Source: Planctomycetota bacterium (GTDB taxonomy: Bacteria > Planctomycetota > Planctomycetia > Pirellulales > Lacipirellulaceae). From it: a stretch of 64,000 bases of DNA. The stretch covers positions 1-64,000 of the forward strand of contig JAJRSE010000094.1 in NCBI GenBank assembly GCA_024278955.1, in the 5' to 3' direction. The translations under genes and the position numbers were made by a program. Under the pieces are notes generated by a model. That model made no database searches. It was given only the letters and a program-made list of their open reading frames with translations, and was not told the origin of the DNA. Positions 1-64,000 of the stretch are shown piece by piece; position 1 is the first letter of the stretch; each line of letters begins with the position of its first letter.

Positions 1-42
1 AACTTCGTCCTTCGTGATGATATACTCTCTGCGTGAACGCAT
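1..42 (-). CDS. Possible transposase N-terminus (Y1/RAYT-like), cut by window edge
   Basis: On the minus strand an ATG at 42-40 opens a frame that runs off the left edge and begins MRSRREYIITKDEV. This resembles the start of IS200-like/REP-associated tyrosine transposases common in planctomycetes, but only 14 codons are visible. An imperfect inverted repeat lies directly upstream of it (33-52 and 89-106), as expected at the end of such an element. The call is an inference from a very short fragment; it could be any gene starting here. Confidence 0.25.
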   Translation of the reverse strand, partial: MRSRREYIITKDEV

Positions 43-106
43 GGCTCCCTCCTTGGAGATGACGTGGTTTGACTCAAGTCATGTACCAGAGGGAGCTTGC
101 GTTCAC
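33..106. repeat. Imperfect inverted repeat at a mobile-element edge
   Basis: The left arm at 33-52 begins GTGAACGC and contains GGCTCCCTC. The right arm at 89-106 reads GAGGGAGC then TTGCGTTCAC. The arms pair over about 17 positions with one or two mismatches and enclose a shorter palindrome around 71-80 (GACTCAAGTC). The repeat sits between the minus-strand transposase-like start and the 5'-truncated gene at 111-956. The likely role is a REP-like or element-end hairpin, which is inference. Confidence 0.5.
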
Positions 107-110
107 CTAG

Positions 111-956
111 AGGGATTTGTCCGTTTTTGGAACTACTGAAAGTGTTATTTTTGCATCCGGTTTTGAGAATGGGTTTGCGGGCTGGAAGCACAATGACAAG
201 GTCAGTGTGTTGAATACCGATAAAAAAGTAGTTCATTGGGGAAAGAGCTGTGCACAAACAACGGCCACAAAGGGAAATGAGAAGGGTGGCGATATTGTAT
301 TCTCACTACCCAAAAGTGTCGATCTATTGCATGTGCGTTTTTACGCAAAATTTCATGCAAACACCATCATGCCAAGTCATTTTGTGAAGATACAAGCGAT
401 TCCTAAAGGATTTTGGCCAAATGCAGGTAGACGTCCTCCGGGAAATAAAGCTTTCTGGACGGGGATTGAACCGTCCAAAAATGGGAAGTGGCTATTTTAC
501 ACCTATTGGCATAAAATGCGCAGTTGGAATAATGCCAATGGCGAGCCCAACCACCCTCCCGAGGGGACTGGCACCAGCTTTTATGGCAATGTCTTCCATC
601 CCGATAATCAGAAGACGGTTGAGTTAGATAAATGGATATGTGTTGAGGCGATGCTTAAAGCGAATACGCCTGGAAAATCAGACGGTGCTCAGGCTTTTTG
701 GATCGATGGCAAACTCCTGGGACATTGGAAAACAGGAACACCCGTGGGTAGTTTTATTCGTGACAAATTCGTCACCAGTGGTCCGTTTAATAAAAGCCCT
801 GCTCCGTTTCCTGGCTTTGAATTCAGAAAAAACAAATCCGTTCAAATAACTTCTGTTGTATTGCAATGGTACTTTTCAAAATCAACGCAGACAAACATTG
901 TGTATTTTGATGATATCGTTGTTGCGACACAATATGTTGGGCCCCTCACCCTATAA
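111..956 (+). pseudogene. 5'-truncated secreted lectin-fold protein (first of three paralogues)
   Basis: The frame is open from just after a TAG at 108-110; the only plausible start is TTG at 117 (279 residues). No signal peptide is present. The product opens directly in the mature domain (SVIFASGFENGFAGWK), whereas the two downstream paralogues have a signal peptide and about 30 residues before the equivalent point. Shared features with them are the segment W-C-V-E-x3-K-x-NT-x-G-x-SDG followed by W-I-DG, and a final Y-FDD-I-V-A-T strand near residue 265. This is a beta-sandwich, LamG/polysaccharide-lyase-like fold without identifiable catalytic residues. The 5' end probably was lost at the inverted repeat that ends at 106. 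No dockerin or PEP-CTERM tail follows. Confidence 0.55.
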
Positions 957-1294
957 AGAACGGACTCTCGAAAAGATCGCAAAGAAATGGATGAGTAATG
1001 ATAGCGTCTGAAAAGTGAAGATGTGGCAATTGGGTTCGTCGCGAATTTGTCCCGAACCGCCAATGGTCACTCCCGAGTAGGAATAGTCTTAGCAATCTTG
1101 GCGAGAGGAGATTTTGATTCGGGCGAATCATAAGAGCTTGTCTTGTTGCCTTGCAGGGAGGTCAATGGGAAAGACGAAATTGGAGTCGCAGGCAGCGTTA
1201 ATCGGATTGAGCAGGCCGCCTCAGGAGACGATAATGAGTTGGTAGATACGTTTACTGTTTTGCCCCCGAAGGTACAAAGAAGAGGCGGCCACGG
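957..1294. other. Intergenic region, 338 bp
   Basis: It holds only short minus-strand frames without recognisable products. The last 20 bases supply a GAGG-type ribosome binding site for the gene starting at 1295. No clear promoter, repeat or RNA was recognised. Confidence 0.4.
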
Positions 1295-2575
1295 ATGAGA
1301 TTTTGGGTAGATTTTGGATGCCGATTGGGGATTTTCTTGATCTGGGCATCCGGGTTGACGGTCGCGGCTTTGGCCGCCGAGCCACGATCTCCTCGTATCG
1401 CCAATGTGGAAATCCTTGCAGAGCAGGGCTGGGCGAACAATCCCGACACGATCTGGTACGACAACTTCGACAGCTCAAAGCCGCTTGCTGGTCGCTATCT
1501 TGAGTATCACAGTAATGATGGTGAATTTGTCCCGATCGCCAGTGAATCGCTCGGCGGTTCGGGCCAGTCGATGCAGGTTCGTTGGCAGGCGGGTGAAGTC
1601 GACGCTGGAGGCTTGAAGAAAACATTCGGCCGGAATCCGATGGAATGGGGGAATGCTGGTGTGCGTAGCGCCGAAGACTTCCGCGAAGTTTATTGGCGCC
1701 ATTATGTCAAAATGCAGGAAGGTTGGATCGGTCAGCCCGCTAAGCTTAGTCGGGCGACTTCATTTTCGTCCTCCAATTGGTCGCAAGCGATGATTGCACA
1801 CATCTGGAACGGTAGCCCGACCGGCCTCAAGGCCGATCCGGCTCGTGGAGTTAACTCGGATTCGCAAGTTGTGACTACGCAATACAACGACTTTGATAAT
1901 CTCTCTTGGTTAGGAGGCAAAGGAGCTAGTAGCAGCAATGCCCAGGTGTTTGACACGGCCGAATGCGGACGGTGGGTCTGTGTCGAAGGACATGTCAAGC
2001 TAAATACGCTTGGCCAGTCTGACGGCGTTTTTGAACTCTTCATTGACGGGCAGCAAGAAGTGAGCCGTAAGGATATCAACTGGGTTTATTCATGGGGCGA
2101 CTACGGGATCAACGCGGTTTTTCTTGAGAACCACTGGAATAGCGGAAGCTCCGTCGAACAAGAGCGTTACTTCGACGATTTCGTTATTAGCACCTCGCCC
2201 ATCGGCCTTGCTAAGTCGCCTTGGAACCCCGTAGTGACAAAAACTGCCTTTCACGATCCTGATTCAGAGGACATGCAAACGGCGTGGCAGCTTCAAGTGG
2301 CTTCAAGCATCGGCGACGACTGGGTTTGGGATTCAGGCGATATTGCCGGAGCAGGCCTTAGCGTTGTGGTAAATACTAACAGCGGAAAATTCCAAGGAAG
2401 CTTAACCGGGGCAGGTAAGCTTCTGGGGAATCACCTCTACGCTCTGCGCGTCAGACAGCAAGACACGAGCGGTCAGTGGTCAACGTGGTCCCCTTGGAAC
2501 ACTTCGTTACAAACGGGCTCGGCTGCGAATCTGCCTGGAGATCTGGACAAAGAGAACGAAGTCGACGGGTCTTAA
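1295..2575 (+). CDS. Secreted lectin-fold protein, sorting tail lost
   Basis: This 426-residue protein has a signal peptide (hydrophobic stretch 11-27, cleavage after ALAA near residue 28) and then the conserved opening [15 protein letters not shown] LamG/lyase-like beta-sandwich follows, with the W-V-C-V-E, NT-x-G-QSDG and YFDDFV-I-ST segments. Residues about 310-410 form a fibronectin-like module ending in [15 protein letters not shown]. The next gene (2604-4139) is a close paralogue over its whole length and continues into a dockerin-like segment plus PEP-CTERM. Here the dockerin start (PGDLDKENEVDGS) meets a TAA after its first loop, and the paralogue begins 28 bases later. The product should be exported but not sorted by an exosortase. 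The function is unknown; carbohydrate binding is an inference. Confidence 0.7.
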   Translation: MRFWVDFGCRLGIFLIWASGLTVAALAAEPRSPRIANVEILAEQGWANNPDTIWYDNFDSSKPLAGRYLEYHSNDGEFVPIASESLGGSGQSMQVRWQAGEVDAGGLKKTFGRNPMEWGNAGVRSAEDFREVYWRHYVKMQEGWIGQPAKLSRATSFSSSNWSQAMIAHIWNGSPTGLKADPARGVNSDSQVVTTQYNDFDNLSWLGGKGASSSNAQVFDTAECGRWVCVEGHVKLNTLGQSDGVFELFIDGQQEVSRKDINWVYSWGDYGINAVFLENHWNSGSSVEQERYFDDFVISTSPIGLAKSPWNPVVTKTAFHDPDSEDMQTAWQLQVASSIGDDWVWDSGDIAGAGLSVVVNTNSGKFQGSLTGAGKLLGNHLYALRVRQQDTSGQWSTWSPWNTSLQTGSAANLPGDLDKENEVDGS

Positions 2576-2603
2576 ATTCATGAGAACAGAAAAGAGAAGA
2601 GCA

Positions 2604-4139
2604 ATGCGATTAAAAATAGTTTGCTTGTGCCTAGGTGGCTCATTTGGGTTGACGGTCGGGCTTACGACTGAGGTTTTGGCCGCTGTGCCGCAATCCCCTC
2701 GTATCGCCAATGTGGAAATCCTTGCCGACCAAGGTTGGACGAACAACTCCGATACGATCTGGTACGACAACTTCGAGTCAAACACAACTCTCAATACGAA
2801 TTACGTCGAATACGTGAACGATAGCGGCGAGTTTGCCCCGATCACCAGTGAATCGCTGGGCGGATCGGGCCGGTCGATGCGAGTCCGCTGGCAGGCGGGC
2901 GAAGTCGGCGCGGGAAACTTGAAAAAGACTTTTGGACGTGCTCCGGGAGGCTACCTCCAAGGCCCCGCCTCGCGACCTACCGAAGATTTCACCGAAGTCT
3001 ACTGGCGTCAGTACGTCAAGATGCAAGAGGGTTGGACTGGCAATCCGTCCAAGCTCAATCGGGCGATTTCCTTTGCGAAGTCCGATTGGTCGCAGGCGAT
3101 GATCGCGCACATCTGGGATGGCAGCCCGACCGGCATCAAAACCGATCCGGTAAGCGGGGTCAACTCCGCATCACAAGTTGTCACCAATGGGTACAACGAC
3201 TTTGGTAATTTCACTTGGCTCGGAGGTAATGGAGCGAGTAGCAGCAATGCCCAGATATTTAACACGGCCGAAAGTGGCCGCTGGGTCAGCGTCGAAGGTC
3301 GCGTCAAGCTTAACACGCCTGGCCAATCCAACGGTATCTTCCAGCTCTGGGTTGACGGACAACTCGAGGCAAGCCGCACCAATCTGAATTGGGTCTACTC
3401 GTGGGATGACTACGGGATCAATGCCGTTTTTCTTGAGAACTGGTGGAATAACGGAAGCCCAGTCGAGCAGGAACGCTATTTCGATGACTTTGTCATTAGC
3501 ACCGCGCCGATTGGCTTGGCAACATCGCCGCTTAATCCACTGGTAACGAAAACTTCCTTCAGCGATCCCGATGGAGGGGATACGCAAGCGGCTTGGCAGC
3601 TGCAGATTGCTTCAAGCCTAAGTGGCAGTGATCTAGTTTGGGATTCGGGCGACATTCTTGGTGCAGGGCTGAGCATTGAGGTGAACAACTCGAGCGGAAG
3701 TTTCCTGGGAAGCCTATCTGGGGCAGATAGGCTTCTCGGGGAGCAGCTCTATGCTGTGCGAGCCAGACAGCAAGACTCCAGCGGCCAATGGTCGAGTTGG
3801 TCCCCTTGGAATACTTCGCTTCAGACCGGCTTAGCGGTAGGGCCGCTTGGCGATTTTGACCAAGATGGCGATACAGACGGGGCCGATTTCTTGCTTTGGC
3901 AGCGCGACACGAGTGTTGGCAGCCTCTCGGATTGGCAAGCCGACTACGGCGCCGCTGCGGCACTCAGCAGCGCGGTCGGTGTACCGGAACCATCGAGTGC
4001 CGTTTTATTCGGGGCTTCCGCGTTGTTGGCATCCATGCTCGCCTCTCGACGTCAAGCGTGTGGTTATCGTGTGTCGAGTCGTCGCAGCTCGCCGTTATCT
4101 ACGAACTCGGCGCCCCTGGCTCGGGGTTTTTTTCGATGA
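2604..4139 (+). CDS. Secreted lectin-fold protein with dockerin-like segment and PEP-CTERM
   Basis: This 511-residue protein is taken from ATG 2604 (MRLK), which follows an AAGAGAAGAG purine stretch; an ATG at 2580 in frame is less likely because it would put charged residues before the signal peptide. The signal peptide ends near VLAA. The lectin-fold and fibronectin-like parts match the upstream gene. A dockerin-like calcium loop ([14 protein letters not shown]) starts near residue 415, and [11 protein letters not shown] near residue 460 begins a PEP-CTERM helix. The sorting signal normally ends soon after the Arg cluster (ASRRQ), but this frame reads on for about 25 residues to a TGA that overlaps the next ATG (4136), so the stop may have been lost. 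It probably sits in the envelope or extracellular matrix after exosortase processing. Confidence 0.75.
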
Positions 4140-5251
4140 AGCACTACCTTGCCAACAATAGACCCAAGCCAAGGCGTCTCGGTTTCACACTTGTTGAATT
4201 GCTCGTGGTCATTGCGATTATCGGCGTCCTCGTTGCCCTCTTGCTTCCTGCTATCCAAGCGGCTCGCGAGGCGGCTCGACGCTCTAGTTGCACCAACAAC
4301 ATGAAGCAACTTGGCCTCGCCTTGCAAAACTATCACTCGGCAATTGGCGAGTTTCCCTCAATTTCGAAGGAAGGCGCAGGGCGGTGGTTTCCGAGATGGA
4401 GACACGGGCCCACTTGGATCGTCTCGATCTTTCCCTACTTTGAAGCAAGTAACACCTTCTCGCGAGTTGATCTCTCCCAAAATTTTTGGGTAGGAGGAGG
4501 TGGTGGCAAGGCAAACTACCAGGCCGTGGATGGTTTTCTTCCCGGCGTAATTCATTGCCCCAGCAGTCCTCTTCCTCGTTCCTATCTGACTTCGGTGCTA
4601 GATGGGGCGGTGGAAATTGCCGAGACCTCCTACGTGGGAGTTGTCGGCGCGGCGTATATCAATATCGACTCCGCCAATATCGATAACAGCGAGTGGCATC
4701 CGACGACTGAGCATGGCACTCTCGCAATACATGGTCCAGTAGCCGGCAGCGGCGTGCTTGTGCTAATGCGAAAAATTCGGATCGACCAAATTAGCGACGG
4801 AAGCTCCCATACCATCATGGTGGGTGAGCACTCCGACTTCACCTCGGTTCCCGTCGCAGTTTCAAAATCTGGGGGTGGTGGCCCACCGCCTCCGTGGGGT
4901 CCGGGGCCCGTCGACATGCGAACTTCCAACCGTCACGGAGCGTTTTGCGGAGTGAGCTACCACATGGAAATGGCAGGGCTCAATTCGGTTGACCGTCTAA
5001 GATGCGCGGGGTTTACATGCATGCGAGCCTTTAATATGACCACGGTCTTTAAGTACGGAATCAATGATTCTACTTAGGAGCCTCCCAATACAGATTACCT
5101 TGGAGCCAATCGAGCCTTTAACTCGGCCCATCCCGGAGGAGCGATGTTTTTGTTTGCCGATGGGCATGTCGGTCTATTGGCAGACAATACAACTTTGCAA
5201 GTTCTAAGCAACCTATCCAACCGAGACGACGGAAACATCAACGCACTTTAG
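4136..5251 (+). pseudogene. DUF1559 pseudopilin-like protein, interrupted by in-frame TAG
   Basis: The ATG at 4136 overlaps the previous stop. The product has the type IV pilin-like N-terminus [20 protein letters not shown] followed by [14 protein letters not shown], the hallmark of DUF1559 proteins. Residues up to 313 look normal. Codon 314 (5075-5077) is TAG, and the same frame continues for 57 codons to a TAG at 5249-5251. The continuation contains the family's conserved end, FNSAHPGGAMFLFADGHV and SNRDDGN. The intact paralogue at 22979-23995 ends in the matching order, FNSAFADGHV and GNREDG, so the downstream part belongs to this gene. It is most simply a nonsense mutation; read-through would restore a full-length protein of 371 residues. 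Confidence 0.8.
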
Positions 5252-5405
5252 TTCGACTTTGATTACTGACGACAACCTGCGGCAACGTTCCTGACTGGCA
5301 TAAACCGCCGTACGAAATACTCCGATGCTGCCCTCTCTATTGAAAACTACTCCTACTGGCTTTTGGCCCCGCGAAGCTCTAATTTTTAAGTCAAGGAAAA
5401 ATATC

Positions 5406-6581
5406 ATGATAACACCAGGACGAATGTTACTGACGATTCCTGCGGCATTTGGGTTGCTCATGGGTGGGCTACTGGCTGGGAGCACGCGGGCGGTGCCGTT
5501 TGCTGGGGGCGCGTTCGATATCGATTTCGTGACGATCGGCAACCCCGGAAACCCCAATGATAGCGGGGGGTGGCTGCACCATGGTGGCGTCGACTACGTC
5601 TACCAAATGGGTACCTATGAAATAAGTGTCGAGATGATCAATATCTACAATGCGGATACGTCGTCGATTGCTGGGCCCGCGATTACGACAGATTCCGCGT
5701 ACGGGGCCAATCGCCCAGCCTACGACGTAAGCTGGAACGAAGCAGCCCGTTTTGTGAACTGGTTGAACCGAGACGGAGGGTTCCAAGAGGCTTACCAGTT
5801 TACGACGAGCGGTGGGAACGACAACATCACGCCGTGGGTCTCTGGGGATGTCGGCTACGATGCGAGTAATCCTTATCGCAACACGGACGCTCGCTACTTT
5901 CTTCCGACCGAGGACGAGTGGTACAAGGCAGCATTTTACGACCCGAACAAGAACGGCGGTGCAGGGGGGTATTGGAAGTACGCCACCGGGAGCGATAGCG
6001 ACCCGATAGGAACAAGCGGCGGAACCACTCCCGGGACGGCCGTCTATCGAGATGGGGTGAACCCCAACCCGCCAGCACCTGCCGCCATTACTAACGCCGG
6101 TGGCCTCAGTCCGTATGGCACGATGGCGCAAAGTGGTAATTATTTTGAGTGGATGGAATCCCCCGGTGATGGAGGCCAGTTCAGTCCCACGGGCGCCGGA
6201 AATCGCCAAATCCGTGGTGGCCGCTGGAACGACCCCCATGGTGCTGGCGAACTGAGTTCGAGCTTCGCGGTCGGCGACTTCATTCCGAGTCGCGAAGACG
6301 GTCGCGTCGGATTCCGTGTCGCCGCTGCCGTTGCTCCTGCGCTGCTTGGCGATTTTGATAACGACGAGGATGTCGACGGGGCTGATTTTCTTATTTGGCA
6401 ACGCGACACGAGTGTTGGCAGCCTCTCGGATTGGGGAACCAATTTTGGTACCGCCGCGGCATTCAGCGCCGCAGTCGGTGTGCCGGAGCCGTCGAGTGCC
6501 GTTTTATTCGGGATCTCCGCGTTGTTGGCAAGCTTTACACGGTTCTCGGCGTCGTCTCGAAGGAGACCTCTCAATCCTTGA
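5406..6581 (+). CDS. Secreted SUMF1-fold protein with dockerin-like segment and PEP-CTERM
   Basis: This 391-residue protein starts at ATG 5406 behind an AAGGAAAA site. The signal peptide ends near STRA, residue 30. Residues about 35-305 are a formylglycine-generating-enzyme/SUMF1 (C-lectin-like) fold, seen in YQMGTYEISVEMINIY, YDVSWNEAARFVNWLN, RYFLPTEDEWYKAAFYDP, GNYFEWMES and RQIRGGRWNDP. The paired cysteines that make a true formylglycine-generating oxidase are absent, so it is probably a structural or binding protein rather than a sulfatase activator. A dockerin-like LGDFDNDEDVDGADF begins near residue 314 and [11 protein letters not shown] near 359. Its last 70 codons are nearly identical in DNA to the tail of the gene at 2604-4139. 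Confidence 0.8.
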   Translation: MITPGRMLLTIPAAFGLLMGGLLAGSTRAVPFAGGAFDIDFVTIGNPGNPNDSGGWLHHGGVDYVYQMGTYEISVEMINIYNADTSSIAGPAITTDSAYGANRPAYDVSWNEAARFVNWLNRDGGFQEAYQFTTSGGNDNITPWVSGDVGYDASNPYRNTDARYFLPTEDEWYKAAFYDPNKNGGAGGYWKYATGSDSDPIGTSGGTTPGTAVYRDGVNPNPPAPAAITNAGGLSPYGTMAQSGNYFEWMESPGDGGQFSPTGAGNRQIRGGRWNDPHGAGELSSSFAVGDFIPSREDGRVGFRVAAAVAPALLGDFDNDEDVDGADFLIWQRDTSVGSLSDWGTNFGTAAAFSAAVGVPEPSSAVLFGISALLASFTRFSASSRRRPLNP

Positions 6582-6639
6582 GCTCAGTCCCTAAGTTCTG
6601 TCCTAGATTTTTAGCCTCTATCGTTTTCGGAAAGATTTT

Positions 6640-7713
6640 ATGCCTCGCTTGACGAGACGAGATTTTTTTTCTCACAGTTCAGATTGCTTAGTCCGCGGAT
6701 ACCTCATGGGAGGTTGTGCATTTTCAGCTGCTGGCATGAGTCAATCAGCCAGTGGGGCGTCACTCTCCAACACGTCCTCCGGACCTCCCCACATTTACTC
6801 TTTAGAGGAGATGCCTCGGGTCGATGTTCATGTGCACGTTCATGCGGATGAGGAGCAGGGGCCACCTGGGAAAGACCTCAACGAGCTCACCCAAGCGTTT
6901 GTCAAAATCATGGACGAGTCGGGGATTGCGGTTGGAATCAACCTGAGCGGTACTCGGGAAATGGTGTCTCAACTGGCCGAATACGATAAGACCTGGCAAG
7001 GTCGCCTGCTACTTGCCCCACGCGATTCGGATATCAGCGACGGACTTTGGTGGACAGAAGAGGAACTGAAGTGGTTCCAAGAATCTGGATGTGTTGGCAC
7101 GAAGATCTGGGCTCAAAATAAACAGGGGATCATGGAGGAGTCTCTCGTCAGAAAAGTTCGACTCCAAGGAGAAGTTGGGCTGCCTGCAATCGGTTTCCAT
7201 GTGGCGGACCCACCTGAGGGCAAGTGGAACACCCCGCATTATGCAGCTCGCATCCGTGACGCGGAGCAGATGATTCGTCAGGTGCCAGATACCACGCTCA
7301 TCATGGCACATGGTTTTTGGTTGATGAACAACGACACAACGCTTGACTTGCTCGCAACCTACTTTGATCGTTACCCGAATCTCAATGTCGATTTGAGTGC
7401 CACTTACCAGTGGTGGGATGTTCCTGAGCCAACCTACGAAAAACTGCGTAACTTTATTATCCAATATCAAGACCGTTTGCTGTACGGATCCGATGCAAAC
7501 GTGGAATGCACTCCAGAACAATACCGAAATAGCTTCCGTGTCTTAGAGTCGACCGAAGAAAATCTGTCACCATTTTTTGGCGATGAGGCGACCAAAAACA
7601 TCCGAGGGCTTGGCCTGCCGCTCGAAGTCTTAAACCACATTTACTACTGGAATGCTGCCCGTTTAATCCCTCGAGTCAAAGAGTCGCTTACCAACCTCGG
7701 CTATAGCGTGTGA
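6640..7713 (+). CDS. Amidohydrolase-family (Amidohydro_2) protein
   Basis: This 357-residue protein starts at ATG 6640 after GGAAAG. The N-terminus RLTRRDFF is Tat-like and leads into a weak hydrophobic stretch with a Cys near residue 26, so periplasmic location is possible. The TIM-barrel metal ligands are visible: the HVHVH cluster at residues 64-68, IGFHVADP, LIMAHGFW and LLYGSDAN. These fit metal-dependent hydrolases of the lactone-hydrolase/decarboxylase branch. The substrate cannot be read from the sequence. It is the first gene of a tight group with a PhyH dioxygenase (57 bases on) and a sugar porter, which suggests breakdown of a sugar-derived compound. Confidence 0.75.
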   Translation: MPRLTRRDFFSHSSDCLVRGYLMGGCAFSAAGMSQSASGASLSNTSSGPPHIYSLEEMPRVDVHVHVHADEEQGPPGKDLNELTQAFVKIMDESGIAVGINLSGTREMVSQLAEYDKTWQGRLLLAPRDSDISDGLWWTEEELKWFQESGCVGTKIWAQNKQGIMEESLVRKVRLQGEVGLPAIGFHVADPPEGKWNTPHYAARIRDAEQMIRQVPDTTLIMAHGFWLMNNDTTLDLLATYFDRYPNLNVDLSATYQWWDVPEPTYEKLRNFIIQYQDRLLYGSDANVECTPEQYRNSFRVLESTEENLSPFFGDEATKNIRGLGLPLEVLNHIYYWNAARLIPRVKESLTNLGYSV

Positions 7714-7770
7714 CGAACAGTACTCTTCTCGGGAGCTTCATCCCTTACAAACGCAAAAAAGGCTTAAATT

Positions 7771-8529
7771 ATGGACGCCGAAAACCGCCAAACGCTAAGT
7801 GTAGAACAAATCAAGGACTACAAAGAAAAAGGCTACTTGTTAACTGGGAAGACACTTTTTTCACCTCAGAAATTCCAAGTGCTGCACGGTATCTTTGAGC
7901 ACCTATTGGCAACCAAAGGGAATTCTCAAGGGGACGAATTGGATGTGCCTCATTTTTCCAACGAACGTCTTTTCGAGTTTCTCTTAGCTGAGGAAGTCTT
8001 GGACATCGTCGAATGTTTGATCGGTCCTAATATCGGCTTATGGAGCAGCCATTTCATCTGCAAGGAAGCTCAGACCGGGGCACGAACTCCGTGGCACGAA
8101 GATAGTGCGTATTGGAAAGGGCGTTTTGACAGGTACGACGACATTGTTACCCTCTGGCTGGCTATCGATGAATCGAATCAAGAGAATGGGTGTATGGGTG
8201 TTGTTCCCGGGACTCATCAAAATGGATTTTCGGAGCATAGCAATATGGATACCGAGCATAAAATCTTTAATATCGAAATACAGGAAGAAAAAGTTCCATT
8301 AGAAAAAGTAAGGTGGTTCGAGTTGCAACAGAACCAGTATTCCTTACATGATTCGCGCATCATCCATGGTGCCAATGCCAATACCAGCAAGACTCGGCGG
8401 ACGGGATTCACGATGCGCTATTTCAATTCCGACCTAAAGATGGCTCAAAATCATCCTGATAATTTGAATCATAAGGTCTACCATTGTAGAGGTGAAAACC
8501 GAGGGGGAAACAAACTAATCGTCTTGTAA
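7771..8529 (+). CDS. Phytanoyl-CoA dioxygenase (PhyH) family protein
   Basis: This 252-residue protein belongs to the non-haem Fe(II)/2-oxoglutarate dioxygenases. The iron triad is seen as H109-x-D111 in TPWHEDSAYW and the distal His near residue 199 in SRIIHGANANTS. An Arg in KTRRTGF about ten residues further on would bind 2-oxoglutarate. PhyH relatives in bacteria hydroxylate many small molecules, so no substrate is assigned. It lies between an amidohydrolase and a sugar/H+ symporter, only 3 bases before the latter, and is likely cotranscribed with both. Confidence 0.85.
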   Translation: MDAENRQTLSVEQIKDYKEKGYLLTGKTLFSPQKFQVLHGIFEHLLATKGNSQGDELDVPHFSNERLFEFLLAEEVLDIVECLIGPNIGLWSSHFICKEAQTGARTPWHEDSAYWKGRFDRYDDIVTLWLAIDESNQENGCMGVVPGTHQNGFSEHSNMDTEHKIFNIEIQEEKVPLEKVRWFELQQNQYSLHDSRIIHGANANTSKTRRTGFTMRYFNSDLKMAQNHPDNLNHKVYHCRGENRGGNKLIVL

Positions 8530-8532
8530 AAC

Positions 8533-9927
8533 ATGAACAACTTCAAGCAAAAAAATCGGTTTTACTTACTTTTCATTGCGATCACGGCCGCCTTGGGAGG
8601 CTTCTTGTTTGGCTACGACACGGCCATTATTTCGGGCACTCTCAGCTCAGTGAAATCACAGTTTGCCTTGAACGCTGTCATGGAGGGCTGGTTTGTTAGC
8701 TCTGCCCTTGTGGGCTGTATCGGGGGCGTTGCTGTTGCCGGCGAATTGGCGGACCGATTCGGAAGAAAATACTCGCTCATCGCCTCTAGCACTCTGTTTT
8801 TCATTTCGGCGATCGGTTGTGCCTTTTCTGCTTCGCATACAGAACTCATCGCTTACCGAATCATCGGTGGTGTTGCTGTTGGCATGGCTTCTATGTTATC
8901 TCCTCTTTATATCTCGGAGATTTCTCCGGCAAAGGTGCGAGGGCAAATGGTCGCTCTATACCAATTTGCGATCACGATCGGAATTCTGAGTGCGTATTTT
9001 GTCAATGCGTATGTGCTTCATCTAAGCGAATCTTTGACCTCGTTGAACTCTGGGGGACTCTGGCATAAGATTTTTGTCGCCGAGGTTTGGCGTGCCATGT
9101 TTGGTACGGAAGCCATTCCTGCTTTGCTGTTTTTTGCAGCCATGTTTTTTGTTCCTTCGAGTCCACGTTGGCTCTCCTCCAAAAACAAAAATAAAGAAGC
9201 GGGAATAGTATTGGCAAAAATCAACAACGCAGAGATTGCTGAAAAAGAGTTGGAATCCATCCAAATCGCCATTACGAATGAATCGGAAGGTTCGTGGTCC
9301 GTTTTGTGGCAAAAAGGCCTTCGAGTCGCAATGCTGGCGGGGATTGGTTTGGCTTTACTTTCACAGTTCACCGGCATCAATGCCATTATTTATTACGGCC
9401 CACGAATCATGGAAGAAGCAGGGATGCAATTGAGCGATGCGTTGGGAGGTCAGGTGATTATTGGCTTTGTCAACGTGGCAGCGACGGTATTTGCTATTAT
9501 GAAAATCGATCAGTACGGCAGGAAAAAACTCATGTTAGGGGGTGTTACCGGCATGTTCCTGTCGCTTCTAAGTGTTGGTATTATCTTTCTGCTCGGAAAA
9601 GCGGAAGGAACTTTGTTGTTGATTTTCATTTTAACTTTCATTGCTTCTTTTGCCATTGGGTATGGCCCCGTCATCTGGGTTTTGCTTTCTGAAATCTACC
9701 CGACTAAAGTTCGTGGGCGTGCTATGTCGGTAGCAGTGATCGCTCTCTGGATAGGTACCGCGGCTATTGGACAGATCGTGCCATGGATGCTAGAAACTCT
9801 GTCACCGTCCGGTACATTTTTCATTTTTGCAGCTTGCTGCATCCCGGTCCCTTTCCTCTTGCAAACCATCCCTGAAACAAAAGGAATGTCGCTGGAAGAG
9901 ATTGAAGAGGTGTGGCAAGCTCATTGA
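8533..9927 (+). CDS. Sugar porter family MFS transporter
   Basis: This 464-residue protein has about twelve membrane segments and the sugar-porter signatures: GGFLFGYDTAIISG in helix 1, ADRFGRK after helix 2, YISEISPAKVRGQ after helix 4, QFTGINAIIYYGP in helix 7, DQYGRKKL after helix 8, LLSEIYPTKVRGRA after helix 10 and the closing PETKGMSLEEIE. The family (XylE, GalP, GLUT) imports hexoses, pentoses or inositols, usually with a proton. It closes the three-gene operon with the amidohydrolase and PhyH genes, which suggests their substrate is a sugar, polyol or derivative taken up here. Confidence 0.9.
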   Translation: MNNFKQKNRFYLLFIAITAALGGFLFGYDTAIISGTLSSVKSQFALNAVMEGWFVSSALVGCIGGVAVAGELADRFGRKYSLIASSTLFFISAIGCAFSASHTELIAYRIIGGVAVGMASMLSPLYISEISPAKVRGQMVALYQFAITIGILSAYFVNAYVLHLSESLTSLNSGGLWHKIFVAEVWRAMFGTEAIPALLFFAAMFFVPSSPRWLSSKNKNKEAGIVLAKINNAEIAEKELESIQIAITNESEGSWSVLWQKGLRVAMLAGIGLALLSQFTGINAIIYYGPRIMEEAGMQLSDALGGQVIIGFVNVAATVFAIMKIDQYGRKKLMLGGVTGMFLSLLSVGIIFLLGKAEGTLLLIFILTFIASFAIGYGPVIWVLLSEIYPTKVRGRAMSVAVIALWIGTAAIGQIVPWMLETLSPSGTFFIFAACCIPVPFLLQTIPETKGMSLEEIEEVWQAH

Positions 9928-9958
9928 ATCAGACACACCGATTATTGATTTTGTTACA

Positions 9959-10156
9959 TTAGGCACCCTCATGTTTGTAGCCGAAATAACTGATGTTTCG
10001 CTTCTTCGTCCAGCGTGCGTTGGTGTCTTTCTTCGGCTGTTTCTTACGGATGGTTTCGAGCGTCGGCGGAACGCTTCCCAGCCAATGATCGAATTCAGTT
10101 GATTCAGGATGGTGGCATACTACCTTGATGCGGTCATGCCGCCTGCTGAATATCAA
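9959..10156 (-). pseudogene. IS5-family transposase remnant
   Basis: A minus-strand frame of about 65 codons contains DHWLGSVPPTLETIRKKQPK and then ARWTKKRNISYFGYKHEGA. The second segment matches the DARWTKKNxxxxYGYKNH region of IS5-group DDE transposases, just before the central catalytic part. Nothing else of the transposase is present on either side, and the frame stops right after the motif. It is therefore a small decayed fragment. The region 9928-10259 holds nothing else that I recognise. Confidence 0.7.
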
Positions 10157-10259
10157 ATAACTCGTGCTGGTGTACGGACACTTCCTGGAAACATCGACTG
10201 TACTCCACGAGGGCTTGGCCTGCCGCTTAGCTTAACCGCGACTCCAGTTGACCTTACGC

Positions 10260-11609
10260 CTATCTACTAGGAAGGCTTGCGAGTTCTGCAAGGGCTTTGG
10301 CTTCGGAATCTTTTTGGAGGTTTTGGTAAAAGTCGTCCATATCGATGACTTCTCTGCCGAGGGCCGATTCGTAGGATTTTTGGGAATCGAGGTTTGCGAT
10401 GCCGACGTGGCTGACTTCTTAAAGCCCGATGTTGGAGTTGAAAATGTTGGTTGCAGTGGGGCCGAAGAAGTCTTCGTATTGTTGGGGGATGAGGCGAACC
10501 GAGCCGCTGTTGATGTAGTCGCTAAGGTTGGGGTGGTCTTCTGTGGTTTGGGTCTTATCGAGGACCATGAAAGTAAAATAGGCCAATTGCTGGTTCCAGA
10601 GTTCTAGGGGATCGCTCGGGAAACTGGCGAGGGCGGCGTTCATGGTTTGGTAGTAGTGGTCGGCGTAACCCGGTTCGCTTTCTTTTAGGTGGAGTGCTTT
10701 TTTTCCGGCGGCGTATTTTTCTTCAAAGAGGTCGCGGCCTTTGGGGGTGAGGGCTGGGAGTCGCTCCTCGAACTCGACAAAAGTTTCTTGGTATTCGGCT
10801 TTTTCAAATGTGCCATCGTCGTTGGGAAACTTGAGCGTGATGGCAGGGGCGAGGCAGGAGGTTTGACGAAGGACGATGTCCTTGCCGACGGGGCCTTGCC
10901 AGACGGGAATGGTTTTGATGCCTTGGCGAAGCATCTCGTAGTGAGTCTCGGGTACCGAGGCGACCGAGGGCGTAAGGTGGTTGAAGGCTAAGGAGTTGCT
11001 TACGAGGATTTGGCAGGCCACTTTGTTGATTTTTTTTAGCTGGCGGTACTCTTCGAGGCTGATGAGTGCCTGTTCGGGACGGGTGAAAACCTTAACGCAT
11101 TTTTCGACAAATAGTTCGGCTTGGTCTTGGTCGAATCCCTTCTGCTGTTTGCCTTTCTCGATGAGTGCAAGGAAGGCCGCATCGAAAATTTTTCTTCGGG
11201 CAATGATCTTTTCGACCAAGGGGCGATGCTCGGCAGGAATGCAATCGAGAGATAGCCGGGAGCAGAAAACCCGAAAACCGTCTTCTTCGAGTTGCTTGGC
11301 CGAAGTTGGACGGAAGGCAGTGCTTTCGACGGAAACTCGCTCGCGTAGATCGTAGTAGTTGACCGGTTCGCAAGCCATAAGACTGAAGAGGTCGCAGATG
11401 ATACCTAGCTCGTCGTCGGAGGCGCAGCGAATGGCAGCGTGCATGATTTTTCCAAGCCGTTGTGCTTCGACTTCACCAGCCTTGGCATTGACGTTGCTGG
11501 CAACGGCCATCATCTGCTTGTAAATCGGCATGCTTTCTTTGAACGTTGCCAAAATCCGTAGGACAATTTCGCGTCGAATCCAGCTTGGAGGGGTGAATGG
11601 TTTTTTCAT
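10260..11609 (-). pseudogene. YdcJ/HglS-like 2-oxoadipate dioxygenase/decarboxylase (DUF1338) with in-frame TAA
   Basis: The frame from ATG 11609 gives 396 residues, stopping at TAA 10421-10419. The same frame continues for 52 more codons to a TAG at 10262-10260. The continuation (EVSHVGIAN, then YESALGREVID and DDFYQNLQ) aligns with the C-terminal end of YdcJ-like proteins, whose usual length is about 450; the restored product would be 449. The upstream part carries the family's features: IMHAAIRCA and FNHLTPSV with the two metal His, YYDLRERV-x-STAFRP, RQTSCLAPA, an EFEERLPALTPKGR segment with the acidic ligand, and YEDFFGPTATNIFNSN. In Pseudomonas this VOC-fold enzyme converts 2-oxoadipate to 2-hydroxyglutarate in lysine catabolism. 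A single C-to-T change (CAA to TAA) could explain the stop. Confidence 0.75.
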
Positions 11610-11868
11610 GGCAAGAATCCTAATTCAATAGGCGGGCCTTAAAGGAGCGGGAGCCTTCGAGTGGCTGCCACTGGGAGGTGAGTCTGGATTTTACCACTCT
11701 CCGCGTTCAAAAATAAGGTTTGTTAGCGTGCCAAACTATTCGTTTTGCGATTAGTTTTCTCGGTTTTTCGTCTTTGCAATCGGGCTGCTTGGTTGAGCGA
11801 AATTACTGTCTATGGTCTGATAGGTGGCAGTGAACGGACGGCGTCATCCGGTATGGAAGAGGAGTTTT
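11610..11868. other. Divergent intergenic region upstream of the YdcJ-like gene and thiL
   Basis: About 210-260 bp separate two divergent transcription units. The stretch near 11740-11800 is AT-rich and is the probable promoter zone. I see no sharply defined -35/-10 pair and no recognisable operator or riboswitch. Confidence 0.35.
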
Positions 11869-12813
11869 TTGAGTTTAGAGAAAGATCTATTGAGTTGGTT
11901 GCATGAGAACTTGCCAGCGAGTGGTCGGCACTCGGTTGGGTTGGGGGACGATGCGGCTGTGCTCGGTGGTTTCGATCGGTCAGGGGTGGTCGTGACGACC
12001 GATATGCTGACCGAGGGCGTTGATTTTTTGTTGGAGGAAGTCGATCCACGTCGGGTCGGACACAAGGCTTTGGGAGTGAACCTGAGCGATTTGGCCGCGA
12101 TGGCGGCTGAGCCGGTGGCGGTGTTTGTTTCGCTGGTGTTGCCTCGGCAGGCAGTGGGAGGGCGGGCTGCGTTAGAGCTTGCGATCGAGTTGTATCGGGG
12201 GATGATTCCGCTTGCCGAAAAGCTGGGCGTGGAAATTGCCGGGGGCGATACCAATAGTTGGGATGGGCCGCTAGCGATTAGCATTACGGCATTAGGAAAG
12301 ACCTCGGAGCAAGGGCCTTTGACCCGCGGCGGAGGGCGAGCGGGAGATCAGTTGCTTGTGACTGGGGAGTTGGGCGGAAGTATTTTGGGGCGACATTTGG
12401 ATGTGCAACCTCGAGTACGCGAGGCCTTGTTGCTTCACGAGCAGTTTGAGTTACATGCTGGGATTGATATTTCGGATGGGTTGGCGCTTGATGTTTCGCG
12501 ACTTGCCGAAGCAAGCGGGGTCGGGGCGGTTTTGGTGCCCGGAGAAATTCCGATTGCAGCAGCGGCGAAACGGTTGGGCCAGCGCGATGGTCGGTCGGCA
12601 GTTGACCATGCTCTTGGCGATGGCGAAGATTTTGAGTTGGTGTTGGCGGTTCCGCCCGAGGAAGCGGCAAGATTGCTTCGCCAGCAGCCGACCGAGGTGT
12701 CGATTACAAGGATTGGTGAATTACTAGAAAGCCCAGGGCTTTGGCAAGAGAAGGCAAACGGCGAGCGTCTGCCTCTTGTGGCTCAAGGGTATGAACATTG
12801 GGGAGACGAATGA
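11869..12813 (+). CDS. thiL: Thiamine-monophosphate kinase
   Basis: ThiL phosphorylates thiamine monophosphate to thiamine diphosphate in the cytoplasm. The product shows GLGDDAAVL near the start, VVTTDMLTEGVDFLL, KALGVNLSDLAAMAAEP, EIAGGDTNS and HAGIDISDGLALD, all typical of the PurM-like fold with its Asp-rich metal and ATP sites. I chose TTG 11869 because GGAAGAGGAG lies just upstream and the product then begins MSLEKDLLSWL like other ThiL proteins; a GTG at 11824 would add 15 residues. It overlaps tsaE by the ATGA at 12810-12813, so the two genes are translationally coupled. Confidence 0.93.
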   Translation: MSLEKDLLSWLHENLPASGRHSVGLGDDAAVLGGFDRSGVVVTTDMLTEGVDFLLEEVDPRRVGHKALGVNLSDLAAMAAEPVAVFVSLVLPRQAVGGRAALELAIELYRGMIPLAEKLGVEIAGGDTNSWDGPLAISITALGKTSEQGPLTRGGGRAGDQLLVTGELGGSILGRHLDVQPRVREALLLHEQFELHAGIDISDGLALDVSRLAEASGVGAVLVPGEIPIAAAAKRLGQRDGRSAVDHALGDGEDFELVLAVPPEEAARLLRQQPTEVSITRIGELLESPGLWQEKANGERLPLVAQGYEHWGDE

Positions 12814-13286
12814 GCGAGTTCCGTTTTATCGCAAAGAGCGAGCAGGATACCGATCGGTTGGGCGAATTGCTTGCTGAGGTGTTGTCGGCTGGGAGCGTCG
12901 TTGCCCTGGTCGGTACATTAGGGGCTGGAAAAACTCGATTGGTGCAGGGCGTGGCGGTTGCTCTGGGAGAGCAGGGCGATCGCGTGACGAGTCCTACGTT
13001 TGTGCTGGTGAACGAGTACCGCGGTTGCCGCTTGCCGGTATATCATTTCGACGCTTACCGACTGCGAGACGAAGACGAGTTCCTTGAGCTTGGTCCCGAG
13101 GAATATTTTGAAGGCGAGGGGATAACATTCGTTGAATGGGCCGATCGGGTGGCGAACTGTTTGCCAGCTGAATATTTCACGATTGAGATCGAGGTATTTG
13201 GGCAGACGGAGCGTGAGTTTGTGATGACTGCGAATTGGTCTGGCGGTGAGACGATTGTTCGTGCGCTGAATGCCGACTCGAACTAG
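12810..13286 (+). CDS. tsaE: tRNA threonylcarbamoyladenosine biosynthesis ATPase
   Basis: This 158-residue protein has the Walker A GTLGAGKT at residues 35-42, the conserved VTSPTFVLVNEY, the HFDAYRL motif and the FVEWADR motif of the TsaE family. TsaE works with TsaB and TsaD to form t6A37 on ANN-decoding tRNAs. The start at ATG 12810 overlaps the thiL stop and gives MSEFRF; an upstream in-frame ATG at 12798 lies inside thiL. The thiL-tsaE order is common in planctomycetes. No odd features were seen. Confidence 0.93.
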   Translation: MSEFRFIAKSEQDTDRLGELLAEVLSAGSVVALVGTLGAGKTRLVQGVAVALGEQGDRVTSPTFVLVNEYRGCRLPVYHFDAYRLRDEDEFLELGPEEYFEGEGITFVEWADRVANCLPAEYFTIEIEVFGQTEREFVMTANWSGGETIVRALNADSN

Positions 13287-13319
13287 TGGTCCGTCGCAGC
13301 TTGCGGTAGCCCAGTAGCG

Positions 13320-16300
13320 TTAGCGTTGCTCGTTCAATTCCAGAAGCATCTGGTAGACCTTCGCCCTAAAAGCTGGGCCGCGTAACCCGTGACGAGGGGT
13401 TATTTGGTGCATTGCGCCGTTAACAGCAAAAAAATCGGCAGGTGGGTAGTTGGTAGCCAGCCATTTTCTTGCAGCCTTCCCTGAATTGCCAGCTGAGGTG
13501 GCTTTCGTCTCAAGAAGCTGAAGAAGGCGGTAATCTTCCACCCCCTCGGCGGCCCACTCAAACTTGAGGGAGAAATCGAAACGACCGTCTGCGCGAGGAA
13601 AGAGCATCATCGCATCGCTCTCCCGGCCATCCATGTCGTAGTAGGGGTAGTTCAGGCTACCGCTGAGATACCACTCCAAAAGGTGGTCGGCCCCGGCCTT
13701 GCGGGCGGTGTAGAGTGCTTGGCCGAAAACCTCGCGGTTGTATTGCAGGTTGCCGATCACCTGGTTGTACATACCCCACCGGCTTTTCGCCTTGGTGATA
13801 GCGATTGCCGCCTCGCGGGTCATGCTTGAGTACGAACCAACCGTAAATGTCTGATTCAGATCGTAGCCATATTCACCCTTGGAGATCACATGGCTGTAGC
13901 CTCCATGCCCAAGCATCGGGTAGTATTTTTTGAGCACTTGGGCACGCTGGAGGTCTCGTTCGACTTTCTGAGAGTAGAGAGAGGCTTCGTCGCTGTAGCT
14001 GTAGACGATCGGTAGCCATTGGGACGAAAGCTTTTCGGCAAGTGCCGTGGCGGCGGCACGGCGAAATTCGTCAGAAGGTCGACCGAAGATCTGGTCCGCC
14101 GCCTCAGTTCGGACCACGTTATCGAGTCCACCACCATAAGTAAAAACCTTCTTGAACCCGAGTCGACGGGCCTTTGCCATTAGTAGATCGAGGTGGGGAG
14201 ATTCAAGGACCTCGGCACTGCCTTTTTTGACGAGTTTTGCGTCGGGCAGGGAAGACCATGTGGTAAATCCTCGATCACTGAGTGCTTTGAGGACGTTCAT
14301 GTTGACCCGGTGGTAGAAGCTCTCGAGTCCCCGAACTTTCACGTGGCCAAGACGGAATGGGTTGAGCCCAAAGAAGCCTACGGCGATATCTGTCTGCGGC
14401 AAGGTGAAGGGATGGACCGTGAGGCGGACCGGGTAGACGATGGTCGTCTCTCTAAACTTCAGGACGAGCCTGCCGGCATACAAGCCGGGCTTGGTTTCCC
14501 GCTCGATTTTCACCTGATAACGGAGCATCCGGCTGGTGTCGTCTGAAAGAGAGATTCCGGCCTGCGGGAAATTGCGATAAAAACGAGGGGCCAGTTCATA
14601 GTTTTCATTGTTGAAAGTATGACACTGATACTGGTTGACGGCGTATCGCACGGTCTGGGGTGTGACCGAAATTTTTTCTCCAGCGTCAGAGGATAAGTCT
14701 TCTATCTCCACTGAGAGAAGGCCCCCTTGGCCGAGGCTGCGAGCTAGCAAATTCTGAGCCGGGCGTTGCAGCCGACCGCCAGAAAGCTCGATGGTCTCTG
14801 CCACCGGCAGGCTGAGTTGATTGTAGCGTACGAAGGTGTCGCCAGCGATAATGGCAGAGTAGAATCCGGCCTTTCGTTGTTGATTGGTAGCAAAGTCCTT
14901 GGGCTCATCGTCGGCAGGCTCAAGCTTTCGGATCATACTGGTAAACTGTTCCTGCTGCCCCTTCTTGAGCTGTTGGAAGAAGGCTTCTGCCTCAGACCTC
15001 TTGTCGGCGGGATAAATCGCAAGCCAATTGAGGCAAATCCCCGAAGAATCGCCAACGACATGAATGTTCAGTTGGCCGTCGTCGACTTGTACTTCATGAA
15101 TAATCGGAGAAAAGACCTTGTCGAGATAAAGCAAATAGGCATCGTCGCCTGGTCTTGGTTCGATCTTTTGAAAGCGGGTGAAGGCCCGGACGTAGTCTCG
15201 TACTTTTTCGCGAGATTCCGAGAGGACTTCTTCGCCTTCGATCGTGACCTTCCGTTTCGCCCAGAAGTGTTCGTTCCACAGACCGAGATGATTGACGTTC
15301 AGGCGGACTTCATATCGCCCGTCCGGAAGATCGACGGCAAAGCCGCCACGGTTGAGGAAAATGCCATCCCGGTTGAGGTTGTCGGCGTAGAGCGAATCGT
15401 GGGAACGCCAAATCTCTGCCCGAGTCAGTCCGAAACCAATGTGCTTATCATACCTGTGGCGGGCGAGGATCGCGGTAAATCCCTCTTCAGCCCGGAAATC
15501 CTCTTCGACAAAATCGAAGAGCCTGAGGCCATGAAAAGTGGCAGGTGAGGTCGCCGCCCTCAAGAGGCGGACGTTATCGACTAGGAATTGCTCCTGGTAT
15601 CCCTCCTCCTTCTCTAGTCCTACGCCGAACCACATTCCGAGGAGTTTTTTGGTATCGAGGTACCGCTTGATCTGAACCGATCCCCGCTCACCGACAAAAC
15701 GATTGACATGAAACTTGAGCCGATTCCACCCAGGGGCGAGCGTTGCGTGGTGGTTGAGTTGGTTCCAATATCCGCCTCCATTCGTGTCCTTAACCATCAT
15801 GGCAAAACGGACATATTTTTCGAGAGGGTTGAAGACATCCACCGCAAGGTAGTCGTAGCCTGACCAGTCGGAGAGAAAAGTGTTTTTCATCTCCAGTTGG
15901 TTGTATGTCGCGTACTTGATGATCCCTGAACGCTTGCCGGAGGTGGCGTTTTGGTCGCTGAATGTGCGGATCGAGTGAAACTGACTTTCTCTCGCTTGGT
16001 CCTTCTTCTCAAAGTCAATCAGCATCCGAACCCGGGGGGTTCTTACTCCGGCGATCGCTTTGCTAGATTGTGCGTGAAGCTCGGTGCCGCAGAACGGACA
16101 AAGGCTCGCCTCGGTATCTGCCCAGCGGTAACACTTCGGGCAACGAATTCCATCGCCTATCGGGTTGGGAGTGGGGAAGGGAGTCTGGGATTTAGTAAAT
16201 TCATAGGCGATTGCCGCCCCCTTCGTGGGAGTGAGTTTGAGGTCGTCGATCCAGAGACTCCCCGATGCTTTGAGACGGAACCAGAGAGTGACAGGTTTGT

Positions 16301-16706
16301 CTTCCACATCAATCGTAAAGCGAATCCGGCTCCACTCGAACGAACCTTTGAGATCCTTGACTACGATTTGGTGTCCCTTGCCGGCATCGTAAAAAATCCA
16401 GGCCGAGTGGTTCTGTTCCCCGACAAGGAGGTCTCGGCCTCGCACCCAAGCTTCAAGAAGATATCGCCCCCGCGCGAGGTTTTTGAAGGTATTGTGCGCA
16501 GTCATCTGCGCATTATTATCGGCCTCGATAAACAAGGCCCCGGCTGCGCGGTGGCCAATGCCTACGGCGTGCGAACCCTTGCCCTCGCCATAGACTTGCC
16601 AGCCCTCAAGGCCCTGGTCGAAAGAGAAGGCAAGGCCTTCGGCACCGCGGCTCAAGTCCGGCGCGAGTAAAAGGGCCAAGAGGATGCAGGAAAGTGGCCG
16701 TAGCAT
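13320..16706 (-). CDS. Exported DUF4091-type glycoside hydrolase-like protein with zinc ribbon
   Basis: This 1128-residue protein has a signal peptide ending at SRGA (residue 22). Residues about 25-160 form a carbohydrate-binding beta-sandwich closing with LWIDDLKL. A four-Cys zinc ribbon follows (C189, C192, C203, C206; CPKCYRWADTEASLCPFCG). A second beta-sandwich lies at about 225-390 (SGYDYLAVDVFNP, FLVDNVRLL). The C-terminal half carries a DUF4091-like (beta/alpha)8 domain, with YRNFPQAGISLSDD, VYSYSDEASLYSQ and a late DHLLEWYLSG. DUF4091 proteins are predicted glycosidases. Its start lies 18 bases after the stop of the alkaline phosphatase gene upstream, so they form one operon. The zinc ribbon in an exported protein is unexpected. 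Confidence 0.7.
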   Translation of the reverse strand: MLRPLSCILLALLLAPDLSRGAEGLAFSFDQGLEGWQVYGEGKGSHAVGIGHRAAGALFIEADNNAQMTAHNTFKNLARGRYLLEAWVRGRDLLVGEQNHSAWIFYDAGKGHQIVVKDLKGSFEWSRIRFTIDVEDKPVTLWFRLKASGSLWIDDLKLTPTKGAAIAYEFTKSQTPFPTPNPIGDGIRCPKCYRWADTEASLCPFCGTELHAQSSKAIAGVRTPRVRMLIDFEKKDQARESQFHSIRTFSDQNATSGKRSGIIKYATYNQLEMKNTFLSDWSGYDYLAVDVFNPLEKYVRFAMMVKDTNGGGYWNQLNHHATLAPGWNRLKFHVNRFVGERGSVQIKRYLDTKKLLGMWFGVGLEKEEGYQEQFLVDNVRLLRAATSPATFHGLRLFDFVEEDFRAEEGFTAILARHRYDKHIGFGLTRAEIWRSHDSLYADNLNRDGIFLNRGGFAVDLPDGRYEVRLNVNHLGLWNEHFWAKRKVTIEGEEVLSESREKVRDYVRAFTRFQKIEPRPGDDAYLLYLDKVFSPIIHEVQVDDGQLNIHVVGDSSGICLNWLAIYPADKRSEAEAFFQQLKKGQQEQFTSMIRKLEPADDEPKDFATNQQRKAGFYSAIIAGDTFVRYNQLSLPVAETIELSGGRLQRPAQNLLARSLGQGGLLSVEIEDLSSDAGEKISVTPQTVRYAVNQYQCHTFNNENYELAPRFYRNFPQAGISLSDDTSRMLRYQVKIERETKPGLYAGRLVLKFRETTIVYPVRLTVHPFTLPQTDIAVGFFGLNPFRLGHVKVRGLESFYHRVNMNVLKALSDRGFTTWSSLPDAKLVKKGSAEVLESPHLDLLMAKARRLGFKKVFTYGGGLDNVVRTEAADQIFGRPSDEFRRAAATALAEKLSSQWLPIVYSYSDEASLYSQKVERDLQRAQVLKKYYPMLGHGGYSHVISKGEYGYDLNQTFTVGSYSSMTREAAIAITKAKSRWGMYNQVIGNLQYNREVFGQALYTARKAGADHLLEWYLSGSLNYPYYDMDGRESDAMMLFPRADGRFDFSLKFEWAAEGVEDYRLLQLLETKATSAGNSGKAARKWLATNYPPADFFAVNGAMHQITPRHGLRGPAFRAKVYQMLLELNEQR

Positions 16707-16724
16707 GTGGACTACTCTCCAAAA

Positions 16725-17936
16725 TTATCGCTCGCGAGTTCGTGGCGAAGTTCCCAGAAAAAAAACGATCCCGCCAAGAGCGAGCATCATCATTGTCGAG
16801 GGCTCAGGAATCGTGACAGGAGCTAAAACCACGGCCAACAGATCCGTGTTGTCCATTAGCCCTGAAATAAGGTTGGAATTCGCGCCAATGGCGGCTAGAG
16901 GTACGTTGACCCCCGTGTGGGAAAGCCCACCCCAAGTCACCGCCGGCAATACGCCTGCGGTTGGATCGGTTTCGGTAACCACAAGGCCGCCGGTCTCGTG
17001 ATCGGCGGTTACGATGATCAGCGTGTCGGCAAGGCCCGGGTCGTTGAGGTTGGCCCAATCGAGTACCGTTTGAATTGTGTTAGCAAATTCAATAGTCTCG
17101 TAAATGTTACGTCCTGTTTTGAGCGTTAGGTTGCCACCTGTATGGCCGGCATGATCAATTCGGCCACCTTCGACCATGAGGAAGAAGCCGTCCGGATCGT
17201 TGTCGAGCAAGTCGATCGCAGCATCGGTCATCTCGCTCAAATGAGGGATCGTGTCGTAGCGAGGGTCGCTCCCCTGAGCGTAGTCGTATTCGTAGGGCAA
17301 ATGGCCACCGCCACCAAAAAGCCCAGCAACCAAGGGCTCGTTATCAGTGTCAAGTGCATTGAGTTCAGCACGATTTTTGACGAGTGTGTAGTTGCCATCG
17401 GTGTTAATGATCGCGGTGTCCAAACCGTTATCCTCACCGCCGAACAAGACGTTAGGACGCGAGTCATTCAGATAGTCTTGGCCAATTTGAACGCGGTTAT
17501 TGCGACTTGGCTCTTTGGCTCCGAAAGTTGCCGGGGTGGCGTGCGTAATTTGGGTGGTCGTCACGAGCCCGGTGCTTTTGCCCATGCTCTTAAAAATATC
17601 AAGCATCGAGGTCAGATTGCTTCCATCGCCTGGCAAAGCTTGGCTAATCACACCGTTGGCCACTTTCGTGCCAGTTGCTATGGCAGTTCCGGCAGCAGCC
17701 GAGTCGGTTACCGCACCAAAGAACGAGGCGGTCGTCATCTCTGCTTGGCCTGGAAAGGATTCGAAATTCAACGTGCCGGCCGCACCGTTGAGGTACATGC
17801 CTGCCGCTTTGACCTGCTCGGGGCCCATCCCATCGCCGATCAAAATGATGATGTTTTTTGGCGGATGGGTAGCGGCTTGCAAGTCGGCCGCCGAGAGAAA
17901 TATCATGAAGAGGCTTAAAGTAAGGACTGCTTTCAT
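16725..17936 (-). CDS. PhoA-type alkaline phosphatase with PEP-CTERM tail
   Basis: This 403-residue protein has a signal peptide to about residue 22 (LQAATH). The alkaline phosphatase site is intact: metal ligand D35 in ILIGDGMG, nucleophile S79 in VTDSAAAGTA, VEGGRIDHAGH with Asp and His ligands, and TADHETGG. The product hydrolyses phosphate monoesters outside the cytoplasm. A PEP-CTERM tail (IPEPSTMMMLALGG, then an Arg cluster) replaces the usual free C-terminus, so it should be retained in the envelope or matrix. It is the first gene of a two-gene operon with the DUF4091 protein, linking phosphate release to polymer breakdown. Confidence 0.9.
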   Translation of the reverse strand: MKAVLTLSLFMIFLSAADLQAATHPPKNIIILIGDGMGPEQVKAAGMYLNGAAGTLNFESFPGQAEMTTASFFGAVTDSAAAGTAIATGTKVANGVISQALPGDGSNLTSMLDIFKSMGKSTGLVTTTQITHATPATFGAKEPSRNNRVQIGQDYLNDSRPNVLFGGEDNGLDTAIINTDGNYTLVKNRAELNALDTDNEPLVAGLFGGGGHLPYEYDYAQGSDPRYDTIPHLSEMTDAAIDLLDNDPDGFFLMVEGGRIDHAGHTGGNLTLKTGRNIYETIEFANTIQTVLDWANLNDPGLADTLIIVTADHETGGLVVTETDPTAGVLPAVTWGGLSHTGVNVPLAAIGANSNLISGLMDNTDLLAVVLAPVTIPEPSTMMMLALGGIVFFLGTSPRTRER

Positions 17937-18040
17937 CTTTGACTCCTTCGTTTTTTGTTTTCGTCCGTTGGACTACGCTACAACGAGTTGCACCAGAATA
18001 GATTATTTGAAGACATCTTAGTGTACCGCCTAGCAACCTC

Positions 18041-19426
18041 TTATGTCACGCGATAGGCTGAGCACCGACGTTTCCGACGTCGACGACCCCAAGCCAAAGA
18101 CGTCAGCCCCGCTAGAACCAGCACGAGCGAGGAAGGCTCGGGAACCGCCCCGAGCGCACCAATAAAACCACCGCTCGAACTTGCCGTGAGGGCAAACGAT
18201 CCGGGCAGAAGCCGAAAATCCCCGTTAGCGGCGTCCACAAACATTGGATCAGCCGAATAGATGTTCGAGCCGACCTCACCGTTATTGATCAGATCTTGAG
18301 TGTAGAGGTCATCAAAATTGTAGACGTTGTTCCAATCGAGCTCGTTTTGGTCCAGGCTGTTGCTAAAAGCATCGACCCCGACCGACCCGCTTGCGTTGCT
18401 TCCGTAGAAGATGGAATTCGTCACGGTATTGTTCTGGCTGGGGCCGCCTATTTCCCGAAAAGTCACTCCCAAGGAACCGTTGTAGCTGGTGTTCTGATCA
18501 AACGTGTTGTTTTCAGAATCGTAGAGCAGAACGGAAATCCGGAATGCCGCAGCGTCGGCGTTCTCGTCAAAATAGTCTACATTGTAAGAGAAGGTGTTAT
18601 TGTTCGCGCCAGTGCTCAAGAAGATATTTTCATGGGTGTTGTTGTAGATCGTGTTGTTACTGATCTGGTTTCCTTCAGCGCCATTGTCAAGAGTGATACC
18701 CCAAGTGTTCCCATACAGCGTATTTCCTGAGACCGTATTGTTATCGCCCCCAATATTGATGCCATGCCGTTGGCTGAGATCAGCTTCGATTCCGTTGGCG
18801 TAGATCGTGTTGTTCAGGACCGTCATGTTTGACCCGTCCGCACCGCTAAGAGCAATCCCCACTCCATTTTGGGAGTAGGCCGTATTGCCAGAGACTAAGC
18901 CTCCTTGCGTGTCGTGCAACCGCATATCATCACCGTTGTCAAACAGTGTGTTTCCCGTAACGGTGAAGCTGTTCGTATCCCCTGAGGTGATCACTGAGAA
19001 AAGACCGGTGCTTCCGTTGAAGATCGTGTTATCCCGGATATGCAGCGACGAATTGACAAGTGTTTGAATCACGTTGCCCGATTGATCGATGCCGTCGAGC
19101 CGAAGCCCTTCGATCGTGGTACCGTTTCCTGTCACATAGAAGAGGCTATCTTGAAATCCCGAATTGCCTCGTACGGTCGGTGTCTGGCCGGCACCCGCAC
19201 GGATGGTTAACCCCGATTTCGCGAGGGTTAGGCTTTCGTTGTAAATCGCATTGTCGGTGATCTCGATGATGTCGTTGTCGCTGGCCGCGTTGTAGGCATC
19301 GGTAATCGTTGCGTAGGTCTGCCCTGCCCCAACCAAGCGTGTGGTTTGCCCGATACTGACGGAGCTTTGGCCTAGCCAAAAGATAAGGCTAACACCTACC
19401 GAATATGCAAAAGCTGTGCGTTTCAC
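18041..19426 (-). CDS. Secreted right-handed parallel beta-helix protein with PEP-CTERM
   Basis: The start is GTG 19426, which has GAGGAG eight bases upstream and gives VKRTAF followed by a clear signal peptide; longer in-frame starts would put an odd leader before it. The 461-residue product contains a NosD/pectate-lyase-like ladder of repeats such as NTIYNNTHENIFL, TLYGNTWGITL and NTLFDNGDDMRL, starting from the AGQTYATITDAYNAA segment typical of these helices. It ends in VPEPSSLVLVLAGLTSLAWGRRRRKR, a PEP-CTERM signal. A polysaccharide lyase or binding role is likely for the fold but no catalytic residues can be assigned. Confidence 0.8.
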   Translation of the reverse strand: MKRTAFAYSVGVSLIFWLGQSSVSIGQTTRLVGAGQTYATITDAYNAASDNDIIEITDNAIYNESLTLAKSGLTIRAGAGQTPTVRGNSGFQDSLFYVTGNGTTIEGLRLDGIDQSGNVIQTLVNSSLHIRDNTIFNGSTGLFSVITSGDTNSFTVTGNTLFDNGDDMRLHDTQGGLVSGNTAYSQNGVGIALSGADGSNMTVLNNTIYANGIEADLSQRHGINIGGDNNTVSGNTLYGNTWGITLDNGAEGNQISNNTIYNNTHENIFLSTGANNNTFSYNVDYFDENADAAAFRISVLLYDSENNTFDQNTSYNGSLGVTFREIGGPSQNNTVTNSIFYGSNASGSVGVDAFSNSLDQNELDWNNVYNFDDLYTQDLINNGEVGSNIYSADPMFVDAANGDFRLLPGSFALTASSSGGFIGALGAVPEPSSLVLVLAGLTSLAWGRRRRKRRCSAYRVT

Positions 19427-19564
19427 GTTTACCACTCCTCGGTTTAAGAGAAAGACGCTCACAAAAAACATCCTCTGCGAAAATCTGTTTAATCTGCACA
19501 TATCCGCGTTCTATTCTTCTTCGCTTCGCTAGTGACAAAAAGGCAAGTTGGGCTGCTCTACAGA

Positions 19565-19597
19565 AACCGCTCACCCGCAACTAGCGGGCAAGCGGTT
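19565..19597 (-). terminator. Hairpin downstream of the PEP-CTERM gene at 19624-20337
   Basis: AACCGCT (19565-19571) pairs with AGCGGTT (19591-19597), and CCCGC (19574-19578) pairs with GCGGG (19584-19588) around a 5-base loop. It lies 27 bases past the stop of the minus-strand gene. There is only a weak T-rich flank, so termination is inferred from position and stem strength. Confidence 0.5.
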
Positions 19598-19623
19598 CAG
19601 GTTAACAAAGCATGCAACAAAAA

Positions 19624-20337
19624 CTATCGCTTGCGACGCAGCAATGCCAAGCCACTGAGGCTAAGCAGAATGACCATCGACGAGGGTTCGGGGATGGCGG
19701 CAACAGTACCGTCAAATTGAATCTCGGCGATTTGCATCCTAGCGACATTACCAGTACCAATCTTGAGCGTTGGAAATATCATGCGATAGGAGGAGTAAGC
19801 ATCGGTGTTAGCAACTGCTACAGAGCCTCCTAATGTGTCACGAGCGCTTGGGAGACTTAGCGAACCGCTATCGATAAGCGTCCAAGCCTCTCCACCATTT
19901 CCATCGCTGTTGTTCAAACTCAAAATCGCATCGTTGGTCCCGTAGAGACTCCACGACGCCGGGTCGCGAACCTCGGCATCATTCGCCGTGGTGATCTCAA
20001 ACGATGTCACAATGGTTCCCGCCTCGCCGACTCCGGTGCCCACCGTTGGCGTGATGATGAATCCAGTGTTTGCACCCCAGGCAGGGTGGGTGAAATCGCT
20101 ATCATGACTACTGCCACGATTCAAATACTTAGCGAGCGTTCCGTCGATAGCGTTCTCCGGGCCCTCCGTCCCTCCTGAGTTGCTGTCGTCTTCCAGATCG
20201 ATTGCCAAAATCGTATCGCCTGGAGTCAGAAGCAGGGTCGCATGGACCGACTCCGAGTCGATTGCTACGAATAGTAGCAAGGCAACCGCACCACAGGCGA
20301 CGCGTCGCGCGTTAGATGTTCTTCTTGACATTTCCAT
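19624..20337 (-). CDS. PEP-CTERM protein, F5/8 type C (discoidin)-like
   Basis: This 237-residue protein has a signal peptide to about residue 33 (ESVHA). The mature part shows the order PENAIDGTLAKYLNRG, then VTSFEITTANDAEVRDPASWSLYG, then SSYRMIFPTLK and MQIAEIQFDG. This is the layout of discoidin-like beta-sandwiches that decorate secreted planctomycete proteins. It ends with IPEPSSMVILLSLSGLALLRRKR. It probably binds sugar or matrix at the surface. No enzyme motif was seen and the gene appears to be monocistronic. Confidence 0.75.
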   Translation of the reverse strand: MEMSRRTSNARRVACGAVALLLFVAIDSESVHATLLLTPGDTILAIDLEDDSNSGGTEGPENAIDGTLAKYLNRGSSHDSDFTHPAWGANTGFIITPTVGTGVGEAGTIVTSFEITTANDAEVRDPASWSLYGTNDAILSLNNSDGNGGEAWTLIDSGSLSLPSARDTLGGSVAVANTDAYSSYRMIFPTLKIGTGNVARMQIAEIQFDGTVAAIPEPSSMVILLSLSGLALLRRKR

Positions 20338-21147
20338 AAGGTCCCTCGTTTCTAAAAGGTTGTCCTGGCTTAAATTTCCGGTTCCCTACGACCGGAACTG
20401 GCCGACTTGGCCTAGCGGTAGTGCTGGCCACACAGCCAGCACTCTGGGTATAGTGATTGTTATACGCAAATATGTCAAGTTAAATGACGTATTATTTTTG
20501 AACCTATTATTACTGGTTTCCAGCACCCTCTACCTAAACCCTGAGAGAGGCTTTGATCTTCCGGCACTGAGTCGACTGCTCATTCGCTTCGCACAACGCT
20601 GCCTCTAGCCATAGAGCTTACTCGAACCATTGCCGATCCAGCAGGACGATTGCAAGAAGCGTTGAACCCATCAATCTGCGATGGCCTGCTAGCCCCTGAA
20701 CAAATGAGCCTCAATGCTTCCGATGAAGCATTTATGCGGTGATTAACACGGGCGAATGGCCAAGAAAAGGTCGATTTATTTTCGGTCCTATTATATTCAG
20801 CCAGGTGAATGGTGAGGTTTTCTGAAATCATCTAGGAATGAAGCACTCGACACTCTAGGTCCTAGGAGGTGATAAACTCGTTTTAGCCTTTGAAACAGGC
20901 TTTTCCTCCCGTTGCAGCTGCCCGCAGGCCATATCTTGCCTCGCTCGCGTCGCCAGGCTTTACTCCCGCCCACCGCCAGCCTGCATAACAAGTTAAAAAT
21001 CTGAAAAATGCTTGACCAAAACATTGCCTAACGGAGAGACAGTGGTTACTATACGGCATAGAAGAAGTATCGCCCCTTGCTAGGAATGATCGACTCTTCT
21101 CCCGTTCTCGTTGTTTTTGTTTCATCTACTCTATGGAGGACATGTCA
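20338..21147. other. Long intergenic region, about 810 bp, with a hairpin and a possible gene remnant
   Basis: A perfect 9-bp stem with a 6-base loop lies at 20420-20443 (AGTGCTGGC / GCCAGCACT). It sits upstream of the minus-strand gene that starts at 20337. On the plus strand about 20610-20741 reads as an open protein-like stretch (IELTRTIADPAGRLQEAL, then a TGA) without a start, perhaps a decayed gene end. A GC-richer patch at 20900-20990 differs from its AT-rich surroundings. Nothing else could be assigned. Confidence 0.4.
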
Positions 21148-22218
21148 ATGAAGGCTAAGTTGTTTCTGCAAACCATTGTATTAGGGATGGCTGTCGGCTC
21201 GATGCCAGCAATCGGGCAAGACACTATGTTTATCTCGCTTGGCAACGATTTACTTCACACAGCCATCACTTCTCCCGACGTTCTCAACACGCCGGGACAA
21301 GTTGATGGCGGGTTGACCGGCGCAACCTGGAATTTGGTGACTGATGCAAATGAAGCTCCCGTTCTTAACTGGTCGGACGGCACCTCATCGACAGCCTTCG
21401 TAACTACGGGCAGAGGATCAGGATCGGGAACAGAAGGATTCGCTGACTTCGAGGCAGGCCAAGTCCACTGGTGGGGAACGCTCGGAAGCAACGGTACCTA
21501 TGCCGTTAATCCGGATGTCGATCCACTGAATGGCGCTGTGGTGAGCCTGACAGGCATTCTCACTGGTCCTGCCGTATCGCAAGGTATGTCTTGGCAAAAG
21601 TCGGCTGGCATTCGTATCCGTGATCTCCCCCATGGAACTTACGAGGTTTATGCGACGGGAGTTCCTTACTCGAGGAACTTGAATACCGGTGGTGCTCTGG
21701 AAGGCCAGGATGTTGACATGTACATAGGTACGACGATAGACGCTCTTGGTGGTGCTCAACAGGTTTTGGAGGACGACCTGTTGGCTGGCACGCTTACAAA
21801 AACCACCTTGCCCCATACCAACTACGCAACTTGGCAAGAGGGCGACAACTATGCCAAGACGATCGTCACGATCGGGACGGATATAGACGGGGCTACTGAT
21901 TCCTTGGTGGTTGCTGTGGATCTGAGTATGCAAGGTGCGCAAATATTTGCTTCGCTTGGCACCATCGAGATTCGTCAAATCAGCGCAGCGCTGGCCGGCG
22001 ATTTCGACTCCGATGGCGATGTGGACGGGGCCGATTTCTTGGAATGGCAACGCAACCCGGCCGTGGGAAGCCTGTCGGATTGGGAAGGCAGCTATGGAAC
22101 CCCGCCGGCGCTGGGTGCCTCATTCGCCACAGTGCCTGAACCAACAAGCCTCCTGTTGACGTGCATTGGTTTGTTGGCGGCTGGTTTGACAACCCGGTCC
22201 AGACAGCCCCTGACGTGA
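21148..22218 (+). CDS. PEP-CTERM protein with dockerin-like segment
   Basis: The start ATG 21148 is set by GGAGGA at 21135-21140; two earlier in-frame ATGs are too close to or within that site. The 356-residue product has a signal peptide ending near AIGQ. A beta-rich middle contains IRIRDLPHGTYEVYATGV, a pattern seen in planctomycete secreted proteins of unknown function. A dockerin-like loop follows (GDFDSDGDVDGADFLEWQR), then VPEPTSLLLTCIGLLAAG. It is followed by a strong terminator and then a lipoprotein and DUF1559 gene. No enzymatic role can be assigned. Confidence 0.75.
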   Translation: MKAKLFLQTIVLGMAVGSMPAIGQDTMFISLGNDLLHTAITSPDVLNTPGQVDGGLTGATWNLVTDANEAPVLNWSDGTSSTAFVTTGRGSGSGTEGFADFEAGQVHWWGTLGSNGTYAVNPDVDPLNGAVVSLTGILTGPAVSQGMSWQKSAGIRIRDLPHGTYEVYATGVPYSRNLNTGGALEGQDVDMYIGTTIDALGGAQQVLEDDLLAGTLTKTTLPHTNYATWQEGDNYAKTIVTIGTDIDGATDSLVVAVDLSMQGAQIFASLGTIEIRQISAALAGDFDSDGDVDGADFLEWQRNPAVGSLSDWEGSYGTPPALGASFATVPEPTSLLLTCIGLLAAGLTTRSRQPLT

Positions 22219-22230
22219 GCTAACGCAATA

Positions 22231-22266
22231 GCCACCTGCTGAGCCCGCTTGGCAGGTGGCTTATTT
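22231..22266 (+). terminator. Rho-independent-like terminator
   Basis: GCCACCTGC (22231-22239) pairs perfectly with GCAGGTGGC (22252-22260) around a 12-base loop, followed by TTATTT. It lies 12 bases after the stop of the PEP-CTERM gene at 22218. Confidence 0.75.
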
Positions 22267-22365
22267 GAACTCTCAAAAAAGGCAGAAGAAGTTGCTGTGT
22301 TTGGGGGTTTCAGGTGCAACTAATTGGAAATTCAGGTTCAAGAGAAGTCTGTTGTTGAGGTTTGT

Positions 22366-22839
22366 ATGGATGGGTACCGATGCCTGACGATTGCCCCGAC
22401 CCTTGCGGTCTTGCGTAGGCCATTGCTGTTGGCCTGGGTTATTTTCCTAGCAGTAACAGGTTGCGGCCAGAGGGCAAACGCTCCTCCGTCCGTTGAGTCA
22501 CGAATAGCAATTGAAAACGTCGCGAAGTGGTACCAACTGTATCTGGCGAACAACGCCGAAAAACAGCCGGCTGATGAAGAAGCCTTTGTGGCGTTTATTA
22601 ACGCCAAGTTGGCCGAGCGAGGGCAAGGTGCCGTCGACCGTAAAAAGCTGCTGACGTCGCCCCGCGATGGAGAGCCGTACGTTATACGCTACGGCAAAGT
22701 TAATACGAAAGATCAAGAACACAATTTAGTGGCATATGAGAAGAACGGGATCAATGGGAAGAAGCTGATCGTGTCTGAGTTAGCGAGGAGTCAAGAAGTC
22801 GACGAGTCCGAATTGCAATCGCTACTGTTAGGCAAGTGA
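22366..22839 (+). CDS. Small lipoprotein of unknown function
   Basis: From ATG 22366 (with GAGG 7 bases upstream) the product has 157 residues. An N-terminal hydrophobic stretch ends in FLAVTGC, giving a lipobox with the lipidated Cys at residue 33. The rest is mostly charged and helical (VAKWYQLYLANNAEKQPADEE), then SPRDGEPYVIRYG and GKKLIVSELAR. Similar small lipoproteins often precede DUF1559 genes in planctomycetes, as here (intact DUF1559 140 bases downstream). A role beside the pseudopilin-like protein is inferred only from position. Confidence 0.7.
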   Translation: MDGYRCLTIAPTLAVLRRPLLLAWVIFLAVTGCGQRANAPPSVESRIAIENVAKWYQLYLANNAEKQPADEEAFVAFINAKLAERGQGAVDRKKLLTSPRDGEPYVIRYGKVNTKDQEHNLVAYEKNGINGKKLIVSELARSQEVDESELQSLLLGK

Positions 22840-22978
22840 CCGCTAGGAGGATCTCACGGGGAATCTAAATTGCAGTTCGGCTTACGATTTTGTTTGCACA
22901 TCTCAGTTTCGTAGATTCCTCGCACGGTTCCTGCTTCACATGACAATTCCTCCTTCATTTTTAACTTGGAGTCGAATG

Positions 22979-23995
22979 ATGAACTCAAGACGCGATCCTA
23001 AGTCGGCCTTCACGCTCGTCGAGCTGCTTGTGGTGATTGCCATAATTGGTGTCCTTGTTGCCCTACTTTTGCCGGCCATTCAGGCAGCCCGTGAGGCTGC
23101 TCGACGTATGCAATGTGTCAACCAACTTAAGCAGATGGGCCTTGCCTTGCTCAATCACGAAAGCGCCTTGGGAGAATTCCCGACCGGGGGAACTGAGCCG
23201 TGGCACGATCAGGGTGCCGACGAGGTCAATTTCAGCAAAGGTTACGGCTGGATGGTGCAAATTTTGCCGTACGTCGAAAACTCGGTGCTTCAGGAACTCT
23301 CAAAAGGTTACGGTGCAGGAGATGTGCAGCGTGATCAAGTGGTCCGCGGGACCCCGGTTTCGATGTACTATTGCCCCTCGAAACGCGGCGTCGTCATTCT
23401 TACCTCGTCAGATACGGCCGTGGATTGCTCGCAAGGTTGTGCGCTTTCCGACTACGCCGGTGCTACCCCTGCAAATACTCTTGACCTTAGCAATCCTGGG
23501 CAAGACCCCTGGTTTTGGCAGACGGTCAGGCATGGTGACGTAATTGGAGCTATCTCTAATCAATTCATGTTCCTGGGCCAAATTTCTACCCCCAACTACC
23601 AGGGGGTGATTGCACGAACTGGCATAGGACCAGCTTGCAAGACAAGGAACATCACCGATGGTCTGTCCAACACGATGGTGATTGGCGAAAAACGACTCTA
23701 CACCGACCGATACGACCTTGGAGATTGGCACGATGACTACGGATGGACTGATGGATGGGACGCTGACATCATACGTTACACGGGCCTTCAACCTGGCCCT
23801 GACATGCAACAGCCTCCTGCCGGTGAAGAGCCTACCGACTTTGGCTACCGCTTTGGCTCTTCCCACGCGTCCGTTTTCAACAGCGCCTTCGCGGACGGCC
23901 ACGTGGCGCAGATCAATTTTGACATCGACTTAGCCATCTTTAATGCGTTGGGCAACCGAGAGGATGGGTTGGTTATAGATCCCTCTAGTTTCTAG
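22979..23995 (+). CDS. DUF1559 pseudopilin-like protein (intact)
   Basis: The start is ATG 22979, seven bases after GGAG, with a second ATG directly before it. The 338-residue product carries [19 protein letters not shown] and [17 protein letters not shown], the prepilin-like methylation/cleavage motif of the DUF1559 family. A single N-terminal membrane helix and a globular domain ending in FNSAFADGHV and NREDGL follow. The large family is confined mainly to planctomycetes and is presumed to build or decorate pilus-like surface structures. It is the intact counterpart of the broken gene at 4136-5251. Confidence 0.88.
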   Translation: MNSRRDPKSAFTLVELLVVIAIIGVLVALLLPAIQAAREAARRMQCVNQLKQMGLALLNHESALGEFPTGGTEPWHDQGADEVNFSKGYGWMVQILPYVENSVLQELSKGYGAGDVQRDQVVRGTPVSMYYCPSKRGVVILTSSDTAVDCSQGCALSDYAGATPANTLDLSNPGQDPWFWQTVRHGDVIGAISNQFMFLGQISTPNYQGVIARTGIGPACKTRNITDGLSNTMVIGEKRLYTDRYDLGDWHDDYGWTDGWDADIIRYTGLQPGPDMQQPPAGEEPTDFGYRFGSSHASVFNSAFADGHVAQINFDIDLAIFNALGNREDGLVIDPSSF

Positions 23996-24134
23996 CCCAA
24001 ATAAGCTGGGTGCCTCGCAGTAGAACTCAGGAAATCGAAGTTCAATCCGACAACGGATTACTCTAAGGCGGTGGTAAGGTGGCGGGGCGTTCATCTAATA
24101 GAAGCGACAAACCGAAAGAGAAGCGAGAGAGAAT

Positions 24135-26630
24135 ATGATAACTAAAGCAAGATTATCCGTTGCGTTTGTCGTAGGATTTCTATTCGGCTCCTGCTTGATT
24201 GCTCAAGTCGTTTGTGTTGCTCAGGAGTGGGAGCAACGGGGTCTCGGAGGCGGTGGGGGGCTGTTTTCTCCTACCATCAGCCCACATGATGGCAACCAGA
24301 TCTTTATGGCAACCGACTTGGCCAGCGTCTTTCGGTCAGACAACTTTGGTGCCAGTTGGGAGACGCTTCCGTTTACCGAGCTGCGAGGTGGCATCGATTC
24401 GCAAGTGCGATTCACCAGTGATCCGGACATCGTCTATGCAACTCGGCTCGGAAACTTTCTAGCCCCTCGGCTGCCGGTACGTAGTACCGATGGTGGCCAA
24501 ACCTTCACGCCCCTTGCCAGCAACCCGACTGGCAGCAACACACGCATGCTACAGGTCGATCCCAACAATACAGAGCGCCTGTTGATTTCTGACCAGAACA
24601 GCCTTTACTACTCGAATGACGGGGGGGGGTCCTTTACCAATGTCTACACCACGACAGATCTCGCCAATGGCCTACACGTAGCCGGTGCCTTCTGGGATGG
24701 GGATGATATCTACGTAGGAACCAGCAACGGGTTGTTGTCCTCGGGCAATGGCGGCGCCAGCTTTGCCGTCGATACAAGCACGGGGATTCCTAGTGACGAA
24801 GCGTTTGTTTCGTTCTCGGGTGCGAAAAGCGGCGGTCAGACTCGTTTTTTTGGTGTGACCTATGACAAAGACAATGTCCAGCCGGGTATCACCGGAGGTG
24901 AAGTGAATAACACGGAAAACCAGCCGAAGGTCTACCGACTGAATGTAGGTGACCCGAGTTGGTCGCTCGTGCGCGGCGACATTGATGCCAATCGGGGATT
25001 TTTTATCTCCACGGCATTAGACAATACCGATATCGCCTACTTGGCGGGCACAAATTCTACGACCGGTTCGCCGGTCATCTTGAAAACGTCCAATGGCGGA
25101 ACCTCGTGGCAATCGGTGTTTAATACTGCAGGCAATCAGAATATCAGCACAGGCTGGCTCGGCTCGGGAGGCGATCTAGGGTGGGGCTGGGCCGGGTTGC
25201 CATTGGGCTTTAGTGTGGCTCCCAATAACCCCAATCGGGCAATCATCACCGACTTTGGTTTTGTCCACGTAACCGACGATGGCGGCACCACCTGGCGGCA
25301 AGCCTATACCGACCCGGCAGACGCCAACCCTGCAGGAAGTTTCACGCCAAAAGGCCAGGCTTACGCCTCCTCCGGCGCCGATCCAACGTCGTCTTGGTCG
25401 CTTTACTGGCCGTCGGCTAGCACAATTGTCGCATCGTATACCGATATCCAAGGCGCTCGTAGCACGGACGGCGGCAACACATGGACGGCCGGATCAGCCT
25501 TAGGGCTACCGCTGAACACCACCTACCAAGTCGTCGGAAACACTACCGGAGACAGGCTCTATGCTGCGACCTCCTCGGTCCACGACATGTACCAATCAAC
25601 GCGTCTTACCGACGGCATTCTCGACAGCGGCACAGGACGCATCATGCAATCGACCGACGAAGGGGCTTCGTGGCAGACGCTCTACGATTTTGGGATGCCG
25701 GTGGTCTGGCTCGCTAACGATTCGGCCCAACCCGAAAGGCTGTACGCCAGCGTTGTGAACAGCACCAATGGCGGCATCTATGTGACGAACAATCTTTCGA
25801 CGGGTGCCAGCTTTACAAAACTTCCCAGTCCGGCCCGCACCGAGGGACATCCCTTCAACGTCCGTGTGCTAGACAATGGCGATATACTGGCATCATGGTC
25901 TGGTAGAATAGGTAATGATGGAAAGTTTACAGAAAGCTCTGGCGTGTTTCTCAGTACCGACGGCGGAATCACTTGGGACGACAAGAGTGATCCGAACATG
26001 ACACGGTGGACAAAGGATGTCGTTGTCGATCCTCACGATCCGACTCAAGATACGTGGTTTGCAGCAGTCTTCAGCCATTGGGGAAGCTATCCCAACGACG
26101 TGGGAGGTCTCTACCGAACCACGGACCGCGGCGATACCTGGGCAGAGCTGGGCGATTTCTACCGCGTCGAGAGTATCACCATCGATCCCATGGATCCCGA
26201 CATCGCCTATGTGACCACCGAGACGGAGGGGCTCTGGTGGACTGAAAATCTCACCGACCCGCAACCAACCTTTATACTTGACGAAACGTATCCAGCTGAG
26301 CATCCGACCCGCGTGTTTTACAACCCCTACAACCCCGACGAGATTTGGACCACTTCGTTTGGAAATGGGATACGCGTTCTGAACACCGGAGGGGTCCTTG
26401 GCGATTTTGACGCCGATGGCGACGCCGATGGGGCCGACTTTCTTGCTTGGCAGCGTAACATAACGGTCGGCAGCTTAGCCGATTGGGAGGCCGGCTACGG
26501 CGGAGCTAGTGCCGCAGTTGCTGCCTCAGTTGCCGTGCCGGAACCCACGTCGAGCCTGCTTTTGCTGCTGGGGATGCTCAGCAGCGGTGTCCGCTGGTGG
26601 CGTTCTGCAAAGAATATCGGAAAAGCTTGA
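24135..26630 (+). CDS. Secreted BNR/sialidase-like repeat protein with dockerin-like segment and PEP-CTERM
   Basis: This 831-residue protein has a signal peptide ending near VCVAQ. At least six Asp-box/BNR motifs of the form S-x-D-x-G-x-T-W are visible (STDGGQTF, SNDGGGSF, TSNGGTSW, TDDGGTTW, STDEGASW, STDGGITW, TTDRGDTW), typical of seven-bladed propellers in sialidases, GH74 xyloglucanases and VPS10-like proteins. The opening SPHDGNQIFMATDLASVFRS resembles GH74-like propellers. Catalytic residues cannot be assigned. A dockerin-like GDFDADGDADGADFLAWQR and VPEPTSSLLLLLGMLSSG close the protein. It is probably an extracellular glycan-binding or glycan-cleaving protein. Confidence 0.8.
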   Translation: MITKARLSVAFVVGFLFGSCLIAQVVCVAQEWEQRGLGGGGGLFSPTISPHDGNQIFMATDLASVFRSDNFGASWETLPFTELRGGIDSQVRFTSDPDIVYATRLGNFLAPRLPVRSTDGGQTFTPLASNPTGSNTRMLQVDPNNTERLLISDQNSLYYSNDGGGSFTNVYTTTDLANGLHVAGAFWDGDDIYVGTSNGLLSSGNGGASFAVDTSTGIPSDEAFVSFSGAKSGGQTRFFGVTYDKDNVQPGITGGEVNNTENQPKVYRLNVGDPSWSLVRGDIDANRGFFISTALDNTDIAYLAGTNSTTGSPVILKTSNGGTSWQSVFNTAGNQNISTGWLGSGGDLGWGWAGLPLGFSVAPNNPNRAIITDFGFVHVTDDGGTTWRQAYTDPADANPAGSFTPKGQAYASSGADPTSSWSLYWPSASTIVASYTDIQGARSTDGGNTWTAGSALGLPLNTTYQVVGNTTGDRLYAATSSVHDMYQSTRLTDGILDSGTGRIMQSTDEGASWQTLYDFGMPVVWLANDSAQPERLYASVVNSTNGGIYVTNNLSTGASFTKLPSPARTEGHPFNVRVLDNGDILASWSGRIGNDGKFTESSGVFLSTDGGITWDDKSDPNMTRWTKDVVVDPHDPTQDTWFAAVFSHWGSYPNDVGGLYRTTDRGDTWAELGDFYRVESITIDPMDPDIAYVTTETEGLWWTENLTDPQPTFILDETYPAEHPTRVFYNPYNPDEIWTTSFGNGIRVLNTGGVLGDFDADGDADGADFLAWQRNITVGSLADWEAGYGGASAAVAASVAVPEPTSSLLLLLGMLSSGVRWWRSAKNIGKA

Positions 26631-26776
26631 TGCATTGCAACTTTGCAGTGCCGCGAGGTTCATCGACGGATGATCTGCCTGGAGACAATAGCCTGACGAA
26701 GAAGGATCGATTAGACTGGTAAATGATCCGTACCATCGGTTTTCAAAATCAAACAACCTGAGAAGTCGAGTAGCCG

Positions 26777-27964
26777 ATGAACAATCTCTCACCCATTCAA
26801 CCCAAGCTCTTAAGTAAAATCAACGAAACGTTGGTGCTGCGTGCTATTCGACAGAATGGGCCCTCGACTCGCTCGGAAGTGACTCATCATATCGGAGTCA
26901 CCTTTCCCACAACCGCCAAGGCGGTGGCTTCGTTGCTCGAGTCGAAGTTGCTTGAAGAGTTCCAAGAAATACAAGCGGGACCAGGACGACCGGCAAAGCG
27001 TCTACGACTTGCCAAGGAGAGATCACAAGTTGTAAGCATCGCGATCGACAGTGGGGCTTGCCAGATTGTGGCAGCCGGTTTTGATGGGGTACTTCGCCAG
27101 GAGACACTCCAGTCATTCAAAACCCCCAGTAGTTACAAGCTCCTTTTGGAGGCTATTGAAAAAGGTATTCGCCCCTTACTGGACGCTGACGGGATTACTA
27201 CTTTGGGTCTAGGTGTTACGGTGCCTGGGCTCGTGGACTACCGCCGCCAAAAGGTTGTTTTTTCGGCCAATGTTCCTATCGTGAACAACATGCCTTTGGC
27301 CAAAGATTTAGGAGAAATATCGGGCATTCAATGCGAAATTACCCATGACTGCCACGCCCTATGCTTGGCCGAACGTCTCTATGGGGGCGCAAAGAATTCC
27401 TCGAACTTCGCGATGCTTGTCCATGGCGCTGGCATCGGATTGGGAATCATGATCGAAGGCCATTTTCTCACAGGGCATAGTGGGTTCGCAGGTGAAATCG
27501 GACACACGCCAGCCCAAGTCGATGGTCTGCGGTGTTCTTGCGGTCGGAAAGGATGCTTGGAGAGCGTTGCCAGCCACTGGGCCTTGCTAGAACACGTCTC
27601 CCAGCGTTTGGGGCGGAGTATTAAAATGGACGAACTCGTTGAACTAACCGCCCAAGATGACGACGTAGTCCGAGAGGAGCTGGGCAGCATGTGTCGTTAT
27701 CTCGCAATTGCGACCGCAAATGTCATTAACACTTTTAATCCAGCGACGTTGTTCGTTCACAGTCAACTGTTTAACCGTATTCCTTGGCTGTTTGACGATC
27801 TCGTCGAGCGGGCTAGCTGCGTGACTCTTGCACCTTTGCTGGAAGATTGCCGTTTTCAATTAGCGACCGTTTCTCCCATGCAGGGGAGTGTGGCAGCAGC
27901 AATCAACTTCTTGACTTCCTCTCGAGTAGAGGAATTGAACCGCAGCGTAGGCATTGCTATCTAG
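26777..27964 (+). CDS. ROK-family transcriptional regulator (NagC/XylR-like)
   Basis: This 395-residue protein has an N-terminal winged helix at about 10-75 (LRAIRQNGPSTRSEVTHH, then PTTAKAVASLLESKLLEE) and a ROK domain. The zinc signature is complete: GEIGHTPAQVDG followed by CSCGRKGCLES. The sugar-kinase Asp is present in ITHDCHALCLAE, but the phosphate loop reads IDSGACQIV instead of DIGGTK, as in regulators rather than kinases. ROK repressors sense sugars or amino-sugars and control their catabolic genes. The target is unknown; the nearest candidates are the polymer-degrading genes upstream. Confidence 0.88.
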   Translation: MNNLSPIQPKLLSKINETLVLRAIRQNGPSTRSEVTHHIGVTFPTTAKAVASLLESKLLEEFQEIQAGPGRPAKRLRLAKERSQVVSIAIDSGACQIVAAGFDGVLRQETLQSFKTPSSYKLLLEAIEKGIRPLLDADGITTLGLGVTVPGLVDYRRQKVVFSANVPIVNNMPLAKDLGEISGIQCEITHDCHALCLAERLYGGAKNSSNFAMLVHGAGIGLGIMIEGHFLTGHSGFAGEIGHTPAQVDGLRCSCGRKGCLESVASHWALLEHVSQRLGRSIKMDELVELTAQDDDVVREELGSMCRYLAIATANVINTFNPATLFVHSQLFNRIPWLFDDLVERASCVTLAPLLEDCRFQLATVSPMQGSVAAAINFLTSSRVEELNRSVGIAI

Positions 27965-28402
27965 GGCTTGCTGATTTACTCATTCATCCTGCGATGATCG
28001 CTAAAGTTGCCAGTCATAAACATTTTGGCAGAAAACACTTTTGCGAAGAGGGTATGCAGCAGATAGCGGAAGCGATTGCTTTGGCGTCTCTTCAAAAACA
28101 AGCCGATTTCTCCCCCTCAAACAACGACGCAAGCCCGTTCCTACACCCGTGGAGAACTAGCGATGAATCTGGATTTGACACTTTTCTCGGACTATCGTAC
28201 ATTTAGGGCCTATCGCAGAAGACGAGGTTGGAAGGTATACCGGTGGCCCGGATAGGCTGAGCCATTTAGCCGTTATGGAACTTGCAGTTCATGTTCTTTC
28301 CAGGGCGGATTGCCGCCATTTCTAGAAGTTGCGTAGAAACTACGGCTGCTTCTTCGAGATTCAAAAGGAAAGACGGTGATGATACTGAGCGGAGGATCGA
28401 CA
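27965..28402. other. Intergenic region, 438 bp
   Basis: The region between the ROK regulator and the small exported protein shows no convincing gene, hairpin or promoter pair. GGAGG at 28391-28395 is the ribosome binding site of the next gene. Confidence 0.35.
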
Positions 28403-28729
28403 ATGCGGATTGCTTTCTCGCGACTTGTGTCTGCGTCAATCTGCCTTAGCGTCTTAGCCCTTTTACCGCTCCCTCAGTATGCCGTGCTGACGTTAGCGGA
28501 ATCGTCTGAGATGGAATGCCCTTTGCAAGAGGAGGGCGAAAAATCTCAGGAAGAGCTGGTGGTTAGGTCGCCGGTGCGTCGCCGGTCGAACGATCGATTG
28601 CAAAGTGGCTACCATAGGTCTCGCAAGGCCTCTTGTTGTTTTCAACACGGCACATTCTACGGCGTTCGACTTCCTGTGATCGTCGGCCATCAGCTTGCCA
28701 ACGGGCTGAGTGCGCCTCTACTGATTTAG
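28403..28729 (+). CDS. Small exported protein, planctomycete-type, unknown function
   Basis: This 108-residue product starts at ATG 28403, seven bases after GGAGG. It has a signal peptide-like N-terminus (ISLSVLALLPLPQ region) and an acidic stretch (MECPLQEEGEKSQEE). A basic segment follows (VRSPVRRRSNDRLQ), and it ends with the motif VIVGHQLANGLSAPLLI. I recall the ending HQLANGLxAPLxI from small hypothetical proteins of this phylum, but that is memory and not a search result. The beta-carbonic anhydrase gene lies 176 bases downstream on the same strand. No function is proposed. Confidence 0.55.
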   Translation: MRIAFSRLVSASICLSVLALLPLPQYAVLTLAESSEMECPLQEEGEKSQEELVVRSPVRRRSNDRLQSGYHRSRKASCCFQHGTFYGVRLPVIVGHQLANGLSAPLLI

Positions 28730-28905
28730 TTATCGCGTCTCTTTCGAGGTTAGAGTTCCAGCTGCTTTTGTGAAAACGTACAGGCTGGATTCATTCGCTT
28801 CGATACTGTGTGTCTCTCGAACTAGCTAATACTGGGCCGGTCTCGCTTTTGAGGTTTCGTTTTTGAATTCCTCTTCCGTCAGGCTGAGCCTTGGAGATTC
28901 TGCTT

Positions 28906-29571
28906 ATGAAGAAAATTGTTGAAGGTATTCATCAATTTCAAAAAGATGTTTTTAGTTCTAAGCAGCAGTTGTTTGAGGGCTTAGCAGAGGGCCAACATCC
29001 GCGGGCCTTGTTCATCACTTGCTCTGATTCTCGTATCAATCCGAACCTGCTCACGCAAACCGAGCCGGGCGAGCTTTTTATTTTGCGGAATGCTGGCAAC
29101 ATCGTCCCGCCTTATGGATCCTATGAGAGGGGCGAAGCCGCGACCATTGAGTACGCCATCAGTGTACTGGGAATCAAGTCTATTATTATCTGCGGTCATT
29201 CCCATTGCGGCGCTATGGGCGGATTGCTTGATCAATCGCAACTCGAAAAACTGCCTGCTGTAAGGTCGTGGCTAGAGCACAGCGAGTCGACCCGCAGGAT
29301 TATTAACGAAAACTACGCCCATATTACCGATATTGAAGCTCGCTTGATGGTAACGGTAGAAGAGAACGTACTCGTTCAACTTGATCATCTACGAACCCAC
29401 CCGACCGTTGCTGCGGCTTTAGGCAGGAAGGCGCTGAATCTTCACGGCTGGGTTTATAAGTTTGAATCGGGGCAAGTCTTCGGCTACGACCCTGACAAAA
29501 AAGAGTTTCTCGCAATTGAAGAGACAAGCTTTTCATCTCTCTCCGTCGATCGCGATTTACCGCCAATTTAG
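28906..29571 (+). CDS. Beta-class carbonic anhydrase
   Basis: This 221-residue enzyme interconverts CO2 and bicarbonate. The zinc site is complete: C39, with the D41-R43 dyad in CSDSR, then H98 and C101 in [21 protein letters not shown] is also characteristic. The start at ATG 28906 follows a GGAG eleven bases upstream; an earlier in-frame start would add five residues. In planctomycetes such genes often accompany SulP anion transporters, but none is here. It is likely cytoplasmic and monocistronic. Confidence 0.95.
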
Positions 29572-29852
29572 TGTTTTGTCTAACGCAAGTGATTCGTTAA
29601 TGCTGTTATCCCAAACTTTGCCCAATCCGGTCTTCCCGTCCCTTTGCTAGCAGAGGGACACAAGCCGTAGCCTTTATGGGTAGTGATAGCACTTTTCGCA
29701 GGCAGGTTTTGTCGATGGATTGGAGTGCATGTGCCGATATTAACGAATAAGGGGTCTGCCGACTTTGGGCCTACCCCTACCAACGGTGTTTTTATTCCTT
29801 GCCCTCTCTCTGTTTTTGAAACAATGGGGCCCACTTCAAAGAGACTCGGTGG

Positions 29853-31607
29853 ATGCCTTACTCCGAAGTAGCACTTGATTTCCGAAGCAGATACGCTGTG
29901 CTCTTCAGCTTTCTCGTCCTTGCGAGTGGCTGCGCGTTTTTTCCAGGGCAAACTGCTCCCGTGCGCCTTGGTACTCCAATTGAATGTGGCACCACCGTGG
30001 CGAAAGAGAACCTTGCCATCGAAAAAGCAGTTGCTATCAAGAAAGACATTCCTCTCGAAGCAGCTTTAGAAGCAAGTGAGCTCCAAGAAAACCAGATGAC
30101 TGACGAGGAGACCAAAGTCTCAATGACCTCGGGACAGGATGACGGTTTAGAGCTGCTACAGCCCTTGACCCTTGCGAAGCAAACCGCAGGGGAGCTTCCC
30201 GGCCATACTGCAGAAGTGATCCCGCTTCCGAGTGTTGATCCAGATTTTGAGCAGGGCAGACCGCTTCAACTGCAAGATGTACTTGACTCGTTGTATACCT
30301 CCTATCCACTGCTAGAAGCCGCGCTCCTGTCGCGTTCGATCGCTGCCGGAGAACTGCTTTCTACTCGGGGCGAGTTTGACCTTAAGCTAAAAGGGGGAGG
30401 TACGAGCGGTCCGTTGGGATTCTATCGAACCAATCGCTTTGGCGCTGGTGCGAACCAGGCACTGTTTTCGGGTGGCGAAATTTTTGGTGGCTATAAAGTT
30501 GGCCGCGGGAACTTCCAACCCTGGTTTGGCGAGCGAGAGACAAACGACGGTGGGGAGTTCAGCTTGGGAATTGCAATTCCGCTATCGCAGAATCGCCAGA
30601 TCGATGCACGCCGGGCGGCGCTTTTCCGAGCCACCTACGGACGTGATGCCGTGGAGCCAGATATTCAAACGCAAAGCATCGCCTTTGTCTGGGAAGCGTC
30701 TTACGCTTACTGGCAGTGGATGGCTGCGGGAGGAAGTTATCAAATTACTCGATCGTTGCTAGAGATTGCTGAGCAGCGTAACGACGGCCTCAACAAGCGT
30801 CTCGACGCGGGAGATCTGCCAGCAATCGAATTGACCGACAATCAACGACTAATCGTTTCTCGCCAGGCGGCGCTGATTGGTGCTGAGCGAAAACTTCAAC
30901 AGACGGCGATCAAACTGTCGCTCTTCCTAAGAACCCCTGGGGGTCAACCAATTGTCCCCTCTGAAGATCAGCTTCCTGCAGCGTTTCCCGAAGCCCTCTC
31001 GGTTGATTCTGAGCAAATGGGAATCGACATCGAGCGTGCCTTGTCGAATCGCCCCGAGCTGGTTTCTCTCGAGCTGTTTCGATTGCAGCTTGGCGTTGAT
31101 TTGGCCCAGGCACGCAATTTATATTTGCCATCGATCGACGCGGTTTTGTTTACTTCAAAAGACACCGGGGCACCCGCCAGTGCCAAGGGAGATAAAACGC
31201 CTTTCGAGATGGAAGCTTCTTTGCAAGTCAGCGTCCCACTGCAACGCCGCAAGGCGAGGGGAAAAATCCAGTCGATTGAAGGCAAGTTACAGCAGCTGTC
31301 GGTTAAAATCGGGTTCACTCAGGACAAGATTACCACGGACGTCCAACAAGTTTACGCAGCACTGCTGGCCACCTACGATCGCATCGCCAAGGCTCGTGAA
31401 AACTTAGAATTGGCTCGCACCATGGAGCAGGCAGAACGGCGCAAGTTTGATTTGGGCGATAGCAACTTGTTGCTGGTAAATTTGCGAGAAGTGTCAACCG
31501 CCGATGCAGCGAAATCGGTTTTACAGGCGATGTTAGACTATTATCAATCGCAGGCAGATTATCGTGCCGCGTTAGCTTTGGATGGTGACTTGGGAGCCGC
31601 ACTTTAG
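29853..31607 (+). CDS. TolC-family outer membrane efflux protein
   Basis: This 584-residue protein opens with a hydrophobic stretch ending in VLASGC, so a lipoprotein anchor is likely, followed by a long acidic linker to about residue 135. Two outer-membrane-efflux repeats follow, seen in the helical segments LQLQDVLDSLYTSYPLLEAA, VWEASYAYWQWMAAG, LEIAEQRNDGLNKRLDAGDL and ARTMEQAERRKFDLGDSNLL. These form the coiled-coil tunnel of TolC proteins. Its stop is 2 bases before the ABC gene start, which is followed by an HlyD-type adaptor, so the three genes form one tripartite export operon. Confidence 0.9.
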   Translation: MPYSEVALDFRSRYAVLFSFLVLASGCAFFPGQTAPVRLGTPIECGTTVAKENLAIEKAVAIKKDIPLEAALEASELQENQMTDEETKVSMTSGQDDGLELLQPLTLAKQTAGELPGHTAEVIPLPSVDPDFEQGRPLQLQDVLDSLYTSYPLLEAALLSRSIAAGELLSTRGEFDLKLKGGGTSGPLGFYRTNRFGAGANQALFSGGEIFGGYKVGRGNFQPWFGERETNDGGEFSLGIAIPLSQNRQIDARRAALFRATYGRDAVEPDIQTQSIAFVWEASYAYWQWMAAGGSYQITRSLLEIAEQRNDGLNKRLDAGDLPAIELTDNQRLIVSRQAALIGAERKLQQTAIKLSLFLRTPGGQPIVPSEDQLPAAFPEALSVDSEQMGIDIERALSNRPELVSLELFRLQLGVDLAQARNLYLPSIDAVLFTSKDTGAPASAKGDKTPFEMEASLQVSVPLQRRKARGKIQSIEGKLQQLSVKIGFTQDKITTDVQQVYAALLATYDRIAKARENLELARTMEQAERRKFDLGDSNLLLVNLREVSTADAAKSVLQAMLDYYQSQADYRAALALDGDLGAAL

Positions 31608-31609
31608 TG

Positions 31610-33796
31610 ATGTCTACAGCAAATAATGAACAGGCGACCAGCGTCCAACAATTCAGCGAATTGCTCGAATGGCTAGCAGCGGAGTGCGATGTTACGTTCG
31701 ACCGTGTCGTTGCCAAACGCGCGGTTCAAGAAGCACAGCGTGGCTGGCCAGGAAACGAGCAAGACCGCTGGTGGAAATGGCTCATCGAGGCCGGCAACAG
31801 CGTCGGCTTGCGAGTTCAGGTTGCCGAATTCACGACCCAGCAAGCTTTACAAATTGTCCAAGAGAAAACTCTCGCAGTCCATTTGTCCAATTCCGCGACT
31901 CCCTGGCTGCTGATTCGCAGACAGCGTCGACAGAAGTTTCACATCATCACGGCCGAAACGGGGCGCAGCGGACGATGGGTCTCGCATTCCCAATTGGCTG
32001 CGTTATTGGGTAACCCGCCTCGGGAAGAGCTGTTGGTCTGGGTGGTTGTCGAACCCGCTATGCCTTGCTATCAGCCCTCGGGAGTGGGGTATACAGAAAC
32101 GCGGGGCACGGGGCCGCATGTCCAGAAGCTCAAGCCGTTGGCCCGACTCTGGAGGATGTTGGCTCCCGAACGCCCAGACATCTGGGTCGTGTTGGTGTTT
32201 GCCCTGTTGGTTGGCGTGATGGCTCTGGTAACACCGATGGCGGTCGAGATGTTGGTGTCAACGGTTGCCTTTGGTCGTTCGATGCAACCGATCCTTGTTT
32301 TAGCAGTGATCCTGTTTGCCTTCCTGGCTTTTTCCGCCACGGTTCAGGCGATAGAGAAATACGCCGTCGAGCTGATTCAGCGACGGCTGTTCGTGCGCAT
32401 TGCTGGAGACTTGGCCTATCGGTTGCCACGTCTCCGCCGAGACACGCTCGACGGGCAATTTGCTCCGGAATTGACCAATCGCTTCTTCGATGTGGTGACG
32501 GTCCAAAAAGTGGTGGCGACCCTGCTAGTCGAAGCCCTCGATTTGGTAATCGTGACCGTGGTCGGCATGATCGTCTTGGCACTGTACCACCCGTTGTTGC
32601 TGGGAATGAATCTTATTTTGCTCACACTCATTCTGTTCTTGCTCTTCATTTTGGGACGGGGCGGAATCGCTACCAGTATTAAAGAGTCGAAATTCAAGTA
32701 CGCCATGGCGGCCTGGCTAGAAGGCTTGGCCCGTTGTGGCAATGCGGTCAAGTACGAAGGAGGCGCTGAATTTGCTGTCGAACATGCCGACCGAATTGCC
32801 AGGGCCTACTTAAATGCCCGTCGAACTCATTTCCGGGTGCTCTTCCGCCAAATTCTTTTCAGCCTCGGACTGTATGCAGTAGCGAGCGCCGTCTTGCTTG
32901 GTGTCGGGGGCTTTTTGGTCATCCGAGGTCAATTGTCGTTGGGGCAATTGGTGGCTGCCGAGTTGATTATCGCGCTCATCCTGGGGGCGGCGACGAAAGC
33001 AGGAAAACACCTGGAGGGCTTCTACCACTTGATGGCTTCGGTCGACAAATTGGGCACACTGTTTGATCTCCCTCTAGAACGGCCAGATGGGCTGCTCTCG
33101 TTGCCGGGAAACGGCGGTATCGAACTGCGGCTCCGTGACATTTGTTACGAATATCAAGAAGGACAAAACGTCTTGGAGAAGGTAAACCTAACGGTCGAAT
33201 CGGGGACATCCGTGGGCATCTGCGGGCCTCCCGGCTGTGGAAAAACCACGCTGGCCGAGCTTCTGTTTGGCCTCCGGCGATCGACTTCCGGAAGCTTTGA
33301 ACTCGACGGAGTCGATGGCGAGGCTCTTCGGCCTGATGTTCTAAGGAGCTATGTGTCGATGGTCGGACCGATCGAAGTTTTTGATGGCACGATTGCCGAG
33401 AATGTGCATCTTGATCGGATGGAAGTCGACTCGACGGTTGTTCACAAATCATTGCGACAGACCGGCTTGTTGGACGACGTGTTTCTGCTGCCCGACGGTT
33501 TGGAAACACAACTCACCGCCACAGGCTCTCCCCTCTCAGGAACTCAACTCTGCCGGCTCGCAATTGCTCGAGCTATCGCCGGGCGACCCCGCTTGCTGAT
33601 TCTCGACACCTTACTCGACGCCTTGCCCGACGATCAGGCATTGAGCTTGCTATCCGCCCTTACCGAAAAAGAGGCTCCCTGGACCATGGTTCTATTGAGC
33701 GGCCGACGTCAACTCCTGGAGCATTGCAGCCATGTTTTCAACCTAGCTGAGAATACTTCAAGGCCTGGAAGCATGGGAAGGGAAGGAAAACAGTAG
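31610..33796 (+). CDS. ABC exporter half-transporter with degenerate ATPase domain
   Basis: This 728-residue protein has a soluble N-terminal domain (about 1-165) resembling a degenerate C39-like domain, a six-helix exporter membrane domain (about 180-450) and a nucleotide-binding domain. Walker A is intact (GPPGCGKTT, near 539-547). The other motifs are altered: the Q-loop Gln is replaced in VSMVGPIEVFDGTI, the signature reads LSGTQ, Walker B reads LLILDTLLDAL so the catalytic Glu is Thr, and the H-loop reads MVLLSGRR without His. It may bind but hardly hydrolyse ATP. It lies between a TolC-like and an HlyD-like gene, which overall resembles type I secretion. Confidence 0.85.
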   Translation: MSTANNEQATSVQQFSELLEWLAAECDVTFDRVVAKRAVQEAQRGWPGNEQDRWWKWLIEAGNSVGLRVQVAEFTTQQALQIVQEKTLAVHLSNSATPWLLIRRQRRQKFHIITAETGRSGRWVSHSQLAALLGNPPREELLVWVVVEPAMPCYQPSGVGYTETRGTGPHVQKLKPLARLWRMLAPERPDIWVVLVFALLVGVMALVTPMAVEMLVSTVAFGRSMQPILVLAVILFAFLAFSATVQAIEKYAVELIQRRLFVRIAGDLAYRLPRLRRDTLDGQFAPELTNRFFDVVTVQKVVATLLVEALDLVIVTVVGMIVLALYHPLLLGMNLILLTLILFLLFILGRGGIATSIKESKFKYAMAAWLEGLARCGNAVKYEGGAEFAVEHADRIARAYLNARRTHFRVLFRQILFSLGLYAVASAVLLGVGGFLVIRGQLSLGQLVAAELIIALILGAATKAGKHLEGFYHLMASVDKLGTLFDLPLERPDGLLSLPGNGGIELRLRDICYEYQEGQNVLEKVNLTVESGTSVGICGPPGCGKTTLAELLFGLRRSTSGSFELDGVDGEALRPDVLRSYVSMVGPIEVFDGTIAENVHLDRMEVDSTVVHKSLRQTGLLDDVFLLPDGLETQLTATGSPLSGTQLCRLAIARAIAGRPRLLILDTLLDALPDDQALSLLSALTEKEAPWTMVLLSGRRQLLEHCSHVFNLAENTSRPGSMGREGKQ

Positions 33797-33797
33797 C

Positions 33798-35153
33798 ATG
33801 AGCTGGAGTGGAAAAAAATCGAGGTCGATTGGACAACTCGTAGAGTTTGAGGAACGCTTTCCGTCGCTGCGGCTGGCCAAGTCGTCAAGTTGGGTGCGTC
33901 GCTTTGCCAAGTGGCTAGGGTTGTTGCTTCTAGCGATTATCTGCTTTACGGCATTCGCACCTTGGCAGCAGTTTGTCAGTGGCACCGGTCGCGTCGTTGC
34001 TTATGCGCCGTTGCAACGCCGGCAAGTGGTACAGGCGCCGATTTCTGGACGGGTCGCGCGCTGGGTCGATGGCATCCGCGAAGGTATCCGTGTCGAGCAG
34101 GGGCAATGGATTGTCGAAATCCGGGATCTTGATCCCAATTTGCTAATGCGTCTGCAAGAACAGGTGGACGCGACCGAGCGCGAGCTGGAGGCGCTGAAGC
34201 GGATGGCCAGCTCCTACGAATCGGTGGTGCAAGACTTTCATGCGGTACGTGAGCAGACGGTTGCCGCAGCAGATCAGTACGTAAAAATGGCCGAGCAGAA
34301 ACTCCGAGCCGAAGAGCAAAGCCTAGAAGCCGTGGAAGCCGCCTTGCTGCAAGTCGAAGCCGACTACCAGCGGCAAGGCACCTTGGCCAAAGAAGGGCTC
34401 GCCTCGATTTATAAGCAACAGGTCGCCGAAAGGAAAAAACAAGAAGCACTCGCAAAAGTAGCCCAAGCGAAGGCTTACATCGCTTCGGCGCAGAACGGCG
34501 TCAATGCAAAAAACAATGAACGCGGTGCGAAAGAACGCGAAGCACAAGCCAAAATCAATTCGGCCACTGCGCAGCTCCGGAAATCCCAGGGCGACGTAGC
34601 AAAGACCGTAAAGGCGCTGGTGGCCCTGAACATCAAACTGACCCAACAACAAAGTCAAATTGTTCTCGCGCCATGGGATGGGTTTATTTTCAAACTAGAA
34701 ACTTTTCAACAGGGAGCCATTGTCAAGCAGGGAGACCCGCTCTTTACGCTCGTTCCCGAAACAATGGACAACGCCGTCGAAATTTGGCTCGATGGTAACG
34801 ACGCCTCATGGGTCACCACGGGCAGGCATGTGCGGCTACAGTTTGAAGGCTGGCCAGGAATTCAACTGGCTGGGTGGCCCTCGATCGCAGTGAACACTTT
34901 TGGCGGCCTTGTCACGGTGGTCGACTCGACCGACAACGGCAAAGGCCAATTTCGGATCTTAATCCAACCCGACCCGACCGACGATCCTTGGCCCTCGGAC
35001 CGTTTCCTTCGGCAAGGCGTCCGAACCAACGGCCTCGTGATGCTAGAAAAGGTACCGCTGTGGTTCGAGGTCTGGCGTCAAATGAACGGATTCCCTCCGG
35101 TGGTCGATGTTGTGAAAAAATCTACGAAAGCGAAAAAACCCAAGCTGAAGTAA
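33798..35153 (+). CDS. HlyD-family membrane fusion protein
   Basis: This 451-residue adaptor has one N-terminal membrane helix (about 37-56) and a short barrel/lipoyl half (QVVQAPISGRVARWVDGIREG). A long coiled coil follows at about 115-280, rich in Ala, Glu, Gln and Lys, then the second lipoyl half (IVLAPWDGFIFKLETFQQGAIVKQGD) and a beta-barrel domain. It should link the inner-membrane ABC protein to the TolC-like protein across the periplasm. The ATG is one base after the ABC stop, so it is translated from the same transcript. No substrate gene is adjacent. Confidence 0.92.
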   Translation: MSWSGKKSRSIGQLVEFEERFPSLRLAKSSSWVRRFAKWLGLLLLAIICFTAFAPWQQFVSGTGRVVAYAPLQRRQVVQAPISGRVARWVDGIREGIRVEQGQWIVEIRDLDPNLLMRLQEQVDATERELEALKRMASSYESVVQDFHAVREQTVAAADQYVKMAEQKLRAEEQSLEAVEAALLQVEADYQRQGTLAKEGLASIYKQQVAERKKQEALAKVAQAKAYIASAQNGVNAKNNERGAKEREAQAKINSATAQLRKSQGDVAKTVKALVALNIKLTQQQSQIVLAPWDGFIFKLETFQQGAIVKQGDPLFTLVPETMDNAVEIWLDGNDASWVTTGRHVRLQFEGWPGIQLAGWPSIAVNTFGGLVTVVDSTDNGKGQFRILIQPDPTDDPWPSDRFLRQGVRTNGLVMLEKVPLWFEVWRQMNGFPPVVDVVKKSTKAKKPKLK

Positions 35154-35188
35154 CAAAACGAGGGCCGAGGAGGCGGATTTTTTACATC

Positions 35189-38100
35189 TCACACGGTGCT
35201 CATCTTCGTTTCTTGTTGTCCTGAGCACGCGGCACAGCCGTTTGTCTGTCCTTGCTCGATGACGTGTAGCTTGGTTGCCAACAGTGTGTTGAGTTGCGTT
35301 TCCGGAGGAAGCTGGACCAAGACTTTGTCGGCTTCGACTTTGACCGGAAAGACTTTGATTGAATAGTCTTCGCCCGATAAACATTCGCCACTCTCCAGCG
35401 AAAACGGTTTTTTGTGTAGGGGGCAAGCAACTTTGGGAGCTTTGCCTACGCTTCCTAGGATTCCACGCGAGAGGACAAACGCATTCTTGTGGGGGCACAT
35501 GTTCTGACAGGCGTACCATTGGTCACGGCTTGCGAAGTTGAAGACCGCGATCTGCACGTCGCCATATTTCACTGCGGCACCTCCGTCGCGTGGGAAATCG
35601 CCTACGCTACCAACTTCTACCCACTGTGGCATAGGTGCCTGGGGTTTTTTCGATTTCCCATTCGTCCCCCCGTTTGTCGTAGAGGTTTCCTCGGGCGTCC
35701 GCACCTGAACAATTTCGCCATCCTTTGGCCAATCGGCAGGGCGTTGCTGTCCCCGTTCGTCGACAAATTCAATGCTAGGCTCGGTCTCTTCCGTGTTGAC
35801 AAACTGTTGGTAGAGTTTGCGTTTTTTGGGGTCGTCGACTACGGCTTTCCATTCGCACTGATAGGTGTCGACCAAATGTTGCATTCGATTTTCTAACTCA
35901 TCGCACAATCCGAGTTTGTCGTGGATCACGACGTCTTTGATGCGATCCAGTCCGCCCTCGAGTTGCTGGAGCCAGGTCGCGGTGCGGGCGAGCTTCTCGG
36001 CGGTGAAAATGTAATACATGAGAAAGCGGTCGATGTATTTCACGGCCGTTTGCTCGTCGATGTCGGTAGCAAAGAGATCGGCGTGTCGCGGGTTTGCGCC
36101 GCCGTTGCCGCAGACGTAGAGGTTGTAGCCGTTTTCTGTTGCGATGAGGCCAACGTCTTTGCACTGGGCTTCGGCACATTCTCGAACACAACCAGAAACT
36201 GCGAACTTGATTTTATGTGGGGTACGAATGCCTCGATAGCGTTTCTCGATTTCTATGGCAAACCGCACACTGTCTTGTACGCCGTAGCGGCACCAAGCGC
36301 TACCGACGCAACTCTTGACCGTTCGCACGGACTTGCCATAGGCGTGGCCGCTCTCGAAACCGGCGTCGATTAGCTCTTCCCAGATGTCAGGGAGTTGGTG
36401 GAGCTGCGCACCAAACAGATCAATACGCTGCCCGCCAGTAATCTTCGTGTAAAGTTGATACTTCTTGGCGACCTCCCCGATCACGATCAGCTTCTCGGGC
36501 GTAATCTCGCCACCAGGCACGCGAGGCACGACCGAGTACAATCCGCCTCGTTGTATATTGGCTAAGAAACGATCGTTGGTGTCTTGGAGGGTTTGGTGCT
36601 CGGATTCTACGATGGTGTCGTTCCAGAGCGAAGCAAGGATCGACGCCACGGTCGGCTTGCAAACTTCGCAGCCGTTGCCGCTTCCGTGAGAAGCAAGCAG
36701 CTCGTCAAATGTGCGAATCTCCTTTACCTTGACAATGGTAAACAACTCTTGCCGAGAAAGAGCGAAGTGCTCGCAAAGATTGTTGTTGATTTCGACGCCC
36801 GCCTCTTCCATGGCCGAGTTGAAAACGTCGGTCACCAGCGGCATACATCCCCCGCAGCCGGTCCCTGCCTTGGTACACGACTTCACGTCTGCGAGCGAGG
36901 TGAGGTCCTGATTGTGAATCGCCTCGCAGACATCTCCTTTGGTGACGTTGTTACAGGAGCAAATCTGCGCGTCGTCTGGCATAGCCGCCACGCCCCCGAG
37001 GGCCGCTGCCGCGCCACCACTCGGCCCCCCCATAAGATCACCAGGCAGGCAGGGCAAGGAGTCGCCGCTTTTGGCGAGGATCGACAGCGTTGCATAGTCG
37101 GAGGCGTCGCCCACCAAAATGCCACCCAAGAGTTGCTCGCCTTGGGGATCAAAAAAGAGCTTTTTGTAGATGCCCCCCAAAGGGTCTTCATAAACCAGCG
37201 GTGTCGCTTGGTCGGCAGGCAGTTCGTACTGCCCAAAACTGGCGACATCGATACCCATCAATTTCAGCTTGGTGGAAAGATCGGCTCCCGTGAATTGGGC
37301 GCCGCTGCCGGTGAGATTCATCGCCAGGATTTCCGCCATTTCGTATCCTGGTGCCACCAATCCGTAAACCATGCCGCCATGTTGGGCGACTTCTCCTACG
37401 GCGTAGATGTTGGCATCGGACGTCTGCAAAGAGTCGTTGACTGCCACGCCGCCGCGCTCTCCCATTTCCAGGCCGCACTCGCGTGCGACATCGTCCCGGG
37501 GACGAATGCCGCAGGAAATGATGACCATGTCGACATCCAGCGTATCGTCCTTGCCAAATACCATTTGTTCAACCCACCCGTCGCCACGGATTTCTTTAGT
37601 CCCCTTATTGAGATGAACATGGACCCCCAATGCTTCGATCCGGCTGACAAGAATTTGTGAGCCCGCGTCGTCAATTTGTCGAGGCATAAGACGCGAGGCA
37701 AACTCGATTACATGCGTTTCCAGCCCGAGATCGTAGGCCGCCTTGGCAGCTTCTAATCCTAGCAGCCCGCCGCCAATCACGGCGCACCGTCGCACTTTCT
37801 TGCCGTAGTCAATGATTTTTTCCAAGTCTTCGATCGTGCGGTAAACAAACACCCCACGATGCTCGACTCCGTCGATAGGAGGCACAAACGGGTACGAGCC
37901 TGTAGCCAATACCACGTGGTCGTAAGAAATCTCCTCGCCAGCGTCGGAACGTACCACACGTTTTTTTCGGTCGATCGTGTTCGCCCGGTCACCTAGGTGC
38001 AACTCGACCCCTTGTTCGCGGTACCAATCTAAGCGGGCAATCATCAGTTGTTCTGCATCGCGGTGGGCGAAGAACGAAGTCAGGCCTACACGATCGTACG

Positions 38101-38248
38101 CAGCACGAGGCTCTTCGCAAAATGTAACGATCTTGTACTGCTTTTTTGCATCAAATTCGACCAACTTTTCAACAAAGCGATGGCCGACCATGCCATTGCC
38201 GATGACGACGATGGTTTGTTTAGAAGATTGCTTCATTCGATATCTCAT
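35189..38248 (-). CDS. nirB: Assimilatory nitrite reductase, NirB-NirD fusion
   Basis: This 1019-residue enzyme reduces nitrite to ammonium with NAD(P)H. The FAD/NAD domain is at about 1-410 (VVIGNGMVGHRFVEK, then VIGGGLLGLEAAKAA). A bacterioferritin-associated [2Fe-2S] domain follows near 428-465 (CSCNNVTKGDVC, then TGCGGC). The sirohaem/[4Fe-4S] domain has C-x5-C near 645 (SCVGSAWCRYG) and C-x3-C near 686 (GCVRECAEAQC). A NirD-like Rieske domain fused at the C-terminus keeps CPHK and CPLHKK near 915-945. NirB alone is about 840 residues. ATG 38236 (MKQSSKQ) is an alternative start because GGAG lies only one base before ATG 38248. It is the last gene of the nitrate operon. Confidence 0.93.
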   Translation of the reverse strand: MRYRMKQSSKQTIVVIGNGMVGHRFVEKLVEFDAKKQYKIVTFCEEPRAAYDRVGLTSFFAHRDAEQLMIARLDWYREQGVELHLGDRANTIDRKKRVVRSDAGEEISYDHVVLATGSYPFVPPIDGVEHRGVFVYRTIEDLEKIIDYGKKVRRCAVIGGGLLGLEAAKAAYDLGLETHVIEFASRLMPRQIDDAGSQILVSRIEALGVHVHLNKGTKEIRGDGWVEQMVFGKDDTLDVDMVIISCGIRPRDDVARECGLEMGERGGVAVNDSLQTSDANIYAVGEVAQHGGMVYGLVAPGYEMAEILAMNLTGSGAQFTGADLSTKLKLMGIDVASFGQYELPADQATPLVYEDPLGGIYKKLFFDPQGEQLLGGILVGDASDYATLSILAKSGDSLPCLPGDLMGGPSGGAAAALGGVAAMPDDAQICSCNNVTKGDVCEAIHNQDLTSLADVKSCTKAGTGCGGCMPLVTDVFNSAMEEAGVEINNNLCEHFALSRQELFTIVKVKEIRTFDELLASHGSGNGCEVCKPTVASILASLWNDTIVESEHQTLQDTNDRFLANIQRGGLYSVVPRVPGGEITPEKLIVIGEVAKKYQLYTKITGGQRIDLFGAQLHQLPDIWEELIDAGFESGHAYGKSVRTVKSCVGSAWCRYGVQDSVRFAIEIEKRYRGIRTPHKIKFAVSGCVRECAEAQCKDVGLIATENGYNLYVCGNGGANPRHADLFATDIDEQTAVKYIDRFLMYYIFTAEKLARTATWLQQLEGGLDRIKDVVIHDKLGLCDELENRMQHLVDTYQCEWKAVVDDPKKRKLYQQFVNTEETEPSIEFVDERGQQRPADWPKDGEIVQVRTPEETSTTNGGTNGKSKKPQAPMPQWVEVGSVGDFPRDGGAAVKYGDVQIAVFNFASRDQWYACQNMCPHKNAFVLSRGILGSVGKAPKVACPLHKKPFSLESGECLSGEDYSIKVFPVKVEADKVLVQLPPETQLNTLLATKLHVIEQGQTNGCAACSGQQETKMSTV

Positions 38249-38272
38249 GCTCCGACGTCTGGGCGAGCGTGC

Positions 38273-40579
38273 TCAGAGTGTCGGTGAAAGGGAGGAAGGA
38301 GAAATCCGAACGGCGCAGCTCTTGTAGGAGGGTTGCCGAGAGTACGGATCAAAATGGGCTAAGGTTAGTTGATTGGTAGCGGCATAGTGCATCGGTATGA
38401 AAACTTGACCCGGTTGGATGGTTGGAGTGATGAAAGCCTTGGCGAGAACACTTCCGCGCTGCGACTCGACGGTGACCATCGAATTGGGGCGTATGCCTTC
38501 ACTGCGTGCATCCTTCGGGTTGATTTCCACATAAGTCTCTTGAGGATACAGTCGCCGGAGCACACTCGACTTGGCGGTTCGCGACTGAGTATGCCACTGC
38601 GAAGCAGAGCCACGCCCGGTTAGCAAGAGATACGGATATCGCTTGTTGGGCGGTTCGGGCATTTCGCGGAGATCTTCAAACAGCAGTCGAGCGCGTCCCT
38701 CGGGGTGAAAGAACTGTCCGTCGCGAAAGAGTCGCCGTTGGGGATCGTTTTCCTCACAGCCCTCTGGGAACGGCCACTGGATGCCGCCCCGTTCGTCGAG
38801 CATTTGGTAGTCGTCTATGCCGGTGATGTCGCACGGCTGTCCCCGAGTCAATTCTTTAAGAGACTGGAAAACGTCTTCCGGCTGCTGCCAATTGGCAAAC
38901 ATTTCTTCACAACCCCAATGATGGGCAACAAGTCGAAAGATGGAAAAATCGGAGAGCGCCTGGCCTGGCGCTTTAGCCACTTTTTTGACCAGACCGATTC
39001 GACGCTCGGAGTTGATAAAAGTACCTTCTTTCTCGCCCCAGCCTGCGGCAGGCAAGTAAAGGTCGGCTTGCTGGGCGGTTTCTGTCGAATGGTACATGTC
39101 CTGCACGACGAGGAAATCGAGCCGCTCCAGTATTTCCTGGAACGTGTTTTGGTTGATCCACGAATGGCAGGGGTTGGTGCATACCACCCACAGGCCCTTG
39201 ATTTCATCTCGAAGGATTCCTTCAACAATTCGGTCGTAAGGCCAACTCTCTTTTGTTGGGATAAGAGTCTCTTCGATACCGAGCACACCTGCGACTTTTC
39301 TGCGATGGTCCGGGTTTTTGAAATCGTGGCCGCCAAGAAGATTGGTCGTATTGCTGAACAATCGCGAACCCATCGCGTTGCACTGACCGGTAATCGAGTT
39401 GGCCCCAGTTCCCGGACGTCCGAGGTTGCCGGTGATTAACGCTAGGTTGATAATCGCCTGGGCGGTGCGGACCCCTTGGTGACTTTGGTTGACGCCCATC
39501 GTCCACCAAAAGCTAACTCGTTTGCCTTGGTGAATGGTACGGGCGACGTAGTGCAGGCGTTCTTTTAGGATATCGCTTTCTTGCTCGACGCGCTCAGGCG
39601 TGTAGCTTTCGACATGGCGAGCAAAGTCGTCGTAGCCGTCGGTGTGGTCGCGGATGAACTCCGTATCGATCCATTCCTCGGCAATGAGGATGTGAGCCAA
39701 TCCGTACAGCAATGCAAGATCCGATTTCGGTTTCAATGCCAAATGTTGCGTGGCGGCAACGGCGGTCTCGGTGGTGCGTGGATCGAGAACAATGATCTCG
39801 GGCTTGTGAGGGTTGCGACAAATCCGTTGCCACATGATCGGATGAGCAATGCAAAGGTTGGATCCTACCAAGAGAATGACGTCCGACTCTTCAAAGTCCT
39901 GATAAGTATAGGGCGGCGCGTCGAAACCGAACGACTGTTTGTAAGCGACTGCTGCCGTGGCCATACACTGGCGCGTGTTGCCATCGCCGTGCCGCATCCC
40001 CATGCCGAATTTGGCTAGGCTACCAAGGTACGCGATCTCTTCGCTGGGTAACTGGCCCGTGCCGAGAAAAGCGACCGAATCTTCTCCGTGGCGCCTTTGA
40101 ACCTCTTTGAAGCGGTCACAGAACAATTCCATGGCGCTGTCCCAATTCGTGGGGACCAACTTGCCGTGAGCGTCTCGCGAGAGCGGAATGATGCCACGGT
40201 CGGGCGACTTGAGCGGCGAGAGTGCCTCCCACCCTTTGGGGCAGGCCATGCCGCTGTTGACGGGAGAGTCGACCGCCGGGGTCAAATTCACCGCCTCGCC
40301 CTCGACCAGATGAATGTTGAGCGCACAACCGGTTGAGCAGTATCCGCATACCGTTGAGGTCGTAGCATCGGGCCGCTTGCCACGCGGCAGTTGGCCGAGA
40401 CCGAAATTTCCTGGCACACGAACGAGCTGCTCCGTCAAAGGCCCCTGTCGTTGATGGAGTGCCGAGCCTATTGCCGCACACAACCCGTGGTGTTCGTTTT
40501 GATTATCGAGACGGTCTTTAGCTATGCAGTGTTTAGCGATACCGTGTTTAGTGATACCGTGCGAGGAGCTCATGTGCAT
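38273..40579 (-). CDS. nasA: Assimilatory nitrate reductase catalytic subunit (molybdopterin)
   Basis: This 768-residue protein reduces nitrate to nitrite. An N-terminal [4Fe-4S] site (VCGYCSTGC near 76, then GMACPKGW) is followed by molybdopterin-binding segments typical of NasA/Nap[43 protein letters not shown] and NAMGSR. The C-terminal MGD-binding part contains [19 protein letters not shown]. No BFD-like tail is present, so electrons probably come from the partner at 40570-42306, whose end it overlaps by 10 bases. The first residues hold three tandem 15-bp repeats ([15 protein letters not shown]). No Tat signal was seen, so it is cytoplasmic. Confidence 0.9.
40514..40558 (-). repeat. Three tandem 15-bp repeats in the nasA 5' coding region
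   Basis: Units at 40514-40528, 40529-40543 and 40544-40558 (core GTTTAG-x-GATA on the plus strand) are near-identical and encode [10 protein letters not shown] and CIAKD at the start of NasA. Homologues are not expected to carry this, so the repeat probably arose by slippage. Confidence 0.7.
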
Positions 40580-42306
40580 AGTGCTCCTGGCATCTTCGGT
40601 GCGACAGATGCGGCAAAGAACAAGTATCTTTCAATCATTTCGCCGATAAGCAACAATCCCACAATCAGAAGTACGACTATTCCGACGAACAGAGGCTGAT
40701 AGCCCTCGGCACCTACAATCGTTGCTTTGCTAGAGAGCAACAGCAGTGGGAGTAGCAAGCCTCCCATGATGCCGAAGAAGTATCGCAGTAGGTTGATCAT
40801 GCTAAGTTCGCCCGTCAGCAAGAGCGAGGTGCGTTTCAATGGTGTGAAACGTCGTTGCCTAAGCCAAACTAATACGGAACACTCTAATCCGAGCTTGATC
40901 GCCACAAGCACCATGAGCCATCGGCAAAGCGTTTGTCCGTAGTCCCGCATGATCGCGTAGGACGTCAGTTCAGTACTCCAGTAGCAGGCTGCCAGCGAGA
41001 CAAGCAACGCGATCGGCAAACCAAGTATCGCCGAAGAAAGAAAGAACATGCTGCCGGTCCGATGCCCGCTCCAAAATGGACGTTGTGTCTTGACGTAAAT
41101 CATGACCGAGCAGAAAACTCCTACGACACCGCTCAATGCCGTCATGAGGCCAAACCCGTCCGCGAGGGGGACGAGCGCCGGTTGCTCCTTGGCCATCCAT
41201 ACACTGGCGGCGTACAGCATTGCGCAAACGGCGAACAAACTGAACGCCAAGATTTCACGGCTTAACCACGAAGTGCGTAAACCTAGCAATGCTCGAAATG
41301 CATAGCGTGGGCGCCCCAAATGAAAAACTGCCGCATGGATACCGAGAAGCCCCACCACAAGCCCAGCGATCGCGTAGGCGGGACGAATCGTCGCCAGCAT
41401 TAGTGGGTCGGCCCAAGGACCAGAAACCAAAACTTGCCCTACGACAAACACTCCCACTGAGAGTTGCGTCAAAACAAGCATGATTACCAAAGCCCAATGG
41501 CTGTGCTGACGATTGGCCGAGTAATAATCGGCAGGCCGCATATTGCGGGGGAGCGGCTTACTGGTTTTGTAAGTGGTCGTTGGTAGAGTCATGCCTGGCT
41601 CGGGGGCAGTCGGCAAAAATTGGTTAGTTTCGCTTTCTTCGATCACCGACTCCACACGAACGGTGCGAATCTGAATCGCGCCGCTCGGGCACGACTGCAC
41701 ACATGCTGGCGCTTCGCCCACCGCCAGACGGTCGTGGCACATGTCACACTTGCGGACAATTCCCTTGCTCGGGATGTATTGGGGCACGTCGTAAGGACAC
41801 ATGAGTATGCAATACTGACAGCCGATACACTGGTCGTCCAAGTGTCGTACGATGCCGGTCGTTCGATCTTTTTCATAGGCCAACACTGGACAACCCGAGA
41901 GGCAAGCCGGGTCGATGCAGTGGTGACAAGCTGTGGTGATGTGTTGCAGAAGGGGCAGTTCGTCTGAGCCACCATGCAACATGCCAACATTTCGCCACTG
42001 CTCGTCCTCTTCTAGTCCATTCAAATTGTGGCAAGCTGCCACGCATGCCTTACACCCAGAGCAAGCATCAAGATCGACCTCGAAGGCATATTGTTCGCCC
42101 GGCTGTGGCTGGGTAAGTGGAATCAGATTTTGATAGTGGCCTGAAAGAAGTGGCTCGCTGCTGCTTTCATGACGCTGTAAAAATCGCTCCACTGCCGTGG
42201 TTTGCTGCTCTTCCAGCAACGCGCGGACCAACGAATCCTCGGCTAGCGAACCGCTGACTTGGATACCATGGGTGCTCGGGATGGAAAGACCTTCGACAAT
42301 CGACAT
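40570..42306 (-). CDS. Iron-sulfur / membrane-anchor fusion (DmsB-DmsC-like) of the nitrate reductase
   Basis: In this 578-residue protein, residues about 70-215 are a DmsB/NrfC-like ferredoxin domain with four cysteine clusters ([40 protein letters not shown] and CDMCHDRL, closing with CVQSCPSGA), enough for four [4Fe-4S] centres. Residues about 265-570 form roughly eight membrane helices of the DmsC type. The fusion would pass electrons from the quinol pool through its clusters to NasA. Normal NasA partners are NAD(P)H- or ferredoxin-linked, so this is an unusual but coherent arrangement. It is the first gene of the operon, 68 bases from a sigma-54 promoter. Confidence 0.85.
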
Positions 42307-42373
42307 CTGGCAAACTATTCGTGTGATTTCAAGTGATACGTAAATGAACGCGCAGCGCGCCCGATGAGTTCAT

Positions 42374-42389
42374 CGCAAGTTGCGCGCCA
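42374..42389 (-). promoter_or_regulatory. Sigma-54 promoter for the nitrate/nitrite reductase operon
   Basis: On the minus strand the sequence is TGGCGC-GCAAC-TTGCG, which has the invariant GG at -24 and GC at -12 separated by exactly 10 bases. It differs from the consensus TGGCAC-N5-TTGCA at only two outer bases. It lies 68 bases upstream of the first operon gene. Sigma-54 dependence implies an NtrC-like activator and control by nitrogen supply. Confidence 0.75.
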
Positions 42390-42391
42390 TT

Positions 42392-42622
42392 TCATGTTAA
42401 ACCGATAAACGCGCTGCCCTGCTCGCCAAGATAAGGCTCAATACATGTGAGATATTCTCGTGTAAACAATTCCCAGCACTTCGACTCGTAGGTCCTCCGA
42501 CTTGCCTGGGTGCCCAATATCTGAGCAGTGGCTGCGTAGAATCGCCGCGTGATACAGAATCGCGAGTGACCATAATTATCCACAAGTTTCAAGAAATGAC
42601 TTGCCGTCTTGTCTTTTCGCAA
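42392..42622 (-). CDS. Possible small protein between the two sigma-54 promoters
   Basis: This minus-strand frame of 76 codons starts at a TTG and reads like a real protein (FLKLVDNYGHSRFCITRRFY, then ATAQILGTQ and CIEPYLGEQGSAF). The frame is open for about 20 further codons upstream without an ATG. No ribosome binding site is visible, and its stop lies 3 bases before the -24 element of the nitrate operon promoter. It may be a genuine small gene, a remnant, or chance. I do not recognise the product. Confidence 0.25.
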   Translation of the reverse strand: MRKDKTASHFLKLVDNYGHSRFCITRRFYAATAQILGTQASRRTYESKCWELFTREYLTCIEPYLGEQGSAFIGLT

Positions 42623-42645
42623 TAAGAAACAACGCAGTGACGCGA

Positions 42646-42661
42646 TGGCACGGCATTTGCA
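42646..42661 (+). promoter_or_regulatory. Sigma-54 promoter for the nitrate transporter gene
   Basis: TGGCAC-GGCAT-TTGCA is a perfect match to the sigma-54 consensus TGGCAC-N5-TTGC(A/T), with GG and GC 10 bases apart. It is 197 bases upstream of the NarK-like start at 42858, leaving a leader of about 180 bases. It mirrors the promoter at 42374-42389 on the other strand. Confidence 0.8.
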
Positions 42662-42857
42662 ATCTCACAAGGCAGGCGGCAATCCATAATTACATTTCCT
42701 TTGTGTTTGATGCGCCAAGGGAATCCTATCCGACCACCAACACCTCCCTTTAACCGCCTTGCAAGTATTGCTTTAGAAGACTTGCTTCTCTCTCAATAAA
42801 TATTTTTCAAGTAACTGCGCTTGGTTTGCGCCCACCGTTTAGCTCCTGAGACACTCC

Positions 42858-44240
42858 ATGGAAATTCAAAACAAAACGACCTCACTCTGGAGCAATTTTT
42901 TCAAGCTCAACATGCCGCAAATTCGTGCATTCCACATGTCGTGGTTCGCCTTTTTTCTCTGCTTCTTTGCTTGGTTTGGTATTGCTCCGCTGATGGCGGT
43001 GGTACGCGACGAATTGTCGCTGACCAAAGAGCAAGTCGGCTGGTCGATCATCGCCTCGGTCGCGATGACAGCGTTGGCAAGGCTAGCAATTGGCTGGCTG
43101 TGCGGCCAATTCGGCCCTCGATTGACCTACACTTGGCTGCTCATTGTCGGTTCGCTTCCGGTGATGGGGATTGGCTTTGCCCATGATTTTCAGACGTTTC
43201 TCATCTTTCGCCTTTTGATTGGTGTGATTGGTGCTTCGTTTGTTATTACCCAGTATCACACTTCAATCATGTTTGCCTCCAACGTCGTAGGCACGGCCAA
43301 CGCGACTTCAGCAGGCTGGGGAAACCTAGGCGGCGGCGTCACACAACTTGTCATGCCAATGGTTTTTGGACTGTTCGTCACGGCCCTGGGGCTAAGTGAA
43401 GCCGTTGGCTGGCGAGCATCTATGGTCGTGGCGGGGATGGTCTGCTTCTTCACTGGAATCGCGTACTACCGCCTTACTCAAGACGCTCCGGATGGCAATT
43501 TCAAGGAACTGCGAGCGGCGGGGAAAATGCCGTCGACCAAAAAAACGAACGGAGACTTTTGGGTCGCATGTCGTGACTACCGAGTATGGGCCTTGTTTGT
43601 CATCTACGGCGCCTGCTTCGGGATGGAGCTCACGATCAACAATATCGCGGCACTCTACTTCATCGATTATTTTGGATTAGGTTTGGCAGCGGCGGGTATG
43701 ATGGCCGCATCTTTTGGACTGATGAACTTATTCGCACGCACCCTCGGAGGTCTCTCGGGCGACCGCTTCGGAGCCAAGTGGGGACTCCGTGGCCGTGTCA
43801 CTTGGCTGTTCCTCGTGCTTTTTTGTGAAGGCATCGCTTTAATGCTTTTTTCTCAGATGACCGCCTTGGCCATTGCACTACCGTCTTTAATCGCCTTTAG
43901 TCTCTTTGTACAAATGTCCGAAGGCGCAACTTTTTCTGTTGTTCCCTTTGTCAATAAGAAAGCGTTAGGAGCTGTTGCAGGGATCGTAGGTGCCGGCGGC
44001 AATGCAGGCGCCGTTGCCGCAGGGTTTCTGTTCAAGGGGGAGATGGAATGGCCAACCGCTCTCTTAGTTCTTGGCGGACTTGTCACCTTGTGTTCGTTCC
44101 TAGCTTTTACTATCCGGTTTGATACGGAAACAGAAACGGAGGCCCAGGTAGAATTCGAGGAGGCAACCCAACGAAAGAAACTCCACTCCGACGTCCTCAC
44201 CGAGCAGATTGTCGAATTAGAACCCGTCTCGAACGCCTAA
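42858..44240 (+). CDS. NarK/NasA-type nitrate/nitrite MFS transporter
   Basis: This 460-residue protein has about twelve membrane helices. The nitrate-porter signature in helix 5 is present (GTANATSAGWGNLGGGVTQ), with RLLIGVIGASFVITQYH before it and a second Gly-rich signature (GAVAGIVGAGGNAGAVAAGF) in helix 11. Charged nitrate-binding Arg candidates lie in helices 2 and 8 (RLAIGWLCG and RTLGGLSGDRFG). It imports nitrate, or exchanges it for nitrite, to feed the divergent reductase operon. A C-terminal acidic tail is about 40 residues long. It is expressed from its own sigma-54 promoter. Confidence 0.92.
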   Translation: MEIQNKTTSLWSNFFKLNMPQIRAFHMSWFAFFLCFFAWFGIAPLMAVVRDELSLTKEQVGWSIIASVAMTALARLAIGWLCGQFGPRLTYTWLLIVGSLPVMGIGFAHDFQTFLIFRLLIGVIGASFVITQYHTSIMFASNVVGTANATSAGWGNLGGGVTQLVMPMVFGLFVTALGLSEAVGWRASMVVAGMVCFFTGIAYYRLTQDAPDGNFKELRAAGKMPSTKKTNGDFWVACRDYRVWALFVIYGACFGMELTINNIAALYFIDYFGLGLAAAGMMAASFGLMNLFARTLGGLSGDRFGAKWGLRGRVTWLFLVLFCEGIALMLFSQMTALAIALPSLIAFSLFVQMSEGATFSVVPFVNKKALGAVAGIVGAGGNAGAVAAGFLFKGEMEWPTALLVLGGLVTLCSFLAFTIRFDTETETEAQVEFEEATQRKKLHSDVLTEQIVELEPVSNA

Positions 44241-44424
44241 CGCTTTCTCATTGCTAATTTCCGGGTGTGCGACATCAGAAGTCGTTCTGACATTTCCCAC
44301 ACGGATTTTTGACAATGACAAAGCACTAGCATGCCGCTGCTACTGAACGAACGCGGTAAAAAATCTGCGAACTGCCGCAAAGAGCAGGCCCTAAAATCAT
44401 CGATCGTGATTGGAAAGTATGCAG

Positions 44425-45597
44425 CTACCAATCGCGAGTTACGAGGGGTCTTTTGCGAACAAGTAAAGCCGTTCCCACGATCAGTCCCACCAGCAATAAC
44501 ACAAGCGAACTTGGTTCGGGAATGGACTGTTGGGCGAAAAGCCACTGGGCGGGAAAGTCGTTTTGGCCATTCAAGTTGTTCCATTCTTGAGAGGCCCAGG
44601 AATGGGGACGAGTGAATGAGGTAGGCTGTGGCCCCTGGAATCGAGTCAGCAGACGCTTCTTGCTGAGGATCGTACTGAGATCGGTCGAAAACCCGCCTGC
44701 AGCAACCACCGGATCGGTCTCGAAAAATGAATCGCCGCCAGTTGCCTCAATCGCGGCGATCATGTTGTCGGTTCCCGCCGGGGGAACCACCACATCGTCG
44801 TCGTGTCGCATGGCCCAGATCGGCACATCGGCCATTGCTTGTCCGCGGTCGGTCGGTCCTGCACCAGAGGAAGTGATGCCAGCGGCAAAGCGATAGGAAT
44901 CGTACTCTGGCGGAAGCAGCGTCCCGAACTCGACAACACGTCCCAATGCGTCCCACGCTCCGAACCCGCCCATTGATGTTCCGACAATGTAGATACGGCT
45001 CGGATCGATGCGAGTGTTGAAGTCGGTGTCGCCTCCGGCAACGATTCCCGCTACCAGCTCTACCATGAGCTCCATATTGTCTGCCACAGGTACGGAATCT
45101 GCGGAATAGCCGCTGGAAAAGAATTCTGGGTTGATGCTGGTTCCGGAGGTATCGGGTGGATGGTCGGTCCAACGGTCAGAGAGACTGGTGATTTTTGGTG
45201 CCAAGACAAATGCGCCGCCGGTAGGCGAAAGAGCTTGCACCGCATCTTCGGCCCAGTAACGGAGCGATTCTAAGTTGATAATGTGGCTAACCGTTCCACC
45301 GTCTCTAGAACCAGCTCCATGTAAAAAGATGATTAACGGATGCCGCTCGCTTCCGGTAGACGAAAAATCATAGCCATCGGGAGAAAAGAGCCGAAATGAC
45401 AGGTTCGTATCAGGGCCAACTACGCCGCCTGCGTTGGAGTAGTTTCCTCCGTACCATTTTTTCGCATCCGGCGAGGTAAATGGATAGGTCAGTGTCGAGG
45501 TTGGATCGATATCGAGCGTCGGCACGGCCCAGGCGGACCTTGGAAAGTCCCAAACCGTGGCGAAGCAAAATAAGCAGCAAAGGATCGATCGGCACAT
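44425..45597 (-). CDS. Secreted alpha/beta-hydrolase (esterase/PHB-depolymerase-like) with PEP-CTERM
   Basis: This 390-residue protein has a signal peptide ending near SAWA, residue 24. It has an alpha/beta-hydrolase core with the oxyanion segment LIIFLHGAGSRDGG, the nucleophile elbow GTSMGGFGAWD near residue 205, an Asp candidate in AMRHDDDVVVP and a His candidate in RPHSWASQ. This fits carbohydrate-esterase/feruloyl-esterase-like secreted enzymes. The PEP-CTERM tail (IPEPSSLVLLLVGL, then RKR) should anchor it. It may remove ester groups from plant or algal polysaccharide; that role is an inference. The gene faces narK tail to tail and is followed by no clear terminator. Confidence 0.8.
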   Translation of the reverse strand: MCRSILCCLFCFATVWDFPRSAWAVPTLDIDPTSTLTYPFTSPDAKKWYGGNYSNAGGVVGPDTNLSFRLFSPDGYDFSSTGSERHPLIIFLHGAGSRDGGTVSHIINLESLRYWAEDAVQALSPTGGAFVLAPKITSLSDRWTDHPPDTSGTSINPEFFSSGYSADSVPVADNMELMVELVAGIVAGGDTDFNTRIDPSRIYIVGTSMGGFGAWDALGRVVEFGTLLPPEYDSYRFAAGITSSGAGPTDRGQAMADVPIWAMRHDDDVVVPPAGTDNMIAAIEATGGDSFFETDPVVAAGGFSTDLSTILSKKRLLTRFQGPQPTSFTRPHSWASQEWNNLNGQNDFPAQWLFAQQSIPEPSSLVLLLVGLIVGTALLVRKRPLVTRDW

Positions 45598-46176
45598 TTT
45601 TTAGTTCTTCAGATGAAATAGAATTCGTGAATAAAGAATAGGCATTTACCCCCTCACTAGAATGAGTAGGGTCGCAAAGGCAAGAGAAATCTCTTCGCCT
45701 TATTGCTTATTGCAAAAAAACGCAAAGGTAGCCAGACTTGCCAGCGAGAAAGACTGGTAACGGCTAAAGAATACTCACGAGATCCAATGCCAACGAGTTT
45801 TGTAAGTCTGTTTTCATTTCAACGAAGATACTTTGACTTTAATTCGCCAAGGTCTCTCCGTCAACGAATTGTCGATTCCTATTTGCTATTCCAAAAAAAC
45901 AACGCCATGAGATGTCGCAAAAATCGACTTCCTGGCCTCGCTGCGACACGGCCTAGCCGTTCATGAGGGAGGGGGCATGTTTGTTGACTAAAAATGTGTC
46001 ATTCTGAGCAAACTGCGCGCGGCTGCTAGTGGAACTGGAGTTCTAGCATGAGTACGATGTGTATTCTCCCCTAGAAGGTTTGCTAGTCGGAGAACCGTAC
46101 TGCGTCGATGACTTTTCTGGCATGTGAACCATACACGCCCGACGTGTCTGTTTGTCTGCGATAGAATAAAAGCAAC
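45598..46176. other. Intergenic region, 579 bp
   Basis: It lies between divergent genes. The stretch at 45700-45960 is AT-rich and has only short frames. I see no recognisable promoter boxes, RNA fold or mobile-element remnant. Confidence 0.35.
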
Positions 46177-47268
46177 ATGAATCCAACGAATCCTACAAAT
46201 CGCTCGCCGCTCCGCTTTGCCATGTTTGGCTGTGGCTTTTGGGCCAAGTATCAGTTGGCAGCTTGGCAGGAAGTGACTGCGAGGCACGAAGGGGGCCGAG
46301 TCGAGTGTGTCGCTCTCTACAACCGAACCCGCAGCAAAGCAGAAGCGTTGGCCAACAATTTTCAAGTCCCCGCAGTTTACGATGATGCCGAAGAGCTACT
46401 GCGCAACGAAAAACTGGACTTCGTGGATATTGTGACCGATGTCGACACACACGGCCAATTCGTTCGATTGGCGGCCGAGCATGGGCTGCCGGTCATCTGC
46501 CAAAAACCGTTTGCTCCGACACTTGCCGAGGCTCAAGCAATGCAGGCTGCCTGCCAACAGGCGAGCGTGCCACTCTACGTGCATGAAAACTGGCGTTGGC
46601 AACGACCGATTCAACAACTTAAGGCCGCGCTGGACCAAGGGAACCTCGGCGCGCCATTCCGCGCACGAATCGACATGATTTCCGGTTTCCCGGTCTTCGA
46701 GAACCAACCCTTTTTTCGTGAATTGAAGCAGATGATCCTTGCCGACATGGGATCGCATATTCTCGACACGGCCAGGTTCCTCTTCGGCGAAGCCGAGTCG
46801 CTCACTTGCCAAATCCACACAATTCATCGCGACATCCAGGGTGAAGATGTAGCGACGGTCGTTATGAGCATGAACGGCGGCAAGACAACTGTCACCTGCA
46901 ACATGGCCTACGCGGGAAACTCTCTGGAACGAGAGTGCTTTCCGCAGACGCAAATTTTTATCGAAGGCAGCAAAGGCTCCTTAGAATTGTTGCCTGACTA
47001 CTGGATTCACAAAACCACCGCCGAGGGAACGGACAAGAAACATTGGCCACCAATCATGTATCCCTGGGTTGACCCAGCCTACGCGATTGTCCAGTCGAGC
47101 ATTGTCGAATGCCACGCCGATCTGTTGCGCGGCCTTTGCGAGCCTGATTATCAACCAGAGACTTGCGCTGAAGACAACTTAAAGACGTTAGCGCTCGTTT
47201 CCGACGCCTACGAGTCTGCCGAGAAGGGTTCCATCATTCAGTATTCGACTGGGGAGAGAATTAAATGA
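46177..47268 (+). CDS. Gfo/Idh/MocA-family oxidoreductase
   Basis: In this 363-residue protein the NAD(P)-binding segment RFAMFGCGFWAKYQ is at residues 11-24. The sugar-dehydrogenase loop is ICQKPFAPT (Glu of the usual EKP replaced by Gln). The C-terminal alpha/beta domain carries the substrate face (MILADMGSHILDTARFLFGE with its conserved His). Such enzymes oxidise sugars, inositols or cyclised derivatives. It overlaps the sulfatase by 4 bases and a lactonase follows, so it probably oxidises a desulfated sugar to a lactone. The start at ATG 46177 has no strong ribosome binding site. Confidence 0.9.
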   Translation: MNPTNPTNRSPLRFAMFGCGFWAKYQLAAWQEVTARHEGGRVECVALYNRTRSKAEALANNFQVPAVYDDAEELLRNEKLDFVDIVTDVDTHGQFVRLAAEHGLPVICQKPFAPTLAEAQAMQAACQQASVPLYVHENWRWQRPIQQLKAALDQGNLGAPFRARIDMISGFPVFENQPFFRELKQMILADMGSHILDTARFLFGEAESLTCQIHTIHRDIQGEDVATVVMSMNGGKTTVTCNMAYAGNSLERECFPQTQIFIEGSKGSLELLPDYWIHKTTAEGTDKKHWPPIMYPWVDPAYAIVQSSIVECHADLLRGLCEPDYQPETCAEDNLKTLALVSDAYESAEKGSIIQYSTGERIK

Positions 47269-48806
47269 GACTCTTAAAATTCTTAGTGGTTCTCATCACG
47301 ATTTCCCTGCCGTTCCAACTCTCTTTCCAATTCGGTGCTGCGATTGCTGCCGAACGAAATATCGTCTTTTTCATTACCGACGATGAAAGCACAACGCTTG
47401 GCTGCTATGGCGACGCCGTTGCCGTCACACCAAACATCGACACCTTGGCACGAGACGGCACACGATTTGTCAATGCTTTTGCAACGACGGCCAGTTGCAG
47501 CGCAAGTCGGTCGGTCGTTCTTTCCGGGCTTCACAATCACAAAAATGGACAATATGGCCACACGCATAACTTCCATAAATTTTCTTCTTTTCACAATGTG
47601 ATCAGCTTAGCGCTGCCTCGGGTTTTAACAAACGCTGGCTATCGTACCGCTCAGATCGGGAAATACCACGTCGCACCCGAAGAGGTATTTCGTTTTGAAA
47701 CTTACTTGAAAGGCAGTGGACGCAACGCCGTTGAAATGGCCAACCACTGCGAATCGTTTATCGCAAACAAGAAAGATGCTCGGCCTTTTTTTCTGTATTT
47801 TGCGACTGAGGATCCTCATCGAAGTAAGGGAAAAGACACAACGTCAAAGCAACGCCTCAAGCCGAACTTGTTTGGCAACCTGCCCGATCATCTACATCAA
47901 CCGGGCGTTCACGAAATATTTTTCGACCCCAGTAAAGTTCCGATTCCGGCGTTTCTTCCTGACACCATAGAAACTCGTGAAGAGCTGGCGCAATACTATC
48001 AGTCGTGCGCACGAATCGACCAGGGATTAGGACGTCTTGTCGAAATATTGAAAGAAGCGGGCGTCTATGAAAAAACGCTCATCGTTTTTACTTCTGACCA
48101 CGGAATGGCATTTGCGGGCGGCAAGACGACCGTCTACGACCCAGGCTTAAATGTTCCGTTTGTCGTTCGCAATCCCTACGAAAAAAATCGGAGAGTCGTC
48201 TCTAAAGCGATGATAAGCCATGTCGACATTACGCCCACGCTGCTCGATTTCGCAGACGCTTTCGACAAAGAAACGAACGGCCCCAAAAACTGGGTCGACC
48301 CCGATCAATATTGGAACGAACGCGGGGTCGCGGCAAAAGACAATCGAGAAGGCGGACACGAATTCAGAAGTTACCACGGACGGTCATGGCTCGATATTTT
48401 AGGACATTCGGATGCGGATCACTGGGATACGATCTTCGCCTCGCACACATTTCACGAAATCCAAATGTATTATCCCATGCGGGTTGTTCGAGACAGGAAA
48501 TACAAGTTGATTTGGAACATTGCCCACGATTTGCCCTACCCGTTTGCCTCGGACCTTTGGGCGGCGTCGAGTTGGCAGGCACAGTTCCAAAAAGGACAAG
48601 ACGCGTCTTACGGCCAGAAGACCGTCGCCCAATATATTCATCGCCCCCAGTTCGAGCTTTACAACATCGAATCGGACCCTCATGAGACAGAGAACTTAGC
48701 AAGCGATCCAAACTTCGCAAAGGTCCTTGCAAAGTATCAACGCAAGCTCAAAGAATTCCAGGCAAAGATGAACGATCCTTGGATCATGAAGTGGGACTAC
48801 GAGTAA
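47265..48806 (+). CDS. Secreted sulfatase (arylsulfatase/heparan-sulfatase group)
   Basis: This 513-residue type I sulfatase has a signal peptide ending near IAAE, residue 30. Metal ligands D39 and D40 appear in FFITDDES. The formylglycine motif C-S-A-S-R has C78 as the residue to be oxidised, and GKYHVAP and FTSDHGMAF carry further ligands. The C-terminal part ends ESDPHETENLASDP. Processing needs a formylglycine-generating enzyme or anSME, neither of which is in the window. It removes sulfate esters from polysaccharide units, and the neighbouring oxidoreductase and lactonase would take the freed sugar onward. Confidence 0.9.
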   Translation: MRLLKFLVVLITISLPFQLSFQFGAAIAAERNIVFFITDDESTTLGCYGDAVAVTPNIDTLARDGTRFVNAFATTASCSASRSVVLSGLHNHKNGQYGHTHNFHKFSSFHNVISLALPRVLTNAGYRTAQIGKYHVAPEEVFRFETYLKGSGRNAVEMANHCESFIANKKDARPFFLYFATEDPHRSKGKDTTSKQRLKPNLFGNLPDHLHQPGVHEIFFDPSKVPIPAFLPDTIETREELAQYYQSCARIDQGLGRLVEILKEAGVYEKTLIVFTSDHGMAFAGGKTTVYDPGLNVPFVVRNPYEKNRRVVSKAMISHVDITPTLLDFADAFDKETNGPKNWVDPDQYWNERGVAAKDNREGGHEFRSYHGRSWLDILGHSDADHWDTIFASHTFHEIQMYYPMRVVRDRKYKLIWNIAHDLPYPFASDLWAASSWQAQFQKGQDASYGQKTVAQYIHRPQFELYNIESDPHETENLASDPNFAKVLAKYQRKLKEFQAKMNDPWIMKWDYE

Positions 48807-48860
48807 GTTTCAGCACTCAGTATCCTTTACAGAAAACACCTTGATCAGGAAAAGCACGAG

Positions 48861-49763
48861 ATGATTTATTGCAATAGCTTGAGTATTCCAGAAGGCCCTG
48901 TCGCCTTAAAGGACGGAAGTTGGCTGGTGGTTGAAATGGGACCCGATCGGGGTTGCATCACGCATATCACCGACGAAGGTAAAAAGAAACGAGTCGTCGC
49001 CAAAACCGGTCGGCCCAATGGCTTGGCGATCGACGCGGATCATAATATCTGGTGCGCGGAATCTCAAAACCCCGCCTTGTTAAAAATCTCGCTTGACGGT
49101 GAAGTGGAAGAGATTCTCACAGGGTGTGGCGACGAGCCCTTTCTGTTTCCCAACGATTTGGCATTCGGACCGGATGGCAAGCTTTACCTGACCGATTCGG
49201 GTATCTTGTTCGACGATTTCGCGCCGGGCGGAAACATCCGCCCCGACTACGATACGGTGCCTCTCGACGGGCGAGTTTACCGAATCGATGTAGACACTCT
49301 AGCCATTGAAAAGATTGATACAGGCATTCGATTTACCAATGGTATTGCCTTCGGGCCTGACGACGATTTGTATGTCAACGAAACTCTGACCGGCAATATT
49401 TTTCGATACCAATATAACAATGGAATGATTGGGCCGAGAACACTTTTTGGCAACGTCATTGCCCCCGATGCTCCTGAGGGGATCAAAGGGCCTGATGGGA
49501 TGAAATTTGGCCAAGACGGCAATCTGTATGTGAGCGTCTTCGCCCAAGGCGATATTACTGTTCTGGGGCGTGATGGCAACGTCACGAGACGAATGAAGAC
49601 AGACGGGAATCTCCCAACCAACTTGGCCTTCGGTTTGCCAGGTGACCAGCGGATTTATATCACAGAAGACGCCCAAGGAACGCTGGAAGTGTTTGACGTC
49701 GACTGTGATGGGCTTTCGCTTTATGATGGAGCCGTCGTAGGCGAGACTTACAAGGTGGGATAG
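48861..49763 (+). CDS. SMP-30/gluconolactonase-family protein
   Basis: This 300-residue six-bladed propeller has metal ligands Glu11 in SIPEGPVALKDG, an Asn in RPNGLAIDADHN and an Asn in FTNGIAFGPDDDLYVNE, with an Asp in GPDGMKFGQDGN. The family opens sugar lactones (gluconolactonase, regucalcin). It stands 54 bases after the sulfatase, so it could hydrolyse the lactone made by the first gene of the operon. No signal peptide was seen, so it acts in the cytoplasm. It is transcribed towards the FG-GAP gene on the other strand. Confidence 0.88.
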   Translation: MIYCNSLSIPEGPVALKDGSWLVVEMGPDRGCITHITDEGKKKRVVAKTGRPNGLAIDADHNIWCAESQNPALLKISLDGEVEEILTGCGDEPFLFPNDLAFGPDGKLYLTDSGILFDDFAPGGNIRPDYDTVPLDGRVYRIDVDTLAIEKIDTGIRFTNGIAFGPDDDLYVNETLTGNIFRYQYNNGMIGPRTLFGNVIAPDAPEGIKGPDGMKFGQDGNLYVSVFAQGDITVLGRDGNVTRRMKTDGNLPTNLAFGLPGDQRIYITEDAQGTLEVFDVDCDGLSLYDGAVVGETYKVG

Positions 49764-49780
49764 CCACTAACTCACACATC

Positions 49781-51082
49781 CTAAATTGCGCCCCAATCAG
49801 TTTTCGATCGACGATTTGTGGTGCCAAGACCGAATAGCCCAACAAGAGTGGCGAGAAGAAAACTGGATGGTTCGGGGACGCTGCTTTCAAACAGATAGAC
49901 CGAGCCCGAGCGGATACCCGCATTGTCGTCAAAGAGCGCCCCGACTAGGGCCGTGCCGCCGCTGATCGCCACAGAACTGCCAAACTCGTCGCCCTCCGCC
50001 GCGTCGGAGGGGTTCAATTGGCGTAGCAAGTCGCCGGTGGTCACGTCGAACAAGTAGGCCGAGCCAGAGTCGTTGCCTACGCCATCGTTAAAGCGTGCCC
50101 CGACTAGAGCCGTGTCATCGCTAATCGACACGTATCTTCCAAACTCGTCAGAAAATGCGGCGTCAGGGGCGATGAGTTTATCTAACTCGGTCGGATTAGA
50201 TGGGTCGGTCACGTCGAACAAGTAAGCCGCGCCGGACCTGAAAAACCCCCCGTTATCAAGACGCGCGCCAACAATAGCTGTATCACCACTGATTGCCACA
50301 GACAAACCAAACTGACTTGCTCCCCTGGCGTCGGAGGCGATCAGCTTCTGTATCTGAATCGGGTTGGACGGGTCAGACAGGTCGAACAAGTAGGCTGCAC
50401 CGGCATCAGTGCCCCCCTCGTCATTTCGGCTTGCCCCGATAATTGCTAGGTTGCCGCTCATCGCCACACGCACGCCGAATTTGTCGCCCGACGCAGTGTC
50501 GGAGCCGGTCAGTTCAAAGAGCTGTGCGCCAGTGGTCACATCGAACACGTAGACCGAGCCCGAACCCGAGCTGCCGGGTGCCCCGACAATGGCCGTGTTG
50601 CCGCTGATAGCTACCGCCTCGCCGAAATCATCTTTTTCAGCCGGGTCGGAGCCGGTTAGCATGAATAGCTGGTTGCCGAAGGTGGGGCTCAGCGGATCGA
50701 CGTCGAACAGGTAAGCCGATCCAGCTCCGCTACCTGGGATATCGTCAACTGCTCCAACAATGGCCCGGTTGCCTTCGAGTGCCAAAGAGGTGCCAAACCG
50801 GTCATCCGTTCCGGCATCGAGTGCGGTGAGCTGAAGTAGTTCGCTCCTGGTGGCAACATCAAACAGATAGACCGACCCTGCCGAATCGTTGGCGTGGCGT
50901 GCTCCGACCATTGCCAGACGGCCGTCGAACGCTAAAGAATTGCCAAATCGGTCGCCTTCGGTGGCATCCGACGCGGTCAGCTTGGTTTCCAGATCAAACG
51001 TCCCTGCCCACGCTGGTGCCATCGATAAACTCGCCACCAAGAGTGTTGCTATAAAGCGGGTTAAAGCAATGCTTGTCTTCAT
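49781..51082 (-). CDS. Secreted FG-GAP/integrin-like repeat protein with PEP-CTERM
   Basis: The start is ATG 51082, with AAGGA about 10 bases upstream; a longer frame from 51202 would cover a hairpin leader. The 433-residue product has a signal peptide ending near PAWAG and then seven repeats of about 52 residues, each with the order LTASDA-x-D-FG-x-S-V-A-I-SG-x-A-I-VGA followed by GSAYLFDV. This is an integrin alpha-like propeller. It ends with VPEPSSFLLATLVGLFGLGTTNRR. It is probably a surface adhesin or matrix protein. The repeats are very similar to one another, pointing to recent internal duplication. Confidence 0.85.
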   Translation of the reverse strand: MKTSIALTRFIATLLVASLSMAPAWAGTFDLETKLTASDATEGDRFGNSLAFDGRLAMVGARHANDSAGSVYLFDVATRSELLQLTALDAGTDDRFGTSLALEGNRAIVGAVDDIPGSGAGSAYLFDVDPLSPTFGNQLFMLTGSDPAEKDDFGEAVAISGNTAIVGAPGSSGSGSVYVFDVTTGAQLFELTGSDTASGDKFGVRVAMSGNLAIIGASRNDEGGTDAGAAYLFDLSDPSNPIQIQKLIASDARGASQFGLSVAISGDTAIVGARLDNGGFFRSGAAYLFDVTDPSNPTELDKLIAPDAAFSDEFGRYVSISDDTALVGARFNDGVGNDSGSAYLFDVTTGDLLRQLNPSDAAEGDEFGSSVAISGGTALVGALFDDNAGIRSGSVYLFESSVPEPSSFLLATLVGLFGLGTTNRRSKTDWGAI

Positions 51083-51147
51083 TATTAGTAATCCTTTTTT
51101 AGTCGTGAATCGTAAGTGGATTGCAAACGGCGCGAGTACACGAAAAA

Positions 51148-51210
51148 CCCCACAACGCAAAACTCTCTCAGCCTCAAAGGGCCGCGAGAAAGAGTTTTGC
51201 AATGTGGGGT
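51148..51210 (-). terminator. Attenuator-like hairpin in the leader of the FG-GAP gene
   Basis: CCCCAC at 51148-51153 pairs with GTGGGG at 51204-51209, and GCAAAACTCT at 51157-51166 pairs with AGAGTTTTGC at 51191-51200. On the minus strand the stem is followed by TTTTT. It lies between the likely start of transcription and the start codon at 51082, so it could act as an attenuator. Confidence 0.55.
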
Positions 51211-51306
51211 CTTTTCGTTAGTTCTGCCTTTTAGAAATCGTTAAGAGAAATTTATCGGTGGAAATTCAGTGGCCCGGCCCTTACCCGGACCAGTCAGTCA
51301 AATCCA

Positions 51307-51312
51307 TTATAC
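51307..51312 (-). promoter_or_regulatory. Candidate -10 box for the FG-GAP gene
   Basis: The minus strand reads TATAAT exactly, about 225 bases upstream of the start codon. No good -35 is visible at the usual spacing (TAAGGACTCGC region), so the promoter is only suggested. Confidence 0.35.
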
Positions 51313-51449
51313 TTTGCGAGTCCTTACTCGTCTATTTCTTGGTTTACACTCGCTTTATTGTCCTTACGATGGGTCTAAACCCTCGTCTTTAGACGAATCC
51401 TTTAGGTAGGTTATTACGATTCCGTGAGGCCAAGTGCATTATGTGTGTT

Positions 51450-51716
51450 GATGTTTTTGGGTGGCAGCGACACGGGGCCGCGGAACGGTGCTTTGGCGAG
51501 AAACCTCTGCTCGGACTCGTGTCGGTGTGCGCAGCACGAGAGGAGTTCGAGGTGACTGGCCTCTTGTGCTGCGCCCACCGACAATCGTTCGAGTAAGTGT
51601 GCCCGCAGGCAATGTCTTTTGCGAACGACTGTCGGTGCTACCCTCGTGAGTGAAGGACTTTCAGTCCGTAGCTCACGAAACTTTCAAACCCACCTGCTTC
51701 AGCGGGTGGTAGTTGA
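51450..51716. ncRNA. Structured RNA-like region, possible IS200/IS605 element end or omega-RNA remnant
   Basis: Four hairpins lie in a row. A 24-base stem at 51520-51543 and 51560-51583 has two mismatches. TCGTTCG at 51585-51591 pairs with CGAACGA at 51622-51628. A two-part stem at 51646-51676 has GTGAG/CTCAC and GGACT/AGTCC. CCACC at 51690-51694 pairs with GGTGG at 51705-51709, followed by TAGTTGAG. The final hairpin plus TAGTTGA closely resembles the right end and RNA scaffold of IS605/IS1341-type elements. No TnpB frame is present. On the minus strand the same sequence lies just after the transposase remnant, so it may instead be the end of that element. Confidence 0.5.
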
Positions 51717-51781
51717 GTCCGGGCCATTCATGGTCCGTTCACGGGTCTTCTCGCTGCCGTGGTTTCAGCCATTGAATCAAA

Positions 51782-51910
51782 TCAATCGTCCAACTGCGTA
51801 ATCTGTTCCAGTCGACCCACGGTCGTGTTCTTGGCGTGATGCTCGCGCTGATTGTTGATATACGCAATCACCCACGGCAGGTCCTTCGTGCCAAAACTAG
51901 CGATGCCATA
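51782..51910 (-). pseudogene. C-terminal remnant of an IS200-like/RAYT transposase
   Basis: On the minus strand 42 codons read YGIASFGTKDLPWVIAYINN followed by QREHHAKNTTVGRLEQI and a TGA. The pattern GYG...S...LP-V-I-YI-x-QKEHH is the end of REP-associated tyrosine transposases. The catalytic part is absent. The fragment overlaps, in another frame, the end of the truncated VapC gene, so the toxin gene was probably broken when this piece joined it. Confidence 0.65.
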
Positions 51911-52028
51911 GCAACACCGTCTCACCTTGTCTGGCGAGATCAATCAGTAGATCGTTGGCAATAGGTTGTTTTATCTTTTCGGCGATATCAAAACGATAGA
52001 GGAGCACATTCGTATCAATGGCGTTCAT
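51897..52028 (-). pseudogene. Truncated PIN-domain toxin (VapC-like)
   Basis: The ATG at 52028 opens 43 codons with the PIN-domain start AIDTNVLLYRFD, the first acidic active-site residue, and then helix ANDLLIDLARQGETVLLW. The frame then reads HR and stops at 51897, whereas a PIN toxin is about 130 residues. Three of the four catalytic acidic residues are missing. It overlaps the antitoxin gene end by 14 bases, the usual toxin-antitoxin arrangement. The product is almost certainly inactive. Confidence 0.65.
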
Positions 52029-52275
52029 GCAGCTCGTCCCGCGTCATAGGCTTGAAGCCTCTTACCTTCTGACCAATCTCATCGCAGATCGCGTTGAAGC
52101 TATCGAGTTGTTCTTCGGTCGGAGGCGTGTGCTGGCGGAGTGCCTCCGCACCGCTCGTTGAGGCGGTGGTAACAGATTTTACGACGAGTTCCACCCGCGT
52201 CCCTGGAGGAAATAGGAGGGGTTGCTCGGGCACAAACGCCCCGTCTCGATAAGTCGCATTAATGATTTCGGCCAT
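52015..52275 (-). CDS. Antitoxin of AF2212/DUF104-like family (orphaned)
   Basis: This 86-residue product starts at ATG 52275 (MAEIINATYRDGAF). The first 40 residues fit the small-barrel DUF104 domain, with INATYRDGAFVPEQPLLFPP followed by GTRVELVV; the rest is helical (EEQLDSFNAICDEI). The family pairs with VapC/PIN toxins. The start avoids the longer frame from 52320, which lacks the pattern. Its toxin is truncated (51897-52028), leaving the antitoxin without a partner here. Confidence 0.65.
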   Translation of the reverse strand: MAEIINATYRDGAFVPEQPLLFPPGTRVELVVKSVTTASTSGAEALRQHTPPTEEQLDSFNAICDEIGQKVRGFKPMTRDELHERH

Positions 52276-52331
52276 AGTCAGTTTCTCCTGCCACCATTCT
52301 ACCCCGACATCGCCTCGCAAGGCAAATCAGA

Positions 52332-55196
52332 TCAGAAAAACCCTCCCCCGCCTCCACCTCCCTGACCGCCGCCTCCCCCGCCTCCCGCCTGCCCCCCTTG
52401 GGTCATGTGAAATTTTTCCTGAAGTAGAATGGTCACCCCATCTTCGATCAATAACTTTTTCCGATCTTCATCCAGATCTTCTTGGGCCACCACTTCGAGC
52501 ACCACTGGGCCTGAGACGCTCATGACCTTGGTAAGCCCAAACAGTGCTGCGCCAAGGAGTTGTTTGTCGCCTTCGCGTGCGATCCTTAGTAAGAGAGCTT
52601 CTAGCGGGTCCGGATTTGGGTAGTTGTTGGGGTAGGAGATTGCGCGAATCGCGAAAAGGTGTTTTTCTGATTGATCGGGATCGTAGAGTACATCAAAGAG
52701 TTTACGTTCGACTGTTTGGGGGATTCTGTTAGGAAAAGCCGATCGCGTTGCATGGCGTACCTTGCGGTCGCTGTGAAAGAGTAGATCAAATTGCTCGGGA
52801 ACTTGGTCGAGGTGTCGGTAGCCAAGCGTGAAGAATACAGCAGTATCGGGGTGCTCTCCTTGCAAAGCCTTGCGAGCGAGTTCTACTGTCTCGGGGTGCT
52901 GTAGAGAGCGATCTGTTTTTATTAAAACTTGCGTTGCGGCTTTGCGAAGGCTGTGGTCGGAGTTGGCAATGTCGAGAAGCTGCTGCCGCTCGGGTTCCTC
53001 CATGTGATACAGATTTCTCAAGAGCCATCGGGTTAGCTTTCCCCATTTTTTTTCGTCGGTTTCGTAGCGATCAAGGAGCGGCGCAAGCCACGTAGACGCA
53101 AGTATTTTCTTTGTGAAGATATCGAGAATGCGCTGCTTCAATTTCCCCTCTGGATAACCGCTACTGATCGAAGTAAAATCATACTCCCCAGCCACATCAA
53201 GAATCGTTTCAGCGGCTGCCTTGGCATGGCCGGCTCGCGCGAACGCGGCAAGTGCGTTGACACACTCGGTACGCTTTTCGACCTTGAGCTCGGTTTTCCA
53301 CATCTCCCGCCACTGGTCGAAGGTTTTGCCGTCGTAGAGGAGGGCTTTTTGGGGCATTCCAGGGTTTGAAACAGAACGATTTGAAGGGGCCGGATAGGGA
53401 TAGGGAGCAGAGATTTGAGGAGCTGCAATAGGTTCGCCTAGGAAAATTGGTGAGTTCGGGTTCACGGGCATGGGTGCAAAAACGGGACTGTGTTGTAGCG
53501 TGGGCTGGGGTTGCGGAACGACGTTTCCTGATCGCATCTTATTCGCAACCGCATCAAGATTCACTTCGACACGCCCCGTCACGAGCTTGTCGACCATGTC
53601 GGGTGCCCCGAACGCTCCACTCGAATTGTTCTTTCGATAGCCCCGGATGACAAAGAACTTTAGCGGCGAGAGTTCTGCGATGTCGTCGCGTTGCAAGACT
53701 TTGGTTACGTCTTCCAACGATTGCGTTGGCCAAACATGTAAGCCAACAAGGATGTCGCCATACTGAAGAAACCCAATGGAACTACCGTCGCCGTGATTGC
53801 CTTTAGTGACCAGCAACCCTCCTTCAAACTTCATCGCTTTCACCCGGGCGAGTTCTTCAATGCCGAGCTGTTCCAGTTCGACGCCGAGCATTTTGTAAGC
53901 CAAGTCGGCAAGCTTTTGGTCTTCGAGTGAAAGGAAGACCGGGATTGCTGGTGGGGCGTCGGTTATCCCAAGAAGTTCTTCCTGAACTAGCCCAAGAACT
54001 TCTTCCTCAGCGATCTCTCCGACCTCTGCGGTAATCTTGTCTTGTGTAGCCACAATTTCGTTTCCGTCTTCTGCAAAAGAAGATTTGATAGGTTGCCACA
54101 GCACAGCGGCGAATACCGCCAATAACAGAATGCTTATCATCCCTAACGTGTTTCGTGAAACCAACATCGGTTCGTCCTCCAGTTTGAGTATACGGCGGAT
54201 GCGTGAAGTAAGCGGATGGTCGGCCATAGCCGAGGCCGTAGCGAGGGAAAGGGATTGCGAACCTTTCGCCGCAATGTTTACCAGCAACTCAGCATACGCT
54301 TGCGGCGCGGCCGTCTGCGCAACCACAACAGCATCGCAACATTGCTCGCGGTCGAGACGCACCCGTCGGCTAACAAGCCACACGGCCGGATGAAAAAACA
54401 GCAGCGATTCGACGAGCCGCTGGGCCAAGTTCACCAAATTATCCCACCGCCGGACATGGGCCAGTTCATGCAGCAAAACCATTTCGAGTTCCTCAGGCGA
54501 CCAACCGGTTAGTGCCGCGGGTGGGAGCAAGATAAGCGGGCGGACAATGCCGATGAGCACCGGTTGGACGATGCGATCGCAAATAACAACGCTTACCTTG
54601 CGGGTAAGGTTTAGCGAAGCACGAGCACGCTGGGCCGTTTCGAGGACGATGCCCGAGGCAACCGGTTCGCAGCGCCGCCGGAGCCGCTCGGAGCCAAGCA
54701 GCCCTGTGGCGAGCAGCGCAAAAGTGATTGGCGCCCCGGCAATCCATAACCACGGCAGGTAGACGATGAGCCAAGCGGCATCGCTTTCTTGAACTGGTTT
54801 AGCCCTCTGTGCCAATAGAGTTGAGGCAAGTAGTGTCGGCGCGGGGGCCGTCGGCGAGCTTAGCGGTTCTATGTCGAGTTCCAAAGGTAGTGTAAATTCC
54901 GGTATTTCCGCGAGGTCGATCGTCGTACTGGGCGCAACGGAGATCAGCTTTACCTGAGGCGATTGGGCCAGCCAGATCGCAATGCCGACCGGCAATATCG
55001 AGAGAGCGGCGAAGACCGCGAGCGAGACGGCATAACGCAGAGCTGGCGCCGCACGGTTGATGAAAAATCGGATTGCTGCGCCGGCGATCGCAACCGCCGT
55101 TCCGAAGATCAAAAAATAGCACATCGTCCAGGCGGCGATATGCCAGGGCGAGGACGTATGGTTGGCAAGTTCCCAAGGGGCGAAGAGCGAGTTCAT
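52332..55196 (-). CDS. M56 (BlaR1/MecR1-like) membrane metallopeptidase with PDZ-like and HEAT-like regions
   Basis: This 954-residue protein has N-terminal membrane helices at about 20-45, 55-78 and 145-165. A cytoplasmic gluzincin site HELAHVRRWDN lies at 243-247 and onward, with a downstream DREQCCDAVVV. A further membrane helix is at about 345-370. The exported C-terminal part is not a penicillin-binding domain. It has a PDZ-like module near 455-530 (LAYKMLGVELEQLG, then SIGFLQYGDILVGLHVWP) followed by HEAT-like helices to about 915 and a run of glycines (GGGGGGGQ, twice). It overlaps the BlaI-type gene by 4 bases, so signal-driven cleavage of that repressor is the likely mechanism. The signal is unknown. 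Confidence 0.85.
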   Translation of the reverse strand: MNSLFAPWELANHTSSPWHIAAWTMCYFLIFGTAVAIAGAAIRFFINRAAPALRYAVSLAVFAALSILPVGIAIWLAQSPQVKLISVAPSTTIDLAEIPEFTLPLELDIEPLSSPTAPAPTLLASTLLAQRAKPVQESDAAWLIVYLPWLWIAGAPITFALLATGLLGSERLRRRCEPVASGIVLETAQRARASLNLTRKVSVVICDRIVQPVLIGIVRPLILLPPAALTGWSPEELEMVLLHELAHVRRWDNLVNLAQRLVESLLFFHPAVWLVSRRVRLDREQCCDAVVVAQTAAPQAYAELLVNIAAKGSQSLSLATASAMADHPLTSRIRRILKLEDEPMLVSRNTLGMISILLLAVFAAVLWQPIKSSFAEDGNEIVATQDKITAEVGEIAEEEVLGLVQEELLGITDAPPAIPVFLSLEDQKLADLAYKMLGVELEQLGIEELARVKAMKFEGGLLVTKGNHGDGSSIGFLQYGDILVGLHVWPTQSLEDVTKVLQRDDIAELSPLKFFVIRGYRKNNSSGAFGAPDMVDKLVTGRVEVNLDAVANKMRSGNVVPQPQPTLQHSPVFAPMPVNPNSPIFLGEPIAAPQISAPYPYPAPSNRSVSNPGMPQKALLYDGKTFDQWREMWKTELKVEKRTECVNALAAFARAGHAKAAAETILDVAGEYDFTSISSGYPEGKLKQRILDIFTKKILASTWLAPLLDRYETDEKKWGKLTRWLLRNLYHMEEPERQQLLDIANSDHSLRKAATQVLIKTDRSLQHPETVELARKALQGEHPDTAVFFTLGYRHLDQVPEQFDLLFHSDRKVRHATRSAFPNRIPQTVERKLFDVLYDPDQSEKHLFAIRAISYPNNYPNPDPLEALLLRIAREGDKQLLGAALFGLTKVMSVSGPVVLEVVAQEDLDEDRKKLLIEDGVTILLQEKFHMTQGGQAGGGGGGGQGGGGGGGFF

Positions 55197-55603
55197 TTTT
55201 TTGCTCCTTTTTGCTTTCGAGACCGTTCGGAGCGTTGATCGATTAAGCTGCGAAGCTCCTCAAGCTGTTTGCCGGTAAGTTGGCCACCTTCAATAAGATG
55301 AGTCGCCAACCGATCAGTGGAACCACCGAAAAGATGGTCAACCAGCTTGCCGACCATCCCTTGTGCGGTTGAGCTGTGGGTGATTTTGGCAACCCACTGG
55401 GCACCACGCCCGGCGCCTTCGCGCTTGACGAGTCCCTTGTCGAGCATGACACGTAACATCGTGGCGACGGTGGTGGTAGCCACTTCGCGTTGTTCTCGCA
55501 GGGAGTCGCAGACGGCGCTGAGTGCCGAAGGTCCATTGTCCCAAAGGACATGCAAGATTTCGAGCTCAACATCGGTGGGATGCGTGCTTGCTGGGCGAGC
55601 CAT
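55193..55603 (-). CDS. BlaI/MecI/CopY-family transcriptional repressor
   Basis: This 136-residue protein has a winged helix with PTDVELEILHVLWDNGPSAL and VATTTVATMLRVMLDKGLVK, followed by a dimerisation region (MVGKLVDHLFGGSTDRLATH). BlaI-type repressors bind their own promoter as dimers and are inactivated by the partner M56 peptidase, here the overlapping downstream gene. The 167 bases upstream should contain its operator, but I could not see a clear palindrome. It ends in a basic Lys/Arg tail (RSERSRKQKGAKK). Confidence 0.92.
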   Translation of the reverse strand: MARPASTHPTDVELEILHVLWDNGPSALSAVCDSLREQREVATTTVATMLRVMLDKGLVKREGAGRGAQWVAKITHSSTAQGMVGKLVDHLFGGSTDRLATHLIEGGQLTGKQLEELRSLIDQRSERSRKQKGAKK

Positions 55604-55770
55604 GGGGTTTTCTCCTAGAGTCGCTAGGTTTCAGTGGATGGGTAACGTGTCTCATTCTTTCTGCAATTACCTGAAAATGATCGAGGGGGCTCGGCACTTC
55701 CTCTAGTTCTAACGAATTAGAGCTATTTACGCAAGGGTTTCTTCTGGCTTTTCTTTCAGGCTGCAAAACA

Positions 55771-57012
55771 TCAGTCGAAAAGCAGCAGGCCAAAGTCCCC
55801 TAGTTCGGAACCGGGGTCTTCGGGCTGGGGGGGAATCCAGAATTGCGATTCGCCGCTTGGGGTTTGGCGAACAGCGGCCAGCGCCCAAGCGTCGAGAGCC
55901 TGGGGTCGCTTGTGGGTAAGTTCTTTCCAGGGGATCGCTGCCTCAATAGTCCAGGTCGAGTCGTCGCTGTGGGCGGCGACGTACCAGCGAGGGTTCCAGG
56001 AAGTGTTGTGCCAGCAAGCGTCGGCGGTCTTTCCGTTGTGGTCGACCGAGAGCTGAAAGCCGGTGGCGTAGTCGCGGTCGAGATCGAGCAGAAGCCGAAC
56101 ACGATCTTGCCCGGCGAGGTCGGCATCGTGAGTTCGCGGTGAGTGGTCGGGTGCGTAAGTCACGCCGGCCATTTTTTGGCAGTGAATAGCGAAGTACAAA
56201 AACTTGTCGTCGCGGGCGAATCGTATTTGAGAGGCTGGGGTTTTTGTGCTGGAAGAATTGCTGGCGGACAAGGAGAGGGATTTCGCAGATTTCCAAAGCG
56301 GTTCGTCGAGCAACCCATCTAGGTGTGGCCGGTTGTCGGTGCCGAGGCAACGGGCGGCTCTGTTTGGGGGCGATTTGCGGCGAGCGCTTTGCAGCCAAGC
56401 TTCGTTTCGGGCGCGATCGTGCCAAGGCTGCCGCTGTCGGTCGTATTTCAAAGGCGTAAGCCAACTTTTTGCAGCTTGATGATGGCCGCTGAGACGCGAA
56501 GCAACGGCGCAATGAAATACAAGAGCCGAGTTGCCTGCTAAGCTGCCCTGCCTCTTGATGGCTTTTTCGGCCAGGTACATGGCATAGAGGGGCAGCTGAC
56601 TTGCTTCGGTTTGACGGGGTTTGGTTTGGGTCGTGTGAGCAATTTCGCTACTCGTGTAGAGCCCGATCAATGTGATAAGGCTGTTGGCTGTGGCAGGTTG
56701 TTCGGGATATTGATCGACGACCTGGCGAAGAACCTCGCCAGCAAAATCGTAGTTTCCTTTGCGAACGTGCTCGTCGGCGATTTGGAGATACAGCCCGATG
56801 GCCGCGGCAGGCGCCAGATTGCTGCTGAGCTGAACCAGATGTGCCAAGGCGGCAGGTTCGTTACCTTGGCTGAGAATGATATGCCGGATACGATCGACTT
56901 GCCCGGCATCCTCGATCCGCTCGGCGAACGCCATCGGCTGCTGGGTAAACACGAGGCTAAGGAAAGCGACTACGCGAAGGCAGGGAGGCAAAAAGTAAGG
57001 CGGGGCATTCAT
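55771..57012 (-). CDS. Secreted CBM9-like protein with TPR-like helices
   Basis: The start is ATG 57012 (MNAPPYFLPP), which gives a normal signal peptide ending near MAFA; the longer frame to 57276 would add 88 Pro/Ser-rich residues that look non-coding. The 413-residue product has TPR-like helices at about 40-130 (ALAHLVQLSSNLAPAAAIGL, YDFAGEVLRQVVDQYPEQPA). A CBM9-like sandwich starts near 235 with PHLDGLLDEPLWKSAKSL and continues to IEAAIPWKELT and LGDFGLLLFD. The second pattern is used by planctomycetes in surface and matrix proteins. No enzyme was identified. It faces the HDOD gene head to head. Confidence 0.7.
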   Translation of the reverse strand: MNAPPYFLPPCLRVVAFLSLVFTQQPMAFAERIEDAGQVDRIRHIILSQGNEPAALAHLVQLSSNLAPAAAIGLYLQIADEHVRKGNYDFAGEVLRQVVDQYPEQPATANSLITLIGLYTSSEIAHTTQTKPRQTEASQLPLYAMYLAEKAIKRQGSLAGNSALVFHCAVASRLSGHHQAAKSWLTPLKYDRQRQPWHDRARNEAWLQSARRKSPPNRAARCLGTDNRPHLDGLLDEPLWKSAKSLSLSASNSSSTKTPASQIRFARDDKFLYFAIHCQKMAGVTYAPDHSPRTHDADLAGQDRVRLLLDLDRDYATGFQLSVDHNGKTADACWHNTSWNPRWYVAAHSDDSTWTIEAAIPWKELTHKRPQALDAWALAAVRQTPSGESQFWIPPQPEDPGSELGDFGLLLFD

Positions 57013-57207
57013 AGGCGGCAATTCTAACGGACCCTGCCAGGCTTCCCTAGAGACATCCGGCGGGGCACGGGGGCGCGGAGCGATTGTAAGTGTGTTAGCG
57101 ATTGTGCTAGCAGAGGACGCTGCCATGGTTGGCGGTGAGCTATAGTTGCGTGGAATGCTGCAGATTCTTTGCTCTGCAGAGCTACCCGACTCCAAGAGCA
57201 ACCCGGC

Positions 57208-58848
57208 ATGAATGCGACATCTCAGAGCGATACCCCTTCTCCCGAGGCGATGGAAGCGATTGTACGGAGTGCCCATTCGCTCTACTCGTTGCCGGCGATT
57301 GCGGCTGAGGTTCTTGAACTAACGAGCTCTCCGAAGGTGGATGCTCGGGCGCTGAAGGATTGTATCGAGGTCGATCCGGCGTTAACCGCGAAGATTTTGC
57401 GAGTGGTTAATAGTTCGATGTTTGGTTTGAGCCGCGAGGTGAGCGACCTGAACCAAGCGATTGCTCTACTTGGCACAAAGCCCTTGAAGCTGTTGGTGTT
57501 GGGTTTTAGTTTGCCAGAAAACTTGTTTGTCGATATCGCTCGGAAGCAGTTAGACTGGTATTGGAACCGAACGCTTGCGCGGGCCGTAGCAGCGCGAGAG
57601 ATAAGCGAGATGTTTTGGGATCGCCCTGGCGACGATGCCTTTTTAGCGGGGTTGTTGCAAGATCTCGGCATTCTTGTGCTTCTTGGGGAGTTCAAAGAGT
57701 CGTACTCTCCGCTTCTAGAAAAAGCGATCGACCAACAGGCGAACCTGAGTCGCTTGGAGGTGGACTCCTTAGGGTTTGATCATGCAGGTTTGAGCGCTGC
57801 GCTGTTGGAACATTGGAACATGCCCAAGCAGCTGGTCGGTGCGATTTCGGAGCCTCGTGAGCAAGCGTCGTTGCTTCGGAAGCAAACCCCTGTTGCCGAG
57901 CTGGCTCGCATTTTGCATTTGGCCGAGCTGGTAACGGAGTTGGTAGCCGAGAAGCAACTTCGGGCGCTTGCCGATCTTATGGAAATTGGTGAAGCGTATT
58001 GCGGATTGAATAAGGAGCTTCTTCACGAGCTGGTTGCTAGGTTGCAGCCTAAGGTAGAGCAGCTTGCCGAGGTGTTTTCTCTCGACTCGGTCGAGGGCGA
58101 TTATCTTGAACTGTTGGCTGAGGCCCATTCGTTGACATCAGAAATTGTCGAAGAAGTTGCCGAGCCGCTGAGTCGAATGAAATGGACAGAGGAGCAAGCG
58201 GGCGCAGAGATTCTGAGCGAAGTCACTCGCCTACGTACGGCGGTCGACCAATTGGTTTCTTCGCCGACGGTCAATCCGGTGAGCGACAATGTGGCAAGTG
58301 AGGTTGCGGAAATAGAAGCAGGGAGCGGCCCACCTCAAACGGAAGCCCAGTCGAGCGATTCGCTTCTGGCAACATTGCAAGTGGGAGTCAGTTTTACCGA
58401 TCGGCTTACGCTGGCTGTTGGCAGAAGCCGATCACGCCGCGAACCTATTAGCGTTCTTGTTCTCGAGTTGAGCGCCGAAGGAGATCAGAGATTTCAGCAT
58501 GAAGAGGTCATCTCGAAAGTGCTCGAGTCGGTATGCCGAGACTTGGAAGGACATGGTGTTTTCGTAGAGAAGGTAGCGGATGGTCAGCGGGCTGTGATTT
58601 TGCCGGACTACGACCGGCAGGAGGCCGTCCGCTATGCGAATGAGATTGTTTGCAGGGCAGAGCAGGCGGTAGAGCGGCTCGAGGCGATGGGAGCTACTAC
58701 CGGGCTCTCTATTGGCGTTGGTGTGGCAGCAGTCAGCTTGCCGGTGAAGAATTTTCCGCCGCTTGATTTGATCGAAACGGCCGAGCGGTGCCTGGCCGCG
58801 GCGCGGTCGTCGGATTCAAGTGTTGTGAAGAGCCTTGAAATTTATTGA
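57208..58848 (+). CDS. HDOD-domain regulator with C-terminal degenerate GGDEF-like domain
   Basis: The start is ATG 57208 (MNATSQ), giving 546 residues. The HDOD domain spans about 20-215: LYSLPAIAAEVLELTSSPKV, CIEVDPALTAKILRVVNS, LLGTKPLKLLVLG and AFLAGLLQDLG. A helical linker follows, and residues about 400-545 look like a GGDEF fold (SVLVLELSAEGDQRF, GLSIGVGVAAVS) without the GG(D/E)EF motif, so it should not make c-di-GMP. HDOD proteins are signalling or stress regulators. The gene runs opposite to the CBM9-like gene. Confidence 0.8.
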   Translation: MNATSQSDTPSPEAMEAIVRSAHSLYSLPAIAAEVLELTSSPKVDARALKDCIEVDPALTAKILRVVNSSMFGLSREVSDLNQAIALLGTKPLKLLVLGFSLPENLFVDIARKQLDWYWNRTLARAVAAREISEMFWDRPGDDAFLAGLLQDLGILVLLGEFKESYSPLLEKAIDQQANLSRLEVDSLGFDHAGLSAALLEHWNMPKQLVGAISEPREQASLLRKQTPVAELARILHLAELVTELVAEKQLRALADLMEIGEAYCGLNKELLHELVARLQPKVEQLAEVFSLDSVEGDYLELLAEAHSLTSEIVEEVAEPLSRMKWTEEQAGAEILSEVTRLRTAVDQLVSSPTVNPVSDNVASEVAEIEAGSGPPQTEAQSSDSLLATLQVGVSFTDRLTLAVGRSRSRREPISVLVLELSAEGDQRFQHEEVISKVLESVCRDLEGHGVFVEKVADGQRAVILPDYDRQEAVRYANEIVCRAEQAVERLEAMGATTGLSIGVGVAAVSLPVKNFPPLDLIETAERCLAAARSSDSSVVKSLEIY

Positions 58849-58996
58849 GCTGCCTTGGCGGTTCAGAAAAACGACTTTGCAGGGCTCCTGTTTAGTCATT
58901 CGGCATTCTTGCTTCTTTCGGATTTGGGTATTTCAGAATCCGTCATTTACCTGAGGCCTCTGTCCCCCGAGTCTTCTTGTATGTTATGATTCCTTG

Positions 58997-60097
58997 ATGA
59001 GCGATTCGATCCCACCTTCTGAGGAGCAGCCCGAGGGAAGCTCTTCTTCTTCAAAACGGCCCCCGTCGGAACACCAATCTTTGGCGGCCGCCTCGTATGC
59101 TAGCGTTTCAAGTGCGGGCGTTTCAAATACTAATGTTTCCGATGCCGACGACCCCTTTAACGATCCGTCGGTAGCCGGTTTGCCTGAGCTGAAGGTTTCA
59201 GACTTGCACTTTCGGCCCCAGCGCCGGACATTGCTGCCGATCGTGCTGTTTCTGGCGACTTGCGCTTCAACGTTTTGGGTTGGTGCAACCGAGTGGCAGC
59301 CGCTTGAAGAAGCTCACCTTGGCAGCTACGCGGCCATGTGGAGGACCGTGCAGATGAATTGGCCGGTCGGATTACAGTACATGGTTGCGGTGGTAGGTAT
59401 TTTGCTGACGCACGAGATGGGCCATTTTTTACAGACGGTTAAGCACCGCATTCCTGCGAGCTACCCGCTCTGCATTCCTGTTCCGTTCAATGCGATCGGC
59501 ACGATGGGCGCCGTGATTGGCATGGACGGGATGCGAGCCGATCGACGGCAGATTTTTGACATCGGAATAGCCGGTCCGTTGGCGGGCCTGGTCGTAGCAG
59601 TGCCGGTGTTTTGGTATGGCATTGTTGATTTGGATCTGAGCGCGGTGCCAAAATCGGGCGAGTTCCAGCTTTATCTCCCGTGGATAGGCCAGTGGATGCT
59701 TGAGCGGGCACACCCCGAGTGGGCGGGCCGCATTTGGATTGGACTTTCGCAGTTGAATCCTTACTTCATGGCGGGCTGGGTTGGCATGTTGATCACCGGG
59801 CTAAACATGTTGCCAATTAGCCAGCTTGACGGCGGGCATACAACTTACGCCTTGTTTTTAGATCGTGCGCATAGTATAGCCCGGTGGTTTATTTCGCTGA
59901 CCATTTTTTATGTAGTAGCGAATCTCGACGAAGCAGTGATGTGGACTCCGATGCTGGTGCTCGTGATTTTGATGGGGATCCATCATCCGCCGACGGCGAA
60001 CGATAACGTAAAGCTGGGCCCCGTACGTTGGGCGATTGGCTTGGCGTCGCTGATGATTCCTGTGTTGTGTTTCCCGATCCAAGGATTCCGGCAGTAA
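58997..60097 (+). CDS. Site-2 protease family (M50) metallopeptidase
   Basis: This 366-residue integral membrane protease starts at ATG 58997 directly after an in-frame TTG. An acidic Ser/Asn-rich N-terminal region of about 65 residues precedes the membrane part. The zinc site is HEMGH (H139, E140, H143) in a helix, and the second site is NMLPISQLDGGH near residue 275, the N-x-x-P-x-x-x-LDGG of S2P proteases. Several further helices follow to residue 366. It cleaves membrane-embedded regulators or remnants of signal peptides; the partner is not apparent. No PDZ domain is present. Confidence 0.9.
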   Translation: MSDSIPPSEEQPEGSSSSSKRPPSEHQSLAAASYASVSSAGVSNTNVSDADDPFNDPSVAGLPELKVSDLHFRPQRRTLLPIVLFLATCASTFWVGATEWQPLEEAHLGSYAAMWRTVQMNWPVGLQYMVAVVGILLTHEMGHFLQTVKHRIPASYPLCIPVPFNAIGTMGAVIGMDGMRADRRQIFDIGIAGPLAGLVVAVPVFWYGIVDLDLSAVPKSGEFQLYLPWIGQWMLERAHPEWAGRIWIGLSQLNPYFMAGWVGMLITGLNMLPISQLDGGHTTYALFLDRAHSIARWFISLTIFYVVANLDEAVMWTPMLVLVILMGIHHPPTANDNVKLGPVRWAIGLASLMIPVLCFPIQGFRQ

Positions 60098-60204
60098 CGC
60101 GGTTTGGAGTTGTTGGGAATGCTGTTAGAGCTAGCCAAAGGGTATGCCATTGGCTGCCCCAGATGAAGAAGTAACTACCAATTTCCAATGAAGCCAATTG
60201 CTCG

Positions 60205-60720
60205 ATGAAACTTATTGCTCCTAGCGAAATCTACGAAGCAAGCTACTGCGATTACCTTGCGGAACTTGGAGAGGCGGCGCGAATTCCGTATCCGCTGACT
60301 TACTCGTCTCATCCGTTTCCTGAGCTTGTGCAGAAGTTGCTAGATCAGTCTCGCGGGATTGGCGTGGCGGAAGGGTTCGTCTCGAACTCTTCATTTTGGC
60401 TGGTGAATGGCTTGCGAATCGTTGGCGTCTCGAATTTGCGACACGCATTGACGCCATCGCTGGAGGTAGTCGGTGGGCATATTGGTTTTGGGGTGCGACC
60501 TTCAGTTCGGCGAATGGGCGTCGGGACGGAACTACTTCGTCAGACCATTGATGAAGCAGTTCGCCTTGGGTTGAGTCGTTTGCTGCTTACCTGTGACAAG
60601 GAGAATACCGGTTCAGTGGGCGTAATTACTGCAAATCAGGGAGTGTTTGAGAACGAAATTGTTGATGCAGAGACAGGAAGAATTACGCAGCGGTTTTGGA
60701 TTGATGCCGGTGGTGCATAG
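60205..60720 (+). CDS. GNAT-family N-acetyltransferase
   Basis: This 171-residue protein has the GNAT layout: an acetyl-CoA loop in RRMGVGTELLRQTIDEAVRL (the Q/R-x-x-G-x-G/A motif reads RRMGVGTE), preceded by GGHIGFGVRPSV and followed by LLLTCDKENTGS. These fit small-molecule acetyltransferases such as those acting on amino compounds or antibiotics. The substrate is unknown. The ATG at 60205 has no strong ribosome binding site. The gene stands alone, followed by a minus-strand DinB-like gene. Confidence 0.85.
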   Translation: MKLIAPSEIYEASYCDYLAELGEAARIPYPLTYSSHPFPELVQKLLDQSRGIGVAEGFVSNSSFWLVNGLRIVGVSNLRHALTPSLEVVGGHIGFGVRPSVRRMGVGTELLRQTIDEAVRLGLSRLLLTCDKENTGSVGVITANQGVFENEIVDAETGRITQRFWIDAGGA

Positions 60721-60781
60721 GGTAGGCTGAATCTAGGCGGGCATGTTATTGTGGGCAGGACCTGATCAAACTGCCGACAGG

Positions 60782-61267
60782 TTAGGCTTGCGAAGCAGCT
60801 GGTTCGGCGATAAAGCTCATGTGGAGTTCTGCATGGCGAATCAGAAGGGTATTCCACCCTTTTTGATCGAGGGCTCCAAAAAAAGGGTGCCGATAAAAAA
60901 TCTTCGCGTCTCGAATTCGCTGCGTTGCCTGCCGCAAGTGCTCGAGCGCGGCGCCGGTATCGGTCTGGTCTTCTGGGACTATGTTGCTCGCCCACTTGGG
61001 AAGTTGGTATCCCGGCGTCATTCCCTTCTTGAAGATCATCGGCTTGATCACATATTTCCCGAGCAAGCCAAAGAGAAAAGAGGCTTTGCGATCAGTGCCA
61101 TCGACTGCTATGTCCATGACGGTGGCCAGGTGTTCAAATATTTGTCCCTTCGACCAGTTGCCAGTTGTTAGGGCCTCCGCGTTTGCCAAACGATTTGCAT
61201 CTTCCAACGCTTCTTGCAAGCTCGAATACTGAACAATTCGGCGAGGGACTTTTTTTGTGTTTGCCAT
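60782..61267 (-). CDS. DinB-like DUF1569 protein
   Basis: From ATG 61267 (MANTKKVP) the 161-residue product is helical. It contains GNWSKGQIFEHLATVMDIAVD, KGMTPGYQLPKWAS, HPFFGALDQKGWNTLLIRHAELHMSF and the metal-type His positions of the DinB/YfiT four-helix bundle (HLATVMD, HAELHMSF). DUF1569 proteins are presumed metal-binding enzymes of unknown substrate. The longer frame from 61351 has a basic-hydrophobic leader that is better read as non-coding. It is next to bioD but in no obvious pathway with it. Confidence 0.75.
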   Translation of the reverse strand: MANTKKVPRRIVQYSSLQEALEDANRLANAEALTTGNWSKGQIFEHLATVMDIAVDGTDRKASFLFGLLGKYVIKPMIFKKGMTPGYQLPKWASNIVPEDQTDTGAALEHLRQATQRIRDAKIFYRHPFFGALDQKGWNTLLIRHAELHMSFIAEPAASQA

Positions 61268-61313
61268 AAAAATCCTGCTCCAGGAAAAAGAAAACTCAAG
61301 AAGAGAGCTTGTC

Positions 61314-62012
61314 CTAAGTTTTCCGAGAGCGAGCAAGCGTAGCCCAATCAACCTCTTTCGCTAATTCTTGCTGTCCAAACGCAACCGTTGCCAACAGCGG
61401 TGCGTCGCAACGCGTGCGAATATCGGCAGCGTTCGTTTTTACACTCGGGTCGTCTTCACGCGGGGCGGTTTGGCTCAGCATGATGCCGGCGATTGGTAAC
61501 TTGGGAGCCACCACGCCGGCGGTGATAACTGTTTGCAGCGTCGCGTTGATAGTTCCCAGTTCGTTCGACGAAACGATCAGCAGCGGCAAGCCGAGATCGA
61601 CTGCCAAGTCGGCGTTGTAATCAGCGTTGCTCAGCGGCGACATCAAACCGCCGGCCCCTTCGACCAAGACAATATCGCTTTGATCGAGCCAGTACTCGAT
61701 GCCGGTTCGCAGTCGCTCGCGATCGACTTGTTTTCCTTCGGCAGCGGCCGCTTGCGGCGGAGCCAGAGGTGCTGCAAATCGTTGCGGGCAAACTCGGCTC
61801 AGCTCGCCGGGCCTTCTCGCAGCTTCCCAAAGGTGTTGAGCATCTGCGGCTACCAACTCCCCGCCCTCACTTCGGCAGCCGCTCTCAGCCGGCTTGTAAA
61901 CGCCAACTCGATGACCGGCAGCGACCAGCGCCCGTGCAATTATCGCCCCGACATGCGTTTTTCCCACGCCCGTATTCGTGCCGGTGATAAACAAGCCTCG
62001 ACAAAGTCCCAT
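61314..62012 (-). CDS. bioD: Dethiobiotin synthetase
   Basis: This 232-residue protein from ATG 62012 (MGLCRG) has the P-loop FITGTNTGVGKTHVG, KPAESGC with the essential Lys, and VEGAGGLMSPLSNAD. It uses ATP and CO2 to close the ureido ring of dethiobiotin from diaminopelargonic acid, in the cytoplasm. The extra eight residues upstream in frame are unlikely. It starts 27 bases after the stop of the aroE-like gene and runs the same way, so they may be cotranscribed. No other bio genes are in the window. Confidence 0.93.
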   Translation of the reverse strand: MGLCRGLFITGTNTGVGKTHVGAIIARALVAAGHRVGVYKPAESGCRSEGGELVAADAQHLWEAARRPGELSRVCPQRFAAPLAPPQAAAAEGKQVDRERLRTGIEYWLDQSDIVLVEGAGGLMSPLSNADYNADLAVDLGLPLLIVSSNELGTINATLQTVITAGVVAPKLPIAGIMLSQTAPREDDPSVKTNAADIRTRCDAPLLATVAFGQQELAKEVDWATLARSRKT

Positions 62013-62039
62013 CGTCCTATCGTCCCCTCGTCCCAAAAA

Positions 62040-62897
62040 TCAAAGCACCAAAAATTCTTCAACCGCTTCTCGCATTGCCTGTCGGTCGGCCGAAGCGCCG
62101 GTCCAAATCTCGAAAGCGAGCGCCGCTTGCTCGATCAGTAGCGTGAGGCCATCGATCGTTGCGCAATCGCGGTCGGCCGCGGCACGCATCAGCCAAGTTT
62201 GCGGTGGATTGTAAACTACGTCAGCCACGATTGCCGTCGATGAAATGTTTTCCAACAACAGCGGAAGATGTTCGTCGGGTTCGTTGCGACCTACGGGGGT
62301 AGCATTGATCAATGCCTGGCAGTTGCCGTCGACGCCGAGCGGATTTTGCTCGTCGATTTTTATTACGCTGCAATGTTCCAGCGGGGTTTGGTTTTTTAAG
62401 GTTTCGACCAACGCCTCGGCCGACGCAGGCTCTCGGCACGCAAAGATCAGTTCGCCTACACCGACCAACGACAGCTCGGCGGCAATCGCCCGGGCGAGCC
62501 GTCCCGCTCCGAGGATTGTTACTTTCGCATCTTTTAACGAGCCCGCCTGCTCTAGGAGCTGACGCAGTGCTCGGCCTTCGGTGTTGTAGCCATGCAGCTG
62601 CCCGTCTTTTTGTTGGATGCAGTTGACCTGCCCGCTGATTCGCGCTGCGTCGCCTAGCACTTCGAGATAGGGCTGAACCCGGGACCGATGGGGCGGGGCG
62701 AGCATAATCCCGTGAAACTCAAAGATACGGGCACCATGCAAGGCCCCCTCAAGCTCTAGCGGAGAGACCTCGAAAGTAAGAAACCGCCAGTCCAGCCGAG
62801 CGGCATCGAAGGCTTTTTCCAGCATGTACTGTGTAGGATTGCCCGCTACGGGCTCACCCATCAAACAACAGACGTCTTGCTGTGGCTGACTACTCAC
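62040..62897 (-). CDS. AroE-like shikimate dehydrogenase family protein with altered catalytic dyad
   Basis: This 285-residue protein has the AroE fold. The NADP domain carries ILGAGRLARAIAAELSLVG, and the C-terminal VADVVYNPPQT and DGLTLLIEQAALAFEIWTG match conserved AroE segments, including the Gln of the active site. The catalytic Lys, normally in NVTxPxK, is Arg in GIMLAPPHRSRV; the partner Asp of NTDG is Glu in GYNTEG; the Asn of AVNT is kept (QVNC). It may therefore be a low-activity enzyme, have another substrate (quinate-like), or be regulatory. The GTG start at 62897 has a GAGAG site upstream; ATG 62861 is an alternative. Confidence 0.75.
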   Translation of the reverse strand: MSSQPQQDVCCLMGEPVAGNPTQYMLEKAFDAARLDWRFLTFEVSPLELEGALHGARIFEFHGIMLAPPHRSRVQPYLEVLGDAARISGQVNCIQQKDGQLHGYNTEGRALRQLLEQAGSLKDAKVTILGAGRLARAIAAELSLVGVGELIFACREPASAEALVETLKNQTPLEHCSVIKIDEQNPLGVDGNCQALINATPVGRNEPDEHLPLLLENISSTAIVADVVYNPPQTWLMRAAADRDCATIDGLTLLIEQAALAFEIWTGASADRQAMREAVEEFLVL

Positions 62898-63042
62898 TCG
62901 GGGCTCTCAAGGCAAAAGGTTCAAGGGAAACAACCTATTCTGACCACCAGGGGCTCAGTTTTCAACGCCAGAGCAAAAACTCGTATTCCGACGACCCTAA
63001 ACCGCATGGTATCGTTGAAGAGGAGCCCCAAGGCCCCCTGGC

Positions 63043-63114
63043 GAGCCGCGACCGTAAGGGAGTCGCCCATCGGGCCAGAAACTTATAGAATCGGCTCCCT
63101 CACGGTCGCGGCTC
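63043..63114. repeat. 20-bp inverted repeat (REP-like palindrome)
   Basis: The left arm 63043-63062 (GAGCCGCGACCGTAAGGGAG) and the right arm 63095-63114 are reverse complements except at one base, with a 32-base spacer. This kind of palindrome is scattered in planctomycete genomes and is often served by RAYT transposases, remnants of which occur elsewhere in the window. It lies in the 265-bp gap between the aroE-like gene and the membrane protein gene. Confidence 0.7.
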
Positions 63115-63162
63115 ACCATTGACCGTGTTTTTTACTATCAGCACTGCGACAGCCTCCTCTCC

Positions 63163-63912
63163 ATGTTCCGCAACCGACCCCTTACCTGGCTGTTTTTCAT
63201 CGCGACCGTCTGTGCGGATTTAACACAAAATGTCGCTGAAAGCGTTGGAACAGCACTCTGGTTTCGGGGATTTGAACTGGGGCAAATTGCGGTTTTAGCT
63301 ATTTGGGCTGTGCGTGGTCAGAGCCATCGATTGATACGGGCGAGTTGCTTAGTATTGGCCATCGGTTTTTTGGGTCGTTCTAATTATGCTACGCCTCTTT
63401 TGATGGGTGTATTTTCCTTTTACGCTTTTGCAATTTATGCGATTACATTGGTAGTCTACATGTACCGAGGTCGTCGAGATCAGGAAAAAAAATCGGCTGC
63501 AAAGAAGCCATTCCAAGTGCCACTAATTGAGTTTTTTGGATTAACCATTGTTGTCGCAATTGCTGCTTATTTTGTGCGTACGGTTGATTTCGTCGGGGTT
63601 TGGGAATGGGTGAGCTTCCGGGAATGGATCACATTGCTTGCGGTTCCTTGCGTATTTGTTACATCTACACGAAACGACCTCCGGGATATTGGAACGGGCA
63701 GGGCATTTCTGATAGTTGTCGTAGCCGTTGCTGCAGGTTGGTCTGTTGGCGACAAGTTGTTCATGATTGTCGTGCAGATGGCATACCTAGTTGCCTGGAT
63801 GGTTGTCGTAGGGCTTGATAATGTAATTTCCGAAGCGGCGTCGTTGCGAACTGCTTCTGACGTCAATGTCCAAGCCACCAATGAACCAAAACTATTCAAC
63901 CCGCAAGATTGA
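63163..63912 (+). CDS. Polytopic membrane protein of unknown function
   Basis: This 249-residue protein has about seven hydrophobic segments (LTWLFFIATVCADL, GQIAVLAIWAV, SCLVLAIGFLG, FYAFAIYAITLVVYMY, FFGLTIVVAIAAYFV, AFLIVVVAVAAGW, MVVVGLDNVI) and a basic internal loop (RGRRDQEKKSAAKK) near residues 104-120. No family motif was recognised. The ATG at 63163 is in good context. Its last 21 bases overlap the end of a minus-strand gene from the right edge. Confidence 0.65.
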   Translation: MFRNRPLTWLFFIATVCADLTQNVAESVGTALWFRGFELGQIAVLAIWAVRGQSHRLIRASCLVLAIGFLGRSNYATPLLMGVFSFYAFAIYAITLVVYMYRGRRDQEKKSAAKKPFQVPLIEFFGLTIVVAIAAYFVRTVDFVGVWEWVSFREWITLLAVPCVFVTSTRNDLRDIGTGRAFLIVVVAVAAGWSVGDKLFMIVVQMAYLVAWMVVVGLDNVISEAASLRTASDVNVQATNEPKLFNPQD

Positions 63913-64000
63913 AGCCGGCCCGCCACTTGCCGCCCGCCGCGCCTTCACCCGAACATACGGCGCCACAAACTGCGAGCGATGCCCAAACGTCCCCACCGCC
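63892..64000 (-). CDS. C-terminus of an unidentified gene, cut by right edge
   Basis: The minus strand carries 35 codons ending in a TAG at 63894-63892. The C-terminal peptide contains TFGHRSQFVAPYVRVKARRA and ends SILRVE. The composition and the absence of stops through the edge suggest a real gene end. It overlaps the membrane protein gene by 21 bases. I do not recognise the family. Confidence 0.4.
   Translation of the reverse strand, partial: AVGTFGHRSQFVAPYVRVKARRAASGGPASILRVE

Follow-up and report, generated by a model that had tools for sequence, protein, structure and literature searches.

Between the divergently transcribed nitrate transporter gene narK and a nitrate-reductase operon of a planctomycete of the family Lacipirellulaceae lies a gap of 551 bp, which raises the question of whether the two sets of genes are switched on separately or together and, if together, by which protein. 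We addressed this question in a 64,000-nt stretch of contig JAJRSE010000094.1 (hereafter the window), in the rest of the genome and in related genomes.

Genes and sigma-54 boxes of the divergent nitrate locus

The genes and signals of the locus are collected in Table 1. For the molybdopterin oxidoreductase of the operon, the NCBIfam NasC/NasA and formate dehydrogenase models both match below their cut-offs. The fusion of DmsB-like and DmsC-like parts has its best named match in Adhaeretor mobilis (Pirellulales, Lacipirellulaceae) and is also present in records from Planctomycetota and Verrucomicrobiota; its position next to an assimilatory-type nitrate reductase suggests that electrons are drawn from the quinone pool and not from NADH or ferredoxin. 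A record titled Klebsiella pneumoniae (L115, CALQJI020000102.1), perhaps a mislabelled genome bin, contains a fusion relative with 39% identity. Farther along the window, positions 52332-55196 of the minus strand encode a 954-aa protein with a likeness to BlaR1-type sensors that, at 109 bits, is far under the cut-off of 400.

Table 1 Features of the narK/nitrate-reductase region, in window coordinates.
Feature	Position	Strand	Remarks
NirB-NirD fusion, nitrite reductase	35189..38248	-	NCBIfam NirB 1059 bits, NirD 115 bits; both above cut-off
Molybdopterin oxidoreductase, assimilatory nitrate reductase type	38273..40579	-	Pfam Molybdopterin
DmsB-like iron-sulfur / DmsC-like membrane anchor fusion	40570..42306	-	First gene of the operon; Pfam Fer4_11 and DmsC; NCBIfam below cut-off
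Sigma-54 box TGGCGCGCAACTTGCG	42374..42389	-	Faces the nitrate-reductase operon; weight matrix, shuffles
First 17-bp dyad TGCCCAATATCTGAGCA	42511..42527		Part of the putative shared activator site
Second, imperfect dyad TGCGTAGAATCGCCGCG	42533..42549		Offset from the first by exactly 22 bp
Sigma-54 box TGGCACGGCATTTGCA	42646..42661	+	Faces narK; weight matrix, shuffles
NarK-type nitrate/nitrite transporter	42858..44240	+	TIGR00886 300.5 bits (cut-off 311.7); Pfam MFS_1

An initial annotation of the window had placed two outward-facing sigma-54 boxes in the gap. Both are found at the coordinates given there and read as stated, with a GG-N10-GC core close to TGGCACG-N4-TTGCW, and they lie 197 and 68 bases from the start codons, in agreement with the reading frames starting at 42858 and 42306. 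Scored with a weight matrix that we built from the general sigma-54 consensus and not from a published table, TGGCACGGCATTTGCA reaches 19.3, the maximum of the matrix, and TGGCGCGCAACTTGCG 15.0, the highest and the third-highest score of the 64-kb window. The site at rank 2 (position 57902, score 17.3) lies within a 570-codon open frame. Forty dinucleotide shuffles of the window yielded a mean of 0.8 sites of at least 14.9 and none of at least 19, and in 300 shuffles of the gap alone the observed best score was reached in a fraction of 0.000 on the narK side and 0.010 on the nitrate-reductase operon side. From the usual spacing between box and start, transcription is predicted to begin near 42672 for narK (leader ~186 nt) and near 42363 for the operon (leader ~57 nt).

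As to how rare such boxes are, a point raised in the initial annotation, the whole genome contains 32 matches to the strict pattern TGGCNCN5TTGCW, versus 17 for the reversed control. Because of this control count, a match to the strict pattern is weak evidence by itself, and conservation must therefore decide. The genome assembly (146 contigs, 93% complete) contains one rpoN gene (Sigma54_DBD match, 211.7 bits), the absence of which had been named as grounds for rejecting the promoters.

The outward box pair is conserved

Divergent orientation of narK and the fusion gene was found at 12 loci, the window included. Our counts of boxes and dyads cover 10 of them, namely the window (L126) and nine planctomycete relatives; L049, with a gap of 1,489 bp, and L099, a distant bacterium with a gap of 155 bp, were left out, and L127, L128 and L129, which share their genomes with L048, L046 and L047, were counted once. 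In L051, too, an outward pair of boxes precedes the operon; its contig has no narK match, and the locus was excluded from the counts. The best plus-strand and the best minus-strand box face outward in 10/10 loci, with 222 to 317 bp between them. Summed over the 10 gaps, the best scores amount to 149.8 on the operon side versus a shuffle maximum of 93.0, and to 158.7 on the narK side versus 89.9 (300 shuffles per gap), with one side weak in three loci (operon side in L046, p 0.08, and L054, p 0.09; narK side in L053, p 0.10). The operon-side box is the same in L048 and one base off in L130, and when the five closest gaps were simply aligned, little outside the boxes proved to be shared. Non-conservation, another ground for rejection named at the outset, is thus not what the relatives display: they keep the boxes. 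We conclude that the two divergent promoters before the nitrate-use genes are very probably genuine.

A tandem dyad lies between the boxes

Activator sites between the boxes had not been picked out in the initial annotation; we have now located a putative one, a tandem of two dyads at 42511-42549. It matches 11 of 12 positions, is the sole stretch of the window with at least 11, and lies 121 and 96 bp from the boxes. Across the 10 regions, TGC-N11-GCA occurs 14 times between the boxes (shuffle mean 1.57, maximum 7; 500 shuffles), and 10/10 regions contain it (shuffle mean 1.5, maximum 5). No other TGC spacing from 0 to 30 gives more than 6 occurrences; TGC-N14-GCA and TGC-N19-GCA, with 6 each, also exceed nearly all shuffles, far less so than N11.

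At a tandem offset of 22 bp, 105/120 positions match, versus 78.9 in shuffles (sd 2.3, largest 87 of 150), and 91 is the highest value at any other offset between 17 and 44. The 22-bp offset was picked after viewing the sequences, and therefore the other offsets and the independent targets glnII and amt serve as controls. The best tandem of each region matches 9 to 12 of 12 positions, except for L054 with only 8, and the full tandem form is poor in 2/10 regions (L047 and L054). A matrix trained on glnII sites alone found the divergent nitrate sites in 8/10 regions, at background fractions of at most 0.034; L047 and L054 fail, and the window's own site ranks third in the window. The tandem dyad thus seems to be an activator site common to both promoters.

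The element recurs before other nitrogen genes

In the genome as a whole, the exact tandem pattern is present at 11 distinct places (13 rows, two places being read on both strands), and with one mismatch allowed it occurs 180 times versus 110 in the reversed control; the tandem pattern by itself is not specific. At one exact place the pattern is followed, 87 bp downstream, by a strict sigma-54 box before glnII and glnA. Five others (L187-L191) have no sigma-54 box of 13 or more, and four of the 11 were left out of the box examination. Starting from the boxes, we examined 30 of the 32 strict sigma-54 places for dyads; in 5/30 the 350 bp upstream contain a site with at least 10 of 12 positions: glnII, narK, amt, L019 and L025. 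The L019 box lies within an opposite-strand reading frame, and the L025 box ~400 bp before a 680-codon DUF1549/DUF1553 frame. The 17-bp dyads upstream of sigma-54 boxes that mark an NtrC-type regulon are therefore present, and since element and box stand before each of them, the glutamine synthetase genes (glnII-glnA) and amt qualify as co-targets. The genome also has P-II and GlnD genes; they follow a second amt, which has no box of at least 11 and no dyad pair of at least 9 in 1.9 kb upstream.

The same signals were scanned in relatives. At glnII loci, the own genome included, the element (11 or 12 of 12 positions) is present in 21/24, and element plus a box of at least 12 below it in 16/24; in L197, L198, L201, L208 and L214 the element is present and such a box is absent, L207 and L209 lack both, and L216 starts at a contig edge. 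For amt, the scan covered 27 of 30 loci, all but the most distant ones, L250-L252; these loci have a box in 27/27 and at least 10 of 12 dyad positions in 23/27, the inner arms often being TCA and TGA. Non-divergent nitrate operons of 13 family genomes, headed by narK or ABC-transporter genes (Pfam-checked in L279 only; first-gene starts estimated in L280, L281 and L283), have a box of at least 12 within 500 bp upstream in 12/13, and the element is clear in only 4/13, lying in L278 on the wrong side of the box. Among 30 genomes from the order's other families, one has glnII, and in this sole genome (L426) the signals are absent at the cut-offs used, so that glnII is unusable for tracing the regulon there.

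A proposed two-way control region

These observations allow us to propose that the gap belongs to a sigma-54 nitrogen regulon and controls transcription in both directions, and that in it one NtrC-like activator serves both promoters from the shared tandem dyad, a reading that we consider likely. Sigma-54 RNA polymerase would wait in closed form at both outward boxes, and a single NtrC-like enhancer-binding protein would bind the tandem dyad about midway between them. From there, as the behaviour of this protein class leads one to expect, the bound activator could reach each of the two promoters by DNA looping and use ATP to open it. Under a shortage of fixed nitrogen, the genes for taking up and reducing nitrate would be induced along with those for ammonium uptake and glutamine synthesis; this co-switching is proposed because the same dyad pair and a box stand before glnII-glnA and amt. 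The initial annotation had predicted joint control by sigma-54 and one enhancer-binding protein, and the tandem dyad between the boxes, with its recurrence before these genes, lends support to that prediction.

Candidate activators and alternative readings

The genome has 14 sigma-54 activator domain matches, 12 of them strong. Ten of these 12 were scanned with the ntrC family model, and none reached its cut-off of 558.6, the best being L012 (447.7) and L004 (434.8). We compared the activators by reciprocal-best partners among 102 proteins of eight genomes (the own genome and seven others). L003, L004, L005, L006, L007, L009 and L011 have partners in all seven other genomes. L012, despite its top ntrC score, was rejected, as it has no reciprocal-best partner in G017 and G010, both of which have an amt box with dyads (L233, L244). 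Partners are likewise absent for L002 in G014, for L008 in G017 and G010, and for L010 in G017, and L013 has one only in G010. A search for activator genes beside the nitrogen loci of relatives gave activators in the very distant L099 and otherwise no more than two partial, receiver-like matches (E 1e-15 to 1e-18).

The rejected L008 is part of an arrangement of its own (L267, C91:110500-120500). The activator, at 4105-5634, has an N-terminal protoglobin domain, and just downstream of it a sigma-54 box, TGGCACCCCGTTTGCA at 5858-5873, lies 268 bp before a hemerythrin-like gene (6142-6588). This arrangement could be an oxygen- or NO-sensing switch.

Among the seven common candidates we favour L003 and L004. 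One variant within the proposed explanation, which we hold possible but tentative, is that L003, which lacks a receiver domain, acts as the activator in place of a two-component NtrC such as L004. L003 consists of AAA and HTH domains only, the best solved matches of its HTH are Fis proteins, and beyond its partners in 7/7 compared genomes it has matches in 104/117 genomes of the order (E 1e-130). However, L004 is equally common, has a receiver domain and the second-best ntrC score, and adjoins a gene for a 268-aa histidine kinase (a kinase gene also adjoins L012); L005, L006, L007, L009 and L011 are just as common to all compared genomes; and the neighbours of L003, which are glutamyl-tRNA reductase, cytochrome-assembly and lyase genes, include none of nitrogen control, and L003 could act at chaperone promoters instead. 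The fullest form of the proposal, in which the order-wide L003 runs the regulon in Lacipirellulaceae and nearby planctomycetes, needs no phosphorylation of the activator and serves two divergent nitrate promoters from one tandem element, seems to us rather doubtful.

The sigma-54 promoters might also be real and the dyad be bound by a repressor or by two different activators, so that the sides are not jointly switched. Seven activators common to all eight genomes would leave room for this, as would the poor tandem form in L047, L054 and most non-divergent nitrate operons. Yet at three kinds of nitrogen gene the element lies 87 bp (glnII) to ~110-120 bp from the sigma-54 box, which is the usual distance for sigma-54 activators, and its skeleton is that of the E. 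coli NtrC box; we therefore regard this alternative as quite unlikely. It is, finally, very improbable that the boxes are relics or arose by chance and that transcription starts from sigma-70-type or ECF promoters that escaped detection: planctomycete sigma-70 promoters may not match the scanned consensus, and about half of the strict-pattern matches may be chance, but both boxes are conserved amid otherwise hardly alignable DNA and the region has just one weak sigma-70-like match, at chance level (0.7 expected). One NtrC-like activator at a shared enhancer is, on the sequence data, the most economical reading.

Relation to known systems

Divergent sigma-54 promoters with a shared upstream site are known, for example, from nitrogen-fixation gene clusters. 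The locus described here resembles that type in having two outward sigma-54 boxes with an activator site between them, and differs from it in that the genes are narK and the assimilatory nitrate-reductase operon of planctomycetes and in that we infer the sharing.

The E. coli NtrC binding consensus, TGCACCAnnnTGGTGCA, is a 17-bp TGC-N11-GCA dyad, and E. coli NtrC targets include glutamine synthetase, according to a published account (PMC8743547). Sigma-54 boxes, the 17-bp TGC-N11-GCA dyad and a glutamine synthetase target are thus common to the E. coli regulon and the planctomycete one. Unlike in the E. coli box of that account, the arms here are TGC-N-Y-R (TGCnYA-like) and not TGCACCA / TGGTGCA. 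The planctomycete dyads, moreover, stand in a strict 22-bp tandem, and the targets include glnII and the divergent nitrate locus; the bacteria belong to the Planctomycetota, and 0/10 scanned activators reach the ntrC cut-off.

A 2025 survey (PMC12316311) reports many predicted sigma-54 promoters in Planctomycetia with chaperone targets such as GroES and DnaK, describes nitrogen enrichment of sigma-54 promoters as wholly absent beyond named classes, Planctomycetia not among them, finds NtrB/NtrC limited in Planctomycetota, and refers to earlier work on Pirellula strain 1. Unlike the picture drawn in that survey, nitrogen genes here carry sigma-54 boxes together with dyads. In the literature searched, which largely excludes subscription papers, we came upon no account of a sigma-54 nitrogen regulon in planctomycetes, and the sensing of nitrogen shortage by planctomycetes is hardly described in it. 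The mechanism is already known; the shared activator site and the nitrogen regulon in planctomycetes are what would be new. An element conserved before the genes for glutamine synthetase, ammonium transport and nitrate use would define the regulon, predict transcription starts and provide a bait for the activator; if the reading is true, sigma-54 nitrogen control would be older or more widespread than the proteobacterial picture implies.

Like the Planctomycetia of the survey cited above (PMC12316311), this genome also has sigma-54 boxes before dnaK and groES (L257, 4703-4718; L258, 3158-3173). The scan of 30 strict sigma-54 places detected no dyads upstream of these two, which suggests that another activator works there. 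A second back-to-back box pair is present in L256, with TGGCACATCGATTGCT and TGGCACATCATTTGCT at 5283-5298 (minus strand) and 5605-5620 (plus strand). This pair has no nitrogen dyads of at least 9 positions within 350 bp upstream, and of its two boxes one precedes a sugar-transferase gene (Bac_transf), the other a gene for a 523-aa protein that lacks a Pfam match.
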